Below, in pieces: positions 1 through 64,000 of a DNA stretch of 64,000 nucleotides. This stretch comes from Limnohabitans sp. (lineage in GTDB: Bacteria; Pseudomonadota; Gammaproteobacteria; Burkholderiales; Burkholderiaceae_C). The notes beneath the pieces are model-generated. The model did no database searches. It saw nothing but the letters and a program-made list of their open reading frames with translations, and had not been told where the DNA came from. The position numbers were made by a program, and so were the translations under genes. The DNA lies in assembly GCA_018882835.1 (NCBI GenBank), contig VERE01000014.1, forward strand, positions 1-64,000, in the 5' to 3' direction. Positions within the stretch are counted from its first letter, which is position 1, and every line of letters starts with the position of its first letter.

Positions 1-764
1 CCTACATGCAAGCCGCCATGCTGGTGCCCGAGGCCGCCAAGCTGAAAAAGAAGCGTTGGGCGGTGGTCTACCCCAACTATGAGTACGGCCAGTCGGCTGT
101 GGCCACGTTCAAGCAACTGCTGAAAGCCGCGCAGCCCGATGTGGAGTTTGTGGCCGAGCAAGCGCCCGCCCTGGGCAAGGTCGATGCGGGTGCGGTGGCG
201 CAAGCCTTGGCCGATGCCAAGCCCGATGCCATCTTCAACGTCTTGTTTGGCGCCGACCTGGCCAAGTTTGTGCGCGAAGGCAACACGCGCGGCCTGTTCC
301 AAGGCCGTGAGGTGGTCAGCCTGCTGACCGGCGAGCCGGAATACCTGGACCCGCTGAAAGATGAAACCCCCAATGGCTGGATCGTCACCGGTTACCCCTG
401 GAACGGCATCAACACGCCGGAGCACAAAGCCTTCCTGGCGGGCTACCAGAAAAAGTTCAACGACTATCCGCGCTTGGGCTCGGTGGTGGGTTACACCATG
501 ATTCAGGCGCTGGCGGCGGGCATCAAAAAGGCGGGCAGCACCGACACCGAGAAGCTGGTCACGGCGTTCACAGGCCTCACCATGGACAGCCCTTTTGGCA
601 AAGTGAGCTTCCGCCCGCAGGACCACCAGTCCACCATGGGCGCGTTCGTGGGCAAGACCAAGAACGACAACGGCAAGGGCATCATGGTGGATTACCGCTA
701 CCTTGACGGCGCCGCTTTCCAACCCAGCAACGACGAAGTGAAAAAACTGCGTCCTGCAGACTGA
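1..764 (+). CDS. Branched-chain amino acid-type ABC transporter substrate-binding protein, 5'-truncated
   Basis: The open frame runs in from the window edge, so the start and signal peptide are missing; about 253 residues of the C-terminal part are visible. The protein is a periplasmic LivK/type I binding-protein fold: it has a ligand-lobe pattern (a YPNYEYGQSA stretch, then an 'ADAKPDAIFNVLFGADLAKFV' type strand) and a C-terminal lobe ending shortly before the stop. It lies 12 bp before the fused permease gene and belongs to the same operon as the two ATPases. The ligand cannot be read from sequence. The neighbouring aromatic catabolic genes make an aromatic acid or N-heterocycle as likely as an amino acid. 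Confidence 0.85.
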   Translation, partial: YMQAAMLVPEAAKLKKKRWAVVYPNYEYGQSAVATFKQLLKAAQPDVEFVAEQAPALGKVDAGAVAQALADAKPDAIFNVLFGADLAKFVREGNTRGLFQGREVVSLLTGEPEYLDPLKDETPNGWIVTGYPWNGINTPEHKAFLAGYQKKFNDYPRLGSVVGYTMIQALAAGIKKAGSTDTEKLVTAFTGLTMDSPFGKVSFRPQDHQSTMGAFVGKTKNDNGKGIMVDYRYLDGAAFQPSNDEVKKLRPAD

Positions 765-776
765 TGATTTGACGCC

Positions 777-2702
777 ATGGATGTCTCCGGCTTGATCGTT
801 CAATTGCTCAATGGCCTGGCCGGAGCATCTTCCTTGTTTTTGGTGGCCGCCGGGCTGTCACTGATTTTCGGGGTGACCCGGATCGTGAACTTTGCCCACG
901 GCTCCTTTTTCATGCTGGGCATTTACCTGGCTTACTCCCTGGTTGAACACTTTGGGCGCAAGCTGGGCATGGCCTGGAGTTTTTGGCTGCTGCTGCTGTT
1001 GGCAGCGGTCATTTCCGGCGTCCTGGGGGCGCTGGTCGAAATTGTGTTGCTGCGGCGCATTTACAAAGCGCCGGAACTGTTTCAGCTGCTGGCCACCTTT
1101 GCGCTCGTGCTGGTGATCAAGGACGCCGCCTTGTGGGTCTGGGGCCCGGAAGATTTGCTCGGACCGCGCGCGCCCGGCTTGGCGGGCTCCATCGACATTT
1201 TGGGGCGACGCTTTCCAACGTATGACCTGTTGCTGATGGTCATCGGCCCCGTGATCTTGGGGCTGCTGTGGCTGCTGTTGACGCGCACCCGCTTTGGCAC
1301 CCTGGTGCGCGCGGCCACCCAAGACCGCGAAATGGTGGGCGCCCTGGGCATTCACCAAAGCTGGCTGTTCACCGGCGTATTCGCGCTGGGCTGCACCTTG
1401 GCAGGTTTGGGCGGTGCCTTGCAGTTGCCACGCGAGCCCGCCAACCTGGGCCTGGATTTGCTGACCATTGGCGACGCTTTTGTCGTGGTGGTGGTGGGCG
1501 GCATGGGCTCGATTCCGGGGGCCTATGTGGCGGCGCTGCTGATCGCAGAAATCAAGGCCTTGTGCGTGGGCATTGGCACGGTGGAGTTGTGGGGCATCTC
1601 GTTTGCCTTTTCCAAGCTGACCCTGGTGGCCGAATTTTTGGTGATGGCCGTGGTGCTGATGGTGCGTCCCTGGGGTTTGTTGGGCAAGCCGCAAAGCCCT
1701 TCGCGTCATGCCGCAGGCTCGGAATCACCGCTGGTGCTGGGCAGCCGCGCCCAAAACTGGGTGTGGGGCCTGTGTGGCGCGATCCTGCTGGCCTTGCCCT
1801 ACCTCACCGCCCAATCGCCATACACCACGGTGTTGGCCATAGACCTGATGACGGCCGCCTTGTTTGCTTGCAGCCTGCACTTCATCATGGGGCCGGCCGG
1901 CATGCACTCGTTTGGCCATGCGGCCTATTTTGGCTTGGGCGCCTATGTGGCGGCTTTGCTGGTGCTGCGCGCGGGCTTGCCCATGGAGCTCACCCTGGTG
2001 CTGGCCCCGATGCTGACCGCTGGCGCTGCCGTGGTGTTTGGCTGGTTCTGCGTGCGCTTGTCGGGCGTTTACCTGGCCATGCTGACCCTGGCATTTGGCC
2101 AAATTTTGTGGTCCATCTGTTTCCAGTGGGACAGCTTCACCGGGGGCAGCAACGGTTTGACCGGCGTCTGGCCCAGCCCCTGGCTGACGGACAAGAAAAA
2201 CTATTACTACCTCACCTTGACGCTCACGGCCTTGGGGGTGTATGCCCTGCGTCGCATGTTGTTCGCGCCTTTTGGCTATGCCTTGCGCGCCAGCCGCGAC
2301 TCGTTGCTGCGGGCTGATGCCATCGGCATGAATGTGAAGCACCTGCAATGGGCGGGGTTTGTGGTGGCGGCCTTGTTTGCGGGGGCGGCAGGCGCCTTGT
2401 TTGCGTTTTCCAAAGGCAGCATTTCACCGGACAGCATGGGCGTGTCCAAATCGGTCGACGGCTTGGTGATGGTGCTGTTGGGCGGCGTGCAAACGGTGGT
2501 GGGCCCTTTGGTGGGTGCCATCAGTTTCACCTGGTTGCAGGACAGCATTTCGCGCAGCACAGACTACTGGCGCGCCTTGTTGGGCGGCACCATGTTGTTG
2601 CTGGTCATTGCCTTTCCGCAAGGCTTGGCTGGGTTTGTCCAGGATTGGTTGGCGCATCGCCGCAGTGCACGTGCCCACGCAGCGCAAGGGGGTGCCGCAT
2701 GA
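777..2702 (+). CDS. Fused LivH-LivM branched-chain amino acid-type ABC permease
   Basis: This is one 641-residue inner-membrane protein. Residues about 1-305 are a LivH-type permease, with an N-terminal 'GLSLIFGVTRIVNFAHGSFFMLG' type signature and the conserved VVVGGMGSIPGA loop near residue 240. Residues about 315-641 are a LivM-type permease, with GPAGMHSFGHAAYFGLGAY near residue 370 and a second VMVLLGGVQTVVGP loop near 565. The two halves are normally separate proteins of about 290-340 residues. The stop overlaps the ATG of the first ATPase (ATGA). The ATG start follows the binding-protein gene closely. The fusion fixes a one-to-one permease stoichiometry. Confidence 0.9.
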   Translation: MDVSGLIVQLLNGLAGASSLFLVAAGLSLIFGVTRIVNFAHGSFFMLGIYLAYSLVEHFGRKLGMAWSFWLLLLLAAVISGVLGALVEIVLLRRIYKAPELFQLLATFALVLVIKDAALWVWGPEDLLGPRAPGLAGSIDILGRRFPTYDLLLMVIGPVILGLLWLLLTRTRFGTLVRAATQDREMVGALGIHQSWLFTGVFALGCTLAGLGGALQLPREPANLGLDLLTIGDAFVVVVVGGMGSIPGAYVAALLIAEIKALCVGIGTVELWGISFAFSKLTLVAEFLVMAVVLMVRPWGLLGKPQSPSRHAAGSESPLVLGSRAQNWVWGLCGAILLALPYLTAQSPYTTVLAIDLMTAALFACSLHFIMGPAGMHSFGHAAYFGLGAYVAALLVLRAGLPMELTLVLAPMLTAGAAVVFGWFCVRLSGVYLAMLTLAFGQILWSICFQWDSFTGGSNGLTGVWPSPWLTDKKNYYYLTLTLTALGVYALRRMLFAPFGYALRASRDSLLRADAIGMNVKHLQWAGFVVAALFAGAAGALFAFSKGSISPDSMGVSKSVDGLVMVLLGGVQTVVGPLVGAISFTWLQDSISRSTDYWRALLGGTMLLLVIAFPQGLAGFVQDWLAHRRSARAHAAQGGAA

Positions 2703-3466
2703 GTTTGCTCCGTGTGCAAGGCTTGGGCAAGTCCTTCGGTGGCAACCGCGCAGTGGACGATGTGTCCTTTTCGGTCGCGCCGGGCGAGTTATTGGCGCTC
2801 ATTGGTCCCAATGGCGCGGGCAAGTCCACCACCTTCAACATGGTGAACGGTCAGCTGCATCCGGACAGTGGCTCCATCCAACTTGATGGCCAGGAATTGA
2901 TTGGGCGGCGCCCGCGCGAGGTATGGCAGATGGGCGTGAGCCGCACTTTTCAAATCGCCGAAACCTTCTCCTCGCTCACGGTGGCCGAGAATGTGCAAAT
3001 GGCTTTGTTATCCGATGACAACCGCTTGTTCTCCCTGTGGCGGCGTGCCACCCATTACCGAAAAAACGATGCCCTGGCTTTGCTGGCGCAAGTGGGTTTG
3101 CAAGCACAAGCCGACCGGCCTTGCAGCGAGCTGGCCTATGGCGATGTGAAGCGCCTGGAACTCGCCATTGCCTTGGCCAACAAGCCGCGTTTGCTGCTGA
3201 TGGATGAGCCCACGGCGGGCATGGCGCCGGCCGAGCGCAACAAGCTCATGGCCTTGACGCGTGACTTGGTGTCGCAGCATGGTTTGGCGGTCTTGTTCAC
3301 CGAGCACAGCATGGATGTGGTTTTTGGCTTTGCCGATCGCATCATCGTGCTGGCGCGGGGCCGGCTGATTGCCGAAGGGCAGGCGCAAGACATTCGGCAA
3401 AACCCCAAAGTGCAGGAGGTTTACTTCGGCAGCGGCAAGACTTTCGAGCGCGGAGCCCACGCATGA
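2699..3466 (+). CDS. ABC transporter ATP-binding protein, LivG type
   Basis: A 255-residue cytoplasmic ATPase of the Liv transporter. Walker A is GPNGAGKST at residues 36-44 and Walker B is LLLMDEPTAG. The C-loop region reads LAYGDVKRLELA, a common LivG variant in which the canonical LSGG is replaced by AYGD. The chosen ATG overlaps the permease stop by 4 bp (ATGA). The open frame extends further upstream, but only inside the permease gene. Its own stop again overlaps the next ATG, so the transporter genes are translationally coupled. Confidence 0.92.
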   Translation: MSLLRVQGLGKSFGGNRAVDDVSFSVAPGELLALIGPNGAGKSTTFNMVNGQLHPDSGSIQLDGQELIGRRPREVWQMGVSRTFQIAETFSSLTVAENVQMALLSDDNRLFSLWRRATHYRKNDALALLAQVGLQAQADRPCSELAYGDVKRLELAIALANKPRLLLMDEPTAGMAPAERNKLMALTRDLVSQHGLAVLFTEHSMDVVFGFADRIIVLARGRLIAEGQAQDIRQNPKVQEVYFGSGKTFERGAHA

Positions 3467-4200
3467 CGACAGCATCGAGCGGGTTGTTGCAAACCCAAGG
3501 ACTGAATGCCTGGTACGGCGCAGCGCAAATTCTTTTCGACGTGAACCTTGAGGTAGGCCGCGGCGAGGTGGTGGCTTTGATGGGGCGCAACGGCGCGGGC
3601 AAATCGACCACGCTGAAAGCCATCATGGGCATGATGCCGCGCCGCAGCGGCGCCATTTCATTTTTGGGGCGAGACATTTCCAATGCCCAGCCTTACCAGG
3701 TGGCCCGCCAGGGCTTGGGCTTTGTGCCGGAAGACCGGCGCATTTTCTCCGAGCTCACAGTACTGGAAAATTTGAGCGTGGGCCGTCAAGGCCCGCGCCA
3801 GTTTCCCGATGGCAGCCCCGCACCTTACTGGACGCATGACAAGCTTTTCAAGCTCTTTCCCAACCTGGGGGAGATGCTAGAGCGTGCCGGCGGGCGCATG
3901 AGCGGCGGCGAGCAGCAAATGCTGACGGTGGCCCGCACCTTGATGGGCAACCCCTTGCTGGTCTTGCTGGACGAGCCCTCGGAAGGCGTCGCGCCCGTCA
4001 TCGTCGAGCAAATGGCCGACATGATCCTGGCCTTGAAAGCCGAGGGTGTGAGCATACTGCTCTCCGAACAAAACCTGCATTTCGCACAGTGGGTCTCGGA
4101 CCGCGCTTATGTGCTGGAAAAAGGGCAAATTCGCCACCAGGCCAGCATGCGCGATTTGGTGGACGACGAGGCAGTGCAACGCAACTACCTCAGCGTGTGA
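3463..4200 (+). CDS. ABC transporter ATP-binding protein, LivF type
   Basis: A 245-residue second ATPase of the Liv transporter. Walker A is GRNGAGKST at residues 41-49, the signature is MSGGEQQ and Walker B is VLLDEPSEG. Its length is normal for LivF. The start overlaps the LivG stop (ATGA). The stop TGA overlaps a GTG in the frame of the following iron-sulfur subunit, so the transporter and the oxidoreductase probably share a transcript. That supports a role in importing the oxidoreductase substrate. Confidence 0.92.
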   Translation: MTTASSGLLQTQGLNAWYGAAQILFDVNLEVGRGEVVALMGRNGAGKSTTLKAIMGMMPRRSGAISFLGRDISNAQPYQVARQGLGFVPEDRRIFSELTVLENLSVGRQGPRQFPDGSPAPYWTHDKLFKLFPNLGEMLERAGGRMSGGEQQMLTVARTLMGNPLLVLLDEPSEGVAPVIVEQMADMILALKAEGVSILLSEQNLHFAQWVSDRAYVLEKGQIRHQASMRDLVDDEAVQRNYLSV

Positions 4201-4217
4201 CCACGACGCCAGCGTTG

Positions 4218-4724
4218 ATGAGCACAACCCCCCCACGCCAGACGCAAGTCCAACTGACCGTCAACGGTCAGTCGCATGCATTGACAGTGACACGGGCAAC
4301 CACCTTGCTGCATGTGCTGCGCAACGATCTGGCCCTGAACGGACCCAAGCTGGGCTGTGGCTTGGGGCAGTGCGGCGCTTGCACCGTTTGGGTGGACGGC
4401 GAGGCTGCAAGGTCTTGCATCCTGCCTGCTCAGGAACTGGCGGGCCGCGAGATCACGACCCTGGAGGGCCTGGGCACGCTGAACAAGCCGCACTGCGTTC
4501 AACAAGCTTTTATCGACGCTCAAGCCGCGCAGTGTGGTTACTGCCTGAACGGCATGATCATGATGGCGGCGCGACTGCTGCAAGACAACGACGATCCCAA
4601 CGATGCCGACATTCGCCGCGCCTTGTCGGCCAACTTGTGCCGCTGCGGCACCCATCTTGAAATCATGCAAGCCGTGCGCCTGGCTGCGCAACGCCTGCGC
4701 GCGCAAAAGAAGGGCGCGGCATGA
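4218..4724 (+). CDS. (2Fe-2S)-binding subunit of a NicA/IorA-type molybdenum hydroxylase
   Basis: A small electron-transfer subunit of about 168 residues. It carries the two [2Fe-2S] cysteine sets of this family: the plant-ferredoxin type CGLGQCGACTVW with a later Cys near residue 60, and the C-terminal CGYC...CRCG pair. ATG at 4218 gives a usual family length. A GTG at 4197, overlapping the LivF stop, is an alternative. The stop overlaps the ATG of the large subunit. By analogy with NicA of Pseudomonas putida, it passes electrons from the Mo site to the fused cytochrome domain. The substrate is not determined. Confidence 0.88.
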   Translation: MSTTPPRQTQVQLTVNGQSHALTVTRATTLLHVLRNDLALNGPKLGCGLGQCGACTVWVDGEAARSCILPAQELAGREITTLEGLGTLNKPHCVQQAFIDAQAAQCGYCLNGMIMMAARLLQDNDDPNDADIRRALSANLCRCGTHLEIMQAVRLAAQRLRAQKKGAA

Positions 4725-7700
4725 CAGCCTGGCGTTCGCAGCAGGTGCAAACCCGCGCCGAGATTTTGCAAGCCAAGGGCGTGTTGCGCGTGGTGCGCCC
4801 GCCCATGGTGGCGCCCCCGGCCATCAAGGGCCAACCCAGTTTTGTCGCCAGCGATCCGGCCGAAGGCATGGAAGTGTTGGTGGCGGTGTGGGACGATGGC
4901 AGTGTCACCGCCTTGCATGGCCATGTGGATTTGGGCACGGGCTTGCGCACCGCCCTGACCCAGGTGGTGGCCGAAGAACTGGATGTGCCGACCCAACAGG
5001 TGCACTTGCTCATGGGCAGCACCTCTGCCGCGCCCAATCAAGGGGCCACGATTGCCAGCACATCGCTGCAAATCCACGCTCAACCCCTGCGCGTGGCCGC
5101 AGCCCAGGCGTGCCGCTGGTTGAGGGCCCAAGGGGCTGAGGAAGGCGCATGGGCCCAACAGGTGCCGGCCCAGGGGCTCGACCTGTTGTTGGACCTGAAC
5201 ACCCCGGTCAAGTCGCCACAAGACTACCGGGTGGTGGGCACCAGCATGCCACGCGTCGACATTCCGGGCAAAGCCACGGGCGAGGCCATGTTCGTGCACG
5301 ACCTGCGCATGCCCGGCATGCTGCATGGCCGTGTGGTGCGGCCACCTTACGCTGGCGCAGACCACGGAGATTTCATTGGCAACACCCTGGACTCGGTCGA
5401 TGCCGAGTCGATTGCCCACATTCCGGGCATTCGCGCGGTGGTGGTGCAGCGTGATTTTGTAGGCGTGGTGGCCGAACGTGAAGAGCACGCCGAGCAAGCC
5501 CAGCGTGAACTGGTGGTGCATTGGAAGCCCTGGCCCGGCATGGACAAAGTGGACGACCTGGTCCAGGCCTTGCGCGATAACCCGAGCACGCCGCGCGAAC
5601 TGGTGAACGAAGGTGACATCGAGCAGGCCCTGGCCCATGCCGAGCAAACCCTGGAACGCACCTATGTGTGGCCTTACCAGATGCACGCCTCGATCGGCCC
5701 CTCGTGTGCGGTTGCGGTGTGGTTGCAAGGACAAGATCCGCAGGCGCCCGATCTGCAGTTGCGGGTCTGGGCGGGCACGCAAAACCCCCATGTTCTGCGC
5801 GCTGACCTGGCACGCTTGATGGGCACCCGCGATGTGCAAGTGGACGTGGTGCGCATGGAGGCTGCTGGTTGTTATGGTCGCAATGGCGCGGACGACGTGG
5901 CGGCCGACGCCGCCTTGCTGGCCAAGGCGGTCGGTGCGCCAGTGCGCGTGCAATTGACGCGTGAGCAAGAGCATTTGTGGGAGCCCAAGGGCGCTGCGCA
6001 ATGGATGCAGGTGCGGGGCGGCTTGCAAGCCGATGGCCAGCCGGTGGGCTACGATTTTCAGACGGCCTACCCTTCCAATGGCGCGCCTACGTTGGCGCTG
6101 CTGCTGACGCGCACCATCGAGCCGCTGGCCCAGGCCTACGAGATGGGCGACCGCACCGCGCGGCCGCCTTATGACTACGGCAATTTGCGCGTCACCGTCA
6201 ACGACATGGCGCCGATCTTGCGCGCCTCCTGGCTAAGGGGCGTGTCGGCATTGCCGAACTCTTTTGCCCATGAAAGCTACATTGACGAATTGGCCACGGC
6301 AGCGGGCGAGGACCCGGTGGCCTTTCGCTTGCGCCTGCTGTCAGACCCGCGGGCGCGCGAACTGGTGCAGGCCACGGCCGAGCGTGCCAAGTGGCTGTCC
6401 CACACAGCGCCACAGCAGCAAGCAGCGCAAGGCGAATGGCTGCAAGGTCAGGGCTTTGCCTATGCGCGCTATGTGCACAGCAAATGGCCAGGCTTTGGCG
6501 CGGCCTGGGCGGCCTGGGTAGCCGATGTGGAAGTTCACCAGACCACCGGTGAAGTGCATGTCAAACGGGTGGTCGTAGGTCATGATGCGGGCTTGATGGT
6601 GAACCCGCAAGGTGTCCAGCATCAGGTGCATGGCAATGTTTTGCAAACCACCAGTCGCGCCTTGAAAGAGCGGGTGCAAACCGACCCGCTCAGCGGTGCG
6701 GTCACCAGCCAGGAGTGGGGCAGCTACCCCATTCTCAGTTTCCGCGAAGTGCCGGTGATCGAGGTGATGCACATGCCGCGTCCTGACCAGCCCTCGCTGG
6801 GGGCGGGCGAGTCGTCTTCGGTACCAGGCACAGCGGCCATTGCCAATGCGATTTTTGATGCCACCGGCATCCGATTTCGTCAGCCACCGTTCACGCCCGA
6901 AGTGGTTCGCGCGGCCCTGAACCCTTTGCCGCCCTCCGAGCACGCATCCACGGTGCCGCCGGTGCAAGCGGTCGCGCCGCAGGCTGCCCCCCATGCCCGC
7001 CAGGGATGGCGCCGCCGCTGGAAGCAATGGGGTGGCCTGGCGCTGGGCGTGCTGACGGTGACGGCGGCCAGCCTGGGTTGGCGCAGCAGCCTGCCGCAGG
7101 TGCAACGCATCGACACCTCGGCCTTCAGTGCGCAGCAATTGGCACGCGGTCAGCAGTTGGCGGCCCTGGGCAATTGCGCAGGCTGTCACACGGCAGAGGA
7201 TGGCGTGCGCAACGCAGGGGGCCGTCCCATGGCCACGCCCTTTGGCACCATTTACACCACCAACCTCACCCCCGACCCAGAGACAGGCATTGGACGCTGG
7301 TCTTTCCGGGCGTTCGAGCGCGCCATGCGCGAGGGCATTTCGCGCGACGGTCGTCACTTGTACCCGGCTTTTCCCTACACCGCCTTCTCACGCATGACCG
7401 ACGAGGACATGCTGGCTTTGTACGCCTGGCTGATGAGCCAGCCGGCCGTGGCCGCGAGCCCGCCCGAAACCCAATTGGCTTTTCCCTTCAATTGGCGCCC
7501 AGGCATGGTTTTGTGGAACGCCCTGTTCCATACCGGCCTGCCTGTGCAAGCCGATGCCTCGAAGTCGGATGCCTGGAACCGCGGCGCCTACTGGGTCGAG
7601 TCTTTGGGGCACTGCGGAGCCTGCCACACGCCTCGCAATGCCTTGGGCGCCGAGCGCGACACCGTGGCTTATTTGCAGGGTGCCAAGGTGGATGGCTGGG

Positions 7701-8329
7701 AGGCGCCCGCCTTGACGGCCTTGAACCGCGCGCCCGTGCCCTGGACCGAGCAAGAGCTGTTCCGCTACCTGCGACAAGGCCACACGCAGCACCATGGCGG
7801 CGCCGCGGGACCCATGGCGCAGGTGGTGCGTGAATTGGCCAGCGTGCCCGATGAGGTGATTCGCGACATGGCCACCTACCTGGCCTCTATCGCAGCACCC
7901 AGCGCAGGCGCTGTGACGCCTGAAGTGAAGGCGCGCGAGGTGGTGGCCCAAGCGGCTGCACGTGCGCCAGCGCCCTCGGCGGCGCAACGCCAGTTCGAGG
8001 GCAGCTGTGGCGCTTGCCACCACGAAGGCGAAGGCCCCAAGCTCTTGGGCGTCAATGCGCCCCTGGCCTTGAACACCAATGTGCACAGCGATGACCCGGA
8101 CAACCTGATTCAAATCATCTTGCAAGGCTTGCAGGCGCCCCCATCGCGCGAGGTGGGCTTCATGCCCAGCTTTCGTCACAGCCTGAACGATGCACAAATT
8201 GCCGACATCGTGGGCTGGATGCGCAGCCGTTATGCCCCAGACCGCCCGGCCTGGGACAAACTGCCCCAGCGGGTGGCGCAATTGCGCCATCAGTTGCGCG
8301 ACACCGCGTCCGCTGCGTCGCGGCCATGA
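4721..8329 (+). CDS. NicB-like molybdopterin hydroxylase fused to tri-haem cytochrome c
   Basis: A 1202-residue fusion. Residues about 30-740 are an aldehyde oxidase / isoquinoline 1-oxidoreductase beta-type molybdopterin domain, including the GHVDLGTGLRT motif near residue 68 and GAGESSSVPGTAAIANAI near 695. A hydrophobic segment lies around residues 772-792. Three c-type haem motifs follow: CAGCH at 819-823, CGACH at 965-969 and CGACH at 1096-1100. This layout and length match NicB, the nicotinate hydroxylase large subunit of P. putida, about 1190 residues. It would hydroxylate a heteroaromatic ring or oxidise an aldehyde and send electrons to the respiratory chain. No nicotinate pathway genes follow, so the substrate is open. 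The 3' end overlaps the convergent flavin hydroxylase by 40 bp. Confidence 0.88.
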   Translation: MTAWRSQQVQTRAEILQAKGVLRVVRPPMVAPPAIKGQPSFVASDPAEGMEVLVAVWDDGSVTALHGHVDLGTGLRTALTQVVAEELDVPTQQVHLLMGSTSAAPNQGATIASTSLQIHAQPLRVAAAQACRWLRAQGAEEGAWAQQVPAQGLDLLLDLNTPVKSPQDYRVVGTSMPRVDIPGKATGEAMFVHDLRMPGMLHGRVVRPPYAGADHGDFIGNTLDSVDAESIAHIPGIRAVVVQRDFVGVVAEREEHAEQAQRELVVHWKPWPGMDKVDDLVQALRDNPSTPRELVNEGDIEQALAHAEQTLERTYVWPYQMHASIGPSCAVAVWLQGQDPQAPDLQLRVWAGTQNPHVLRADLARLMGTRDVQVDVVRMEAAGCYGRNGADDVAADAALLAKAVGAPVRVQLTREQEHLWEPKGAAQWMQVRGGLQADGQPVGYDFQTAYPSNGAPTLALLLTRTIEPLAQAYEMGDRTARPPYDYGNLRVTVNDMAPILRASWLRGVSALPNSFAHESYIDELATAAGEDPVAFRLRLLSDPRARELVQATAERAKWLSHTAPQQQAAQGEWLQGQGFAYARYVHSKWPGFGAAWAAWVADVEVHQTTGEVHVKRVVVGHDAGLMVNPQGVQHQVHGNVLQTTSRALKERVQTDPLSGAVTSQEWGSYPILSFREVPVIEVMHMPRPDQPSLGAGESSSVPGTAAIANAIFDATGIRFRQPPFTPEVVRAALNPLPPSEHASTVPPVQAVAPQAAPHARQGWRRRWKQWGGLALGVLTVTAASLGWRSSLPQVQRIDTSAFSAQQLARGQQLAALGNCAGCHTAEDGVRNAGGRPMATPFGTIYTTNLTPDPETGIGRWSFRAFERAMREGISRDGRHLYPAFPYTAFSRMTDEDMLALYAWLMSQPAVAASPPETQLAFPFNWRPGMVLWNALFHTGLPVQADASKSDAWNRGAYWVESLGHCGACHTPRNALGAERDTVAYLQGAKVDGWEAPALTALNRAPVPWTEQELFRYLRQGHTQHHGGAAGPMAQVVRELASVPDEVIRDMATYLASIAAPSAGAVTPEVKAREVVAQAAARAPAPSAAQRQFEGSCGACHHEGEGPKLLGVNAPLALNTNVHSDDPDNLIQIILQGLQAPPSREVGFMPSFRHSLNDAQIADIVGWMRSRYAPDRPAWDKLPQRVAQLRHQLRDTASAASRP

Positions 8330-9972
8330 CCCAATACCTGACGCCACACAGCGTGTGCTGCAGCGTCTGAATCACCGCGCCATGCCACGATCTGATCGGG
8401 GCGAATCAGCGCCAAGGGTTGCTCGTAAAGGGCCCGCAAGGCCGGGTCGGCGTGGTAAACCACTTTCAGGTCAGCGCCACAGGCTTGTGCGGCTTTTTCC
8501 CAACCGGCAGTGTCGGGTGGGGTGGGGCCCAGCGCCAGGAGCGTCCATTCGCGGTGAAATGTGTCAAACAGCGAACGACCATCGGCCAGCCAGGCGTGGG
8601 GCGGCCGTCCACCCGGTGCGGCGGTGGGCACATACACATTCGGCTGGTCCTCAGGGATGGTGCTGCCATCGGCCACGATGACTGGCGAGCCGTCGTAGCG
8701 CCCGCCGAAGGTCACGCCGGGAATGTTGAATTCCAGGCGCACATGGGCGTTGAAATAATCGCTGGCTTGGGCCCGCGCAGCGGCGCCTTCGGGCGTGTCG
8801 CTTTCCAGGGCCGCGGTCACGGGATAGAGGCCGACCGAGTCGGCAAAACGGCGGGCGTAGCCTGTGTTGCGCTGGGCCAGCATTTTGCGCTCCCAGGCAT
8901 AGCTGTCGAGCAAGGCCGGGTCGGCTTGCCCGCCCAAGACCGCCGCCAGTTTCCAGCCGAGGTTGACGGCGTCTTCCACGCCCGTGTTGTATCCCAAGCC
9001 TCCCGTGGGCGTGAACAGGTGGGCGGCGTCGCCGATCAGGAAAATCCGACCTTCAGACAATTTTTGAGCGACCAAGGCATGGCCGGCCGTCCAGGTTTGG
9101 TGCGACAGTACCTCGATGGGCAGATCGCAACCCAACGCTTCGCGCACCACGCGGCGCGCGTCTACTTCGCTCCAGGCATCGGCGTCTTCTCCCTCATGAA
9201 TGGCTGCATGAAAGGCAAACTCCGACACACCGTCCACCGAGGCCAGCAGGGCACGGCGTTCTTCATTGACCGTGACATACATCCAGGCGCGTGCATGCGG
9301 CATGCGTTCGTAAAAAGTGGGCGCGCGCAGGTACACGGCAAACATTTGTCCGCCCATGTAGCTGCGCTTCATGCCGGTGGCGCCTTCGTAGGACACGCCG
9401 AGTTGGTGCCGCACGCCGCTGCGCGGCCCGTCGGCACCAATCAGGTATTGCGCTTTGACGTGAACCTCGGGGCCGCTGCCATCGGTGGGCCGCACTACCG
9501 CCTCGATGTGCGTGCCGCAGTCTTGGTGGCGTACCAGCGTCCAGCCATAGCGGATGTCGTTGCTCGGCCATTTCTCGGCATGGCGGCGCAGCACCGGCTC
9601 CACATACTTTTGCGAGATTCGGTGAGGCAACTCGGCTGCGCTCCAAGAGCCTGCCATCTGGCGAACGGCCTTCACAGCTTGCGCTGCGGTGGGCAATGAC
9701 AGACGGGCCAGCTCGTGGTGCGTCAACCGGGTGAAGTACGCAATGTCGGTGGGATGGTCAGGGGGCAAGCCCAGCGCCCGAATTTCTTGCACGAAGCCCA
9801 GGCGCCGGTAGTGCTCCATGGTGCGTGCCTGCGTGGCGTTGGCTTGCGGGTTGAAGGCGGTCGAGGGCTTGGCATCGACCAGCAAGCAGCTGATGCCGCG
9901 CGGGCCGAGCTCGTTGGCGAGCATCAGGCCACTGGGGCCGCCGCCGATGATGAGAACTTGGGTGTGCATCAT
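8290..9972 (-). CDS. FAD-dependent aromatic hydroxylase, PheA/TfdB-MhpA family
   Basis: A 560-residue class A flavoprotein monooxygenase. The FAD-binding GGGPSGLMLANELG sits at the N-terminus, the DG motif is LIGADGPRSGVR near residue 170, and GDAAHLFTPTGGLGYNTGVEDAVNLGWKLA lies near 290-320. A C-terminal thioredoxin-like domain follows, as in phenol and resorcinol hydroxylases. The chosen start is the first ATG of an ATGATG that overlaps the stop of the LysR gene, so the two are co-transcribed. With the hydroxyquinol-type dioxygenase on the other side of the regulator, it may produce a di- or trihydroxylated ring for cleavage. The exact substrate is unknown. Confidence 0.88.
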   Translation of the reverse strand: MMHTQVLIIGGGPSGLMLANELGPRGISCLLVDAKPSTAFNPQANATQARTMEHYRRLGFVQEIRALGLPPDHPTDIAYFTRLTHHELARLSLPTAAQAVKAVRQMAGSWSAAELPHRISQKYVEPVLRRHAEKWPSNDIRYGWTLVRHQDCGTHIEAVVRPTDGSGPEVHVKAQYLIGADGPRSGVRHQLGVSYEGATGMKRSYMGGQMFAVYLRAPTFYERMPHARAWMYVTVNEERRALLASVDGVSEFAFHAAIHEGEDADAWSEVDARRVVREALGCDLPIEVLSHQTWTAGHALVAQKLSEGRIFLIGDAAHLFTPTGGLGYNTGVEDAVNLGWKLAAVLGGQADPALLDSYAWERKMLAQRNTGYARRFADSVGLYPVTAALESDTPEGAAARAQASDYFNAHVRLEFNIPGVTFGGRYDGSPVIVADGSTIPEDQPNVYVPTAAPGGRPPHAWLADGRSLFDTFHREWTLLALGPTPPDTAGWEKAAQACGADLKVVYHADPALRALYEQPLALIRPDQIVAWRGDSDAAAHAVWRQVLGHGRDAADAVSRN

Positions 9973-10901
9973 GAGGGGTTGGCAAAACGGGTGGTCCACT
10001 TTCGCTCGAAGCCTTGGGCCAGGAACCGCTCGGCCATGAAGTCCACAAAAGTTCGGACCTTGGCCGACAAATGCTTGCGGTTCGGGTAGGCCAGGTTGAT
10101 GGTGAGGCGGGGCAAGTCCCAGTCTTCCAGCAAGGGCACAAGGCGGCCTGCCACGATGTCTTCATAGACGATGTAGCTGGGCTGTACCAGGATGCCCAGG
10201 CCCTCCAGCGCAGCGGCGCGCAGAATTTGGCCGTCGTTCGATTCCAGCAAGCCTTTCGCATGAACCGTGGTCACCTGGCCATCACGTTGAAACCGCAGGT
10301 CGTTGGGCGTGTTGGCGTAGGTGTAGATCAGCAGCTTGTGACGCTGCAAATCGTCCAGGGTTTGAGGGAAGCCATGCTGTGCCAGATACCTGGGGGAGGC
10401 CGCCAGCACGCGCCGTGTTTCGGCCAGTCGACGGATGGTGATGTTGGAGTCGGGCTCGAACTCGCGCGTGCGAATGGCCACGTCAATGTTGTCATCGATC
10501 ATGTCCTGGTAGCGGTTGGCCGCTTCCACATGGACATTCACCAGGGGGTAGCGCTGGGTGTACTCGCGCAAGATAGGCGCCACATGGTGCATGGCGAACG
10601 ACAGCGAAGCCATGATGCGCAAGGTGCCGCTGGGGTTGACGGTTTTGGCGTTGACGGCCAGTTCGGCCTCCTTGAGCTCTCCCAAGATGGCTTTGGCGCG
10701 TGAGAAAAACTCTTGCCCTGTTTCGGTCAAAAACAGGCGGCGGGTGTTGCGTTCCACCAAACGCGCGCCCAGGCGGTCTTCCAGCGCGGACAAATGCCGG
10801 CTGGCCGCTGCATTGGACAGCGACAGGGCTTGGGCGGCACGGCTCAGGCTGCCGGTTTCGGCGACCTGGACAAAAAGTTCGAGTTCGGTCCAACGGTCCA
10901 T
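9969..10901 (-). CDS. LysR-family transcriptional regulator
   Basis: A 310-residue regulator with an N-terminal winged helix-turn-helix (residues about 1-60, including SLSRAAQALSLSNAAASRHLSALEDRLG) and a C-terminal periplasmic-binding-protein-like effector domain. It is divergent from the NTF2-like/Bug/dioxygenase operon, with a short gap, and is co-directional with the hydroxylase it overlaps. Family logic predicts that it controls both directions in response to a pathway intermediate. The intergenic region holds an ATTGTC...GACAAT pair (10951-10956 and 10980-10985), but the spacing is long for a LysR site. Confidence 0.9.
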   Translation of the reverse strand: MDRWTELELFVQVAETGSLSRAAQALSLSNAAASRHLSALEDRLGARLVERNTRRLFLTETGQEFFSRAKAILGELKEAELAVNAKTVNPSGTLRIMASLSFAMHHVAPILREYTQRYPLVNVHVEAANRYQDMIDDNIDVAIRTREFEPDSNITIRRLAETRRVLAASPRYLAQHGFPQTLDDLQRHKLLIYTYANTPNDLRFQRDGQVTTVHAKGLLESNDGQILRAAALEGLGILVQPSYIVYEDIVAGRLVPLLEDWDLPRLTINLAYPNRKHLSAKVRTFVDFMAERFLAQGFERKWTTRFANPS

Positions 10902-11037
10902 GGGTTTTCCGCTGCGTGGAAAAGTAATTTACCGCAGGGGCGTTGGCGTGATTGTCCGTCGCTTTTACAGTGGATGACAGACAATGCAGAAAAACGCGCT
11001 GGTACAGCGTCACCTGGAGGACAGCTTGGACAACACA

Positions 11038-11631
11038 ATGGAACAACAACTGCGCATCAGGCAACTGGTCGAGAACTGGGCGGTTTGGCGCGATGCCGGT
11101 TTGTGGGACCGGTTTCGCACGGTTTGGCATGACGATGGCGTGATGATGGCCACCTGGTTTCAGGGGCCTTTTGAAGAGTTCATTCGCGTCACCATCGAAG
11201 GATGGAACAAGGGGGTGAGCATTCTTCACTTTTTGGGCGGCTCCTCTGTTGATGTCAATGGCACGCGCGCCATCGCCCAGACCAAGATGACCATCTCTCA
11301 GCGTGGCATGGTCGAGGGTGTGTTGTGCGATGTGGTGTGCACCGGCCGCTTCTATGATTTCTTCGAAGAGCGAAATGGGCGTTGGGGCTTGGTGCATCGT
11401 CAGCCGATCTACGAGAAAGACCGCATTGACCCCGTCGATCCGGCGGCCAAATTGGCGCTTGACCCGGTGGCCCTGGCCGAGTTCCCCGAGGGCTACCGCC
11501 ATTTGGCCTACATCCAGACACGCATCGGGTACAAGGTGAAGATGGACATGCCCATGCTCAAGGGCGAGAAAGTGCAAGACCTGTACCGCCGCGGTGCCAA
11601 CTGGCTGGCCGGTCAACCCTTGGAGCGCTGA
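11038..11631 (+). CDS. NTF2-like (SnoaL-type) protein
   Basis: A soluble protein of about 197 residues. Its N-terminal pattern (IRQLVENWAVWRDAGLWDRF, then WHDDG) is typical of NTF2-like SnoaL_4 proteins. These are cone-shaped alpha+beta folds used by small-subunit dioxygenases, dehydratases and isomerases. The start is uncertain: ATG at 11038 is chosen because homologous sequence begins close by. A TTG at 11026 lies six bases after a GGAGGACAGC Shine-Dalgarno region and is also plausible, and an upstream ATG exists at 10984. It is the first gene of the operon divergent from the LysR gene. The function is not assignable. A second NTF2-like gene occurs in the mhp cluster at 53.1 kb. Confidence 0.75.
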   Translation: MEQQLRIRQLVENWAVWRDAGLWDRFRTVWHDDGVMMATWFQGPFEEFIRVTIEGWNKGVSILHFLGGSSVDVNGTRAIAQTKMTISQRGMVEGVLCDVVCTGRFYDFFEERNGRWGLVHRQPIYEKDRIDPVDPAAKLALDPVALAEFPEGYRHLAYIQTRIGYKVKMDMPMLKGEKVQDLYRRGANWLAGQPLER

Positions 11632-11633
11632 GC

Positions 11634-12614
11634 ATGGCAATGCATCGCAGGGACTGCCTGAGCAGCTTGGTCGCCTTGGCAGGCGCTTGGCATGGCCTCA
11701 GTTTTTCTCAAGACGCCTACCCCAACCGCGCCATTCGCGTGATCGTGCCGCAGCCCCCGGGCGGCGGCTTTGACTTTGTGGCGCGTGTGCTGGCAGACAA
11801 GCTGGCGCAAACCTTCAAGGCCGGTGTGGTGGTGGAAAACCGCACGGGCTCTGGCACCTTGGTCGGCACCGACCTGGCCGCCAAAGCCGCCCCTGATGGC
11901 TATACCTTGCTGATGGGCTCGGTGTCCAACCTGGTGTTGAACGCGGGCCTGTTCAAAAACCTCAGCTACGACCCCTTGCGCGACTTCGAGCCGATTGGCC
12001 TGGCCGTGGGTTACAGCTACACCTTGCTGGCGCGCAAGGATTTGCCTTTCGCCTCTTTGGCGGAGTTGGTGGCGCATGCCCGTGCCCATCCCGGCGCGTT
12101 GAGCTATGCGTCGGCCGGCAATGGTTCGGGGCAACATGTGCTGGCCGCCGCTTTGTGGCATTTGGCGGGCGTTCAGCTGACCCATGTGCCTTACCGGGGC
12201 GCGCAACCGGCCTACACCGACCTGCTGGGTGGGCGTGTCGATGTGTTTTTCGATTTGTCGTCCACCGCCCGCCCGCATGTCGAGTCAGGCAACCTGAGGG
12301 CCCTGGCCGTGTCAGGCGGACAGCGACTGGCCATGCACCCCAACGTGCCCACGGTGCGCGAAACCGGTGTGGCGCCCTTGGAGCTCGAGTCCTGGTTTGG
12401 CTATTTCGCGCCTGCCAAAACGCCAGCGCCCGAATTGGCCCGATTGCGTGGTGAAATGCGCAAAGTCATGCAGTCGCCCGAGGTGATCGAGCGATTTGAA
12501 AAAGCCGGGGGCCGCCCCCTGTCCCTGGTCGGCGATGAGGCACGCGCCGTCTGGCGGCGTGACCTGGAGCGCTGGATCCCCTTGATGAAAGCCGCAGGGC
12601 TGCAACCCGAATGA
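11634..12614 (+). CDS. Bug-family (TctC-like) tripartite tricarboxylate receptor
   Basis: A 326-residue periplasmic solute-binding protein with an N-terminal signal region and the family patterns 'YPNRAIRVIVPQPPGGGFD', 'AAPDGYTLLMGS' and 'HVPYRGAQPAYTDLLGGRVD'. It starts 2 bp after the previous stop. No TctA/TctB membrane genes are nearby, as is usual for the expanded Bug families of Burkholderiales. It may deliver an aromatic or carboxylic acid to a transporter encoded elsewhere, or act as a sensor. The ligand is unknown. Confidence 0.9.
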   Translation: MAMHRRDCLSSLVALAGAWHGLSFSQDAYPNRAIRVIVPQPPGGGFDFVARVLADKLAQTFKAGVVVENRTGSGTLVGTDLAAKAAPDGYTLLMGSVSNLVLNAGLFKNLSYDPLRDFEPIGLAVGYSYTLLARKDLPFASLAELVAHARAHPGALSYASAGNGSGQHVLAAALWHLAGVQLTHVPYRGAQPAYTDLLGGRVDVFFDLSSTARPHVESGNLRALAVSGGQRLAMHPNVPTVRETGVAPLELESWFGYFAPAKTPAPELARLRGEMRKVMQSPEVIERFEKAGGRPLSLVGDEARAVWRRDLERWIPLMKAAGLQPE

Positions 12615-12630
12615 TGTAGGAGAAGACAAC

Positions 12631-13467
12631 GTGAGAAACCTGAACCAAGACAACATCACCCAAGCGGTGATTGCCAGTTTTTCCAACACGCCTGACCCGC
12701 GACTCAAGGAAATCATCACCAGCCTGGTGCAACACCTGCATTCCTTTGCACGCGAGGTGAAGCTGACCGAAGAAGAGTGGTTCAAAGGCATTCAGTACCT
12801 GACGGCCACCGGGCACAAGTGCACGGATGTGCGGCAAGAATTCATTTTGTTGAGCGACGTGCTGGGGCTGTCCATGCTCACCATTGCCATGAACCAGGAC
12901 AAGCCGCCGGGGTGCACCGAGGCCACGGTGTTTGGCCCGTTCTTCCTGGAAGATGCGCCGCACTACGAGCTGGGGGCCGATGTCTCCAACGGTGCCAAGG
13001 GCGCGCCTTGCTGGGTGGAGGGTTCGGTGCGCGGCTTGGGCGGCGAGCCCATTCCGAACGCCACCATCAACGTCTGGCAAGCCGATGAAGATGGCCTGTA
13101 CGACGTTCAGTACGAATCGCTGGGGCATTCACAGGCGCGCGGCATCATGAAGTCGGACGACAAAGGGCGTTACTACTTCAAGACAATTGTGGCCGAGCCC
13201 TATCCCATCCCGGTGGATGGCCCGGTGGGAACTTTGTTGGGCGCGACCCAGCGCCACCCCTGGCGGCCGGCCCATTTGCACTTCATGGTGGAAGCGCCCG
13301 GCTACGAGCGGCTCATCACCCATGTGTTCCGCGACAAGGACTCTTACCTGGATTCAGACGCTGTGTTTGGCGTACGCCAATCGCTGGTGGCCGATTGGAC
13401 GCAATTGCCCGATGGCAGTTTCCGCATGGACTATGACTTTGTGCTGAATCCCAAGGCCAAAGCCTGA
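12631..13467 (+). CDS. Intradiol ring-cleavage dioxygenase, hydroxyquinol 1,2-dioxygenase type
   Basis: A 278-residue non-haem Fe(III) enzyme. An N-terminal helical dimerisation domain (about 1-95) precedes the beta-sandwich catalytic domain. The expected iron ligands are visible: Tyr157 in DGLYDVQ, Tyr191 in EPYPIP, and His215 and His217 in RPAHLHF. The PYPIP...RHPWRPAHLHF arrangement is typical of hydroxyquinol rather than plain catechol enzymes. It would cleave a (hydroxy)catechol between the hydroxyls to a muconate or maleylacetate-type product. The start is GTG, with AGGAG 8 bases upstream. No maleylacetate reductase gene is in the window, so the lower pathway must lie elsewhere. Confidence 0.88.
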   Translation: MRNLNQDNITQAVIASFSNTPDPRLKEIITSLVQHLHSFAREVKLTEEEWFKGIQYLTATGHKCTDVRQEFILLSDVLGLSMLTIAMNQDKPPGCTEATVFGPFFLEDAPHYELGADVSNGAKGAPCWVEGSVRGLGGEPIPNATINVWQADEDGLYDVQYESLGHSQARGIMKSDDKGRYYFKTIVAEPYPIPVDGPVGTLLGATQRHPWRPAHLHFMVEAPGYERLITHVFRDKDSYLDSDAVFGVRQSLVADWTQLPDGSFRMDYDFVLNPKAKA

Positions 13468-13474
13468 GCGAGCC

Positions 13475-13777
13475 ATGATCAAGCACATTGTCATGTGGAA
13501 TGTCCGGGGCGACGACGCCCAGGAAAAAGTCCAAGGCATTGCGCGCCTCAAGCAGGCCTTTGAAGGTTTGCGAGGCAAAATTCCCGGCATGCAGCACCTC
13601 GAAATCGGTATCGACACCAGCGCTGTCGATTACGCCTGCGACGTGGTGTTGTATTCCGAGTTTGAATCGCAACAGGCCTTGGATGCTTATGCGGTTCACC
13701 CGGAGCATTTGCGTGTGCGCCAAGAACTTGAGGGCTTGCGTACTGCGCGCCATCAAGTGGACTACCCCCTGAATTGA
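13475..13777 (+). CDS. Dabb-domain (stress-responsive A/B barrel) protein
   Basis: A 100-residue protein that matches the dimeric alpha/beta barrel (Dabb) pattern: it opens with IKHIVMWNV and closes with 'YAVHPEHLRVRQEL...VDYPLN'. Members are small homodimers, sometimes enzymes acting on polyketide-like or ring-cleavage products. It lies 7 bp after the dioxygenase, so it is probably in the same operon and may process the ring-cleavage product or assist in the pathway. The function is inferred from position only. Confidence 0.85.
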   Translation: MIKHIVMWNVRGDDAQEKVQGIARLKQAFEGLRGKIPGMQHLEIGIDTSAVDYACDVVLYSEFESQQALDAYAVHPEHLRVRQELEGLRTARHQVDYPLN

Positions 13778-13792
13778 CAGGCGGACCTGGCA

Positions 13793-14563
13793 TTGACCGA
13801 CTGGTTCATCACCGATCCAAAGTTTTACGCAGCGGCCATTCCCGCAGTGTTGTTGCTGGGCGTCAGTAAAAGCGGCTTCGGTTCGGGCTTTGGCGCTTTG
13901 GCCGTGCCCCTGATTTCGCTGACCGTCACCGTGCCGCAGGCCGCAGCCATTTTGATGCCCGTGTTGTTTGTGCTGGACATTCTCGGCCTGAATGCGTACC
14001 GCAGAGGTTACGACCTGGCGCTCTTGAAATTCCTGGTGCCCTGTGCCTTGATCGGGGTGTTCATGGGGTTTGTGCTGTTTCGCGTGATGGACGCGCATTG
14101 GGTGGCGGGCCTGGTGGGCGTGTGCACCTTGCTGTTCTTGGCGCAGCGCCTGCTGTTCCCGCCGCGTGCTGACGCGCCGCCGCCCCCGCGCTGGTTGGGT
14201 GCCATCCTGACTGTGACCTCTGGCTTCACCAGTTTCATTGCCCATGCAGGCGGGCCGCCCTTGAACGCCTACGTGCTGCCTTTGCGATTGCCGCCCTTCA
14301 CCTTCACGGCCACCATGGCCGTGTTGTTTTTCTTTGTGAACATGGCCAAGTGGCTGCCCTATGCTTATTTGGGCTTGTTGGATTGGCGCGGCCTGGGCAC
14401 AGCCATGATGTTGTTGCCTTTTGCACCGATTGGCGTCTGGATGGGGTTGCGTGTGGCGCGCGTGATTCAGCCCAAATTGTTTTACCGCCTGGTCCATCTG
14501 GGCCTGTTTTTGACAGGCTGCAAACTGGTATGGGACGGCTTTTTCAGTGGAGCACATGCATGA
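13793..14563 (+). CDS. TauE/SafE-family membrane permease
   Basis: A 256-residue protein with about seven to eight hydrophobic segments and the N-terminal family pattern 'LLLGVSKSGFGSGFGALAVPLISL'. The family exports sulfite, sulfonates or small organic acids. The start is TTG at 13793; no closer in-frame ATG gives the complete first helix. The stop overlaps the ATG of the MaoC gene. In this operon it may export or import a carboxylic acid intermediate. The substrate is unknown. Confidence 0.85.
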   Translation: MTDWFITDPKFYAAAIPAVLLLGVSKSGFGSGFGALAVPLISLTVTVPQAAAILMPVLFVLDILGLNAYRRGYDLALLKFLVPCALIGVFMGFVLFRVMDAHWVAGLVGVCTLLFLAQRLLFPPRADAPPPPRWLGAILTVTSGFTSFIAHAGGPPLNAYVLPLRLPPFTFTATMAVLFFFVNMAKWLPYAYLGLLDWRGLGTAMMLLPFAPIGVWMGLRVARVIQPKLFYRLVHLGLFLTGCKLVWDGFFSGAHA

Positions 14564-15015
14564 GAGTGTTTGAAACTTTGCAAGACCTGGCCGCCTGTGT
14601 CGGGCAGGAGGTGGCGGTCAGCGATTGGATGGCCGTGACCCAGGAACAGGTCAACCAGTTTGCCCAGGCCACGGGTGATCCGCAATGGATTCATGTGGAC
14701 GTGGAGCGCGCCAAAAGTGGGCCGTTCGGTGGCACCATTGCGCACGGCTTTTTGACCCTGTCCATGCTGCCCAAGTTTTTCGAAAGCTCGTTTGAAATTC
14801 GTCAGACCCGCATGGGCATCAACTACGGCCTGAACCGCGTGCGCTTCACCTCGGTGGTGCCGGTAGGCTCGCGCTTGCGGGCGCGCATGACCCTGAAGGC
14901 GGCAGAATGGATCGAGCAAGGCGGCCTGCAGATGACCTGGTCGGTCACTGTGGAGCGCGAGGGCCACGACAAGCCGGTGTGTGTGGCCGAGTCGCTGAGC
15001 CGTCGCTATCCCTGA
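14560..15015 (+). CDS. MaoC-family (hot-dog) dehydratase/hydratase
   Basis: A 151-residue single hot-dog protein resembling (R)-specific enoyl-CoA hydratases. The catalytic region reads FAQATGDPQWIHVD (Asp and His around residues 39-44), followed by 'GPFGGTIAHGFLTLSMLPKF'. The ATG overlaps the stop of the TauE/SafE gene (ATGA), and the upstream extension of the frame lies inside that gene. It is the last gene of the 11-15 kb operon. It would hydrate a CoA thioester, perhaps downstream of ring cleavage, but it could equally serve fatty-acid metabolism. Confidence 0.88.
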   Translation: MRVFETLQDLAACVGQEVAVSDWMAVTQEQVNQFAQATGDPQWIHVDVERAKSGPFGGTIAHGFLTLSMLPKFFESSFEIRQTRMGINYGLNRVRFTSVVPVGSRLRARMTLKAAEWIEQGGLQMTWSVTVEREGHDKPVCVAESLSRRYP

Positions 15016-15022
15016 GGTTGGC

Positions 15023-15484
15023 TCAGGCAAAGCCTTGCTGACGCCAGGCTTCGTAGACCACCACTGCCACAGAATTCGACAGGTTCAAGCTGCGCTGGCC
15101 GGCGCGCATGGAAAGCCGCAAACGCTGAGGCGCGGGAAAGCTGTCGCGAATCTCGGCAGGCAAGCCCGCTGTTTCGCTGCCAAAGAAAAACCAATCGCCT
15201 GGCTGAAAGGTCGTGGCGTGCACGCTTTGTGCCCCCCGGGTGGTCAGCGCAAAGCAGCGCGTGGCGTCAGGCTGCATGGCCTGTTGAAATGCGGCCCAAT
15301 TGGCATGGCGTCGCACGTCGGCATACTCGTGGTAGTCCAGGCCAGCGCGGCGCATCAAACGGTCTTCCATGGAGAAGCCCAGGGGTTCGATCAGGTGCAA
15401 GTCACAGCCCGTGTTGGCCGCCAAGCGAATGACGTTGCCGGTGTTGGGCGGGATTTCGGGGTGAACCAGGACAATGTGAAACAT
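15023..15484 (-). CDS. trmL: tRNA (cytidine/uridine-34 2'-O)-methyltransferase TrmL
   Basis: A 153-residue SPOUT methyltransferase. It begins with the family motif MFHIVLVHPEIPPNTGNVIRL and carries the knotted SAM site FGSETAGLP and the C-terminal LSMRAGQRSLNLSNSVAVVVYEA region. TrmL 2'-O-methylates the wobble base of tRNA-Leu isoacceptors. Length and motifs are normal. It lies 9 bp downstream of the comF-like gene on the same strand. Confidence 0.95.
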   Translation of the reverse strand: MFHIVLVHPEIPPNTGNVIRLAANTGCDLHLIEPLGFSMEDRLMRRAGLDYHEYADVRRHANWAAFQQAMQPDATRCFALTTRGAQSVHATTFQPGDWFFFGSETAGLPAEIRDSFPAPQRLRLSMRAGQRSLNLSNSVAVVVYEAWRQQGFA

Positions 15485-15493
15485 CCCCCAAGC

Positions 15494-16192
15494 TTAACTT
15501 TTCTCTGAAGGGCCGGCGCCCGGGGCGTTGGTGCGTGCCAACACCAGGGTGGTGATATGGGCCACCCCCGCATGGCGCAGTACCTGGCACGCGGCCTGCA
15601 ACGAGGCGCCCGTGGTCATCACATCGTCCACCAGCACCACCCGCGCATTTCGTAGACGGTGCCGGTGCGACGGCGCCAGGCTGAAGCTGCCAGCCACATT
15701 GCGCAGGCGCTCGTCGCGCGCCAACTCAGACTGGGCGGGAGTGTCACGCCATTTTTGCAGCCAGTGGACCGGTAACGGTATCTTGAGGCCCTGACGCAGG
15801 CTGCGCGCCAGCAGCAAGGCTTGGTTGTAGCCGCGCTCGCGCAAGCGTTGGTCGGACAGCGGCATGGGCAGCAGGCATGTGGCCTGTTCCAGTGCGCGTT
15901 CGACCCAGGGCGCGTGGCGTATGAGTTGCCCCAGGCTCTTTGCCAGGCCCAACTCGCCCTGAAATTTCAGGCGCGCCACGCAGGCTTGCCAGGGGTAGCC
16001 GTAATCGACGGCGCACAGACAGGCGTCCCAGACCGGGGGTGTGGCACGACAGGCAGAACACACCGGGTCGGCACCTGGCAGGGCGCACAGTTGGCAGCGG
16101 GCACGCGGCTGGGCAAAATTCAGAATGCAGCTTTCACACAAGGCCGGGCCAGGCCACTGGTGGCAGATCAGGCATTCCGAGGGCAGGGTCAT
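15494..16192 (-). CDS. ComF-family phosphoribosyltransferase-like protein
   Basis: A protein of about 232 residues with an N-terminal zinc-ribbon-like double CxxC region (CLICHQWPGPALCESC, then CQLCALPGADPVCSAC) and a C-terminal PRTase fold with the PRPP-loop motif VVLVDDVMTTGAS. ComF proteins aid DNA uptake, and their relatives act in nucleotide salvage. ATG at 16192 is chosen because it begins just before the zinc cysteines. The open frame extends far upstream, but there it overlaps the divergent methyltransferase gene. It is divergent from the bioC-like gene, with 21 bp between starts. Confidence 0.88.
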   Translation of the reverse strand: MTLPSECLICHQWPGPALCESCILNFAQPRARCQLCALPGADPVCSACRATPPVWDACLCAVDYGYPWQACVARLKFQGELGLAKSLGQLIRHAPWVERALEQATCLLPMPLSDQRLRERGYNQALLLARSLRQGLKIPLPVHWLQKWRDTPAQSELARDERLRNVAGSFSLAPSHRHRLRNARVVLVDDVMTTGASLQAACQVLRHAGVAHITTLVLARTNAPGAGPSEKS

Positions 16193-16213
16193 CCCCCAAT
16201 ATACTGCCCCCCT

Positions 16214-17164
16214 ATGTCTGACATGCCCCAGAACTACCCTGTCAACGCCGCGCCACCCACGGTGGACCCGGTGGCCGCCGCCCGTTGGTGGCAAGGCGGG
16301 GCGGGCTTGGGGCAGGCCGGCGAGGCATGGTTGCACGACGAGGTGTCGCGCCGCATGGAAGATCGCCTTCAGTGGATTCGCCTGCAACCCCAGCGCTGGA
16401 TCCACTGGATGCCCACGGTTGGCGGCTTGCAAGCCCATGCGCGCCTGGCGCAACGTTACCCTCAGGCACAGTCTCAGGTGGTGGAAGCTTCGCCAGCACG
16501 CTTGCAGGCGGCCAAGGAGGTCTTGCTGCCCCCCTGGTGGCGCCGCTGGGGACGTGCCGTGCCTGCTTTTCAGCCGCCCGAGCCGGGACTGGCCCAGATG
16601 GTCTGGGCCAACATGCTGTTGCACGGCAGTGCCGATCCCCAACGCCTGTTTCAGCAGTGGCACCAAGCGCTGTCCGTGGATGGCTTTGTGATGTTTTCTT
16701 GCCTGGGGCCAGACACCTTGCGCGAGTGGCATGCCATGTACCAGCAACTGGGTTGGCCACCCGCAGGGTCCGAACTGACCGACATGCATGACTGGGGCGA
16801 CATGCTGATTCAGGCTGGTTTTGCCGAGCCGGTGATGGACATGGAGCGCATCACCCTGACTTACGACAGCCCTGAAAAAATGCTGCAGGATTTGCGCAGC
16901 CTGGGCCGCAACCTGCACCCGCAACGTTTTCAGGCCCTGCGGGGCCGCCAATGGCGCCAGACCTTGCTGGATGCGATGCGCAAGCATCTGGCCCTGCACG
17001 ATGGCAGCGGCCGCCTGGCGTTGACCTTTGAAATTATTTACGGGCATGCGCTGAAACCCGTTCCCCGGGTGCCTGTGGCAACCCAAACGGCGGTTTCACT
17101 GGCAGACATGCGCAGCTTGTTGCAACAAGCAGGAGGCGGCTCCAAAGGCCCTTCAGCAGTTTGA
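16214..17164 (+). CDS. BioC-like SAM-dependent methyltransferase
   Basis: A 316-residue protein similar to betaproteobacterial BioC (malonyl-ACP O-methyltransferase, first step of biotin pimelate synthesis). Supporting patterns are 'VWANMLLHGSADPQRLFQQWHQALSVDGFVMFSCLGPDTLREW' and a 'DMHDWGDMLIQAGFAEPVMDME' segment, which match the C-terminal half of the methyltransferase fold. The N-terminal SAM motif is weak. No other bio genes are nearby, so another substrate is possible. ATG at 16214 is chosen over upstream in-frame codons that overlap comF. Confidence 0.7.
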   Translation: MSDMPQNYPVNAAPPTVDPVAAARWWQGGAGLGQAGEAWLHDEVSRRMEDRLQWIRLQPQRWIHWMPTVGGLQAHARLAQRYPQAQSQVVEASPARLQAAKEVLLPPWWRRWGRAVPAFQPPEPGLAQMVWANMLLHGSADPQRLFQQWHQALSVDGFVMFSCLGPDTLREWHAMYQQLGWPPAGSELTDMHDWGDMLIQAGFAEPVMDMERITLTYDSPEKMLQDLRSLGRNLHPQRFQALRGRQWRQTLLDAMRKHLALHDGSGRLALTFEIIYGHALKPVPRVPVATQTAVSLADMRSLLQQAGGGSKGPSAV

Positions 17165-17166
17165 AC

Positions 17167-17952
17167 ATGAATGAGGTTTTTTTGAGTGATGCATCGCAAA
17201 CGCGTCCGCCGCGCTACCGCGTTTGGGGCCGGTGGGCCTTGTTGGGGATGGCCTGGGCAGGAATGGTGGCCGCCTTGCTGTGGGGTCGAGCGCAGTTGTC
17301 TTTGGCGGATGAAGCCATGGCTTTGCAGGCCATCATGGCGGCCCGTCAGCAGGAGCCAGAGCTGGTGACCCTGTCCTTGCTGGAAAGCCCCACAGACTGG
17401 TCTCAATTGCATCGGCGCGTGGCGCTCGAAGGGTTTTGGCTGGCTCAGCACACGGTGCTGCTCGAAGGACTTGACGCGCAGGGCCGAAGCGGTACCTGGG
17501 TGATGACCCCACTTCAGCTTGACGCCAGCACGGCCGTGTGGGTGCAACGCGGCTGGATTCCCCGCAGCAGTGCCATCAACGGTTCATGGCCAGAGTTTGA
17601 GACGGAAGGTGGCGTGGTCAGATTACAAGGGCGTATTTCGCCGGAACTTTCAACCCCGGCGGTTGTCACGGCTGGAGCGCCACCCAGTGCGTCAGGGTCT
17701 TCCAAGATTAGGCAAAATCTCAGCTTGGCGCAGTTTCGCGAGGAAACCGGCGTGCAGATGCTGGCGGTGGTCATGCAAACCGATGACCCGGACCCAGGGC
17801 TGGCACGCGAACTGCCTAGCCCTGCAGCCCAGGCAGCTCATCACCAGGTCGTGGCCCACCAGTGGTTTGTCCTGGCGGCTGTGTTGGCGATGGTATGCCT
17901 TTGGTTTCATTTGTTTCAACCCCTTCTTCATGCAAGACGCTCTTCTTCCTGA
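17167..17952 (+). CDS. SURF1-family cytochrome oxidase assembly protein
   Basis: A protein of about 261 residues with two membrane segments, near residues 22-42 and 236-254, enclosing a periplasmic domain with the SURF1 pattern (RVALEGFW, then TWVMTPL and VWVQRGWIP). SURF1 aids haem A delivery to cytochrome c oxidase subunit I. ATG 17167 is preferred to the TTG at 17161 that overlaps the preceding stop. The next gene is the haem A/O synthase and SCO follows, so this is a cox accessory operon. The cox structural genes are outside the window or elsewhere. Confidence 0.85.
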   Translation: MNEVFLSDASQTRPPRYRVWGRWALLGMAWAGMVAALLWGRAQLSLADEAMALQAIMAARQQEPELVTLSLLESPTDWSQLHRRVALEGFWLAQHTVLLEGLDAQGRSGTWVMTPLQLDASTAVWVQRGWIPRSSAINGSWPEFETEGGVVRLQGRISPELSTPAVVTAGAPPSASGSSKIRQNLSLAQFREETGVQMLAVVMQTDDPDPGLARELPSPAAQAAHHQVVAHQWFVLAAVLAMVCLWFHLFQPLLHARRSSS

Positions 17953-17985
17953 TCGCCTTTTTGATTGGCAACGTTATCGTTTTCT

Positions 17986-19971
17986 ATGAGCGTCGACCTT
18001 TACAACCTCAGCCCCGTCGGGCACCTGCTGATCATGGGGGCCTTGCTGGCTTTGGGCCCTTTGACCTGGGTCTGGCTGCGCCACCGGCGCCAAAGCCCGG
18101 GGCATCGGGTTCGACAGTTGACCTTGCTGACCCTTTTTCTCACCTTTGACCTGGTGATGTTCGGCGCTTTCACGCGCCTGACCGATTCGGGCCTGGGCTG
18201 TCCGGATTGGCCCGGCTGCTATGGCCACGCCAGCCCGGTGGGTGCCGCAACCCAGATTGCGCTTGAGCAGGCCCGCTTGCCCACTGGCCCTGTCACCGAG
18301 GTGAAGGCCTGGATCGAGATGCTTCACCGTTACTTTGCGACGGCGGTCGGCGTGCTCATTTTGACCTTGGCCATCCATGCCTGGTGGCCCCGACGTGTTG
18401 GCGAACCCTTGCATCAGCCTGCCAAGGGGCTGGCCACGCTGACATTGATATGGGTGATGCTGCAGGGCGCGTTCGGTGCCCTGACCGTCACCATGAAGCT
18501 GTTTCCCGCCATCGTGACCTTGCACCTGTTGGGTGGCCTGATCTTGTTGGCCTTGCTCACATGCCAGGCCGTGGCGCAGAGCTGTTTGCTGGGCCTGTCG
18601 AAGCCGGTGACAGTTTCCGCCGCATTGCGCAAAGGGTTGTGGGCGGGCACAGCCTTGCTGCTGGTGCAAGTGGTGCTGGGCGGCTGGGTCAGTACCAATT
18701 ACGCAGTGCTGGCTTGCACTCAATTTCCCATGTGCCAGGACAGCTGGTGGCCGGCCATGAATTTTTCATCCGCCTTCGAGCTGTGGCGGCCTTTGGGCCT
18801 GATGCGAGACGGTCAGACCATTCCCTTCGAGGCCTTGACGGCCATTCACTACACGCACCGGCTGATGGCCTATGTTGTGTTCCTGGTGTTGGGGGGACTG
18901 GCTTGGGTCATGCGCAGTCAAGGGCTGCGCACCCAGGCGCGCTGGCTCAAGTGGCTCCTCTTGTTGCAGTTGCTCACAGGCGTTTCCAACGTCGTGCTCG
19001 ACTGGCCTTTGCTCGCCGCTGTCTTGCACACGGGCGGTGCTGCGGCTTTGCTGGTGACGCTGACCTGGTCGTTGGCCCTGAGCCGCACCGAGCCTGAGGC
19101 GACGCTTTCGCGTTGGCAGCAATTCAATGCGCTGACCAAGCCACGCGTCATTCAACTGATTGTGTTTTGCGCGCTCATCGGCATGGTGCTGGCGGTGCCC
19201 GGGGTGCCCAGCTTGGCCGAAGTGGGCCTGGCCGCCCTCGCATGCCTGGGCATCTGGCTGGTCGCGGGTGCGGCGGCGGCATTCAACTGCATTGTGGAGA
19301 AAAAGATTGATGCGCGCATGAAGCGCACAGCCTGGCGGCCGACAGCCAAAGGCGAGTTGAGTGACAAGGAAACTTTGTGGTTCTCTGCTGCCTTGTGCAC
19401 CGCGGGTTCGGCCATTCTTTACCTGGCGGTGAATCCTCTCACCATGTGGCTGACCTTCGCCACCTTTGTGGGTTACGCAGTGATTTACACCGTGATTCTC
19501 AAGCCCTTGACGCCCCAAAACATCGTGATCGGCGGTGCTTCTGGTGCCATGCCACCGGTGTTGGGTTGGGCAGCAATGACGGGTGAGGTTGGGCCGGAAG
19601 CCCTGATCCTGTTCCTCATCATTTTTTTGTGGACGCCGCCCCATTTCTGGGCACTGGCCTTGTACCGTGTCGAGGACTACCGCAAATCAGGCCTGCCCAT
19701 GCTGCCGGTCACCCATGGCAACGCCTTCACCCGTTTGCAAATTTTGTTGTACACCTGGGTGCTGCTGGCGGCATGTCTGATGCCCTTCATCTACGGCATG
19801 AGCGGCTGGTTTTACCTGGTCTCGGCACTGTTGTTGAGTGTGGGATTTTGCGGTTACGCCTGGGCCCTTTGGCGCAACTACTCGGATGCCCTGGCGCGCA
19901 AAACCTTTCGCTTCTCCCTGATCCATCTGAGCCTGCTGTTCGCAGCCTTTCTGATCGACCATTACCTTTGA
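17986..19971 (+). CDS. Fused haem A synthase (CtaA) - haem O synthase (CtaB)
   Basis: One 661-residue polytopic protein. Residues about 1-365 are a COX15/CtaA haem A synthase, with [15 protein letters not shown] and the four expected haem-ligand histidine regions ([31 protein letters not shown]). Residues about 375-661 are a CtaB/COX10 protohaem IX farnesyltransferase, starting [18 protein letters not shown] and containing the prenyl-diphosphate binding [19 protein letters not shown]. The domains are normally separate adjacent genes. Fusion would channel haem B to haem O to haem A. ATG 17986 is chosen; a TTG at 17965 is possible. The frame is open throughout. Confidence 0.93.
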
Positions 19972-19983
19972 AATGAGCCGCCC

Positions 19984-20568
19984 ATGCTGAACCGTCGAAT
20001 CCTGGGCCTGGTCATGCTGGCTTGCAGTCTGTTGTTGGCTTGCACCCCCGATAAACCCTCTTTCAAGTCGATTGACATCACTGGCGCCGATTACGCCAAA
20101 GGGTTCACGCTGACGGACCAACATGGCAAAGAGCGCTCTCTGAGCGATTTCAAGGGCAAGGTGGCCGTTTTGTTTTTTGGCTATACCCAGTGCCCGGATG
20201 TTTGCCCTACCTCCATGACCGAGCTGGCCGAGGTCAAGCGTTTGCTGGGCAGCGATGGCGAGCGCTTGCAAGGCTTGTTCATCACGGTCGACCCAGCGCG
20301 CGACACGCCTGAGTTGCTGAAGGCCTACATGGCCAATTTCGACCCCAGCTTTTTGGCGTTCAGCCCGACGCCAGAACAATTGTCAGAGGTGGCCAAGCAT
20401 TACAAGGTGTACTACAAGAAAGTGGACGGCAAAACGCCGACCAGCTACACCATGGACCATTCGGCGGGCAGTTATGTGTACGACACGCAGGGCCAATTGC
20501 GCCTGTACAGCCGCTATGGCAGCGGCGCACAGGCCTTGGCCGAAGACGTTCGGATCTTGCTGAAATAA
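19984..20568 (+). CDS. SCO1/SenC-family copper chaperone lipoprotein
   Basis: A 194-residue thioredoxin-like protein. A lipoprotein signal with lipobox LLLAC places the modified Cys at residue 20. The copper site is CPDVC, with the distal His expected in the TMDHSAGSYVYD region. SCO proteins deliver copper to the CuA centre of cytochrome c oxidase. It starts 12 bp after the CtaA-CtaB gene and closes the cox accessory operon. It is convergent with rpoH. Confidence 0.93.
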   Translation: MLNRRILGLVMLACSLLLACTPDKPSFKSIDITGADYAKGFTLTDQHGKERSLSDFKGKVAVLFFGYTQCPDVCPTSMTELAEVKRLLGSDGERLQGLFITVDPARDTPELLKAYMANFDPSFLAFSPTPEQLSEVAKHYKVYYKKVDGKTPTSYTMDHSAGSYVYDTQGQLRLYSRYGSGAQALAEDVRILLK

Positions 20569-20573
20569 CCCCG

Positions 20574-20597
20574 GGGCGCAAGCGTTTGCACGCGCCC
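20574..20597. terminator. Possible bidirectional terminator between SCO and rpoH genes
   Basis: A GGGCGC/GCGCCC inverted repeat with a 12-nt loop sits in the 36-bp space between two convergent stops. There is no clear U-tract on either side, so intrinsic termination is uncertain. Confidence 0.35.
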
Positions 20598-20604
20598 GTC
20601 TGGC

Positions 20605-21543
20605 TCAGGCGTAGGCTTGCAGCGCCGCCTTCATTTTTTTCATGGCCGCCACCTCAATCTGGCGGATGCGCTCGGCACTGACGCCGTACTCTGCGGCCAG
20701 GTCGTGCAGCGTGAGGCCGCCCGAGCCATCATCGTTGACTTTCAGCCAGCGCTCTTCCACGATGCGGCGGCTGCGGGGGTCCAAGGCTTCCAGAGCGGCC
20801 ACAATGCCATCGCTGGCCATCAGGTCACGCTGGCGTGACTCGATCACGGCGGTGGGCTCGTGGTTGGCGTCGCTCAGGTAGGCGATCGGGCCAAACGCCT
20901 GCTCGCCATCGTCGCTGGGGGCGGGGTCCAGCAACACATCGCCCCCGCTCATGCGAGTTTCCATCTCGATGACTTCTTCGCGCTTGACATTCAAGTCGCG
21001 CGCTACCGAATCAATTTGCGCGTCGGTCAGGCTGTCACGGTGCGTGGCCATGTCACCATCGGTACCGGCATCGGCGCGGAAGCCTTGCTTCATCGAGCGC
21101 AGATTGAAAAACAGCTTGCGCTGAGCCTTGGTGGTTGCCACTTTGACCATCCGCCAGTTGCGCAGGATGTATTCGTGAATTTCGGCCTTGATCCAGTGCA
21201 TGGCATAGCTGACCAGTCGCACGCCCTGGTCGGGGTCGAAGCGCTTGACAGCTTTCATCAGACCCACATTGCCTTCCTGGATCAGGTCGGCATGCGGCAA
21301 ACCATAGCCCAGGTACTGGCGCGAGACCGACACCACCAGGCGCAGGTGCGACATGATGAGCTTTCCGGCCGCGTCAAGGTCGTTGTCATTTTTCAATTGG
21401 CGCGCGTAGGCTTGCTCTTGCTCCAGGGTGAGCATGGGCATGCGATTGACCGCCGTGATGTAGGCGTCCAGGTGCCCCAGAGGGGGCACCAGCGCCCACG
21501 GATTGGCGACCAGAGCAGTAGGGGATGCAGTCAGAGCCGTCAT
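20605..21543 (-). CDS. rpoH: RNA polymerase heat-shock sigma factor RpoH (sigma-32)
   Basis: A 312-residue sigma-70-family factor. Region 2 contains LIQEGNVGLMKAVKRFDPDQGVRLVSYAMHWIKAEI. The RpoH box QRKLFFNLR, diagnostic of sigma-32, follows, and region 4 has the helix-turn-helix LAAEYGVSAERIRQIE near the C-terminus. ATG at 21543 gives the usual length; the frame extends 14 codons upstream but would run into the operator. A perfect CIRCE element lies 36 bp upstream of the ATG, so HrcA probably controls this gene in addition to protein-level control of sigma-32. Confidence 0.96.
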   Translation of the reverse strand: MTALTASPTALVANPWALVPPLGHLDAYITAVNRMPMLTLEQEQAYARQLKNDNDLDAAGKLIMSHLRLVVSVSRQYLGYGLPHADLIQEGNVGLMKAVKRFDPDQGVRLVSYAMHWIKAEIHEYILRNWRMVKVATTKAQRKLFFNLRSMKQGFRADAGTDGDMATHRDSLTDAQIDSVARDLNVKREEVIEMETRMSGGDVLLDPAPSDDGEQAFGPIAYLSDANHEPTAVIESRQRDLMASDGIVAALEALDPRSRRIVEERWLKVNDDGSGGLTLHDLAAEYGVSAERIRQIEVAAMKKMKAALQAYA

Positions 21544-21578
21544 GGTTTGTAACCCTTTCGGATACGAATGACGTAATA

Positions 21579-21605
21579 TTAGCACTCCTTTGGGAGGAGT
21601 GCTAA
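21579..21605. promoter_or_regulatory. CIRCE operator (HrcA binding site) upstream of rpoH
   Basis: The sequence is TTAGCACTC, then 9 bases, then GAGTGCTAA: an exact match to the CIRCE consensus on both 9-bp arms with the canonical spacer. It lies in the rpoH leader. The HrcA repressor gene is at 43920-44927. Binding here would repress rpoH transcription until heat titrates HrcA from GroEL. Confidence 0.97.
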
Positions 21606-21615
21606 TCCCTGTTGT

Positions 21616-21643
21616 ATTTAGGGTAATCCCTTGGTTTCAAGGG
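21616..21643 (-). promoter_or_regulatory. Candidate sigma-32-like promoter of rpoH
   Basis: On the minus strand CCCTTGAA is followed after 12 bases by CCCTAAAT. This resembles a sigma-32 promoter (CTTGAA and CCCCATnT), although the spacing is at or just below the short end. The start point would fall next to the CIRCE element, as expected for an HrcA-repressed promoter. This is inference from the motif only. Confidence 0.35.
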
Positions 21644-21783
21644 CGTGCCAGGGTTGTGAGCTGGCTCAGGTTGCCGATTCGGCAGGCCACATGCCAGCCC
21701 TGCAGGGTGGTCCCCCATGTGGTCACACCGAAGCGCCGGCGCCTGACGCCAGGAATTGCAGCAGGTCGCCTCGTTGCATGGTG

Positions 21784-22857
<1,074 letters not shown>

Positions 22858-22923
22858 GGACTCGGGGGTTCCTAGAATCGGTCAATTCGTGCGATGTTGC
22901 AAGAACTGCAGGTGACTCATTCT

Positions 22924-24318
22924 ATGAAACGCTTTTCCTTCGGGTTGCCAATCCTGCTGGCGGCCTGTTTTTGGGGGCCGCCGGCCGCGGCCCAGATACA
23001 CCAAACCACCTTGCCCAATGGCATGACGGTCATCGTCAAGCCCGACCGGCGTGCGCCCACAGCCGTGCACATGGTGTGGCTGCGGGTCGGCTCCATGGAC
23101 GAGGTTGATGGCACCTCGGGCGTGGCCCATGTGCTGGAGCACATGTTGTTCAAAGGCACGCCCAGCGTCGGCGCGGGTGAGTTCTCACGCCGTGTGGCGG
23201 CCTTGGGAGGGCGCGAAAACGCCTTCACCAGCAAGGACTACACCGGCTACTTCCAACAAATTCCAGCCAGCCGACTGGTGGACGTGATGCGCCTCGAGGC
23301 CGACCGCTTCGCCAACAACCAATGGCCCGATGAAGAGTTTCGCAAAGAGCTGGAAGTGGTGAAAGAAGAACGCCGCCTGCGCACCGAAGACGCGCCGCGT
23401 GCCTTGCTGTACGAGCAACTGAGCGCCGTTCAGTTTGTCGCGTCCCCTTACCGCCGGCCCATCGTGGGCTGGATGAACGACCTCGACGCGCTGCAACCCG
23501 ACGATGCCCGGGCGTTTTACAAGCGCTGGTACACCCCTCAAAACGCCACCGTGGTGGTGGTGGGCGATGTGGATGTGGCACAGGTACAGCGCTGGGCGGC
23601 AGAGATTTATGGCGCTATTCCGGCTCGGGCATTGCCAGAGCGCAAACCGCGCGAAGAGCCAGCGCAAAGCGGCATGCGCCGCCTCACGGTGAAAGCGCCC
23701 GCCGAGCAAGCCTATGTGGCGCTGTCGTGGAAGGTGCCCGGCTTCAAATCGATGGAAATCACTCCCAGCAACCAGGACGCCTTGGCGCTCACCGTGCTGT
23801 CCGCCGTACTCGATGGCTACAACGGCTCTCGGCTTGACCGCGCCCTGACCCAAGGCGCCGATCGGGTGGCTGACGATGCCGGGGCCTACCATGACTTCAG
23901 TGGCCGCGGTCCGCAAATCTTTGTGCTCGAGGGCGTGCCTGCTGCCGGCAAAACACCCGAGGCTCTGGAAGCGGCCTTGCGTGAGCAAGTCAATCGCATT
24001 GCGCGCGAGGGCATCAGCGAAGCAGAGCTCCAGCGTGTGAAAGCGCAGTGGGTGGCCCAGGCGGTCTACAAACGCGATTCGCTCTTCAACCAGGCGCGCG
24101 AGATCGGCACCTATTGGGTGGAAGGCCTGCCCCTGGACACCAGTGACCGTCTCATTGATTTGCTGCGCGGGGTCACAGCCGATCAGGTGAAGTCGGTGGC
24201 ACAACGTTATTTCGGCGATGACAGCTTGACGGTGGCCCACCTGTTGCCGCAACCGTCCAGCGCCTCAGCGCCCCGCAAACCGACCATGCCCCTGCGGCAT
24301 GGGGAGGGCACACGATGA
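22924..24318 (+). CDS. M16-family zinc metallopeptidase (active subunit)
   Basis: A protein of about 464 residues with an N-terminal signal peptide (hydrophobic stretch ending PAAAQ) and an inverted zinc-binding HxxEH motif HVLEHMLF near residue 70. The distal Glu is in the KELEVVKEERR helix. It is periplasmic. Active and inactive M16 subunits usually pair, and the next gene is the partner. ATG 22924 starts the signal peptide; an ATG ten codons upstream is less likely. Confidence 0.92.
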   Translation: MKRFSFGLPILLAACFWGPPAAAQIHQTTLPNGMTVIVKPDRRAPTAVHMVWLRVGSMDEVDGTSGVAHVLEHMLFKGTPSVGAGEFSRRVAALGGRENAFTSKDYTGYFQQIPASRLVDVMRLEADRFANNQWPDEEFRKELEVVKEERRLRTEDAPRALLYEQLSAVQFVASPYRRPIVGWMNDLDALQPDDARAFYKRWYTPQNATVVVVGDVDVAQVQRWAAEIYGAIPARALPERKPREEPAQSGMRRLTVKAPAEQAYVALSWKVPGFKSMEITPSNQDALALTVLSAVLDGYNGSRLDRALTQGADRVADDAGAYHDFSGRGPQIFVLEGVPAAGKTPEALEAALREQVNRIAREGISEAELQRVKAQWVAQAVYKRDSLFNQAREIGTYWVEGLPLDTSDRLIDLLRGVTADQVKSVAQRYFGDDSLTVAHLLPQPSSASAPRKPTMPLRHGEGTR

Positions 24319-25655
24319 AAACCAACCACAAGCTTATGCGCCGTCTGGTGCTGGTGGCGGGTTTGCTGTGCGCGAGCAACCTGTGGGCCGCCTTGCCCAT
24401 CCAGCACTGGACCGCGCCCAATGGGGCCCGCATCTACTTGGTGGAAAGCCCCTCTTTGCCGATGGTCGACATTCAGATCGACTTTGACGCCGGTTCGCGT
24501 CGCGACCCACCCGGTCAAGCGGGCTTGGCCAGCGCCACGGCGGGCATGCTGTCCAAAGGCATTGCTGCCCAGGGCGGCCAACCGGCTCTGGACGAGAACG
24601 CCCTGGGTGAAGCCTGGGCCGATTTGGGCGCCCTGTTTTCTGCCAGCGCGGGCAGTGACCGCTTCAGCTTTTTCTTGCGCACGCTGACTGTGCCCGATTT
24701 GTTGGAGGGCGCCATCCGCCTGGCTGCGCGCCAATTGGCGCAGCCCAGCTTTCCAGCCCCGGTTTGGGCAATCGAGCGCGACCGGACCGTGGCAGCGCTG
24801 AAAGAAGCCTACACCCGCCCCGGTACGGTGGCGCAGCGCCGTTTTGCTGCGGCGGTGCATGGCGGCCATCCCTATGGCAATGAAGCCGACGAAGCCAGCT
24901 TGAACGCCATTCAGGTGGCTGACATGCGCACTTTTCATGGGCAGTATTTGGACAGCTGTCGTGCCCGTGTAAGTGTGGTCGGCGCCTTGAACCGTGCGCA
25001 AGCTGAACAACGCGTACTGCAATTGTTGGCAGGACTGCCTGCGAGCAAGCCATGCCCTGCGTTGCCAGGGGTTGCCGAAGTGCCTGCGTTGACGCAAGCC
25101 CAAACTGTGCGCGTGCCCTTCGAGTCTGCGCAGGCGCACGTGCTCATGGGGCAGCCTGGCTACAAACGCAACGACCCCGACTTTTTTGCGCTGACCGTGG
25201 GTAATTACATTTTGGGCGGCGGTGGCTTTGTCTCGCGCTTGACTGAGCAGGTGCGAGAAAAGCGCGGCCTCAGCTATAGCGTCTACAGCTACTTTGCCCC
25301 GGGCCTGCACGCCGGACCGTTTGCCGTGGGCTTGCAGACCCGGCCCGACCAGGCCGATCAGGCCTTGCAAGTGGCGCAGGAGGTGGTTCGCACCTTTGTG
25401 GCCGAAGGCCCGACCGAAGCCGAACTGAAGGCTGCGAAAGACAATCTGATTGGCAGTTTCCCTTTGCGTCTGGACAGCAACCGCAAGCTGTTGGATAACC
25501 TGGCCAACATGGCCTGGCATGCGCTGCCTCTGGATTACCTGGACACCTGGACCCAGGCGGTAGACCGCGTCACGGTGCAAGACATTCGTGCAGCCTTTCA
25601 GCGCAAGTTGCAGCCCGAGCGCATGGTCACTGTGACCGTGGGGGCCAAGCCTTGA
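24315..25655 (+). CDS. M16-family peptidase-like protein (inactive partner)
   Basis: A 446-residue secreted protein with signal peptide (LLCASNLWA). It has the M16 fold but lacks the HxxEH zinc motif: the equivalent position reads GLASATAGMLSKG. It keeps the C-terminal R/Y pattern REKRGLSYSVYSYF. It overlaps the preceding peptidase by 4 bp (ATGA), which supports a heterodimer of catalytic and structural subunits. The substrates are unknown. Confidence 0.9.
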   Translation: MKTNHKLMRRLVLVAGLLCASNLWAALPIQHWTAPNGARIYLVESPSLPMVDIQIDFDAGSRRDPPGQAGLASATAGMLSKGIAAQGGQPALDENALGEAWADLGALFSASAGSDRFSFFLRTLTVPDLLEGAIRLAARQLAQPSFPAPVWAIERDRTVAALKEAYTRPGTVAQRRFAAAVHGGHPYGNEADEASLNAIQVADMRTFHGQYLDSCRARVSVVGALNRAQAEQRVLQLLAGLPASKPCPALPGVAEVPALTQAQTVRVPFESAQAHVLMGQPGYKRNDPDFFALTVGNYILGGGGFVSRLTEQVREKRGLSYSVYSYFAPGLHAGPFAVGLQTRPDQADQALQVAQEVVRTFVAEGPTEAELKAAKDNLIGSFPLRLDSNRKLLDNLANMAWHALPLDYLDTWTQAVDRVTVQDIRAAFQRKLQPERMVTVTVGAKP

Positions 25656-26206
25656 AAGCTGGCGAGGTCCGCATCGTTGGCGGGCAATGGAAGCGCACCA
25701 AGTTGGCCGTTCTCGACAAGCCCGGCTTGCGGCCCACCCCTGACCGGGTGCGCGAGACCTTGTTCAACTGGCTGGGCCAAGACTTGACCGGCTGGCGCTG
25801 CCTGGATGCCTTTGCCGGCACCGGCGCGCTCGGGCTGGAGGCAGCCTCACGCGGCGCCCAGGCGGTTATCTTGGTGGAGCAGGATGCCGCGCTGGTGGCG
25901 CAGTTGCACAAGCACGCCCAACGCTTGCAAGCCAGCGCGCTGCAAATCGTGCGTGGCGATGGCCTGAACGCCTTGCGCCAAGCCGAACCCGGAAGCTGTG
26001 ACCTGATTTTTCTGGATCCGCCCTTCGATGCCAACTTGTTCGAGCCCGCATTGAAGGCGGCAGCGCAGGCCCTCAAAGCCAGTGGCTGGATTTACCTGGA
26101 AGCGCCTTCGGCATGGCCGAACGAGGCATTGGCTGCGTTGGGATTGCAGTGTCATCGGCACCTGAAGGCGGGCATGGTGCATGCGCATTTGCTGTGCGTT
26201 GCATAA
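25652..26206 (+). CDS. rsmD: 16S rRNA (guanine-966 N2)-methyltransferase RsmD
   Basis: A 184-residue Rossmann methyltransferase. The motifs are VRIVGGQWKRTKL and RPTPDRVRETLFNWL at the N-terminus, the SAM loop DAFAGTGALGLEA and the catalytic LDPPF (NPPY-like) near residue 115. The start is TTG at 25652, overlapping the previous stop. coaD follows, the common rsmD-coaD order. Confidence 0.93.
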   Translation: MKAGEVRIVGGQWKRTKLAVLDKPGLRPTPDRVRETLFNWLGQDLTGWRCLDAFAGTGALGLEAASRGAQAVILVEQDAALVAQLHKHAQRLQASALQIVRGDGLNALRQAEPGSCDLIFLDPPFDANLFEPALKAAAQALKASGWIYLEAPSAWPNEALAALGLQCHRHLKAGMVHAHLLCVA

Positions 26207-26238
26207 TGGCTTGAAAGATTTTTTCACAAGGACATGGC

Positions 26239-26739
26239 ATGGCCTCTTCAGTGATTGCGGTCTACCCCGGCACCTTCGATCCCATCACCCTCGGCCACGA
26301 AGACATCGTGCGCCGTTCGGCCCAGTTGTTTGGCACGGTCATCGTGGCCGTGGCCGTGGCACATCACAAGAAAACCTTGTTCACACTGGACGAGCGCCTG
26401 ACCCTGGCACGCGAGGCTCTGTCCGATTGTCCCAATGTTCAGGTGGCCTCGTTCGATGGCCTGGTGCGTGACTTCGTGCTGCAACAAGGCGCCAAAGTGA
26501 TGGTGCGCGGCGTGCGCTCCATGACCGACTTTGATTACGAGTTTCAGCTCGCCGGCATGAACCGTCACCTGGCGCCAGATGTGGAAACCATCTTTCTCAA
26601 CACCTTGGACATTTACCAGTGTGTCTCCAGCACCCTGGTGCGAGAAATCACTTTGCTGGGGGGCGACATCGCCAAGTTCGTCTCGCCTGGCGTGCATCAA
26701 CGCTTGTTGGCCAAGCGCAAGGAACGCAACGGCGCATGA
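26239..26739 (+). CDS. coaD: Phosphopantetheine adenylyltransferase CoaD
   Basis: A 166-residue nucleotidyltransferase that forms dephospho-CoA from 4'-phosphopantetheine and ATP. It shows the N-terminal YPGTFDPITLGHEDIV with the TxGH motif and the C-terminal 'STLVREIT' loop. The length is normal. The stop overlaps the ATG of the histidine phosphatase gene. Confidence 0.96.
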   Translation: MASSVIAVYPGTFDPITLGHEDIVRRSAQLFGTVIVAVAVAHHKKTLFTLDERLTLAREALSDCPNVQVASFDGLVRDFVLQQGAKVMVRGVRSMTDFDYEFQLAGMNRHLAPDVETIFLNTLDIYQCVSSTLVREITLLGGDIAKFVSPGVHQRLLAKRKERNGA

Positions 26740-27428
26740 GGCCCACCGAGCTGCTGCTGATTCGCCATGGTGAAACCGACTGGAACCGGGCCTTGCGCTT
26801 TCAGGGGCAAGTCGACATTGCGCTGAACGACATCGGTCATCAGCAAGCGCAGCGCGTGTGCGACCATTTGCAGCGCACCGACTGGGCGCAGGCCCTGCAT
26901 TTGCACAGCAGCGACTTGTTGCGCGCGCGCCAAACCGCAGAGCCTTTTGCCCGAGCCTTGCCGCGCACCTGCCAGCCCCGCAGTGGCTTGCGCGAGCAAA
27001 ACTTTGGCATTTTCGATGGCTTGAGCACCCACGAAATTCAAGCACAGCACCCGCAGTTGTGGGCGCAATGGCGTCGCTTCGAAGCAGATTTTGCGCTGCC
27101 ACAGGGCGAGAGCACGCGTCAGTTTCATGCGCGCGTGATGGCGGAACTGCAAGAGATTGCACACCACCATGCGGGCGAGCGGGTGGTGGTGGTCACCCAC
27201 GGCGGCGTGCTGGACATGGTGTGGCGCAGCGTGCATCAACTGTCACTCAACGGGCCACGCCAATGCGATATTCCCAATGCAGGGCTGAACCATGTGCAAG
27301 TGACGCAAGGCCGCTTCGAGATCCTGGCCTGGGCCGGCACGCCTCACCTTGCAGGCATGCCTCCCCAGCCGATTTACCGCCCACCGCCCGAGGTGCTCAC
27401 GCCCAACTCAGCGCCGACAGGTCATTGA
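26736..27428 (+). CDS. Histidine phosphatase family protein (GpmB/CobC-like)
   Basis: A protein of about 230 residues with the phosphohistidine motif LLIRHGETDWN at residues 6-16, the second catalytic His in VVTHGGVLD near residue 153 and an acid in the 'REQNFGIFDG' region. Substrates in this family range from phosphoglycerate to cobalamin precursors and cannot be told here. ATG 26736 overlaps the coaD stop. The 3' end overlaps the convergent peptide-binding protein gene by 32 bp. Confidence 0.9.
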   Translation: MRPTELLLIRHGETDWNRALRFQGQVDIALNDIGHQQAQRVCDHLQRTDWAQALHLHSSDLLRARQTAEPFARALPRTCQPRSGLREQNFGIFDGLSTHEIQAQHPQLWAQWRRFEADFALPQGESTRQFHARVMAELQEIAHHHAGERVVVVTHGGVLDMVWRSVHQLSLNGPRQCDIPNAGLNHVQVTQGRFEILAWAGTPHLAGMPPQPIYRPPPEVLTPNSAPTGH

Positions 27429-28893
27429 CAAAAATGGGCATGTCTTTCCACAAGCCTTTGAGGTTTTTGTGGGCCACCGTGAGCCATTGGGGCTGGTACA
27501 AAAAGGCGTGTGCGGCATCGTTGGCCAACAGTCGCTGTGCATCGCCTAATAGTTTGGCACGATCCGCTACGCGAGGTGCGTTGTGGATGCGCTCAAACAG
27601 GGCATTGAACGCCTGCGACTCGTAGCCCCAGTAGTAGCCTGGCTTGGCGAAATTGCCTAGGTCGAATGGCTCCACGTGAGAGATCAGGGTGAGGTCATAG
27701 TTTTTCTGCGTGTAAACGCCGCTGAGCCATTGCGCCCACTCGACGTTTTGCAGTTTGGCGACGATACCCACTTTGGCCAGTTGCGCCGCAATCACCTCAC
27801 CACCCTGCCGTGCATAGGGCGGCGGCGGCAGAATCAAATTCAGCTCCAGCGGCGTTTTGACGCCCGCCTCGGACAACAGGGCCCGCGCCTTGTCGGGGTT
27901 GTAGGGGTTCACGCCAGTGGTGTCCACATAGCCTAAAGCCCCGGGCACGTAATGGCTGCCAATGGGCACGCCAAAGCCATCGGCTGCGGCGGCAATCACG
28001 GCCTTGCGGTCAATGGCGGCGGCAAGGGCGCGGCGCACACGCACATCGTCCAACGGCTTGCGCTTGTGGTTGATGGCCAGGATGGTTTTGGCGCGCGAGC
28101 CATTGGTCAAAATTTGAAAGCGCGGGTCGGCCTTGAATTGCGCCAGGCTGCGGGCGGCCGCCACGCGGGGGAAGGCATCCACATCCCCCGAGAGCAAAGC
28201 CGCCACTTGCGCGGCCGGGTCGGAAATGAAGCGAAACGTGGCTTTGCGCAAGGCAATGGCCTTGGCGTCGCGGTGCCCGTCCCAGCGGTTTAGGGTGATA
28301 GAGGAACCCCGGTTCCACTGCCCCAATTGAAAGGGCCCCGTGCCCACCGGCTTGGTGGCATTGGTGTCCGCGCTCTTGGGCTCGACGATGACAGCTGTGG
28401 CCTGTCCCATCAAGAACAAAAAATCGGGGTCAATTTGCTTGTTCAGGATGACCACGGTGTGCTCGTCGATGGCTGCCACGCTGTCCATGCTGGCAAAAGT
28501 GCGCTTGTCTTTGTTGGTGCTTTTTTCAGAGGCCGCACGCTCAAAGGCAAACTTGACTGTTTGTGCGTTGAAGGGTTCGCCATTGTGGAACTTGATGCCT
28601 TTGCGCAAGCGAAAGGTGTAGCTCTTGAGGTCAGGTGACACTTCCCAGCGCTCGGCCAGCAAGGGTTGCACACTGCCATCGCTTTGAATTTTGGTCAGGG
28701 TCTCAAAGACGTTGTAGTGAACGATCTCGGCGATGGCGGAAGCGGCCCCAGCGGTGGGGTCCAAGCCGGGCGGCTCCAGGGTCATGGCCAGAACGGCTTG
28801 GTCTTTTTTCGTTTGCGCCTGGCTGATCAATGGCAAGCCGCTGATGGCTGTGGTGGTGGCCAAGCCCACAAAGTTGCGTCGATGGAGTGTCAT
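27397..28893 (-). CDS. Peptide/opine-type ABC transporter substrate-binding protein (DppA-like)
   Basis: A 498-residue SBP_bac_5 protein. A signal peptide (RRNFVGLATTTAISGLPLISQAQ) is followed by the family pattern 'EPPGLDPTAGAASAIAEIVHYNVFETL' and 'LAERWEVSPDLKSYTFRLRKGIKFHNG'. ATG 28893 begins the signal sequence. It is the last gene of a minus-strand operon with two permeases and two ATPases. The ligand could be dipeptides, oligopeptides or glutathione-like compounds. Confidence 0.92.
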   Translation of the reverse strand: MTLHRRNFVGLATTTAISGLPLISQAQTKKDQAVLAMTLEPPGLDPTAGAASAIAEIVHYNVFETLTKIQSDGSVQPLLAERWEVSPDLKSYTFRLRKGIKFHNGEPFNAQTVKFAFERAASEKSTNKDKRTFASMDSVAAIDEHTVVILNKQIDPDFLFLMGQATAVIVEPKSADTNATKPVGTGPFQLGQWNRGSSITLNRWDGHRDAKAIALRKATFRFISDPAAQVAALLSGDVDAFPRVAAARSLAQFKADPRFQILTNGSRAKTILAINHKRKPLDDVRVRRALAAAIDRKAVIAAAADGFGVPIGSHYVPGALGYVDTTGVNPYNPDKARALLSEAGVKTPLELNLILPPPPYARQGGEVIAAQLAKVGIVAKLQNVEWAQWLSGVYTQKNYDLTLISHVEPFDLGNFAKPGYYWGYESQAFNALFERIHNAPRVADRAKLLGDAQRLLANDAAHAFLYQPQWLTVAHKNLKGLWKDMPIFVNDLSALSWA

Positions 28894-28913
28894 GAAATGT
28901 CTTTCTCTGTCTT

Positions 28914-29681
28914 TCAAAATTGTGGCACAGCGGCCACCAAGGCTTGCGTACAAGGGTGTTGCGGGTCCTGGAACAAGCGGTGTGGCGCGCCACGCTCGAC
29001 CACACGGCCTTGCTGCATCACGCAGGCCTCGTCGCACAGATGCTGCACCACGGCCAGGTCGTGGCTGATCAGCAGGTAGGTGATGCCAAAGCGGTCTTGC
29101 AAATCCATCATCAGGTTCAGCACTTGCGCCTGTACGCTGACGTCCAGCGCGGACAAGGGCTCATCGGCCACGATCAACTTTGGGCGGGTGATGAGGGCGC
29201 GTGCCAAGGCAATGCGCTGGCGTTGGCCGCCTGAGAATTCATGCGGGTATTTGTCCAGGTCGCTGCTGCGCAAGCCCACTTGGCTGAGGATCTCCGCGGC
29301 CTGTTCGCGCAAGTCTTGGCGTGACAAACCGGGCACGGTGTTCAGGGGTTCAACCACCGTGTGCAGAATGCGCATGCGCGGGTCCAGCGAGCCATAGGGG
29401 TCCTGGAACACCATCTGAAAATGGCGCCGCGCCTCGCGCAAGGCCCTGGCGCCCAAGACGTTCACATTCTGGCCTTGAAATAGAACCTGGCCTTGTGTGG
29501 GTTTTTCAAGCGCCATCACCAGTCGCGCCAGCGTGGATTTGCCCGAACCCGACTCGCCCACCAAGGCCAGATTGCGTCCGGCGTGAAGCTGCAGGTTCAC
29601 CTCCGACACGGCGATGATGGGCGTTCGCCCCGACCCATAGTGTTTGCTGACATTCTGCAGTTGCAGCAAAGGGGCGTTCAT
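28914..29681 (-). CDS. Peptide ABC transporter ATP-binding protein (DppF/OppF-like)
   Basis: A 255-residue ATPase. Walker A is GESGSGKST, the signature [15 protein letters not shown] and Walker B LIVADEPLSALD. It starts at ATG 29681, overlapping the stop of the DppD-like gene; the frame extends five codons further upstream. It is paired with the DppD-like ATPase. Confidence 0.92.
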   Translation of the reverse strand: MNAPLLQLQNVSKHYGSGRTPIIAVSEVNLQLHAGRNLALVGESGSGKSTLARLVMALEKPTQGQVLFQGQNVNVLGARALREARRHFQMVFQDPYGSLDPRMRILHTVVEPLNTVPGLSRQDLREQAAEILSQVGLRSSDLDKYPHEFSGGQRQRIALARALITRPKLIVADEPLSALDVSVQAQVLNLMMDLQDRFGITYLLISHDLAVVQHLCDEACVMQQGRVVERGAPHRLFQDPQHPCTQALVAAVPQF

Positions 29682-30661
29682 GAAAGCCTCCAGCACCGGG
29701 CTTGTCTTGTGGGACTGAGGGGGATGCTGCGGGGCTCAGACGCTCGGCAGGCGTCGTCAACCCAACTGCAGCGGTCGGCGAAAGCGCAGCCCTGGCCCAA
29801 CTGGTGCAACTCGGGCACCTGCCCCGGCAGCGTGGGCAAACGCATTCTTTGCGATGTATCTTGTGGTGCGCGCAGCCATTGCGGTCGCGAGGCCAGCAGG
29901 CCACGGGTGTAAGGGTGGGCGGGTGTTTTCAGTACCTCGTCAGTGGGGCCTTGCTCGACGATTTGGCCGGCGTACATCACCTTCAATTGCTGAACTTGGC
30001 GGGCCAAAACGCCCAGGTCGTGCGATATCAGCAGCAGGCCCATGCCGCGCTCTTGCACCAAGGATTGCATCAATTCCAAAAGACGTTGCGCCACCGTGAC
30101 ATCGAGCGCGGTAGTGGGCTCGTCGGCAATCAGCAGGTCGGGGTTGCAACTCAGGGCCATGGCAATCATGATGCGCTGTCGCTGCCCGCCGGAGAATTGG
30201 TGAGGGTGGTCTTGCAAGCGTTGTCGTGCCATGGCAATGCCCACGCGGTCCAGCAAATCGGCGGCCTCGCTCAAGGCGGCCTTTCGGGACAGGCCTCGGT
30301 GCAAGCGAAGGGGCTCCGCGACCTGTTCACCCACCGAGTGCAAGGGATTGAGTGCCGTCATGGGCTCTTGAAAAATCATGGCCCAGCGGTTGCCGCGCAG
30401 CTTGCACCACTGGTCTTCCGACCAGCTCAGGCATTCTTCGCCTTGCCATTGCAAGCTGCCCCGCACTTGCGCGCCCTCGGGCAGCAAGCCCATGAGGGCC
30501 AGCGCGGTCAGCGATTTGCCGCAACCGGATTCGCCCATCAAGCCCATGGTGTCGCCGCGCTCTAAACTCAAGCTCACGCCGCGTACCGCATCCACCAGGC
30601 CATGGGCCGTACGAACCTGCACATGCAGATCTTTGAGTTGCAGCAGGGGGTGCTTGCTCAT
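29678..30661 (-). CDS. Peptide ABC transporter ATP-binding protein (DppD/OppD-like)
   Basis: A 327-residue ATPase. Walker A is GESGCGKS, the signature [15 protein letters not shown] and Walker [13 protein letters not shown]. It carries the C-terminal oligopeptide-transporter extension with cysteines ([16 protein letters not shown]), a region that binds an Fe-S cluster in some DppD/OppD-type ATPases. The start overlaps the neighbouring permease stop by 4 bp. Confidence 0.92.
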
Positions 30662-31500
30662 CGCTGGCGTGACAGTTTGGGGTCAAGCAAGTCGCGCAGG
30701 CCATCGCCCACCAGGTTCAGGCCCAGCACCGCGATCGCAATCGCCACGCCAGGAAAGACGGCCAGGCGAGGGGCTTGGAACAGCAAGGTTTGGGCTTCGC
30801 TGAGCATGCGCCCCCATGAGGGCTCGGGCGGTTGTGTGCCCAGACCCAGGTAAGACAGCGCCGCCTCCGCCAAAATAGCCAATGCAAACTGCGCCGACGC
30901 TTGCACGATGAGCACAGCCGCGATGTTGGGCAACACATGGTCCCAGGTGATGCGCCAGCGCCCTTTGCCGCAGGCACGCGCCGCCAGCACATAGTCGCGC
31001 GCCCAAATGGCGTGCGCGTTGCCGCGCGTGATGCGCGCGAACACCGGGATGTTGAAAAAGCCAATCGCCAAAATGGCATTCACCATGCCGGGGCCCAGGA
31101 CAGCGGTGATCAGGATGGCCACCAATATCGCTGGAAAAGCAAAGCTGAAATCGGTCAGGCGCATCAAGGCCTCTTCCACCCAGCCCGGGTAGGCTGCGGC
31201 CAGCAAGCCCAAGGCGACACCGATGCTCAAGCCAATGCTGACGGCCACCACCCCCACCAGAATCGAGCTGCGTGCGCCCGCAAGCAACAGGGACACCACA
31301 TCCCGTCCCAGTGCATCGGTGCCCAGCCAATGCGCGCCAGAGGGGGGCATGAGTTTGCGGGCCATGTCGATGTCGGTCAAGGCATAAGGGGTCCAGGCGA
31401 GCGACAGCAAGGCGGCGCAAGCCACCAGGCACAGCAACACGCTGCCCAACACAAAGCTGGGGTGACGCATGGCGCGATGTGCCAGGCTGTGCGTGCTCAT
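30658..31500 (-). CDS. Peptide ABC transporter permease (DppC-like)
   Basis: A 280-residue inner-membrane permease with about six hydrophobic segments, the N-terminal OppC_N-type segment, 'HWLGTDALGRDVVSLLLAGARSSILVG' and the EAA-loop region 'ACGKGRWRITWDHVLPN'. It overlaps both neighbours by 4 bp within the operon. Confidence 0.92.
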   Translation of the reverse strand: MSTHSLAHRAMRHPSFVLGSVLLCLVACAALLSLAWTPYALTDIDMARKLMPPSGAHWLGTDALGRDVVSLLLAGARSSILVGVVAVSIGLSIGVALGLLAAAYPGWVEEALMRLTDFSFAFPAILVAILITAVLGPGMVNAILAIGFFNIPVFARITRGNAHAIWARDYVLAARACGKGRWRITWDHVLPNIAAVLIVQASAQFALAILAEAALSYLGLGTQPPEPSWGRMLSEAQTLLFQAPRLAVFPGVAIAIAVLGLNLVGDGLRDLLDPKLSRQR

Positions 31501-32450
31501 GCGCTGTCACGTCCTTGTATGCGGGGGTCGATGACGGCGTACAGCAAGTCGACCACAAAGTTGATGACCACCACCATGACAGCCAGCAGCATCACGCTGT
31601 TGCGTACCACGATCAGGTCGCGGTTGGCAATCGACTGAAAAATCAGGCGTCCCAGCCCTGGCAGGTAGAACACGTTCTCGATGACCACCGTGCCCGCGAC
31701 CAGGTTGGCGAATTGCAAGCCCATCACAGTGACCACCGGGATCATGGCGTTGCGCAAAGCATGGGCCCACATGGCGCTGCGCAAGCTGCGCCCTTTGGCG
31801 CGGGCCGTGCGGACAAAGTCTTCGCGAAGCACTTCCAGCATGGCCGAGCGGGTGATGCGAGCCAGAATGGCAGCTTGCACCACGGCCAATGACAGGGCGG
31901 GCAGCAAAAGAGCCTTCAGGCCAGCGCCCAGGCCTTCTGACCAACCGTCGAAACCGCCTGCTGAAAACCAGCGCAAGTGCACCGAGAACAGCATGATCAG
32001 CAAAATCGCAAACCAGAAATTGGGGATGGCGATGCCCAACTGGCTCAGCCCCATGATGCCCACATCGCCCAGGCGGTGTTGACGCGACGCGGCATACACG
32101 CCCGCGCCCAGGGCCAGCACGGTGGTGAACAGCATGGCCATCAGCGCCAGCGGCAGGGTCAGGCTCATGCGCTCCAGGATCAGCTCTCCCACGGGCGAGC
32201 TGTAGGCATGGCTCAGGCCGAGGTCGAAGCGCAGCAGGCCGCCCAGCCATTGGGCGTAGCGCTGCCAGGCAGGCTGATCCAGCCCCAACTGCTGCGCGAG
32301 GGCTTGCACCGCCTCTTCCGAGGCATCCGGGCCCAAGAGCACCTGGGCGATGTTGCCTGGCAAGACATCCAGTGCTGCGAAGATGACGGCCGAAGCGGCC
32401 AACACTGTGGCCAGCAAGGTCAAGCTGCGGCGCAGCAAAAAACGCATCAT
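31497..32450 (-). CDS. Peptide ABC transporter permease (DppB-like)
   Basis: A protein of about 317 residues with six hydrophobic segments and the EAA-loop pattern 'TARAKGRSLRSAMWAHALRNAMIPVVTVMG'. It is the first gene of the operon. The start is uncertain: MMRFLLRRS at 32450 resembles the usual N-terminus, while an ATG at 32468 gives a six-residue extension. It is divergent from the ferredoxin gene, with only about 40 bp between starts. Confidence 0.88.
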   Translation of the reverse strand: MMRFLLRRSLTLLATVLAASAVIFAALDVLPGNIAQVLLGPDASEEAVQALAQQLGLDQPAWQRYAQWLGGLLRFDLGLSHAYSSPVGELILERMSLTLPLALMAMLFTTVLALGAGVYAASRQHRLGDVGIMGLSQLGIAIPNFWFAILLIMLFSVHLRWFSAGGFDGWSEGLGAGLKALLLPALSLAVVQAAILARITRSAMLEVLREDFVRTARAKGRSLRSAMWAHALRNAMIPVVTVMGLQFANLVAGTVVIENVFYLPGLGRLIFQSIANRDLIVVRNSVMLLAVMVVVINFVVDLLYAVIDPRIQGRDSA

Positions 32451-32490
32451 GGTGAGAGGATAATTCATATTTTCAACACCCACGCACGCC

Positions 32491-32769
32491 ATGGCACTCA
32501 CCATTACCGATCAATGCATCAACTGCGATGTCTGCGAGCCGGAGTGCCCGAATGAGGCCATTTACCTCGGGCCCGAAATCTACGAAATCGACCCGGACAA
32601 ATGCACCGAATGTGTGGGTCATTTCGATGAGCCGCAATGTGTCCAGGTCTGTCCCGTGGCTTGCATCCCGGTGAACCCGCAGCGGGTGGAAACCCAAGAG
32701 GTTTTGTGGGAAAAGTTTCGGCGTTTGCAAGCGGCCGCCAAGGGCGCTGTCCCCCCGCCGGCAGACTGA
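32491..32769 (+). CDS. YfhL-type 2[4Fe-4S] ferredoxin
   Basis: A 92-residue ferredoxin. The first cluster motif is CINCDVCEPECP, and the second is CTECVGHFDEPQCVQVCPVACIP with the longer spacer of the YfhL/Allochromatium-type ferredoxins. A helical C-terminal extension follows. It is a cytoplasmic electron carrier whose partners are not evident. It ends 3 bp from the convergent pth gene. Confidence 0.93.
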   Translation: MALTITDQCINCDVCEPECPNEAIYLGPEIYEIDPDKCTECVGHFDEPQCVQVCPVACIPVNPQRVETQEVLWEKFRRLQAAAKGAVPPPAD

Positions 32770-32772
32770 GGG

Positions 32773-33381
32773 TCAGACAGCTTCAGGTCGCGGCGGCTTG
32801 GCTCGCGGGGGTTTGCTGGTGTGCACTTTATGCGTGGCTTTGACCATGTCTCCGCTTAAAAAATCTGGCACGGCTTGCAGCGTGCGCTCAATGCAGCGCT
32901 CGATCAAATCGCGTTGTTCCGGGGCAGGCTTTTTCAGCACCCAGTGAATCACCTCGGACTTCACGCCGGGGTGCCCGATGCCCAAACGCAAGCGCCAGTA
33001 GGCATCCGTGCCGAGCTGGGCGTGAATGTCGCGCAGGCCATTGTGGCCGGCATGGCTGCCGCCCAGCTTCAGCTTGGCTTCGCCGGGCACCACATCCAGC
33101 TCGTCGTGGACGACCAGAATTTCTTCGGGCTGAATTTTGAAAAAACGGGCCAAGGCTGCCACCGACTTGCCTGAGACATTCATGAAGGTTTGAGGCTCGA
33201 GCAGCCACACCAACTGGCCTGCCACCTGGGTGCGCGCCACCAAGCCGTGGTAGCTGCGATCCGACTGCAGTTGCAGCTTCATCTGGCGGGCCAGGGCGTC
33301 AATCCACCAGAACCCAGCGTTGTGGCGGGTGGCTTCGTATTCGGCGCCTGGGTTGCCCAGGCCAACAAACAATTTGATCAT
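32773..33381 (-). CDS. pth: Peptidyl-tRNA hydrolase
   Basis: A 202-residue enzyme that recycles peptidyl-tRNAs released from stalled ribosomes. It has the N-terminal [20 protein letters not shown] with catalytic His20, the QTFMNVSGK loop, the VVHDELD motif and [12 protein letters not shown]. It follows rplY on the same strand, the standard order. Confidence 0.96.
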
Positions 33382-33402
33382 GGTGCGTGATTATCGGTGG
33401 CG

Positions 33403-33433
33403 CCAAAACAAACGGCCCACCGAAGTGGGCCGT
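33403..33433 (-). terminator. Intrinsic terminator after rplY
   Basis: A perfect 9-bp stem (ACGGCCCAC/GTGGGCCGT, 33412-33433) closes a TTCG tetraloop on the minus strand and is followed by TTTGTTTTG. It lies between rplY and pth, so it should limit read-through into pth. Confidence 0.85.
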
Positions 33434-33456
33434 AGGGTTTGCGAAACCAGCCAGGA

Positions 33457-34059
33457 TTATTTCTTGGCTTCGGCGGCAGGTGCTGCGGCTTCGGCTTCGG
33501 CGGCAACAGCCACGACCGACACCAGAACCGGGTTGGCCTTGCCATGGGTGACCGCGGTCACGCCCTTGGGCAGGGTGATGTCGTTCAGGTGCAGCGAGCT
33601 GCCCTTGCGCAGGTTGCTCAGGTCCACCGCGATGAACTCGGGCAGGTCGGCCGGCAAGCAGGACACTTCCAGTTCGGTGATCACATGGTTGATCAGGCAA
33701 GCATCGGCTTTCACGGCTGGCGAAGCATCTTCACCGCTGTAGTGAATCGGCACTTTCTTGTGCATCTTGGTGTTGGCATCCACGCGCTGGAAGTCAATGT
33801 GCAGCACCAGTTGCTTGAACGGGTGGTATTGCACGTCACGCAGCAGCACTTGGGCGCTGGTGCCATTGATTTCCATGTCCAGGATGGAGGAATGGAAGGC
33901 CTCTTTTTTCAGGGCATGCCACAGCGCGTTGTGATCGAGTTCGATCAGTTGCGGCTGGCCTTTGCCACCATAGACGATACCGGGCGTGCGACCGGTGATG
34001 CGCAGACGGCGGCTCGCACCCGTTCCCTGCTTGGCGCGCTCAAAAGCGACGAATTTCAT
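33457..34059 (-). CDS. rplY: 50S ribosomal protein L25/general stress protein Ctc
   Basis: A 200-residue long-form L25. The N-terminal 5S-rRNA-binding L25 domain (about 1-90, with [20 protein letters not shown]) is followed by the C-terminal TL5/Ctc domain and an Ala/Glu-rich tail. It lies downstream of prs, with a terminator on each side. Confidence 0.95.
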
Positions 34060-34105
34060 AGTTCACTCCTAAAAGAGTCCACCGCGACCAGTGTGACCCC
34101 AGTTT

Positions 34106-34128
34106 AAAAAAGGGCCACAGAGCAGCCC
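34106..34128 (-). terminator. Probable intrinsic terminator after prs
   Basis: On the minus strand GGGC...GCCC (34112-34128) is followed directly by TTTTTT. It lies 31 bp past the prs stop and before rplY. The stem is short (four strong pairs plus wobbles). Confidence 0.6.
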
Positions 34129-34158
34129 GCTTGCAAGTTCTTCGATCAACCCGGTTTT

Positions 34159-35136
34159 TTAAAACAACTGATTTTGGTCGGAGAACAAACTCATGACCGA
34201 CTCACCTTTGGCAATGCGCTGCATCGTTTCGGCGATGAGCGGTGCCACAGAGAGTTGGCGAATTTTTTGGCATTGCGCTGCAGACTCGCTGAGCGGAATG
34301 GTGTTGGTGATGACCACCTCATCCAGGGCCTCGCCTTTGGCGATGCGCTCGATGGCCGGACCTGAAAAAATCGGGTGCGTGCAATACGCATAAACTTTTT
34401 TGGCACCGCGCTCTTTCAGAACCTCGGCGGCCTTGACCAGGGTGCCAGCGGTGTCGATCATGTCGTCCATGATGACGCAGTTGCGGCCTTCGATGTCGCC
34501 GATGACATGCATGACCTCGGACACATTGGCTTTGGGGCGACGCTTGTCAATGATGGCCAGATCGCAGCCGAGCTGCTTGGCCAGCGCCCGTGCGCGTACC
34601 ACGCCACCCACATCGGGCGACACCACAATCAGGTCTTCGTATTTTTGCTGGCGCAGGTCGCCCAGCAGCACCGGCGAGGCGTAAATGTTGTCGACCGGAA
34701 TGTCAAAGAAGCCTTGAATCTGGTCAGCATGCAGGTCCATGGTGAGCACGCGAGCCACGCCCACTGTTTGCAACAGGTTGGCCACCACTTTGGCAGAGAT
34801 GGGCACGCGGGTGGAGCGCGGGCGGCGATCCTGGCGGGCATAGCCAAAGTAGGGGATGACAGCACTGATGCGCTCGGCAGAGGCGCGCTTGAGCGCGTCG
34901 ACCATGATGAGCAGTTCCATCAGGTTTTCGTTGGTGGGCGCGCAGGTCGACTGAATCACGAAAACATCGCGGGCACGCACGTTTTGGTTGATTTCAACAG
35001 TGACTTCGCCATCCGAGAAACGGCCCACCGATGCAGCGCCGAGTTCTGTGCCAAGGTTGGTGGCAATTTCCTGGGCCAGTGCCGGGTTGGCATTGCCTGT
35101 GAAAAGCATGAAATCGGTGGTGGGTGGGGTCGACAT
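34159..35136 (-). CDS. prs: Ribose-phosphate pyrophosphokinase
   Basis: A 325-residue PRPP synthase. It has '[27 protein letters not shown]' at the N-terminus, the ATP-binding [10 protein letters not shown] loop, the KRRPK loop and the PRPP-binding [12 protein letters not shown]. It supplies PRPP for nucleotide, His and Trp synthesis. It follows tRNA-Gln and ispE. Confidence 0.96.
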
Positions 35137-35245
35137 GTTGACGAATAGCGTTGTAGATTGACAGAGGGCCTAACCAAGCAACAACCTGCTGGCCCTGCAG
35201 CCCGATGACCGCGCACCCATCAAGTGTCGTCACAAACAAACACGG

Positions 35246-35322
35246 TGGCAGGGGAGGAAGGACTCGAACCCTCGCATGCCGGAATCAAAATCCGGTGCCT
35301 TGACCAACTTGGCGACTCCCCT
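35246..35322 (-). tRNA. tRNA-Gln (anticodon TTG)
   Basis: A 77-nt cloverleaf on the minus strand. The acceptor pairs AGGGGAG/CTCCCCT, the anticodon loop is TTTTGAT giving anticodon TTG, the T-loop is TTCGAGT, and the CCA end is encoded at 35246-35248. It sits between ispE and prs, the position conserved in betaproteobacteria. Confidence 0.96.
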
Positions 35323-35352
35323 ACACAGGAGAAAGGCAAAGCCTCTCACCCT

Positions 35353-36198
35353 TTAATTGTCGCTGAAAGCCCATCCAGCCAATGGATGGACTTTCAAATT
35401 GTTGCACACCCTCAATTGCCAGCCCGCGGGTGTTGGAGGCCACTCCAACGGTCGGTGCAAGCTGGCAAACACTGCGCTGCCAGACCCCGTCATGCGCGGC
35501 TGTAATCCTAAAGTTCTTAGCCAGTCGAGGGCTTGAGTCACTTCGGGGCACAGTCGCTCGGCGACTGGCTGCAAGTCGTTTCGACCAAAGTCGAAGGGCC
35601 GTGCAGCAAAGTCTGCCATTGTAGCAGTTTTAGTCTGCCTTTCCAAATGAGGGTCGCGAAAAATTCTGGCAGTTTCCAGTCCCGCTTGCGGTTTGAGAAT
35701 CGCCCAGGTCCCCTCGGGCAGGGACAGTGGCTGAATTTTCTCGCCAATGCCTTCAACCCAGGCGTGTTGGCCGCTCAGGAAGAAAGGGACATCGGCCCCC
35801 AGTTGCAAGCCCAGCGCTTGCAGTCGATGCAGGGGCCATTTCAGGTCCCACAGACGGTTCAGGGCCAGCAAGGTGCTGGCTGCATCCGATGAGCCGCCGC
35901 CCATGCCGGCCTCGGCGGGCAAACGCTTTTCGATGGCGATGTGCGCACCCAGCGGGCAGCCGGAAGTTTCTTTCAGCAAGCGCGCAGCCCTTAGCACCAA
36001 GTCGTCAGCGGGCAGGGGCACCGTCAGGTCTTCGCGCTCAAGGTGGTCGCGGCTGAGGCGCTCAAAGTGCAAGGTGTCGCACCAGTCAATCAGCATGAAG
36101 GCCGATTGCAGCAAGTGGTAGCCATCGTCGCGCCGTCCCGTGATGTGCAGGAACAAATTCAGCTTGGCAGGCGCAGGAACATCGAGCAGGGATTGCAT
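35353..36198 (-). CDS. ispE: 4-diphosphocytidyl-2-C-methyl-D-erythritol kinase
   Basis: A 281-residue GHMP kinase of the MEP isoprenoid pathway. It has 'APAKLNLFLHITGRRDDGYHLLQSAF' at the N-terminus, the ATP-binding PAEAGMGGGSSDAAS loop near residue 97 and the C-terminal MTGSGSAVFA. Length and motifs are normal. It is directly downstream of lolB. Confidence 0.95.
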   Translation of the reverse strand: MQSLLDVPAPAKLNLFLHITGRRDDGYHLLQSAFMLIDWCDTLHFERLSRDHLEREDLTVPLPADDLVLRAARLLKETSGCPLGAHIAIEKRLPAEAGMGGGSSDAASTLLALNRLWDLKWPLHRLQALGLQLGADVPFFLSGQHAWVEGIGEKIQPLSLPEGTWAILKPQAGLETARIFRDPHLERQTKTATMADFAARPFDFGRNDLQPVAERLCPEVTQALDWLRTLGLQPRMTGSGSAVFASLHRPLEWPPTPAGWQLRVCNNLKVHPLAGWAFSDN

Positions 36199-36212
36199 GG
36201 CTGGCAGGGAAT

Positions 36213-36764
36213 TCAGGGTTGCAGGACCACGCGCAACTCAAGCCGAGGCCAGGGGTCGTAGCGACGCGCCACCAAGGGGCCGCCCTGGCTGGGCTTGGAT
36301 TCCACTTGCCAGCCTGGCACCTCCACGGTTTCATTGCGCAACCAGGCAAAAACAGCCTCGATCGGAAGGTCGGTGCCAATGCTGCGCTGGATCAGGTCGG
36401 CCAGGGATGCAAAACGGTAGTTGCGCTCGCCCTGGCTCAAAATGGCTTGCCCAGGCCGCCAGCGCAACACGATGGCGGCCGTGCCGAAAGGGCCTTCGAC
36501 CTGCAATTGCCCCTCTTCGGCATTGCCTTCCAGCTCGAAGGCAATGTGGATGTGGGTTTGTTGCGAAAAGTCTTTCTGTATGCTCAGCGAAAGCCGCCCC
36601 GACCAGGCCGTGGGTTCGGGCGCAGAGGGTGCTGGTGAGGTGATCGGCACCGTTGTCAAGGCTGGCGAAGGGGGCGCGGGTGCGGGCGTGCTGCAGGCTG
36701 TCAGCAATGCGCAGACAGCGCACCCCACCAACAGACCTGCGCGTCCCCACAGCGCCACGCTCAT
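36213..36764 (-). CDS. lolB: Outer-membrane lipoprotein insertion protein LolB
   Basis: A protein of about 183 residues with a lipoprotein signal ending LLTAC (modified Cys24), a Pro/Ala-rich linker, then a LolB-like beta-barrel domain (WSGRLSLSI; GPFGTAAIVLRW). Sequence conservation in LolB is low, so position between the TPR gene and ispE is part of the argument. ATG 36764 overlaps the TPR gene stop (ATGA). Confidence 0.85.
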   Translation of the reverse strand: MSVALWGRAGLLVGCAVCALLTACSTPAPAPPSPALTTVPITSPAPSAPEPTAWSGRLSLSIQKDFSQQTHIHIAFELEGNAEEGQLQVEGPFGTAAIVLRWRPGQAILSQGERNYRFASLADLIQRSIGTDLPIEAVFAWLRNETVEVPGWQVESKPSQGGPLVARRYDPWPRLELRVVLQP

Positions 36765-38551
36765 AAGGGGGCTCCCAAGCGGCGCAAGGTTTCGCGCAAA
36801 CTCGGGTTGTCCGGATTCAAGGACAAGCCCTCGCGCCAAACTTGCAGGGCTTGCTCTTTTTGCTGAAGCACCCAGTGAACCTCGCCCAGATGCGCGGCGA
36901 TCTCGGGGTCAGGTCGGGCCCGGTAGGCCTTTTGCAAAATTTGCAGCGCTTGCTGCACATTGCCTCGTCGGTATTCCACCCAGCCGAGGCTGTCGGTGAT
37001 GAAGGGATCGTCGGGTGCGAAGCTCAAGGCTTTTTGGATCAAGGCCAGTGCCTCATCGAGCCGCAGGTGACGCTCGGCCAATGAATATCCCAAAGCGTTG
37101 TAAGCATGATGGAAATCAGGCTGTCGGGCCATGATGCCTCTCAGGATTTTTTCCATTTCTTCGAGCCGATCCAGTTTCTCGGCGCTCATGGCCAATTCGT
37201 ATGCCAGATCGTTGTCCTCAGGCTGGGCTTTGACGGCTTCAGACAAGAGTTGATAGGCTTCTGCGTGCTGGTTGAACTCGCGCAGCAAATGAATTTCACT
37301 GAAAAGCCGCGTGCGTTTTTCTTCCTCTGTTTGAGCTGGCAGGCTGGCAATCAGGCGGCGTGCCTCCGCTATTTGGCCTTTGCGGGCCAACACATTGGCG
37401 CGTTGCACTTGCACGCGCGACACATTTGCAGCGTCCTTCACTTTGGCCAGCCATGCCTCGGCTTGCGTTTCGTCCTTTTGTTTCAGCGCGAGTTGCGACA
37501 AACCCAGGTAGGCTTGGTCCAGGTCGCGAAGGGGCGCAGGGTTCAAGGGCTCAGCCAGCTTGAGAAAGTGCAGCCAGGCAGCACGTGCCTGGGCTGGCTG
37601 GCCGGTCTCGGCGTACACGCCTCCCAGCAACAACCATCCTGGGGCAAAGTCCGGGGATTGCGCGGTGGACACTTGCAGCTGGGCAAGGGCTTCAGGGAGC
37701 CGCTGGGACTCGATCAGGACCCGAACCCAACCCAGGCGCAAATCTGGTGGGCTTTGCGGCGTGATGGCCTGTTTGACCAAAGCTTCTGCCGCCATGTGTT
37801 TCTGCCCCATCAATTCAAGGGCCAGCCAGATGGGCGCTGGGTCCTGGCCATTCAAGGCATGGCCACGGCGCGCTGCCTCAAACGAAGCGTCCAAATCTTT
37901 GGCGGCCAAACGCATCTGACCAATCACGGCCCAGGCCAGTGGGCCAGTTCTGTTTTGCGCCTGGTATGAAGACAAGGCCTGTTCGACCACATAAGCTGCC
38001 AACTTGCGATCGGTCACGCGGGTGTACAGGCGAGGGATGTTGCCGATGACGCTGAGTCGCTCGGCCTCGGGAGCGAGCTGCAGCTCGGTGCGCAGCGGCC
38101 CCAAGCTGTCCGCAACACGGTTCAGGGCCAGCACAATCTGTAGAACGCGCAAATTGGGTTCGCGCGCAGCGGGCATGGCTTGCCGCCAGGCACTCGCCGC
38201 CTCCAGGGCTGCATCGCCTGAGCGTGATGCCAATGCAATGTCGACGGCGCGCTTGTACAGGCGCTCATCGCCGGTGCGGCGGGCAGCGTCCAGCAACAAT
38301 GAATAAGCCACCCCAGGCTCGCCTTGCTGGCTGTTGAGTTCTCCCAGCAGAATCTGAAGCAGCATCTCGCCGGACATGCTGGAGTTGACCACAGGACCGG
38401 CAACCGCGGCAGAGGGCGTTTGTGCCAGTGCGTGGGGTGCAGCCAACAGCAGGCCCAGCCAGAACAGCCCGGCATGCCAAAGGCGTGTGTGTGTCTCACT
38501 TTGCAAAGTGCGCGACAGGGGGGGCAACAAGGACCGCAGTGGGGGCTTCAT
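36761..38551 (-). CDS. Tetratricopeptide-repeat exported protein
   Basis: A 596-residue protein. The signal peptide or N-terminal membrane segment ends near APHALAQ (about residue 44), and many helical TPR-like repeats follow across the remainder. The C-terminal ones are clearest: '[55 protein letters not shown]' type units. It precedes lolB and ispE in many Burkholderiales, which suggests an envelope-assembly role. The exact function is unknown. It is divergent from mutM. Confidence 0.85.
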
Positions 38552-38590
38552 TGGGAGATCATAATCCCAGGCTCCAAACCCCTTGACGCC

Positions 38591-39406
38591 ATGCCTGAAT
38601 TACCCGAAGTTGAAGTCACGCGCCGCAGTTTTGCGCAAGACATTGCAGGCGCCCGTGTGGTGGCAGTGCGCTTGGGCAAGCCTTTGCGCTGGCCTTTGGG
38701 ATGTCTGCCCGAGCATTTGCAGGGGCATCAGGTCCTGGCGGTGCGTCGGCGCGGCAAGTACCTCCTGATCGACATGGACCACGGCGTCTTGCTGTGCCAT
38801 TTGGGCATGTCCGGGGCCCTGTCATTCCGCCACCAGGTACCAGCGGCAGGCCCCCATGACCACTTTGACCTGGTGACCAGCCAAGGGGTGTTGCGCTTGC
38901 ATGACCCCAGGCGCTTTGGTGCCATGGTCTTTGTGGACAGCCTGAGCGCGCCCATGGCAGTGAAGTTGTTGCAGGGCCTGGGCGTCGAGCCTTTGGAAGA
39001 AGGTTTCGAGCCCGTGGCTTTTCATGCGGGCTTGAAGCGGCGACAAGCCCCCATCAAACAGGTTTTGTTGTCAGGCGACCTGGTGGTTGGCGTTGGCAAC
39101 ATCTACGCCAGCGAAGCCTTGTTTCGGGCCGGCATCCGGCCCACCACACGGGCCAGCAAGGTCAGCCTGCCCAGGGCGCGGCGCTTGCATGCCGCCATTC
39201 GCGAGGTTCTGGCCCGCGCCCTGGAGGCGGGTGGCAGCACCCTGCGTGACTTCTCCAACGCGCAAGGGCAAACTGGCTATTTCCAGCTTGAAACGGCAGT
39301 CTATGACCGGGCTGGCGAGCCTTGCAAGCAGTGCGAACAGCCCATCCGGCAAATTCGGCAGGGACAGCGCTCCACCTTTTACTGCGTGAAGTGTCAAAAG
39401 CCATGA
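38591..39406 (+). CDS. mutM: Formamidopyrimidine-DNA glycosylase
   Basis: A 271-residue base-excision enzyme for 8-oxoguanine. It has the N-terminal [12 protein letters not shown] with catalytic Pro2 and Glu3, the conserved Lys in RRGKYLL, and the C-terminal zinc finger CKQC...CVKC. ATG 38591 is fixed by the Pro2 requirement. Its stop overlaps the mutY start, coupling two enzymes of the GO repair system. Confidence 0.96.
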
Positions 39407-40443
39407 TGCCAGATGCATCCTTTGCCCAGCGTTTGGTGCGATGGCAACGGTTGCAAGGGCGCCACGATTTGCCGTGGCAGGCCAACCGGGACCCTTACCG
39501 TGTCTGGCTGTCCGAAATCATGCTGCAACAAACCCAGGTGAGCACAGTCATCGCCTACTTCGAGCGTTTTCTCAAGCGCTTTCCCACCGTCCAGGATCTG
39601 GCCGCGGCTTCACAAGAGGACGTGCTGGGTTTGTGGAGCGGGCTGGGCTATTACAGTCGCGCCCGCAACCTGCACCGCTGTGCACAGGCGGTGGTTCAGG
39701 CGCATGGGGGTGCCTTCCCCCGGCAGTTCGAAATGCTGCAGACATTGCCAGGCATTGGGCCCTCCACCGCAGCAGCCATCGCCTCGCTGTGTTTTGAGGA
39801 ACGAGTGGCCATTCTGGATGGCAACGTCAAGCGAGTGCTGACGCGCGTGCTGGGCTTTGGCGAAGATTTGTCCGTGGGCGCTCACGAGCGCCAACTTTGG
39901 GCACATGCGCAAAGTTTGTTGCCGTATGAACACGCCGACATGCCTACCTACACACAGGGCATCATGGACCTGGGAGCCACTGTTTGCAAGCCCCGCAAGC
40001 CGCAATGCGAGGCTTGTCCCATGGCGTCCCTGTGTCAGGCCCATGCTTTGGGCAGCCCTGAGGCCTTTCCGGTCAAAACTCGCAAAATTCGCCGCACCTC
40101 GGAATCGCTTTGGCTGTTGCTGGCCGTGTCAGCTCAAGGGGCGGTCTTGCTTCAGCAACGGCCGCAACAAGGCATCTGGGCCGGTCTGCATTGTTTGCCA
40201 GTGTTTGAAAGCGAAGAGGCTTTGCGGCGCGCATTGCCGAAAAAGGCGCAATCAAAATGGGTTGCAGCACCCGCGTTCAAGCACGTGCTAACCCACAAAG
40301 ACCTTTATATGCACCCCTGTGTGGTGCGTCCAGCATCGCCATCGATCCAGTGGCCCGAAGGTGAGTGGCTGGACAAAGAGGTTTGGCCTGCGCTGGGCTT
40401 GCCAGCGCCGGTGCGCAGTTTGCTGTTGTCGCACGCTACTTGA
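39403..40443 (+). CDS. mutY: A/G-specific adenine glycosylase
   Basis: A 346-residue enzyme that removes adenine opposite 8-oxoguanine. It has the HhH-GPD core with [17 protein letters not shown], the catalytic region [12 protein letters not shown], and a [4Fe-4S] cluster C-x6-C-x2-C-x5-C ([17 protein letters not shown]). A C-terminal NUDIX-like domain recognises 8-oxoG. ATG 39403 overlaps the mutM stop. Confidence 0.95.
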
Positions 40444-41323
40444 GCGGCACGCTGGCGTGTGTGTCGAGCTCGCGGTGACGCTTCAGGGTCACCCACGCCG
40501 GACTGAATTGTCGAGCCAGTTGCTCCACCAGGTAGACCGAACGGTGCTGTCCCCCCGTGCAACCGATGGCCACCGTGACATAGCTTCGATGGTCATGCTC
40601 CAGCCGGGGAAGCCACTGTTTCAGAAACGCCGCAATCTGTTGGGCCATTTGTGCGACATCGTCATGCTGCGCTAACCAATCGGCCACAGGGGCGTCGCGC
40701 CCTGTCAAAGGGCGCAGGCTGTTTTCGTAATGCGGGTTGGGCAACATGCGCACATCGAACACATAGTCGGCATGCACCGGGATGCCACGCTTGAAGGCAA
40801 AAGACTCGAACATCAGGGTGAGTTGTGCGGCAGGCGCGGAAATCAGCGATTTGATGTAGCTTTGCAATTGAGTGGATCGCAGCAGGCTGGTGTCGATGAC
40901 GTGAGCGTCCTCCCGCAAGTCCGCCAGCAACTCGCGCTCCAATTCGATGGCATCGATCAGGTCGCGTTGCTGGTCCAGTTGCGGCGCTTCCTGCCGTGAC
41001 AAAGGGTGGCGTCGGCGCGTTTCCGAATAGCGATGCACCAGCGTGTCGGTGGTGGCATCCAGGAACATCAGGCGAATGTTCACATCCAAAGCTCGCAGGT
41101 GGGCCAACTGTGCGGGCACCAAGGGCAGCGAGCTGGCGCTGCGCACGTCCATCGCGATGGCGACGTTTTGGTCGCGGTGCTGTTGCTCCAGTTGCACAAA
41201 GGGCAGCAGCAATTCGGGTGGCAGGTTGTCCACGCAGTAATAGCCTGCGTCTTCCAGGGCATGCAGCGCCACCGATTTGCCTGAGCCTGACATGCCCGTG
41301 ATGAGGACCAGTTCACGCTTCAT
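40436..41323 (-). CDS. rapZ: RNase adapter protein RapZ (YvcJ-type P-loop protein)
   Basis: A 295-residue protein with N-terminal Walker A GMSGSGKS and the conserved C-terminal '[17 protein letters not shown]' region. In enterobacteria RapZ controls GlmZ/GlmS; the role in this group may differ. ATG 41323 overlaps the recN stop (ATGA). The 3' end overlaps mutY by 8 bp, convergently. Confidence 0.93.
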
Positions 41324-42993
41324 GAGCGGGCCGCCTTGGGGGAGGAAACGGGCGTGCCGAGCATTTCGCGGGCATGAGCCAGTGTGGTATCTGACAGGCG
41401 TTCGCCACCCAGCATGCGCGCAATCTCGCTGACGCGATGCTCGCCTTGGACGGTTGTCACTTGACTGACCGTTTGCTGATCCGCCTGATGCTTGGACACC
41501 ACCCAGTGGTGGTCTGCACAAGCGGCCACCTGTGGCAAATGTGTCACGGCCAGCACTTGTCGGTCGCGTCCGAGTTGCTTCATCAGGCGCCCCACCGTCT
41601 CGGCCACCGCGCCACCGACGCCAGAGTCCACTTCGTCAAAGATCAACGTGCCCGCGCTACCCAGCTGGCTGGTGGTGACGGCGATGGCCAGGGCGATGCG
41701 CGACAACTCGCCACCCGAGGCCACTTTGCCCACGGGGCGCGGCGTGCTGCCAGGGTGTCCTGACACCAGGAACACCACTTCCTCCAGGCCGCTTGCGCTG
41801 GGTTGTTCCAGCGCTTGCAAGTCCACCTTGAATTGACCGCCTTGCATGCCCAGGCCTTGCATGGCCTGGGTGATGGTGGCCGACAATTTGGGCGCCGCCT
41901 TGGCACGTGCCTGCGAAATTGCCCGCGCTTCCTTGCGGTAGCGGACCTCTGCGGCCTGAGCCTGGGCTTCAAGCCCTTCCAGGTCGGCCGCTGCATCGAG
42001 GCGGCTGAGCTCCATTTTCCAGCCTGCCAGCAGGTCGGGCAGTTCTTGCGGCAACCGTTTGTAGCGACGTGACAGTGACAGCCACAGCGCCATGCGCTCA
42101 TCCAGTTCGGCCAGGCGGTCAGGGTCAAGGTCGGTGCGACGCAGCCAGGTGTGCAGCGTGTGCACCACGTCACTGACCTGCGCCAGGCTGGACGACAACA
42201 CTTCTGCCAGGTTTTGGAACTCGGGCTCCACGTGGCCTTGCTCGCTGAGCAGGTCGTGTGCTTTGGAGAGTTGCGTCAGGCCGCCTTGCTCATCGTCTTC
42301 CAGGGCATTCAGCGTCTGCTGGGCCGCATCCATCAGGGCCTGCGCATGGGACAGCCGCTGGTGCTGGCCATTGAGTTCATCCCACTCTTGGGCGCCTGGG
42401 GCGAGTTTGTCGACCTCGCCAATTTGCCAGGCCAGCCGTTCGCGCTCGCGTTGCAGGCTGTCTTGGGCGGCGCGCGCTTCTTGCAAGTTTTTGAGCGCGG
42501 CGCGCCAATCGCCCCAGGCCGCTTGCAGGGCTTTGCGGTCAACCTGGGCATAGGCATCCAGCAAGCCCATGACAGCGTCGGCACGGGTCAGGCTTTGCCA
42601 GGCATGCTGGCCATGAATGTCGAGCAGGTGGTCTGCCACTTCGCGCAATTGGGCTGCGGTGGCAGGGCTGCCGTTGATCCAGGCGCGGCTTTTGCCCTGA
42701 GCGTCCACGGTGCGCTTGAGCAACAGGCTGTCGTCGTTTTCAAAGCCACCTTCTTCCAGCCAAGCCTTTACCGAGGCGGGCGTTTCAAATTCAACGCAGA
42801 CCTCGGCGCGTGCTGCGCCTTCCCGAACGGCTCCGGCATCTGCCCTTGCGCCCAGGGCGAGTTGCAAGGCATCGACCAGAATGGATTTGCCAGCGCCGGT
42901 TTCGCCCGTCAGCACAGTGAAGCCACTGGACAGCTCCAGCTCTATTTCGCGCACGATCACAAAGTCGCGCAAGCTGATGCGTTTGAGGCTCAT
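41320..42993 (-). CDS. recN: DNA repair protein RecN
   Basis: A 557-residue SMC-like ATPase. It has the N-terminal Walker A GETGAGKS, a central coiled-coil region, and the C-terminal signature [14 protein letters not shown] with Walker [14 protein letters not shown]. It acts in double-strand-break recombination repair. It overlaps nadK by 4 bp. Confidence 0.95.
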
Positions 42994-43886
42994 GCGACCC
43001 CTTCGTTCCAGTGCAGTTTTTTGCGCAGGGTGTCGTAGTAACTCCAGCCACGCGGGTGTAAAAAGCGTGCGCGGTGCTGCGACCGCTTCACGGTGATGCG
43101 GTCCCCCAGTAGCAGCGAGGCCAGGGACTGCATGTCAAAGTTGGCGCTGGCATCCCGGCCCGAGACCAGGTCGATCACGATTTCGCCCGGATCGGCCAGC
43201 ACCAGCGGTCGGTTGGACAGGGTGTGGGGCGCAATGGGCACCATGACCCAGCTCGGCAGGGAAGGGTAAAGCAAGGGCCCGCCCGCCGACAGCGAATAGG
43301 CCGTGGAGCCCGTGGGCGTGGCAATGATCAGGCCATCCGCACGCTGCGTGGCCACGAACTGGCCGTCTACCTCAACGCGCAACTCCACCATGCCGGAGGT
43401 GGCCCCGCGGTTGACCACCACGTCATTCAAGGCCTGGGCGTCAAACACGCAATGGCCATCACGCCAGACCTTGGCATGCATCATGGCGCGGTCATCCACC
43501 TCGTATTCACCACGCAACATGGGCTTGAGGGTTTCTTCGATCTTGTTCAGGGGGATGTCGGTGATGAAGCCCAGGCGTCCCTGGTTGATCCCAATCAGGG
43601 GCACCCCATAGGGCGCCAGTTGGCGGCCAAAGCCCAGCATGGTGCCATCGCCCCCGACCACCAGGGCCAGGTCACATTCGCGACCCATGCCCTCCACATC
43701 CAGCACCTGGTGGCCTGTGATGCCAGAGCCTGCAGCGGTTTCTTTTTCAAGCACCACGTCGCAGCCTTGCGCGTGCAAGAAATGAATGACCCGTTCCAGA
43801 ACCTGGCGCGACGAGGCCTGCTGCCCCCCCGCAACGGGCTGATGGTATTTACCAATCAGGGCGATATGGCGAAATTGGGATTTCAT
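42990..43886 (-). CDS. nadK: NAD kinase
   Basis: A 298-residue kinase with the GGDGTML motif near residue 80, the NDVVVNRG segment and the [15 protein letters not shown] loop. It phosphorylates NAD to NADP. It is divergent from hrcA with 33 bp between starts; the nadK-recN order is conserved. Confidence 0.96.
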
Positions 43887-43919
43887 GGGTAAATTAAATC
43901 ATTAAAATGCCTCGAAACC

Positions 43920-44927
43920 ATGACTCACTTAGACGATCGCGCGAAGTTGTTGCTCAAAGCGCTCGTAGAGCGCTACATTGCCGATGGCCAGCCGGTGGGC
44001 TCGCGCACGCTTTCGCGAGCTTCCGGGCTGGAGTTGTCGCCTGCCACCATCCGCAATGTGATGTCCGACCTGGAAGAGTTGGGGCTGATCGCCAGCCCTC
44101 ATACCTCGGCAGGTCGCATTCCCACTGCACGGGGATACCGGCTGTTTGTCGACACCATGCTGACTGTTAAGCACGAAGAACTCCACGCACCCAGTCTGGC
44201 CCCCGAGCAGCCGCAAAAGGTGATTGCCAACGCAGCCAACCTGTTGTCCAACCTGTCTCATTTTGTGGGGGTGGTGATGGCGCCCCGGCGCAGCACAGTG
44301 TTTCGCCATATCGAGTTCCTGCGCCTGTCCGACCGGCGCCTGCTTGTGATCATCGTGTCGCCCGATGGCGATGTGCAAAACCGGGTGATCTTCACTGAAT
44401 CTGATTACACCCAGACCCAGCTGATTGAAACCTCCAACTATCTGAACAGCCATTTTTCGGGCATGGCCATGGAGCAAGTGCGCGAGAAATTGCAAGGTGA
44501 GGTCGAGCGCTTGCGCGGTGAAATTGCCGCGCTCATGCAAGCGGCCGTTCAAGTCAGCTCCGAGGCCCTGACCCAGGCTCAGGACGAAGTGATCATCAGC
44601 GGCGAGCGCAACCTTTTGTCGGTCAGTGACTTTTCGGCCGACATGGGGCATTTACGTCGCGCCTTTGAGCTGTTTGAGCAAAAAGCCCAGCTGATGCGAC
44701 TGCTGGACGTCTCGGTCAAGGCCGAGGGAGTGCGTATTTACATTGGCGGCGAGAGCCAGATCGTGCCCTTTGAGGAGCTGTCAGTGGTGAGCTCGCCCTA
44801 TGAAGTCGATGGTCAGGTGGTGGGCACGCTGGGCGTGATCGGCCCCACCCGCATGAACTACGACCGCATGATCCAGATTGTGGACATCACCTCCAAGCTG
44901 GTCAGCAATGCGCTGAGCCACAAATAA
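43920..44927 (+). CDS. hrcA: Heat-inducible transcription repressor HrcA
   Basis: A 335-residue repressor. The N-terminal winged helix has '[33 protein letters not shown]' and '[20 protein letters not shown]', followed by the GAF-like effector domain with IYIGGESQI near the C-terminus. It binds CIRCE with GroEL help. No CIRCE is present in its own upstream region, but a perfect one lies before rpoH at 21579-21605. Confidence 0.96.
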
Positions 44928-45032
44928 CAGGCGTCTGACAACGCCCGTCAAGGGCATGCCTTAACGGCCAAGATACTGCTGTACCGTGTCCCAGGCGACT
45001 TGCTGAAGTGGCGTAGGGGACGGCCCTCCCTG

Positions 45033-45060
45033 TTGTGACCAAAAATGGGTAACGTACAAT
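45033..45060 (+). promoter_or_regulatory. Candidate promoter of the intron-containing tRNA gene
   Basis: TTGTGA (45033-45038) and TACAAT (45055-45060) are separated by 16 bp, and the tRNA 5' end is 9 bp past the -10 box. This matches a short-leader tRNA promoter. Confidence 0.55.
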
Positions 45061-45068
45061 TAACTTGC

Positions 45069-45351
45069 GGGCCTATAGCTCAGTTGGTTAGAGCAGAGGA
45101 CTCATATTTTTCAAATGTGCCTTACGCGTGGAAACTGTGTAAGGGATGGTGTCAAAGTCGGCGAAAGCTAAGTGCATCGATGCATACGCCAACGCCGAGC
45201 CAAGCTGGGTGAGCAATCATCTTGAAGGTGTAGAGACTTGACGGCACCCACCTACGGCGCAAGCTATGGTGAAGGCAAAGTCCAGGGAGTAGCGAAAGCT
45301 GCACAAACCGGAATCCTTTGGTCCCAGGTTCAAGTCCTGGTGGGCCCACCA
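45069..45351 (+). tRNA. tRNA with anticodon CAT (probably tRNA-Ile2), interrupted by a group I intron
   Basis: Exon 1 is 45069-45105 and exon 2 is 45312-45351. The joined 77-nt tRNA folds with acceptor GGGCCTA/TGGGCCC, D-loop TTGGTTAGA, anticodon stem GAGGA/TCCTT, loop CTCATAA, T-loop TTCAAGT and an encoded CCA end. The break is between anticodon position 36 and position 37. The sequence resembles the tRNA-Ile(CAU) gene that carries an intron at the same place in Azoarcus; elongator tRNA-Met is the alternative. Tools that expect an uninterrupted bacterial tRNA will miss it. Confidence 0.92.
45106..45311 (+). ncRNA. Self-splicing group I intron (Azoarcus-like, subgroup IC3) in tRNA(CAU)
   Basis: A 206-nt insertion in the anticodon loop. 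P1 can be drawn as CATATTT (45103-45109) with AAATGTG (45113-45119), placing the splice-site U45105 in a U-G wobble with G45117. P2 follows (CCTTAC...GTAAGG with a GAAA turn), then a P3 strand GGTGTC with its later partner GGCACC, a P7-like AGACT...AGTCC pair and a P9 hairpin with GAAA. The intron ends in G45311. Length and core segments (GGTGTCAAA, GGTGTAGAGACT, CACAAACCGG) match my memory of the 205-nt Azoarcus intron. No ORF is encoded within it. Confidence 0.92.
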
Positions 45352-45364
45352 AATACCAACGGTA

Positions 45365-45406
45365 CATACTGAAGACATGGTTGACAGTTTGTACCGATCA
45401 CATCGT
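45365..45406 (+). repeat. 42-bp direct repeat, copy A
   Basis: It matches copy B at 57406-57447. The 23-bp core AGACATGGTTGACAGTTTGT plus ACC (45373-45395) is identical, with CATAC before and ACATCGT after shared as well. It lies 14 bp past the tRNA 3' end. Confidence 0.9.
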
Positions 45407-45473
45407 CGCCACAGCTGGTATGTTGGCAGCGCATTGCATGAGCAGCATCGATCGCGATGATCGCTTGTAACAA

Positions 45474-46220
45474 TTAAGACTGCAACTGTTGAACGATCCT
45501 TACTTCATAGTCGTTGATCAGTTTTTTGAAGTACTTGTAGACATCGTCCATCTTCACTTTCAGATGGATGCTGGAAAACCCCTTATCATTTTTGTCTGCC
45601 GGAATCACCCCAGTCACCACGCTCTTGAAATACTCAGGATCTTTGTTTCTGATGGGCTGATAGGCATCAATGGCCGCAAAGATGTCTTCAAGGGTATAGC
45701 CGTGGTTTCTCGTGAGGACCATCAAGTCGTAGATGTCGCGTGATTTCACGCGGTCATAGACAACAATGCTTTTCATGACAAGAAGCCCATCGATGCCCAG
45801 TACATCAAAGCATCCCTTGGAAACCACCGCCTTTGGCGCTGTCTTCAGGAAATCAATCTGCGCCTTGGGTCGATCACCTTCATTGCGTGAATGAAACGTC
45901 ACCTTGGCACCATCGATCAGGTAATCCTGAATGTAGTGGTCCAGGTTCTCTGACGAATTGATTTTGAATCCCAGCTTTTGTTCAGATGTGACCAGGCTTT
46001 CAATCGTGGCACCACCGGCAGCCAATTCATCCAGAAGCCCATCTCTTGATGCCCGCAGGCCTTTGCTGATGTTGCTCAGCATCCGGGCCACACTCTCACT
46101 GGTCATGGGTTCAAAGGTGCGTCGCTTGAAAACACGCTTGACCTTGGGGACGCCGTAAAAAAAGCACAGCCGCGCCACATCCTCGAACTTGTGCTTTTCA
46201 AGCACCTTGCCAATCAACAC
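45474..46220 (-). pseudogene. AbiEii-like nucleotidyltransferase toxin remnant
   Basis: The open frame gives about 248 residues from a GTG at 46220. Residues from about 75 onward resemble the C-terminal two thirds of AbiEii/AbiGii proteins: LGFKINSSENLDHYIQDYLIDGAKVTF, then GIDGLLVMKSIVVYDRVKSRDIYDLMVL. The nucleotidyltransferase signature GG(T/S)xLxL...HRxSxDxD that should precede this part is not found. The N-terminal stretch (FEDVARLCFFYGVPKVKRVFKRR...MLSNIS) looks more like the end of an AbiEi-type antitoxin. The simplest reading is a deletion joining antitoxin tail to toxin tail. A complete divergent family member remains possible. Confidence 0.55.
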
Positions 46221-46563
46221 ATCGTCCCTGATGTTCGACGGTGTGCCCCACAGCTTTGATGGTGCGCGACAGGCTCGAGGTGGGCACCACCAGCACGTTA
46301 CCGGGCCCTTCGGCTGGTGCAAGCCCCACACGCTCGCCAGTCTTGTGCGCAAGGGCGCTGGCCACGGTTTGCGCATCCACCTGCTGACCAGCGGCGGCGT
46401 AAAGCCCTCTGGCCACCCGTACGCTGGTCCCAGCCTTCATCAACCGAAAAAGCGCCTGGTCAACGGCTGCACGCGTTCCTGCCGACAAAAAGTCGGCACT
46501 GGAGAACACAGCCCCGTGGGGCTGGTCTGCGATGGCTTGCCGGATTGTTTCAGAAGTACGCAT
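46198..46563 (-). CDS. AbiEi-like (DUF6088-type) antitoxin, apparently shortened
   Basis: A 121-residue protein. Residues 1-60 form a winged-helix domain with the family pattern VFSSADFLSAGTRAAVDQALFRLMKAGTSVRVARGLY, and a short segment follows (ALAHKTGERVG, then SLSRTIKAVGHTV). Proteins of this family that I know are nearer 200 residues. The sequence ends out of frame with what looks like its continuation in the overlapping downstream frame, so a frameshift or internal deletion is likely. It lies upstream of, and overlaps, the toxin-like gene. Confidence 0.6.
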   Translation of the reverse strand: MRTSETIRQAIADQPHGAVFSSADFLSAGTRAAVDQALFRLMKAGTSVRVARGLYAAAGQQVDAQTVASALAHKTGERVGLAPAEGPGNVLVVPTSSLSRTIKAVGHTVEHQGRCVDWQGA

Positions 46564-46824
46564 GTCAGAAATTATGAATGTATTTAAAATATTTTCAATA
46601 ATTCAAAATGGATGCATGCACTGGTGCCAAGGACTTAGCAGGCTTCAAGAACTTGAGGCCTGTTGGTCATCGTTCAGCCGTCGATTCAGACCTTGGTCGA
46701 TACAGTCCCCGCTCATTCGCGCTCTGTTGCCACCACGCAAGATTGAGGTGAATAGAAAGTTGGACGGTAGCCCACCGCCGACTGCCAAAATTCAAAGCCG
46801 GGCGCTATGCAATCTGGATACGTT

Positions 46825-47589
46825 TTAAGCAGTCAGCGGCAACGTGGATCGCGTGCCGATCGCACGGCGCACATCATCCTGGGCTTTGCGCAATAGCTTT
46901 CGCAGCTGTTTCTCACCGATGGCTGAGATGGCTTCGGTCAGACCCACCAGCGCCAGAGCGGCAGCAGGTTCACCGTCCATATCAAAGAGCGGAACAGCTG
47001 CGGCCCCCACGTTGGACTCCACTTCACCAAGAGAGAGATAGAAGCCTTCGGCATGGATGGCATGCATGCGGATCCGGAAATCCGACCAACTGGCGCCCAA
47101 TCCCAGGCTCTGCACTTCCTGGGCATGCGCCTCATAGATCCGCAGCAGTTGACGCCGCCCCAGATGCGAAATCATGATCTTTGCGGCCGCGCCAAGCAGC
47201 AAAGGCATCGGCCTGCCTCGACCATAGCTCAGGCGCAGCGTAGGATCCCCGCTGGCACGGTGGATGTCAACCACCCGGTCGTCAAACAGTGTGGAAAGCA
47301 CGGCATCGAGGCCTGTCTTCTTGACCAGCTCGTCCATCACTGGGCTTGCAGCCAGCAGCACGGGGTCGCTGCGTCTGAGCTGATAGTCCAGCTCAATGAT
47401 CCGTGGACCTAGCGAATAGCGGCCTGCTGAGACCTTGCGCAAAAAACCCGCTTCCACCAAATCCTTCACATAACGGTAACCGGTTGCACGGGTGTACCCG
47501 AGGGCATGGTTGATTTCGTCGGCGTGCCAAACCGGGTGTACTTCGCAGAAAAGGTCGAGGACAGCGAATCCCTTGGCAAGGCTGGTCAT
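46825..47589 (-). CDS. IclR-family transcriptional regulator
   Basis: A protein of about 254 residues. An N-terminal winged helix-turn-helix (SLAKGFAVLDLFCEVHPVWHADEINHALGYTRATGYRYVKDLVEAGFL) is followed by the IclR effector domain (RPMPLLLGAAAKIMISHL; SLGEVESNVGAAAVPLFD). It is divergent from the Baeyer-Villiger gene, with a 17-bp perfect-arm palindrome in the shared intergenic region. It is the likely regulator of the catabolic cluster, as MhpR, another IclR-family protein, is for mhp in E. coli. The start at ATG 47589 is preferred to a TTG at 47652. Confidence 0.9.
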   Translation of the reverse strand: MTSLAKGFAVLDLFCEVHPVWHADEINHALGYTRATGYRYVKDLVEAGFLRKVSAGRYSLGPRIIELDYQLRRSDPVLLAASPVMDELVKKTGLDAVLSTLFDDRVVDIHRASGDPTLRLSYGRGRPMPLLLGAAAKIMISHLGRRQLLRIYEAHAQEVQSLGLGASWSDFRIRMHAIHAEGFYLSLGEVESNVGAAAVPLFDMDGEPAAALALVGLTEAISAIGEKQLRKLLRKAQDDVRRAIGTRSTLPLTA

Positions 47590-47878
47590 GCAATCGTTGC
47601 TTTCGTTGGTGCGCCGACCCTTGTCGCCAAGGGCCCGGTGGATTGGGTTCAAAAGGCTTGCTCAGCCCCCAAAAGGGCTGTTTTCCTTAGTTTGTCTTGG
47701 CCCTGGCGGCGAGGCGCAGGATACATGCAGCGCAAACTGAAACGTGCTGCAAATATTTCTAATCTCTAATATAGCAAGACAATAGGCAAGCTCCGTATAA
47801 CTATCGCTGAAGGAACCAATTGAATGAGATATAGGGAAAACGTGAGCATCAAGGTCGTTTGCAGCAAATTAAAATTTC

Positions 47879-47895
47879 ATCTCATTTATTGAGAT
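47879..47895. promoter_or_regulatory. Candidate IclR operator, site 1 (perfect palindrome)
   Basis: ATCTCA-TTTAT-TGAGAT has 6-bp arms that are perfect inverted repeats. It sits in the 475-bp gap between the divergent IclR and Baeyer-Villiger genes. The same 17-mer recurs with changes at 50172-50188 and 56112-56128. I see nothing else definable in this gap, which is AT-rich compared with the genes. Confidence 0.6.
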
Positions 47896-48064
47896 AATTG
47901 ATTTATCGCAAGACGCTGGTATGGCCTACATCCCGGCGCAATTTGCGAATCAGTCTCTCCATCGTGTTTGTGAAGTTATTCGGAACAGCAACCCATAAGT
48001 GGTGTGTGTCTGTGCCTTCTGTCCAGTCATGAGAAACCTTTCTGCAATGAGGAACCTTTCTGTT

Positions 48065-50044
48065 ATGCCTTTAACTGCTGGTGCCATTGACCCCCCGGGT
48101 GTTGACGACGTCTATTGGCGCGAGGAGTACGCGAAGATCTGCGAAGACGATGCCTTTCTCGCCCAAATCGTGGCAAAAGCGGACCTGCCTTCGCTTCTCA
48201 TAGCGCTTTCCGCCGTCACCGGAGACATGACGATGCTCCGTCCGCACTTGCGCCCGCCGTTCCCTCTGGTTGATACGGTTGCGCCCGCTAATGGTGGAAT
48301 GAGCGAAGTCGCACAAATCGAAGCCCGTGCACTGGCTCTGGCCGCACTCAAACAATTGCGGGACGAGGGTCTGAATCGCCCGCGTCCACTTGACGATGCC
48401 GAGACACGCGCCGTGATCGATTTCCTCACAAACAGTGCCGGAGACACCGATGCGGAGATTCTCACGCACGAGATGGATCTCGCTGCGAAAAAGCTTGGTG
48501 CCCCTGGTTGGAAATTCGCAGATGTGGCGGGTGATCGCGAATTCTCTGTTGCAGTGATTGGTACCGGTATGTCTGGTATTGGTGCCATGTATCGTCTGAA
48601 GCAGGCTGGCGTACCTTTTACAGCATTCGAGAAGAACCCGGACGTTGGCGGCGTGTGGTGGGCCAATACCTATCCTGGCGTGCGACTCGATACGCCAACT
48701 TTCGGTTATAGCTTTTCATTTGCGCAGCGCACAGATTGGCCCCATGCATTTGCAACCGGTAGTGAAATTCAAGACTATGCGCGCGAAATCGTTGCGCGTA
48801 GCGGGCTTCGAGAGAATATTAAATTTGGTGTTGAAGTTGTCTCGCTCAAGTGGGAGGAATCCACTGGCTACTGGGATGTGGTGACTCGCACAGCCAATGA
48901 TGAGTTGGTGCACCATCGTTTCAACGCGGTAATTTCGGCCGCGGGTCAGTTAGAGCGCCCCAATATCCCTGAGATCGAAGGGCAGAGTGATTTCAAGGGC
49001 GTACGCATGCACTCCGCTCGGTGGAACCACGATGTAGCGCTTCGTGGAAAGCGTGTCGCAGTCATCGGTACTGGTGCAAGTGCATACCAGATCGTCCCGG
49101 CCATTGTGGATGAGGTTGAACACCTGACGGTATTTCAGCGTTCTGGTCCGTGGATGGTCCCTGCCCCGAACTACTATGACGACACTCCGCAGGTAATGCG
49201 CTGGTTGGTGGAACATGTTCCTTGCTACGGTCAATGGTTCCGACTTTCAGCTTTTTACCAAGCCGCTACTGGACGTTTGCACACCGCCATTGTCGACCCG
49301 AACTGGAATCGAGAGGATTCAGTCTCGGCCAAAAACTTGGAAGTGCGCGAAACCTTGACTAAGTCCATTCGCGAGCAATGGAAAAACTATCCAGAGCATG
49401 TCGACAAGATCGTGCCGACCTACCCACCCGGAGGCAAGCGAATGCTGCGCGACAACGGCGTGTGGGCGGCGGCGTTGCAGCGTCCCAACGCAGCGTTGGT
49501 GACCAATCCTATTGTTCGCTTCACCGAAACAGGGGTGGTCACTGAAGATGGGGTTGAACACCCAGTAGATGTCGTCGTTTATGCAACAGGTTTCACCGCT
49601 TCTGAGTTTCTTGATCCGATGGAGATTCGCGGTGCTTCAGGCCAGACCATCAAAGAATACTGGAAGGGCAACGCGAAAGCGTGGGGCGGTATTGCCGTGC
49701 CCGACTTCCCCAACTTCTTCATAGTACTGGGGCCGAACACGAATTATGTCGTGCACGGTAGTCAGCATTTCATGATGGAGTGTGCAGCGGAGTTCGCCAT
49801 CGAATCGATCCATCAAGTTCTGCGTCGAGGCATCAAAGGCATTGAAGTCAAACAAGAGGAGCTTGATGCCTTTGTCGAGCGTGTCGATGCTGAAAACCAG
49901 CGCCGCGCCTGGGGTCGCCCGCAAGTCAGCAATTGGTACAAGAATCGCTTTGGACGGGTCTCTCAGGTGTGGCCATTCAGCCACCGTGAGTACTGGCAAC
50001 TCACCCATGACGTTGACTTTGACGGCGGCTTCATCTTGCATTGA
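48065..50044 (+). CDS. Baeyer-Villiger flavin monooxygenase, 4-hydroxyacetophenone monooxygenase-like
   Basis: A protein of about 659 residues. An N-terminal extension of about 150 residues, as in 4-hydroxyacetophenone monooxygenase, precedes the FAD Rossmann motif GTGMSGIG near residue 166. The Baeyer-Villiger fingerprint FKGVRMHSARWNHD starts at residue 310, and a second Rossmann motif GTGASA lies near 335. Such enzymes turn aryl ketones into esters with NADPH and O2. Three in-frame ATGs occur (48029, 48047, 48065) in a tandem near-repeat; 48065 is chosen because AGGA lies 11 bases upstream. It heads the meta-cleavage cluster but is separated from mhpB by a regulatory gap. Confidence 0.88.
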   Translation: MPLTAGAIDPPGVDDVYWREEYAKICEDDAFLAQIVAKADLPSLLIALSAVTGDMTMLRPHLRPPFPLVDTVAPANGGMSEVAQIEARALALAALKQLRDEGLNRPRPLDDAETRAVIDFLTNSAGDTDAEILTHEMDLAAKKLGAPGWKFADVAGDREFSVAVIGTGMSGIGAMYRLKQAGVPFTAFEKNPDVGGVWWANTYPGVRLDTPTFGYSFSFAQRTDWPHAFATGSEIQDYAREIVARSGLRENIKFGVEVVSLKWEESTGYWDVVTRTANDELVHHRFNAVISAAGQLERPNIPEIEGQSDFKGVRMHSARWNHDVALRGKRVAVIGTGASAYQIVPAIVDEVEHLTVFQRSGPWMVPAPNYYDDTPQVMRWLVEHVPCYGQWFRLSAFYQAATGRLHTAIVDPNWNREDSVSAKNLEVRETLTKSIREQWKNYPEHVDKIVPTYPPGGKRMLRDNGVWAAALQRPNAALVTNPIVRFTETGVVTEDGVEHPVDVVVYATGFTASEFLDPMEIRGASGQTIKEYWKGNAKAWGGIAVPDFPNFFIVLGPNTNYVVHGSQHFMMECAAEFAIESIHQVLRRGIKGIEVKQEELDAFVERVDAENQRRAWGRPQVSNWYKNRFGRVSQVWPFSHREYWQLTHDVDFDGGFILH

Positions 50045-50421
50045 ATCATCAAGCTTTTGGGGTGCAGAAGAATATGGCTTGGCTGACGCCAATCTCGGCT
50101 ATGCGCTAACTCCTTTGAATGTGCGGTTCTAACGACAGCCTAGGGTATGCACGGATACTGAAATTCAATTTTTCCCATTTATTGAGATAAACTGATTTGC
50201 ACAATCAAACTGTCGGTTCGGATACTGATAAGCATATGGCTACTTCCCTCACATTGTTTGCACTTCCTGTGTTGATCGTAGCGATCGGCATTTTGCCATT
50301 GCACCTTGAACTTAAGTGCTCGGCATTACGTGACGCCACAGCTTCTCATTTTGACCGCCCTCAGCTAGCCTGATCACAAGAACTGGAACTGTCTTTAGGT
50401 CGCTACTCAAAAGGAATCCAT
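50045..50421 (+). other. Intergenic region between Baeyer-Villiger gene and mhpB
   Basis: 377 bp without a recognised gene. It holds the second palindrome (50172-50188) and a 45-codon reading frame (50236-50373) starting MATSLTLFALPVLIVAIGILP, hydrophobic at its start, with no clear Shine-Dalgarno sequence. That frame may be chance or the remnant of a transporter. The mhpB Shine-Dalgarno sequence AAGGA is at the right edge. Confidence 0.5.
50172..50188. promoter_or_regulatory. Candidate IclR operator, site 2
   Basis: TTCCCA-TTTAT-TGAGAT matches site 1 at 15 of 17 positions, including the spacer and the whole right arm, and the match continues with AA. It lies about 235 bp upstream of mhpB. 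Confidence 0.5.
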
Positions 50422-51357
50422 ATGCAGCTCGCGGTTGCAGCTCTATCCCACGCACCGTCTTTCGGTAACGTCGATCCAGGTGGCACCACGCTCGATGAAA
50501 TCGAGGCCGGCATCCAAGAAGTTCGCGCCTTCATTGAGCACTTCGATCCTGAGGCGATCGTCGTCTTCGGGCCCGATCACTTCAATGGCCAGCTATATTC
50601 AAATATCGCCCCGTGGGTGATTGGCGCGCAGGCCGAGGGCGTCGGCGACTATGGCACGACCGAAGGCCACATCAAGGTAGATAGCGAAACCGCACGCCAG
50701 CTGCATGCCGCAGTGCTGGCTGAGGGTATCGACATCGCGCGCTCGGAGCGAATGACGGTCGATCACGGCGTCATGCAACCGGTGGATTTCTTGCTTGGCA
50801 AGCATAACGAAAGACCCATCATCCCAGTTTTTGTCAACGCGATTGCCCATCCGCTGACGCCAATGAAGCGTGTGCGCGAGATGGGGGAGGCGTTTGGCAA
50901 AGCTGCACTGCAGCTTGGAAAGAGAGTGCTCTTCATCGCTTCGGGGGGGATTTCGCATTCCCCGCCAATTCCTCGTTGGGAGAGTGCACCTGCCGAGGTG
51001 AAAGCACGTTTGGTTTTTTATGCTCCCACGCGCGAGGAGCGACGCGCGCGCGAAAAGGCTATTGTTGATGGCATCCAGAAGATCGCGGATGGCAAGGCTC
51101 CGAGTTCACCGTTGAACGAAGCGTGGGACACCTTGCTGCTTGATACCTTCCGATCAGGTGATCTATCGCCGGTTGACTCGTGGGATAACGAGCAATTCAT
51201 TATTGACGGTGGCTCCGCTGCACATGAGATGCGCAGTTGGATAGCTGCTTATGCAGCATTGTCGATGGCCGGTAAATATACGTTGCCAGTGGATCGCTAC
51301 TGGCCAGTCAAGGCTTGGGGTGCTGGTTTTGCCGTTCAGGCGGGATGTGCAGTATGA
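50422..51357 (+). CDS. mhpB: 2,3-dihydroxyphenylpropionate-type extradiol dioxygenase (MhpB-like)
   Basis: A 311-residue class III (LigB-fold) extradiol enzyme that closely follows E. coli MhpB along its length: the N-terminal LSHAPSFG (Fe-ligand His10), VVFGPDHFNG with the second His near 53, MTVDHGVMQPVDFLLG and LFIASGGISHSPP. It cleaves a 3-substituted catechol next to the hydroxyls, giving a yellow meta-cleavage product. The stop overlaps the hydrolase start (ATGA), so the two are translationally coupled. Confidence 0.92.
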   Translation: MQLAVAALSHAPSFGNVDPGGTTLDEIEAGIQEVRAFIEHFDPEAIVVFGPDHFNGQLYSNIAPWVIGAQAEGVGDYGTTEGHIKVDSETARQLHAAVLAEGIDIARSERMTVDHGVMQPVDFLLGKHNERPIIPVFVNAIAHPLTPMKRVREMGEAFGKAALQLGKRVLFIASGGISHSPPIPRWESAPAEVKARLVFYAPTREERRAREKAIVDGIQKIADGKAPSSPLNEAWDTLLLDTFRSGDLSPVDSWDNEQFIIDGGSAAHEMRSWIAAYAALSMAGKYTLPVDRYWPVKAWGAGFAVQAGCAV

Positions 51358-52229
51358 ATCGACTTGTGACTTTCTGGGAGGCAGTGTCTGATCTTCCGCA
51401 TCGTCTGCATTACGTTGATGTTGGACAGTGGCGCACGCGTGTGCTCGACCTTGGTGAAAGTGACAGAGTCGTTGTACTTGCCAATGGCACAAGTGGCCAC
51501 ATTGAGGCTTGGACGCAGAATGTGCGTGCGCTGGTTCAGGCGGGCTACCGAGTCATCGGTTACGACTATCCCGGTCATGGGTATACCACCCTGACCGATC
51601 ACGATTTGGAGATCCCCGAGTACGAGTTGCACTTGATCGGGCTGCTGGATGCACTCAAGCTTAAGCGTGTCCATCTGGCGGGGGAGTCGCTCGGCGGATG
51701 GATCGCTGTCAAGTTTGCTGCCCATCACCCTGATCGATTGCTGAGTGTGATTCTGAGTGCGCCCGGCGGACGCGTGGTCGGCGAGCAGAAGGTGGACAAG
51801 GCTCAATCGGTGAGCAAGCAAGCGGTTGCCGACCCGACATTTGAGAACGTTAAAAAGCGCCTTCAGGTGGTGATTTACGACTCACAGAAAATTACGGAAG
51901 AGTTGGTGCGCGTTCGCCAGGCTGTTTACAGCCGAGATCCTAGCGGGGCCAACATGGCTCACATAGCGGTATTGCGTCAGCCTGAACAGCGTTGGCGCAA
52001 CCGCGTAACAGACGAGGATTTTGCAGCCATTCCCGTGCCAGCGCTCTTCGTCTGGACCGACCATGAACCTACTGGCGACCCTGCAGAAGGCAGGCGCTTG
52101 GCTGCACTAATTCCTCAAGGGGAGTTTTTGCTGGTTGAAGGCTCTGCGCACTGGCCTCAATGGGAAGGGGCGGAGGTTTTCAATGCGGCGGCCATATCCT
52201 TTCTCGACAAATTGCACAACCAGAGCTAG
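51354..52229 (+). CDS. Meta-cleavage product alpha/beta hydrolase (MhpC-like)
   Basis: A 291-residue alpha/beta hydrolase with nucleophile elbow GESLGG (Ser near residue 121), the Asp in VWTDHEP and the His in GSAHWPQWE. The oxyanion region reads ANGTSGHIEAW, where MhpC has HGSGPGA, so the substrate may differ from that of E. coli MhpC. By position it hydrolyses the ring-fission product to 2-hydroxypenta-2,4-dienoate plus a carboxylic acid. It might instead cleave the ester made by the Baeyer-Villiger enzyme. Confidence 0.85.
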   Translation: MNRLVTFWEAVSDLPHRLHYVDVGQWRTRVLDLGESDRVVVLANGTSGHIEAWTQNVRALVQAGYRVIGYDYPGHGYTTLTDHDLEIPEYELHLIGLLDALKLKRVHLAGESLGGWIAVKFAAHHPDRLLSVILSAPGGRVVGEQKVDKAQSVSKQAVADPTFENVKKRLQVVIYDSQKITEELVRVRQAVYSRDPSGANMAHIAVLRQPEQRWRNRVTDEDFAAIPVPALFVWTDHEPTGDPAEGRRLAALIPQGEFLLVEGSAHWPQWEGAEVFNAAAISFLDKLHNQS

Positions 52230-52236
52230 CTAGAAC

Positions 52237-53040
52237 ATGACCAGAATGACGAACACTTCTGAAACTATCCAAAGCATTGCCCGTGAGCTCTTTGATGCCC
52301 GCGTAGGTGTCTACACTGTCCCTTACGTCAGTCCGCGATTACCTGAGCGTGACCTAGACGCAGCCTATGCAATCTCCGAGGAGTTAGCCGCACTGCGTGA
52401 GCGACTTCTGGGCGTGCGCAGGGTAGGGCGCAAGGTTGGACTGACCAATCCGAACGTGCAAAAGCGCGTCGGCATCAGTGAACCTGACTATGGAATCATC
52501 CACGATGACATGATTTTTCAGTCGGGGGTCGTGTTGCCTAAGTCACGCTACAACCGATTGCGGATCGAAGCCGAAGTGGCATTTGTGCTCAAGAGTGACA
52601 TTCTCGATGCCACGCTTGAAGCAGTAGCGGCGGCTATTGACTATGTGACGCCGGCCTTTGAGATCGTTGATTTTCGTTATGACGGCAGTGTGGGGCAGAT
52701 CGTAGACACGATTGCTGACAACGCTGGATGCAGTGGCATTGTGGTCGGAGAGGAAAAGCATTCCTACGGATCGGTAGATCTCAAAGCTGTCGAAATGGTC
52801 ATTATTGGGGGCGACCAAGAGATTACCCGTGGTGTTGGAAGCAATGTCCTCGGCGACCCGGTCAATGCCGTGCTTTGGCTGGCAGAAACTGCCATCCGCA
52901 CGGGGCAGCCGTTGCGGGCTGGAGAAGTGCTGCTCTCCGGATCAATCGGCTATATCGAGCCTTGGCCGATGGATGTCGAGTGTGTTGCCACCATTACGGG
53001 TCTCGGACGTGTGGTCGCGACTGTCGATTCGAAGGCATGA
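52237..53040 (+). CDS. mhpD: 2-keto-4-pentenoate hydratase (MhpD-like)
   Basis: A 267-residue member of the fumarylacetoacetate hydrolase fold, hydratase branch. Motifs are RRVGRKVGLTNPNVQKRVG, the metal-ligand stretch RIEAEVAFVL near residue 108, and FEIVDFRYDG. It hydrates 2-hydroxypenta-2,4-dienoate to 4-hydroxy-2-oxovalerate. It starts 7 bp after the hydrolase gene. Confidence 0.92.
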   Translation: MTRMTNTSETIQSIARELFDARVGVYTVPYVSPRLPERDLDAAYAISEELAALRERLLGVRRVGRKVGLTNPNVQKRVGISEPDYGIIHDDMIFQSGVVLPKSRYNRLRIEAEVAFVLKSDILDATLEAVAAAIDYVTPAFEIVDFRYDGSVGQIVDTIADNAGCSGIVVGEEKHSYGSVDLKAVEMVIIGGDQEITRGVGSNVLGDPVNAVLWLAETAIRTGQPLRAGEVLLSGSIGYIEPWPMDVECVATITGLGRVVATVDSKA

Positions 53041-53077
53041 GTTTCTAGATTAAGAGAGAGTGAGAGAGAGCTAAATC

Positions 53078-53536
53078 ATGAGTAACTATCGCCCCGTTGA
53101 TGCAGTCACACGCGTCGAGATTGAGCAACTCATTTCCGAAATGCTTTACCGCCTGGATCACAACCAGGCCGATGCCACATGGGAGCTCTACACCGAAGAC
53201 GGTGTTTCAGTCGGGCCCTTGGGCACGATGAACCGCGAGCAATGCAAGGCTTGGGGTGCGAAGCGGGCGAAACAAACCGATATCGTCAGCCGCCATTTCA
53301 TTGGCGGAATCCGGTTGGTCTGGGACGGTGATGAAGTGGCTGGCAGCGTGCAGTATCTGACGTTCCGCGACACCCATGAGCCGCAGACACAGCCAGCTTC
53401 TGTGGGCGAGTTCCGCGAGCGATATCGCAAAGTTGATGGACAGTGGCGATTTGTGCGCCGCGAGATCGTGCCTATCTTTGGCGGTAACGCTGCGGCTGCG
53501 CATGCGGCACGGGTAACAGAACGTGAAAGCAAGTAA
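53078..53536 (+). CDS. NTF2-like (SnoaL-type) protein in the mhp cluster
   Basis: A 152-residue NTF2-like protein with the pattern 'IEQLISEMLYRLDHNQADATWELYTEDGVSVGPLG' and the terminal 'YRKVDGQWRFVRREIVPIF'. A purine-rich run (AGAGAGAGTGAGAGAGAG) lies just upstream and includes the Shine-Dalgarno sequence. Its stop overlaps the next ATG by one base. It has no counterpart in the E. coli mhp operon. Its function is unknown; an isomerase or hydratase on a pathway intermediate is possible. Confidence 0.85.
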   Translation: MSNYRPVDAVTRVEIEQLISEMLYRLDHNQADATWELYTEDGVSVGPLGTMNREQCKAWGAKRAKQTDIVSRHFIGGIRLVWDGDEVAGSVQYLTFRDTHEPQTQPASVGEFRERYRKVDGQWRFVRREIVPIFGGNAAAAHAARVTERESK

Positions 53537-54294
53537 TGAAAGCAGCCGCTCTGGGGGGAAGTCCCAAGATATTGGTGCATCAGACGCTGCCTTCGTTCTC
53601 TATTCCGGAATGGGCGAAGCTTGCCGGTTACGACGGCATCATCCTTGATCTTCAACACGGGGAACTCGGTCTCGAAGCTGCATGTGGCATCCTGCGTTCG
53701 ATTCCTCGCGACAACACTTATGCTTGGGCGCGCGTCGGCTCGACCGACCCTGCACCGATCCTGCGATTGCTTGACAGTGGTGCCCGTGGCATCGTTGCGC
53801 CCACGATCGAGTCGCGTGAGCAGGCGCAAGCCTTGGTGGCTGCGACCAAATATTTACCGATCGGCAACCGCAGCATGGGGCCGTCTCGGCCAGGGCTTTA
53901 CATCGGCGATTCGTATGCCGAAGCAGGCAACCTCGCCGTGTCGACCATCGCACAGATTGAGACCCGGATCGGCGTTGAGCGCGCTGAAGAAATCATCTCC
54001 ACTCCAGGTTTGGACTCAATCTATATCGGTCCTGCCGATCTTGCTGTTTCCTATGGATTGCCAGGGCGTGGTGACTGGGACGACGGACCTGTCCGCGACG
54101 CGATCCTCTACTTGCGCGAACTCACCCAGGCACATGGCGTGACGCTTGGCATTTATTCCGGCAAATCGACATACACGGCAGCACTATTGACCGATGGCTT
54201 GGTCGACTATGTTGCATTTGGTATCGACCTCGTTTTGTTGAATCGCGCCTTCGGCGAAAACATCAATGAACTCAAGATCGCATTAGCTAAATAA
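53536..54294 (+). CDS. HpcH/HpaI-family class II aldolase
   Basis: A 252-residue aldolase with the family motifs 'AKLAGYDGIILDLQHGELG', RGIVAPTIESREQA, metal-ligand Glu in IAQIETRIG and Asp in IYIGPADLAVS. It splits 4-hydroxy-2-oxo acids to pyruvate and an aldehyde. It stands where mhpE (a DRE-TIM-type aldolase) and mhpF (acetaldehyde dehydrogenase) would be in E. coli. No acylating aldehyde dehydrogenase is present, so the aldehyde must be handled elsewhere. Confidence 0.9.
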   Translation: MKAAALGGSPKILVHQTLPSFSIPEWAKLAGYDGIILDLQHGELGLEAACGILRSIPRDNTYAWARVGSTDPAPILRLLDSGARGIVAPTIESREQAQALVAATKYLPIGNRSMGPSRPGLYIGDSYAEAGNLAVSTIAQIETRIGVERAEEIISTPGLDSIYIGPADLAVSYGLPGRGDWDDGPVRDAILYLRELTQAHGVTLGIYSGKSTYTAALLTDGLVDYVAFGIDLVLLNRAFGENINELKIALAK

Positions 54295-54311
54295 ATTGAA
54301 GGAAATACATC

Positions 54312-55937
54312 ATGATGAAAAAAAATGATGTTTTAATCATTGGCGCAGGGCCTGTTGGCCTCATGCTAGCCAACCTGCTCGGACAGCAGGGCGTGAATGT
54401 TCTTGTCGTTGAGAAAAACGATACGCTGATCGATTACCCGCGCGCAGTGGGCATCGACGATGAAGCCCTGCGCGCGATGCAGACGGTCGGTCTTGTGGAT
54501 GAGGTGCTGCCTCACACCATCCCCGATCAGAAGATTTACATGATCAATGGCGATCGACAAATTCTTTCTGAAGTCAACCCGACGACTCGCGAGTTTGGGT
54601 GGCCCCGACGTAACGGATTTGTGCAACCGATGGTGGATAGGGTACTCCTTGACGGCCTCAAGCGTTTTCCGAACACATCAGTGCGTTTCTGTACCGAAGT
54701 TGTCGATTTGCACGAACATGAAGATGGTGTGGTGGTCACGACTGAGTGTGGCGAGAAGCTGCGTGCAAGCTACGTAGTCTCAGCAGAAGGCGGTGCTTCG
54801 GCCACTCGAACCAGACTGAATATTTCGTTCGATGGCGAGACTCGGCCGTCCTGTGGCCTTGTCATTGATGTCGCCAACGACCCTATCGGAACACCGCATG
54901 CGGTGTTCGGTGGTGATCCGAAACGCAGCTATGCCAGCATTGCATTGCCGCACGGCATCCGCCGCTGGGAATTCACGTTGTTCGAAAATGAAGATCCTGC
55001 GTTGGTGGAAAGCGATGAATTCATATACGAGCTGCTTGCGCCTCACGTACCTGACCCAACCAAGCTGGAGTTTATTCGCCGTCGTGTCTATCGGCACCAC
55101 GCGCGTGTGGCTGGACAGTTCAGGCTTGGTTCTGTCTTTCTTGCGGGTGATGCCGCGCACGTGATGCCGGTGGTCGCTGGACAGGGGTGGAACTCCGGTA
55201 TCCGAGACGCTTTCAATCTGGCTTGGAAACTTGCTGCGGTGATTAAAGGCGTATGCGGCGATGCTCTGCTCGAAACCTACGAGTTGGAGCGATTGGGGCA
55301 CGTCAAGCAGATGGTCGCCGTTTCACTTAGCATGGCCAAGGAAATGACGGATCACGACCCCGTTAAAGCAGCAGAACGAGACCGCATTGCTGCCAACCGT
55401 ACACCTGAGGAACGTGAGGCACATAGGCGGCAGGCGTTCAAGCCTCAGCCCAAGTTCGAAACCGGTGTGGTGGTACAGACGCCGCAGCCAAGCTTCAAGA
55501 CGCTACCCGCACGCGACGTCCCTCGTATGGCGGGTGCCCTCTTCCCGCAGCCGCGTGCAACGAATTCAGAAGGTGTCGAAATGCTGCTCGACGATGCCAC
55601 AGGTCAAGGGTGGCGCGTGCTGATGTGGAACAACAATCCGATGGCTTTTCTTTCGGCCAAGCATCGCGCAGCGCTGGAGCATCTGCACGCACGAATTGTT
55701 CAGGTGGTGCCCAAAGCGCAACTGCCTTGGGCGCGTCGTCATGCACCAGAGGGAGTTACGTTGGTCGGTGACTTGGGCGGAGAGGGCAGCTTGCAAGCCT
55801 GGTTCGACGCTAGACCGGTTGGCGCCGTGATCCTGCGTCCCGACCATGTGGTTGCCGCGGAATGCCTGGCGCAGGAGCTAGACGATATGCTTGCACGCGT
55901 TTTGGACGTTGCGAGTTTCTGTTTGCCACAGCAGTAA
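54312..55937 (+). CDS. mhpA: 3-(3-hydroxyphenyl)propionate hydroxylase-like FAD monooxygenase (MhpA)
   Basis: A 541-residue class A flavin hydroxylase close to E. coli MhpA: FAD motif GAGPVGLMLANLLGQQGV, then DYPRAVGIDDEALRAMQTVGLVDEVLPH, EFGWPRRNGFVQP, and GDAAHVMPVVAGQGWNSGIRDAFNLAWKLA. It adds a hydroxyl ortho to a phenol to give the catechol for MhpB. AAGGAAATA precedes the ATGATG start. It is the last gene of the cluster, where in E. coli it is the first. Confidence 0.93.
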   Translation: MMKKNDVLIIGAGPVGLMLANLLGQQGVNVLVVEKNDTLIDYPRAVGIDDEALRAMQTVGLVDEVLPHTIPDQKIYMINGDRQILSEVNPTTREFGWPRRNGFVQPMVDRVLLDGLKRFPNTSVRFCTEVVDLHEHEDGVVVTTECGEKLRASYVVSAEGGASATRTRLNISFDGETRPSCGLVIDVANDPIGTPHAVFGGDPKRSYASIALPHGIRRWEFTLFENEDPALVESDEFIYELLAPHVPDPTKLEFIRRRVYRHHARVAGQFRLGSVFLAGDAAHVMPVVAGQGWNSGIRDAFNLAWKLAAVIKGVCGDALLETYELERLGHVKQMVAVSLSMAKEMTDHDPVKAAERDRIAANRTPEEREAHRRQAFKPQPKFETGVVVQTPQPSFKTLPARDVPRMAGALFPQPRATNSEGVEMLLDDATGQGWRVLMWNNNPMAFLSAKHRAALEHLHARIVQVVPKAQLPWARRHAPEGVTLVGDLGGEGSLQAWFDARPVGAVILRPDHVVAAECLAQELDDMLARVLDVASFCLPQQ

Positions 55938-56349
55938 TTTTTCTATGGGTCGTACCAGACACGGCAAAGCGATGTCCTTGTTTCACTGTCCGGCCCCACT
56001 AATTTGTGAACAGAGCCAAACCTGCATTTCCACTATCGCAGCCGTTTAGCGTCGTGGGGATGCCAACTTTCTTGGCGTGCAGTAGGGTTATTCTGAGTTT
56101 TTATTTAAAAAATCTCGTATCATGAGACATTTGGTAAGTTATGTGAGGAGTCGAATGAAACTGATGAGCTTTAAATATCAAAACTTTTCAAATAGTGCGG
56201 GCCTTGACACAAGTTGTCATGCTTATTTATGCCTTGGGTTTCGCGCCTCGAATCAATCGCAAGTCGCAGATCTGCAGGCTAGTGTTAGCAGCTAAATCGG
56301 GCCACTCGTGCTCAAGTTCAATCGCACGAAGCGATCAGGAGAAAAATAG
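55938..56349 (+). other. AT-rich intergenic region before the Bug receptor gene
   Basis: 412 bp with no gene that I recognise. It holds a runs-of-A/T stretch and the third palindrome at 56112-56128, and a CAGGAGAAAAATAG Shine-Dalgarno region just before the next ATG. No terminator hairpin is evident after mhpA. Confidence 0.5.
56112..56128. promoter_or_regulatory. Candidate IclR operator, site 3
   Basis: ATCTCG-TATCA-TGAGAC matches site 1 at 12 of 17 positions, with the inner TCTC/GAGA kept in both arms and the same 5-bp spacer. It is 222 bp upstream of the Bug receptor ATG. Confidence 0.4.
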
Positions 56350-57333
56350 ATGAACCGACGTGATTTCTGCGGCAGAGCCGCCGCACTGAGCGTGTCCTTT
56401 TCCCTACCGGGTGTTTCGTACGCTCAAAGGCAGATGGACCAATTGCGTATCTTTGTAGGCTTTCCGGCAGGTGGCGCCACCGATTCAATAGCCCGCCATA
56501 TCGCTGAGGGGGTGCGACCAGGCTACGCACGTGCCGCGATTGTTGAAAACAAACCCGGTTTGGCAAGCCGCTTTGCGTTGGACGCAATGAAACGCTATCC
56601 GTCTGACGGCAGCGCAATGGTGGTAATGCCTGAGACCGTTGTCACGCTGATACCCCACGTAGATCCCGGTCCGAGCACGCCCACGCTGGCAGACGTGGTA
56701 CCCGTTACTCCCTGCGCGGTGCTACGACAGGGTTTTGCTGTGGGCCCCATGGTGCCCGCTTCGGTTAAAACAATGCGGGAATTTCTGGCGTGGGCCAAGG
56801 CCAACCCGACGCTGGCCAACTACGGTACGCCGGGACCCAATTCGCCACAGCGTTTCCTGATGCAGGAGTTGTTACGCGAAGCAGGTATCCCGCTCAATCA
56901 CATTCCGTACAAGGGTTCCATGCCTGGCATCGTCGATTTACTCGGTGGCCAGATCGCGACATTCGTTTCGCCAATTGGCGACTCCATGCCACATATTAAA
57001 GAAGGCCGCTTACGCCTGCTGGGCGTGGCGAGCCGAAACCGGTCAAAACTTTTGCCTGGAGTCCCCACTCTCGCGGAGCAAGGCTTCATGGACAAGATCG
57101 GAGACGAATTTTCGGCTGTCGTCATGGCCAAGGGCACACCTGCAGAGATTGTGGAAGCTGCGGCCAAGGCCATCACTCAGGTGTTCACGCAACCTACGGT
57201 CGTGCAAGCACTGGCCAGCCTGGGCATGGAACCGCACGCCAGCTCACCGGTCGAATATGCTCAATTCCTGCGTGAAAATCACAAACTATGGGGAGAGCGC
57301 GTCAAAGCCTCCGGATTCAAGCCCGAAGCTTAA
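56350..57333 (+). CDS. Bug-family (TctC-like) receptor linked to the mhp cluster
   Basis: A 327-residue periplasmic binding protein. A twin-arginine-like start NRRDFCGRAAALSVSFSLPGVSYAQ is followed by 'LRIFVGFPAGGATDSIARHIAEG' and 'HIPYKGSMPGIVDLLGGQIATFVSP'. The usual early APDGYTL motif is replaced by 'YPSDGSAMVVMP'. No membrane partner is nearby. Shared operator-like palindromes suggest co-regulation with the catabolic genes and a role in substrate capture. Confidence 0.88.
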   Translation: MNRRDFCGRAAALSVSFSLPGVSYAQRQMDQLRIFVGFPAGGATDSIARHIAEGVRPGYARAAIVENKPGLASRFALDAMKRYPSDGSAMVVMPETVVTLIPHVDPGPSTPTLADVVPVTPCAVLRQGFAVGPMVPASVKTMREFLAWAKANPTLANYGTPGPNSPQRFLMQELLREAGIPLNHIPYKGSMPGIVDLLGGQIATFVSPIGDSMPHIKEGRLRLLGVASRNRSKLLPGVPTLAEQGFMDKIGDEFSAVVMAKGTPAEIVEAAAKAITQVFTQPTVVQALASLGMEPHASSPVEYAQFLRENHKLWGERVKASGFKPEA

Positions 57334-57405
57334 ATCGTCATCCTCGAGTACGTATGGCCACAGAAGTATGGCCAGCGCGGTGTCTTGCTCCAGCACTCGG
57401 CAGTG

Positions 57406-57447
57406 CATACCTGAGACATGGTTGACAGTTTGTACCAATTACATCGT
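57406..57447 (+). repeat. 42-bp direct repeat, copy B
   Basis: It is in the same orientation as copy A at 45365-45406, with the identical 23-bp core at 57414-57436. It lies between the Bug receptor and the AraC regulator, and so closes the segment that carries the AbiE remnant and mhp-like cluster. Confidence 0.9.
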
Positions 57448-57463
57448 TGAAACCCGCGACGCT

Positions 57464-58423
57464 TCAATGGGAATGCTGGTTCAAGGTGTGTGAGGGCAGT
57501 TCGCCAAACAGGCGCTTGTAGTCCTGTGCGAACTGACTCAGGTGCCAAAAACCCCAGTGCGAGGCGATGTCCTGGATGGACGCCCCGGCAGGTGCCTGCC
57601 GCAATGCGCGCCGCACACCGTTGAGGCGCAGCGTTTTCAGGTACTTGACAGGCGTGGTGCCCAGGACGTCTTGAAAGCAGTAGTTGAGCTTGCGGCGACT
57701 GGTGCCTACCCTGCTGCATACTTCCAGAATAGACAGTGGCTCATCCGCATGCCCCATCATGAGTTCGCAGGCACGGTCAACCAATTTCTTGCGTCGTTCC
57801 AGGCTGGGTAATTCAGAGGTGTCTACCTGGGGCGGCAGGGCCTCTAGCCATTCCATCAAAATTTCGTCGCGCAATTGGCGCACGGCCTGTGGGTCGGATT
57901 GCCGTTGATCCAGTACGCTTGCTTGCGCGAACACAGCCAGCTGCAGATCACGCAAATTTTGCGCCTTGACGTCGGTGGTGGGCAGCACCAATTGTTTTTC
58001 GAGCCAATGTGCAAGGGGTTTTTGGTACATGCGCTCCCACAACGGATTGAGCAGGCTGCGCTCAACCACCAAAGCGATCAAGCTGAAGTGTGCAGGGGTT
58101 GTCAGATCCACTTCGTCGCCCTTGCCGCACATGATGGCATGTGCGGGCACCCGCTGTCCGTTGAAAAAGAGGGGCTTGGAATCCAGTAGTGCCATGGCAA
58201 ACCCATACACACCCTCATTCAGCTTGCCTCGCTGGCGCAAGGCGAGGTTCGTGTCTTCGCGCAGCAACGTCACCTCGGGCAGCCGCACTTGTTGAAGACG
58301 CCCTGCAAACTTGCCCGCAGAGAGCTGCTCGTAATGCAACGCCCAGCCCTCTTGCGCCATGGCATGCTGGTCGATGTCGTGGGTATCCAATGTTTGAATC
58401 ACAGTCGATTCTTGGCGGGTCAT
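57464..58423 (-). CDS. AraC-family transcriptional regulator
   Basis: A 319-residue regulator. The N-terminal part resembles the ligand-sensing domain of FeaR/EutR-like proteins, and the C-terminal two helix-turn-helix units are at about 225-319 (LSILEVCSRVGTSRRKLNYCFQDVLGTTPVKYLKTLRLNGVRRAL, then IQDIASHWGFWHLSQFAQDYKRLFGELPS). It is divergent from the aldehyde dehydrogenase/aminotransferase operon with a 220-bp gap, so it probably activates it. ATG 58423 is chosen; the frame continues 23 codons upstream. Confidence 0.9.
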   Translation of the reverse strand: MTRQESTVIQTLDTHDIDQHAMAQEGWALHYEQLSAGKFAGRLQQVRLPEVTLLREDTNLALRQRGKLNEGVYGFAMALLDSKPLFFNGQRVPAHAIMCGKGDEVDLTTPAHFSLIALVVERSLLNPLWERMYQKPLAHWLEKQLVLPTTDVKAQNLRDLQLAVFAQASVLDQRQSDPQAVRQLRDEILMEWLEALPPQVDTSELPSLERRKKLVDRACELMMGHADEPLSILEVCSRVGTSRRKLNYCFQDVLGTTPVKYLKTLRLNGVRRALRQAPAGASIQDIASHWGFWHLSQFAQDYKRLFGELPSHTLNQHSH

Positions 58424-58643
58424 GTCTGGCCTCGGGCCGGTACACCCTGGGACAGGGCTGCTCGAGCATGAATGAACGATGTCATAGATCAAGGCAGGCC
58501 CTGATCAGGGTAAACCACAGGTGATCGCTGCTGACTTTTGATATCGGGTGACAACCCCCCTGCCTAAGATTGTCTTGTAGGCAGGCGTTGATCAAAACCG
58601 ATGAACGCCTGGCGGTTTGATTGCGAATTGACTGGAATTGGAA

Positions 58644-60128
58644 ATGAATCAAGAGCTCATCAATCAACTTCGTGACCAGCCTGTTCAGCCGCAAAGCTTG
58701 CTCATCGATGGTCGCTGGGAACAAGCCGTTTCCGGCAAAAATCTGCCTGTCATTTCCCCCATCGATGGAAAGCAACTGTGCACTCTGGCGCTCGCCGATC
58801 GCACGGATGTAGACCGCGCTGTGGGGGCTGCCCGAAAGAGCTATGAATCTGGCGCATGGTCCCGCATGGCGCCAGCCGAACGCAAAAAAGTGCTGCACCG
58901 GATAGCCGGCCTGATCGAGGCACACCATGCCGAGCTTGCTGTTCTGGGCGTGCGAGACAACGGCACTGAAATTGCCATGGCCTGGAAGGCTGAGCCAGGC
59001 AGTGCTGCAGCCACGTTTCGCTATTACGCCGAGTGCGTGGACAAGGTCAATGGTGAAATTGCGCCCACGCCCGATGGCACCCTGGGCCTGATCCACAAAG
59101 AGCCGGTGGGCGTGGTGGCTGTCATCGTGCCTTGGAACTTCCCCCTCATGATTGGAGCCTGGAAAATTGCTCCCGCACTCGCGGCAGGAAACTCTGTCGT
59201 GCTCAAACCTTCCGAAGACGCGTCGCTTTCTCTGCTTCGTCTGGCGCAGTTGTGCCTGGATGCGGGCTTGCCGCCTGGCGTGCTCAATGTCGTGACGGGC
59301 ACAGGCGCCGAGGCGGGGGATGCACTGGCAAGGCACAGGGATGTGGACATTCTGACGTTCACCGGCTCTGGCGCTGTGGGACGGCTATTGCTCAAGGCGT
59401 CGGCGGAGTCCAATCTCAAGCGCGTCTTTTTGGAGTTGGGCGGCAAGTCGCCCAACATCGTGTTCCAGGATGCCCCTGACCTGGCCCAGGCTGCCAAAGT
59501 CTCAGCCATGGGTATCTTTCGCAACAGCGGCCAGGTGTGCGTTGCGGGCTCGCGCCTGCTGGTGCAACGCGCTGTGCACGACGAGTTCGTCGATTTGGTT
59601 CTAAAAGTAGCCAACAGCCTGCGTGTTGGCGACCCCCTGGATGTGACCACAGACATTGGCGCTGTGGGCAGTGCACGCCAATTGGCACGCAACCAAGGTA
59701 TGTTGACGCGCGCGCTGGAGCAGGGCGCGCGGCTAAGAACAGGAGGTCAGGTCATTGCCCCCGTTGCGGGTGGAAATTACATGAGCCCTGCGGTGCTGGA
59801 TGCCGTGCAGCCTGAGATGGAAATTGCCCAGCAAGAGGTGTTTGGCCCCATTCTGGCGGTGATGCCCTTCGATACCGAGGCGCAGGCTGTTCAGCTGGCC
59901 AACGGAACCGAGTTCGGCTTGGCCGCTGGCGTGTGGACCGGTAATCTCTCACGAGCCCACCGCATGGTGCGCGCAATCAAGGCCGGGGTAGTGCATGTCA
60001 ATACTTATGGCGGTCCCGATATCACCGTGCCTTTGGGCGGCGTTCGGCAATCAGGCAACGGGCACGACAAGTCCATGCACGCCCTCGACAAATACCTGGA
60101 CCTGAAAACTGCCTGGATCCAGCTTTGA
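58644..60128 (+). CDS. NAD(P)-dependent aldehyde dehydrogenase (PuuC/betaine-aldehyde type)
   Basis: A 494-residue ALDH with general base Glu264 (FLELGGKSPN) and catalytic Cys299 (GQVCVAG), the PWNFPLMIGAWKIAPALAAGN loop and the FTGSGAVGR cofactor motif. Length and pattern fit gamma-glutamyl-aminobutyraldehyde or aminoaldehyde dehydrogenases. Together with the aminotransferase that follows, it suggests amine to aldehyde to acid conversion. ATG 58644 is preferred to a TTG two codons upstream. Confidence 0.92.
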   Translation: MNQELINQLRDQPVQPQSLLIDGRWEQAVSGKNLPVISPIDGKQLCTLALADRTDVDRAVGAARKSYESGAWSRMAPAERKKVLHRIAGLIEAHHAELAVLGVRDNGTEIAMAWKAEPGSAAATFRYYAECVDKVNGEIAPTPDGTLGLIHKEPVGVVAVIVPWNFPLMIGAWKIAPALAAGNSVVLKPSEDASLSLLRLAQLCLDAGLPPGVLNVVTGTGAEAGDALARHRDVDILTFTGSGAVGRLLLKASAESNLKRVFLELGGKSPNIVFQDAPDLAQAAKVSAMGIFRNSGQVCVAGSRLLVQRAVHDEFVDLVLKVANSLRVGDPLDVTTDIGAVGSARQLARNQGMLTRALEQGARLRTGGQVIAPVAGGNYMSPAVLDAVQPEMEIAQQEVFGPILAVMPFDTEAQAVQLANGTEFGLAAGVWTGNLSRAHRMVRAIKAGVVHVNTYGGPDITVPLGGVRQSGNGHDKSMHALDKYLDLKTAWIQL

Positions 60129-60144
60129 ACTTTGAAAGCCAAAC

Positions 60145-61509
60145 ATGAACAACGATCAACTCAAAGCCGACAATGCGCAATACCTGTGGCACCCCATGGC
60201 GCATCCCGGGGCGATGAAAAAAACAACCCCCGACATCATTGCCAAAGGCGAAGGCTGCTGGATCTGGGATGTGGATGGGCACAAAATGCTCGACGGTGTG
60301 GGTGGCTTGTGGGCGTGCAATTTGGGCCACAGCAATCGGCCTGTGATTGACGCCATCGTGGCGCAGATGAACGAGCTGCCCTTCTTTAACGTCTTTCGTG
60401 GCACCACCCATGTGCGGGCGATTGAGCTGTCCAAGCGGCTGGTGCAGATGATGCAGCCCGAGGGCGTGGCCGCCGTCATGTTCTCCAATGGCGGTTCCGA
60501 TGCGGTGGAAGGTGCTTTGAAAGTGGCGCGTCAATACTGGAAGCTCAAGGGCCAGGCGGACCGTTACAAATTCATCAGCCTTCGCCAGGGCTACCACGGC
60601 GTGCACTTTGGTGGCATGAGCGTGAACGGCAACACCAATTTTCGTCGCGCCTACGAACCCTTGCTGCCAGGGTGTTTTCACATCGACACACCCTGGGCAT
60701 ACCACAACCCCTACACCGACGACCCCATTCGCCTGGGAGAAATCTGCGCTGAGTTGCTGGAGCGGGAGATCGTGTTCCAAGGACCGGACACCGTGGCGGC
60801 TTTCATTGCCGAGCCGGTGCAGGGTGCAGGCGGAGTGATCGTGCCACCGCCCAACTACTGGCCGCTGGTGCGCCAGATTTGCGATAAGCACGGCGTGCTG
60901 CTGATCGCTGACGAGGTGGTGACCGGTTTGGGTCGCAGTGGTGAGCTGTTTGGAACTCGCCTGTGGGGGGTGAACGCCGACATGTGGTGTCTCGCCAAAG
61001 GTATTTCCTCTGGCTACATCCCATTGGGCGCAACCGCCATCAACCGGCGCATCGCTGAGGTCTTTGATGCAGACACCACCGGAGCGGCTTCTCTTTCACA
61101 CGGCTACACCTACAGCGCCCATCCGGTGGCGGCGGCGGCGGCGCTGGCAACGCTGGATCAAATCGAGGCGCTGGACATCCCCGGCCATGCCGCTCGGGTG
61201 GGGGCACACATGCAAGCGCGTTTGCGCAAACTGACGGACACTTGCAGCTTTGTGGGCGATGTGCGTGGCGTGGGCCTCATGCTGGGGATCGAGATGGTGA
61301 GCGACAAAGCCAGGCGTATTCCCCTGGCCCGCAGCAGCGACATTTCGGCACGTGTCGCCAAGGCAGCGTACCAGGCTGGCCTGATGGTGCGTATTTCAGG
61401 TCCTAACCTGATCCTTTCTCCCCCACTGACCATCACCCGCGAAGAGGTGGACTTCATGTGCGATGTGCTCGAAAGCGCATTTGCCGCCGTCGAGGAGGGG
61501 CGTGCATGA
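60145..61509 (+). CDS. Class III (omega) aminotransferase
   Basis: A 454-residue PLP enzyme. The PLP lysine is Lys285 (WCLAKGISSGYIPLGA), the cofactor Asp is in LLIADEVVTG, and the N-terminal 'LWHPMAHPG' with 'GVGGLWACNLGH' is typical of omega-amino acid:pyruvate and putrescine/spermidine aminotransferases. It would convert a terminal amine to an aldehyde for the preceding dehydrogenase. The stop overlaps the next ATG (ATGA). Confidence 0.92.
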   Translation: MNNDQLKADNAQYLWHPMAHPGAMKKTTPDIIAKGEGCWIWDVDGHKMLDGVGGLWACNLGHSNRPVIDAIVAQMNELPFFNVFRGTTHVRAIELSKRLVQMMQPEGVAAVMFSNGGSDAVEGALKVARQYWKLKGQADRYKFISLRQGYHGVHFGGMSVNGNTNFRRAYEPLLPGCFHIDTPWAYHNPYTDDPIRLGEICAELLEREIVFQGPDTVAAFIAEPVQGAGGVIVPPPNYWPLVRQICDKHGVLLIADEVVTGLGRSGELFGTRLWGVNADMWCLAKGISSGYIPLGATAINRRIAEVFDADTTGAASLSHGYTYSAHPVAAAAALATLDQIEALDIPGHAARVGAHMQARLRKLTDTCSFVGDVRGVGLMLGIEMVSDKARRIPLARSSDISARVAKAAYQAGLMVRISGPNLILSPPLTITREEVDFMCDVLESAFAAVEEGRA

Positions 61510-62747
61510 CAACCGCTCGCATCCTGATTGTGGGGACTGTCGACACCAAGAGCGACGAGATTGGCTTTTTGTGCGAACAGGTGCGCGCTGCCGGGGCAGA
61601 GCCCCTGATCATGGATGTTGGCGTGTTGGCGCGAGGCCATGTGACGCCTGACATCACCAACGAAGAGGTCGCGCGAGCGGCGGGTGTGACGCTGCAGCAA
61701 GTCATCGACAGTGGCGACGAGAACAGTGCCATGGCGTTGATGGCGCAAGGCGCAAGTGCCCTGTCGATTCAATTGCACCGTGCCGGCCGCATGAACGGTT
61801 TGCTGGCGTTGGGGGGAACCATGGGCACCGACTTGGCGCTCGACGTGGCCAGCAGCCTTCCCCTGGGGGTGCCGAAGGTCGTGCTGTCTACAGTGGCTTT
61901 TTCCCCCTTGCTGCCACCCGAGCGCATGCCGCCAGACCTGATCATGGTCTTGTGGGCGGGTGGCTTGTATGGCCTCAATAGTCTGTGCCAGTCCGCGCTT
62001 GCGCAGGCGGCTGGCGCGGTGGTTGGGGCCAGCCGGCTGGCCCGCCGGCCAAGCTTTGACCGACCTGTGGTGGGAATGACATCGCTGGGCTCAAGTTGCT
62101 TGAAATACATGGTGCAACTGCAGCCTGAACTGGACCAGCGTGGCTTTGATCTGGCGGTGTTCCATACCACCGGCATGGGGGGGCGAGCCTTCGAGTCCCT
62201 GGCCGCCCAGGGGCAATTTGCTTGCGTCATGGACTTCAGTTTGCAAGAAATGGTCAACCAGATGGGAGGCTCGGTCGTCAGTGCAGGTCCTGAGCGTTTG
62301 CTGGGGGCGGGCCGCCAGAAGGTGCCCATGATCGTGGCGCCAGGGGCCACTGACCTGGTGGACTATCCGGCCTGGGGCGAGATGCCTGTGCGATTCGCAG
62401 GGCGGCCATCACATGAACACAACCGTCTTATTGCCTCCGTCGGGGTCGACCCGGCCATGCGTCGGGAATTCGCCCGTGAACTTGCCAGCCGGCTGCGCCA
62501 GTCGCAAGGGCCGGTGCATCTCATCTTGCCGCAGCAAGGCATCGAAGAGTGGGACCGGTCCGGCGCCCCCTTGCACGACCCTGAGGGCTTGGCCGCCTTG
62601 CTGGACGAATGCCGTCACTGTGATTGGGGAAACGCACAGCTGTCATGGATAGACGCTCACATCAACGATGCTGCCTTTGTGCAACAGGTGCTGGCAGTCT
62701 TTGACGACTGGCTGGCGCAAGGGGTGGTCAAGCAAAAAGCATCATGA
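61506..62747 (+). CDS. Tm-1-like ATP-binding / UPF0261 family protein
   Basis: A 413-residue protein matching the two-domain Tm-1-like family (N-terminal ILIVGTVDTKSDEIGFL; ALGGTMGTDLAL; VGMTSLGSSCLKYMVQLQPEL; C-terminal 'VDYPAWG...FAGRPSHEHN'). The plant Tm-1 relative binds viral replicase. Bacterial members often sit in catabolic operons beside TIM-barrel partners, and their reaction is unknown. Here it is coupled by ATGA overlaps to both the aminotransferase and the HAD gene, with no TIM-barrel partner. Confidence 0.85.
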   Translation: MTTARILIVGTVDTKSDEIGFLCEQVRAAGAEPLIMDVGVLARGHVTPDITNEEVARAAGVTLQQVIDSGDENSAMALMAQGASALSIQLHRAGRMNGLLALGGTMGTDLALDVASSLPLGVPKVVLSTVAFSPLLPPERMPPDLIMVLWAGGLYGLNSLCQSALAQAAGAVVGASRLARRPSFDRPVVGMTSLGSSCLKYMVQLQPELDQRGFDLAVFHTTGMGGRAFESLAAQGQFACVMDFSLQEMVNQMGGSVVSAGPERLLGAGRQKVPMIVAPGATDLVDYPAWGEMPVRFAGRPSHEHNRLIASVGVDPAMRREFARELASRLRQSQGPVHLILPQQGIEEWDRSGAPLHDPEGLAALLDECRHCDWGNAQLSWIDAHINDAAFVQQVLAVFDDWLAQGVVKQKAS

Positions 62748-63400
62748 GCCTGCCATCCACCAAAGCACTGGTCCTCGATTTTGGGGGCGTCATCAGTCGC
62801 ACATTGTTTGAAACCCATGACTTGAGCGAAGCCGCGCTGGGTTTGGCGCCAGGCACCCTGACTTGGCGCGGCCCTTTTGCGCCAGAGACAGATCCGCTAT
62901 GGCAAGCGATGCAGGCAGACCAAATCACGGAGCGCGATTACTGGTTAGCACGCACCCGTACCGTGGGCAAGATGGTGGGGGAAACCTGGAATGACATGCA
63001 GACCTTCGTCCAGCGCGCGCGGGGAGCCGATGTGGAAGCGGTCATCCGCCCCGAAGCCATCGCCGCCGTGCACCAGGCCAAGGCCGCAGGCTGCAAGCTG
63101 GCCGTGTTGTCCAATGAGTTGGATTTGTTTTACGGCGCCCGTTTTCGCGAGCGCTTACCCCTGCTGCAATGCTTTGACGTGATCATTGATGCGACCTACA
63201 CCGGCATTCTCAAACCCGACCGCCGAGCCTATGAAATGTGCAGCCAGGCTCTGGGCTTGTGGGGTGACGATTGCGTTTTTGTGGATGACCAATTCCGCAA
63301 TGTGCAGGGGGCAATCCAGCTTGGCTGGCAAGTGGTGCAGTTCGACGTGACACAGCCCGCCGATTCATTCCAACGTGCATTGCGGTTGCTTGGGGTATGA
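62744..63400 (+). CDS. HAD-superfamily hydrolase
   Basis: A 218-residue HAD protein. Motif I is VLDFGGVIS with nucleophile Asp12, motif II is LAVLSNE, motif III Lys lies in GILKPDRRAYE, and motif IV is FVDDQFRN. The cap is helical, as in epoxide-hydrolase N-domain or haloacid-type phosphatases. It overlaps the Tm-1-like gene by 4 bp. The substrate is unknown; a phosphorylated intermediate of the operon is possible. Confidence 0.88.
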   Translation: MSLPSTKALVLDFGGVISRTLFETHDLSEAALGLAPGTLTWRGPFAPETDPLWQAMQADQITERDYWLARTRTVGKMVGETWNDMQTFVQRARGADVEAVIRPEAIAAVHQAKAAGCKLAVLSNELDLFYGARFRERLPLLQCFDVIIDATYTGILKPDRRAYEMCSQALGLWGDDCVFVDDQFRNVQGAIQLGWQVVQFDVTQPADSFQRALRLLGV

Positions 63401-63519
63401 GTTCGTGCAGGTGAGACAAGTCTCAGGCGAGCGATTTCAAGCCAAAACCTTCCCCCTTCAAATTGTGAAAAAATAACCCTTCGACCGCCCGCGTCCATCT
63501 AAATACACCAGGAGACACC

Positions 63520-64000
63520 ATGAGCGCCGCCATCAGAATTCGAGCATCCAAGATCTTTTTCGCCATGGGCCTGGGTTGGGCCGCTGTGACCGCGTTGGCC
63601 CAGACGGCATCCGCCTACCCTGAAAAAACTGTGAAGGTCATCATTCCCTTCCCGCCCGGCGGCACACTGGACAAGATTGGCCGCATGCTGGCCCAGAAAA
63701 TGGGAGAGCAACTGGGGCAAAGTTTCATCGTCGAAAACCGTCCCGGTGGCAACGGCATCATTGGCGCTGATGTCGTGGCGAAAGCACCCGCGGACGGCTA
63801 CACGCTGCTCTTCAATGCCAGTACCTTCGTCACTGCACCCATGACCATGAAGTCAGTGCCTTACAAGGTGGAGGCCGATTTCTCGCCCATCGGTTTGGTG
63901 GCCTCGGCGCCCTTGTCGATCGCCATCAGCAACAAATTGGGCGCTCAAGACCTCAAGTCCTTGATCAGTGTGGGCCGGGCGCAGCCACAAGCCTTGAATT
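63520..64000 (+). CDS. Bug-family (TctC-like) receptor, 3'-truncated by window end
   Basis: 160 codons are visible and the frame is still open at the edge. A signal peptide ends near TASA (about residue 31) and is followed by 'YPEKTVKVIIPFPPGGTLDKIGRML', 'FIVENRPGGNGIIGADVVAKA' and PADGYTLLFN, the Bug family hallmarks. GGAG lies 6 bases before the ATG. It follows the amine-catabolism operon by 119 bp and may capture its substrate. Confidence 0.92.
   Translation, partial: MSAAIRIRASKIFFAMGLGWAAVTALAQTASAYPEKTVKVIIPFPPGGTLDKIGRMLAQKMGEQLGQSFIVENRPGGNGIIGADVVAKAPADGYTLLFNASTFVTAPMTMKSVPYKVEADFSPIGLVASAPLSIAISNKLGAQDLKSLISVGRAQPQALN

What the first reader, a model, noticed from the sequence alone, without database searches (positions are those of the whole stretch)
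45069..45351. Group I intron splitting a tRNA(CAU) anticodon loop
The gene is a clear tRNA once 206 nt are removed from between anticodon base 36 and base 37. P1 can be drawn by hand with a U45105-G45117 wobble at the 5' splice site, the intron ends in G, and GNRA-type turns occur in P2 and P9. Placement and core sequence match the Azoarcus tRNA-Ile(CAU) intron, one of the smallest and most stable group I ribozymes. Homologues in this lineage appear uncommon as far as I know, and standard tRNA finders would leave this essential tRNA unannotated.
Basis: partly seen in the sequence, partly recalled or inferred. Interest (0 to 1): 0.85.

Follow-up and report, generated by a model that had tools for sequence, protein, structure and literature searches.

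The report
Self-splicing intron in replacement isoleucine tRNA
A bacterial isoleucine tRNA gene is split by a small self-splicing RNA of a known kind, and close relatives of it ride on mobile DNA elements that cut the host's own tRNA gene and bring a split one to replace it.

Summary
Confirmed: 45069-45351 is tRNA-Ile2(CAU) split between positions 36 and 37 by a 206-nt group I intron (45106-45311), 82% identical to the Azoarcus intron (recalled). All 55 drawn pairs are standard; helices covary across 38 introns. No other complete tRNA-Ile(CAU) was found in this 98%-complete MAG.

New to me: in relatives the intron-split tRNA is cargo of tRNA-targeting integrative elements. The element enters the anticodon loop (7-bp core CTCATAA), breaks the host's usually intronless tRNA and supplies a complete intron-bearing copy 150-230 bp inside its left end. 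The core lies upstream of 45 of 89 intron tRNAs (0.006 expected per locus; 1 of 32 intronless loci). One element occurs in two families, its ends 98-99% identical and starting and stopping at the core. This moves introns without a homing endonuclease. A shielding role for the intron is possible but leaky: three elements sit in intron-bearing copies. The window's copy has no element; a close relative carries one at this locus with the same tRNA body and intron type.

The parts
45069..45105 (+). 5' exon of tRNA-Ile2(CAU), ends with anticodon CAU
   Evidence: ARAGORN with introns; exon identical to the 5' half of an intronless tRNA in relative G438
45106..45311 (+). group I intron, 206 nt, inserted between tRNA positions 36 and 37; last base G45311 (omega G)
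45312..45351 (+). 3' exon of the tRNA, CCA encoded
   Evidence: identical to the 3' half of an intronless tRNA in G438
45103..45119 (+). P1: exon CAU with intron GUG (U45105.G45117 wobble) plus 45106-45109/45113-45116
   Evidence: sequence; structure count (intron-internal part of P1 pairs in 75.5% of cells, the weakest but one of the 13 helices)
45120..45144 (+). P2 45120-45127/45137-45144 with GAAA loop 45131-45134
   Evidence: 8 of 9 pairs change on both sides in relatives
45148..45248 (+). P3 45148-45153/45243-45248 enclosing P4-P6
   Evidence: P3: 100% of cells paired
45235..45282 (+). P7 45235-45238/45279-45282, presumed guanosine-binding helix (G130-C177 in Azoarcus numbering, recalled)
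   Evidence: invariant in 38 of 38
45249..45302 (+). P8 45249-45252/45268-45271 and P9 45289-45293/45298-45302 with GAAA loop
45033..45060 (+). promoter-like TTGTGA-16-TACAAT; the stretch from 45041 aligns to the leader of the replacement copy in close relative G432
   Evidence: consensus match only (1 found, 0.4 expected)
43920..44927 (+). hrcA, upstream neighbour of this tRNA in many relatives
   Evidence: Pfam HrcA

Best explanation
The window holds the apparently only tRNA-Ile2(CAU) gene of a Limnohabitans-genus MAG, interrupted by a group I ribozyme that must splice itself out before the tRNA can work. The intron belongs to a lineage that spreads, at least in part, by riding on integrative elements rather than by homing. 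A tyrosine integrase recombines at the 7-bp anticodon loop CTCATAA of tRNA-Ile(CAU). The left junction keeps the host's 5' tRNA half and the right junction its 3' half, so the host gene is destroyed. Inside the left end the element carries a leader and a complete tRNA-Ile(CAU) gene with a group I intron, which takes over AUA decoding. Element loss, or recombination between the copies, can leave the intron-bearing tRNA behind as an ordinary chromosomal gene, which is my reading of the window. Shown by sequence: intron anatomy, covariation, no other Ile(CAU) tRNA found, element borders, broken host gene, intron-bearing copy inside the borders, the same element in two families. Inferred: splicing in the cell, integrase activity, lysidine at C34, and the history of the window's own copy.
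For: Intron. Sole copy. Elements: joining the two flanks restores an intact intronless tRNA-Ile(CAU) in 7 of 8 joins tried (6 of 7, of which G445, G432 and G454 join across two contigs; G859); in the eighth (G184) the right flank carries an intron. The replacement copy is seen to bear an intron in G260, G323, G445, G432 (cut by the contig end) and G859; it is intronless in L103 and beyond the contig end in G454. The same element in G518 and in Limnohabitans sp. Jir61 (G184), of another family, is 98.85% identical over 2946 bp beginning at the left core and 98.2% over 946 bp ending at the right core, less so between (91.3% over 3107 bp, 84.3% over 1760 bp); intron-tRNA and integrase lie in the first stretch. 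Core CTCATAA lies 110-300 bp upstream of 45 of 89 Ile intron tRNAs, against 1 of 32 intronless loci, 2 of 89 on the reverse strand and 0.006 expected per locus. A relative of the four integrases follows within 1.6 kb in 14 of 85. Of 26 selected Polynucleobacter-like genomes with a strong intron, 21 have no match to the intact arm pattern and 17 have a right junction; 11 of 12 with a weak or no intron hit have an intact arm. Window: relative G432 (91.5% identical over 1744 bp up to the hrcA stop) has at this locus a broken tRNA 5' half of body GGGGCG, a leader, then a tRNA of body GGGCCTATAG with the window-type intron.
Against: The window itself has no broken 5' half or core next to the tRNA and its genome no integrase of this family by the A1 profile; in 2 of 16 intronless loci compared, about 55 bp after the tRNA match the window, so plain gain of an intron in the resident gene is also possible. 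In the tree the window intron groups with copies without an element, beside but not inside the element clade. 44 of 89 Ile intron tRNAs have no core upstream. In G323 and G859 no relative of the four integrases was found. Right junctions also occur in 4 of the 12 genomes with a weak or no intron hit (G885, G897, G973, G981), so elements at this site need no intron. The loci were fetched partly because they had elements, so the counts are not prevalences. No experiment was done.
Confidence: 0.82

Rival explanations
1. Vertical relic: the intron was in the tRNA-Ile(CAU) of an ancestor of this group; elements merely captured intron-bearing copies, and the window copy was never on an element.
For: Many intron copies sit at the hrcA locus without an element. 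The window groups with copies without an element. 44 of 89 Ile introns have no core upstream.
Against: Sister genomes are often intronless with an intact tRNA. Restored empty sites are intronless in 7 of 8 joins. The window tRNA body and intron match the replacement copy of close relative G432 and not its native half. The promoter-tRNA block is 95.6% identical to G464 while the hrcA region is 74% identical.
Confidence: 0.3
2. Shield: the intron is kept because it splits the attachment site, so the replacement tRNA is not cut again by the same kind of element.
For: Both intron positions (36/37 and, by my reading, 33/34) lie inside the 7-bp core. Most introns at 36/37 change the core (first two intron bases AG 45, AT 16, GA 6, GG 5, CG 1, against AA 7, which keeps it). 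An intronless replacement in Polynucleobacter (L103) has a different anticodon stem. The same idea is in print for archaea (PMC3293823, PMC4390854, passages).
Against: At least three elements abut intron-bearing copies: G184, where the intron keeps the core, and G890 and G1004 (L323, L324), where the intron type would normally break it by one base. In G952 and G518 leader-borne replacement copies have been entered at the core by another element, but their earlier intron state is unknown, so they do not help.
Confidence: 0.22
3. The intron is dead or the gene is a pseudogene, and AUA is read by another tRNA missed in the assembly.
For: The MAG is 98% complete with 107 contigs; no tRNA-Ile(GAU) was among the tRNAs found. 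Decayed intron copies exist in relatives.
Against: All 55 pairs are standard and both exons are intact; no other Ile(CAU) arm by the pattern in the genome, nor in 21 of 26 selected relatives that carry the intron.
Confidence: 0.05

Closest known systems
Azoarcus sp. BH72 tRNA-Ile(CAU) group I intron (subgroup IC3, recalled)
   Same: Same tRNA, same insertion point, about the same length, GAAA loops, U.G at the 5' splice site, terminal G; 81.9% identity (sequence recalled; L263 is an exact match to it).
   Different: P1 loop and P5a/P6a differ. No splicing test here. L263 shows no broken half or relative of the four integrases in its 3.2 kb.
Group I introns in tRNA-Ile2 of Acidovorax and Burkholderia (tRNAscan-SE 2.0 paper, PMC8450103, passage)
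   Same: Same tRNA; explains why the tRNA seems missing from annotations.
   Different: The passage reports presence only; nothing on integrative elements.
Archaeal tRNA intron gained with an integrated element (Sugahara et al. 2012, PMC3293823, passages)
   Same: 5' tRNA fragment, intron-bearing tRNA and recombinase side by side; the authors propose an intron-bearing attP and protection against further invasion.
   Different: Archaeal intron at 24/25 in a fosmid clone of one population; 'group I intron' and 'self-splicing' occur 0 times. Here group I ribozymes, anticodon loop, whole replacement tRNA, many genomes and tandem arrays.
Tycheposons and other tRNA-integrating islands
   Same: A tRNA at one border and a tyrosine recombinase (PMC10872708, passages). 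Carriage of a complete tRNA is recalled, not read.
   Different: No intron in the tRNA is described in the passages seen.
Group I introns in the T-loop of tmRNA genes (PMC11915505, abstract and passages)
   Same: Group I introns at several nearby subsites of a gene that islands also use as a target.
   Different: Other RNA, other loop; the passages seen draw no link between intron and element.

Membership tests
Group I intron, tRNA-Ile(CAU) type | P3-P9 core with P3/P7 pseudoknot | tested here: met
   55 of 55 pairs standard in the window; covariation 0.433 vs 0.167 shuffled; Rfam Intron_gpI E 8.7e-8 but below the gathering score
Group I intron, tRNA-Ile(CAU) type | U.G at the 5' splice site and terminal G | tested here: met
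   U45105.G45117, G45311
Group I intron, tRNA-Ile(CAU) type | Sequence relation to the Azoarcus intron | tested here: met
   81.9% over 193 aligned bases; reference recalled, and matched 100% by L263
Group I intron, tRNA-Ile(CAU) type | Self-splicing activity | not testable with these tools
   needs a transcript assay
tRNA-Ile2 (lysidine-modified CAU tRNA) | CAU anticodon in a non-Met body, no other such gene | tested here: met
   within a 98%-complete MAG
tRNA-Ile2 (lysidine-modified CAU tRNA) | C34 modified by TilS | not testable with these tools
   tilS of the window genome was not searched
tRNA-targeting integrative element, relatives | attL and attR that rejoin to an intact target | tested here: met
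   7 of 8 joins give an intronless tRNA-Ile(CAU)
tRNA-targeting integrative element, relatives | Integrase next to the border | tested here: inconclusive
   14 of 85 within 1.6 kb by tblastn to four integrases (many loci hold less than 1.6 kb downstream); some elements have none found
tRNA-targeting integrative element, the window itself | attL, attR and integrase | tested here: not met
   no broken half or core at the tRNA, no A1-type integrase in G000

The most novel reading that the evidence does not exclude
The intron is a working part of the element: a group I ribozyme armours the replacement tRNA by splitting the integrase's own target, while the host, its native tRNA-Ile(CAU) cut, becomes dependent on the element for AUA decoding. 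Integrative elements would then be a main vehicle of endonuclease-less tRNA introns in bacteria, including tRNA-Leu(UAA), where 8 of 22 intron loci also follow what looks like a broken tRNA-Leu half.
Probability: 0.24. Interest if true: 0.88.

Novelty: new variant of a known kind. Interest (0 to 1): 0.72.

Why it matters
How small tRNA introns without homing endonucleases get about in bacteria is, as far as I know, unsettled; a 2014 review says there is little evidence that bacterial introns move between species (PMC3984707, passages). Here an intron-bearing tRNA lies inside a mobile element whose borders are exact and whose ends are nearly identical in two bacterial families, giving a concrete and testable vehicle. 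It would also make a ribozyme essential to the host in one step, because the host's own tRNA is cut. For annotation, such tRNAs and islands are easily missed by default tools.

Tried and rejected
MFE folding as proof of the intron: not discriminating. Rfam at gathering threshold: no intron hit. Phages as carriers of this integrase: no match in phages, none confirmed in viral contigs, only distant ones in plasmids. The 12-kb stretch after the window tRNA as the element: it is bounded by an imperfect repeat of about 50 bp (near 45366 and 57403), not by the core, so I do not claim it as the element. Strict shielding by the intron: three counter-examples. I first took the G952 leader-borne intronless tRNA as an unshielded copy that was hit; one search shows that what follows its core matches the left end of ordinary 3'-half elements in G895 and G986 (91%), but its earlier intron state cannot be known, so I withdrew it as support and lowered the shield odds from 0.3 to 0.22 and the novel case from 0.3 to 0.24. 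I had also labelled the family of G518 Methylophilaceae-like; nothing in my calls supports a name, so I dropped it. Arg(CCU) and Ser(UGA) introns as element-borne: core upstream in 1 of 16 (looks like chance) and 0 of 3. The hit upstream of L168 is spurious by eye; one search flagged 31 of 85 with it. Orphan intron hits in L235-L241: of the seven, L238 is an intact tRNA with the 33/34-type intron; the other six look like decayed copies by eye.

Full report
What is there. Position 45069-45351 is a tRNA(CAU) gene with a 206-nt insertion after the anticodon. ARAGORN with introns allowed returns it; default ARAGORN does not. The gene with the insertion removed folds as a 77-nt cloverleaf. The genome is a 3.28-Mb MAG in 107 contigs, 98% complete with 5.2% contamination. 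I place it in the genus of Limnohabitans because same-genus handles G260 and G184 have contigs of the same length and content as named Limnohabitans contigs. Its two other CAU tRNAs look like initiator and elongator Met. A pattern for an intact Ile(CAU) anticodon arm has no match. So this intron-bearing gene seems to be the only tRNA-Ile2 of the genome, with the caveat of an incomplete MAG.

Is it a group I intron. Rfam Intron_gpI matches at E 8.7e-8, 36.8 bits, under its gathering score of 50. I aligned 38 distinct introns of the same tRNA site, the window's included, and wrote a P1-P9 structure with the P3/P7 pseudoknot. All 55 pairs are standard in the window. Across the 38, 94.4% of cells pair, 31 pairs change on both sides, and the covariation score is 0.433 against 0.167 in shuffles (0 of 500) and at most 0.105 when slid. 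The tip of P8 (54.8%) and the intron part of P1 (75.5%) are the weak helices. MFE folding by itself is unremarkable. The Azoarcus intron, recalled from memory, is 81.9% identical over 193 aligned bases; locus L263 is identical to that recalled sequence over 197 nt.

How common. A blastn search with the window intron matches 57 of 399 genomes drawn from the family. With a covariance model built from the 38 introns, 32 of 84 genomes of the genus, 63 of 399 drawn from the order, 17 of 32 of the family of G518 and 77 of 151 drawn from the genus of G859 have a match; these include introns of other tRNAs and decayed copies. I call the last genus Polynucleobacter-like because the rpoD flank of named Polynucleobacter L103 is 82-85% identical to its loci over 680 bp (79-81% to loci of the family of G518). 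Hosts in the loci read are tRNA-Ile(CAU), Leu(UAA), Arg(CCU) and Ser(UGA). Group I introns in tRNA-Ile2 of Acidovorax and Burkholderia are already in print (PMC8450103, passage).

The unexpected part. In Limnohabitans sp. B9-3 (G260), Jir61 (G184) and L. parvus II-B4 (G189) the intron-bearing tRNA lies about 0.1 to 1.5 kb before a tyrosine-integrase-like gene. Of four such integrases, Pfam finds Phage_integrase in two, an integrase SAM-like domain in one and nothing in the fourth. About 150-175 bp before the tRNA is a second, broken copy of its 5' half that runs into foreign sequence just after the anticodon loop. The names come from a scan of named genomes with the integrase alignment, which gave 11 loci; the tRNA near the integrase bears an intron in 6 (L094-L097, L099, L101), is an intronless CAU tRNA in 3 (L100, L102 of Met type, L103) and is something else in 2. 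Joining the flanks of elements restores an intact, intronless tRNA-Ile(CAU) for G260, G323, L103, and, across two contigs, G445, G432 and G454, and for G859. In G184 the right flank carries an intron, so an element there had entered an intron-bearing gene. The shared core is CTCATAA, the seven bases of the anticodon loop.

Borders and transfer. The second element of Jir61 and an element in G518, of another family, are 98.85% identical over 2946 bp starting at the left core and 98.2% over 946 bp ending at the right core, with stretches of 91.3% and 84.3% between; the intron-tRNA (a second intron type, inserted between positions 33 and 34 by my reading) and an integrase identical over 457 residues lie in the first stretch. 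This is the clearest evidence that such introns move with the element.

Polynucleobacter-like arrays. Elements stand in tandem, most ending TCTGCT-CTCATAA. Left ends are of three kinds: a tRNA 3' half that restores the gene in the ordinary way, a leader plus a complete tRNA with intron, or neither seen. One mini-element of about 750 bp holds little but leader and intron-tRNA. I tested 26 selected genomes with a strong intron hit (183 bits or more): an intact Ile arm was found in 5 and not in 21, a right junction in 17. In 12 genomes with a weak or no intron hit an intact arm was found in 11 and a right junction in 4. The pattern misses tRNAs with other anticodon stems and junctions with T at its first base.

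Counts and controls. After removing duplicates, 89 Ile(CAU) intron tRNAs had at least 300 bp upstream (one had less and was dropped). The core lies 110-300 bp upstream in 45, on the reverse strand in 2; 0.006 per locus is expected from sequence further upstream. Of 32 intronless Ile(CAU) loci one has it, the G952 case below. For Leu(UAA), core CTTAAAA is upstream in 9 of 22 (0.026 expected; 2 on the reverse strand); 8 of these look like broken tRNA-Leu halves from the bases before the core (two degenerate; I read the whole half only for L056 and L057), all in the window's family. Arg(CCU) 1 of 16, Ser 0 of 3. The loci are a convenience sample: best hits, plus regions fetched because they had elements.

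Does the intron shield the tRNA. Most introns alter the core directly after CAU; only 7 Ile introns begin AA and keep it. In L103 the intronless replacement has a different anticodon stem. Against this, right element ends abut intron-bearing genes in G184, G890 (L323) and G1004 (L324), so intron copies are hit too. In G952 and G518 leader-borne copies of one leader type (94% identical over 264 bp, ending at the core) have been entered by another element, but whether they had introns before is unknown. I treat shielding as possible and leaky. The idea is in print for archaea (PMC3293823 and PMC4390854, passages).

The window's own copy. It has hrcA upstream, no broken half and no core, and no related integrase was found in the genome. 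A close relative, G432, 91.5% identical over 1744 bp up to the hrcA stop, has at the same place a broken tRNA half of body GGGGCG, a leader, and a tRNA of body GGGCCTATAG with the window-type intron; its promoter-tRNA stretch aligns to 45041-45170 at 89% up to the contig end. G464 has an intact tRNA-Ile beside hrcA and a second, intron-bearing one 16.5 kb on whose block is 95.6% identical to the window while the hrcA region is 74% identical. In the intron tree the window joins G464 and G455 (support 91/87) in a clade (95/89) that also holds G427 and the element clade (100/98); the bootstrap had not settled. About 55 bp after the window's tRNA match in 2 of 16 intronless loci compared. I read the window copy as a resident descendant of an element-borne replacement, at about even odds with intron gain in the resident gene by ordinary recombination.

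Literature. Among ten searches of the held open-access library, those for group I intron with tRNA gene, integrase and attB (1 paper, on mycobacteriophages, listing only), with tRNA, genomic island and integration site (5 papers, passages of one seen), with Polynucleobacter and tRNA (0), and with integrative element, tRNA and anticodon (0) gave nothing that describes this arrangement in bacteria. The library lacks most subscription papers, so this is no proof of novelty. The nearest print is the archaeal case above.

Noticed in passing
L365, L366, L367, L368, L369, L370, L372 (viral contigs): tRNA-Ile(CAU) genes with group I introns on 7 of 10 viral contigs found by a core pattern (two are called Gln by ARAGORN, but the exons are Ile-like). 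A 2014 review says phage introns seen by then sit only in protein genes (PMC3984707, passage).
   Followed up: partly
L368 3129-3776 and L372 6250-6897: A TilS-like gene (NCBIfam TIGR02432, above cut-off) directly upstream of the viral contig's intron-bearing tRNA-Ile(CAU); L368 also has a UvsX-like gene.
   Followed up: partly
L364, L371: Intron-bearing tRNA-Lys(CUU) (as called by ARAGORN) beside a phage-type integrase with arm DNA-binding domain on viral contigs.
   Followed up: no
L166-L169, L204, L238, L293, L294, L297: A second group I intron type in tRNA-Ile(CAU), apparently between U33 and C34, miscalled by ARAGORN (mostly as Leu(UAA)); its P1 was not resolved.
   Followed up: partly
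L055-L057, L059, L061, L062, L066, L067: Intron-bearing tRNA-Leu(UAA) follows what looks like a broken tRNA-Leu 5' half (core 156-203 bp upstream), the same layout as for Ile.
   Followed up: partly
window 45366-57446: About 12 kb with IclR, monooxygenase and other catabolic-looking genes bounded by an imperfect repeat of about 50 bp, between the tRNA and sequence that lies next to the tRNA 3' half in G432.
   Followed up: partly
window 45474-46563; L267 2131-2289: A DUF6088 gene with an overlapping unassigned ORF just after the tRNA; a relative of it also follows the intron tRNA in L267. Possibly an AbiE-like pair (by eye).
   Followed up: no
L080 (Comamonas aquatica plasmid pB1A): A decayed 3' part of such an intron plus 3' exon between an IS3 transposase and a restriction-modification gene.
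   Followed up: no
L274, L279, L286: tRNA-Ser(UGA) with group I introns in the order.
   Followed up: no
L081 (Tritonibacter mobilis): Group I intron apparently in a tRNA-Thr(UGU)-like anticodon loop on a large plasmid; ARAGORN calls it Ile.
   Followed up: no
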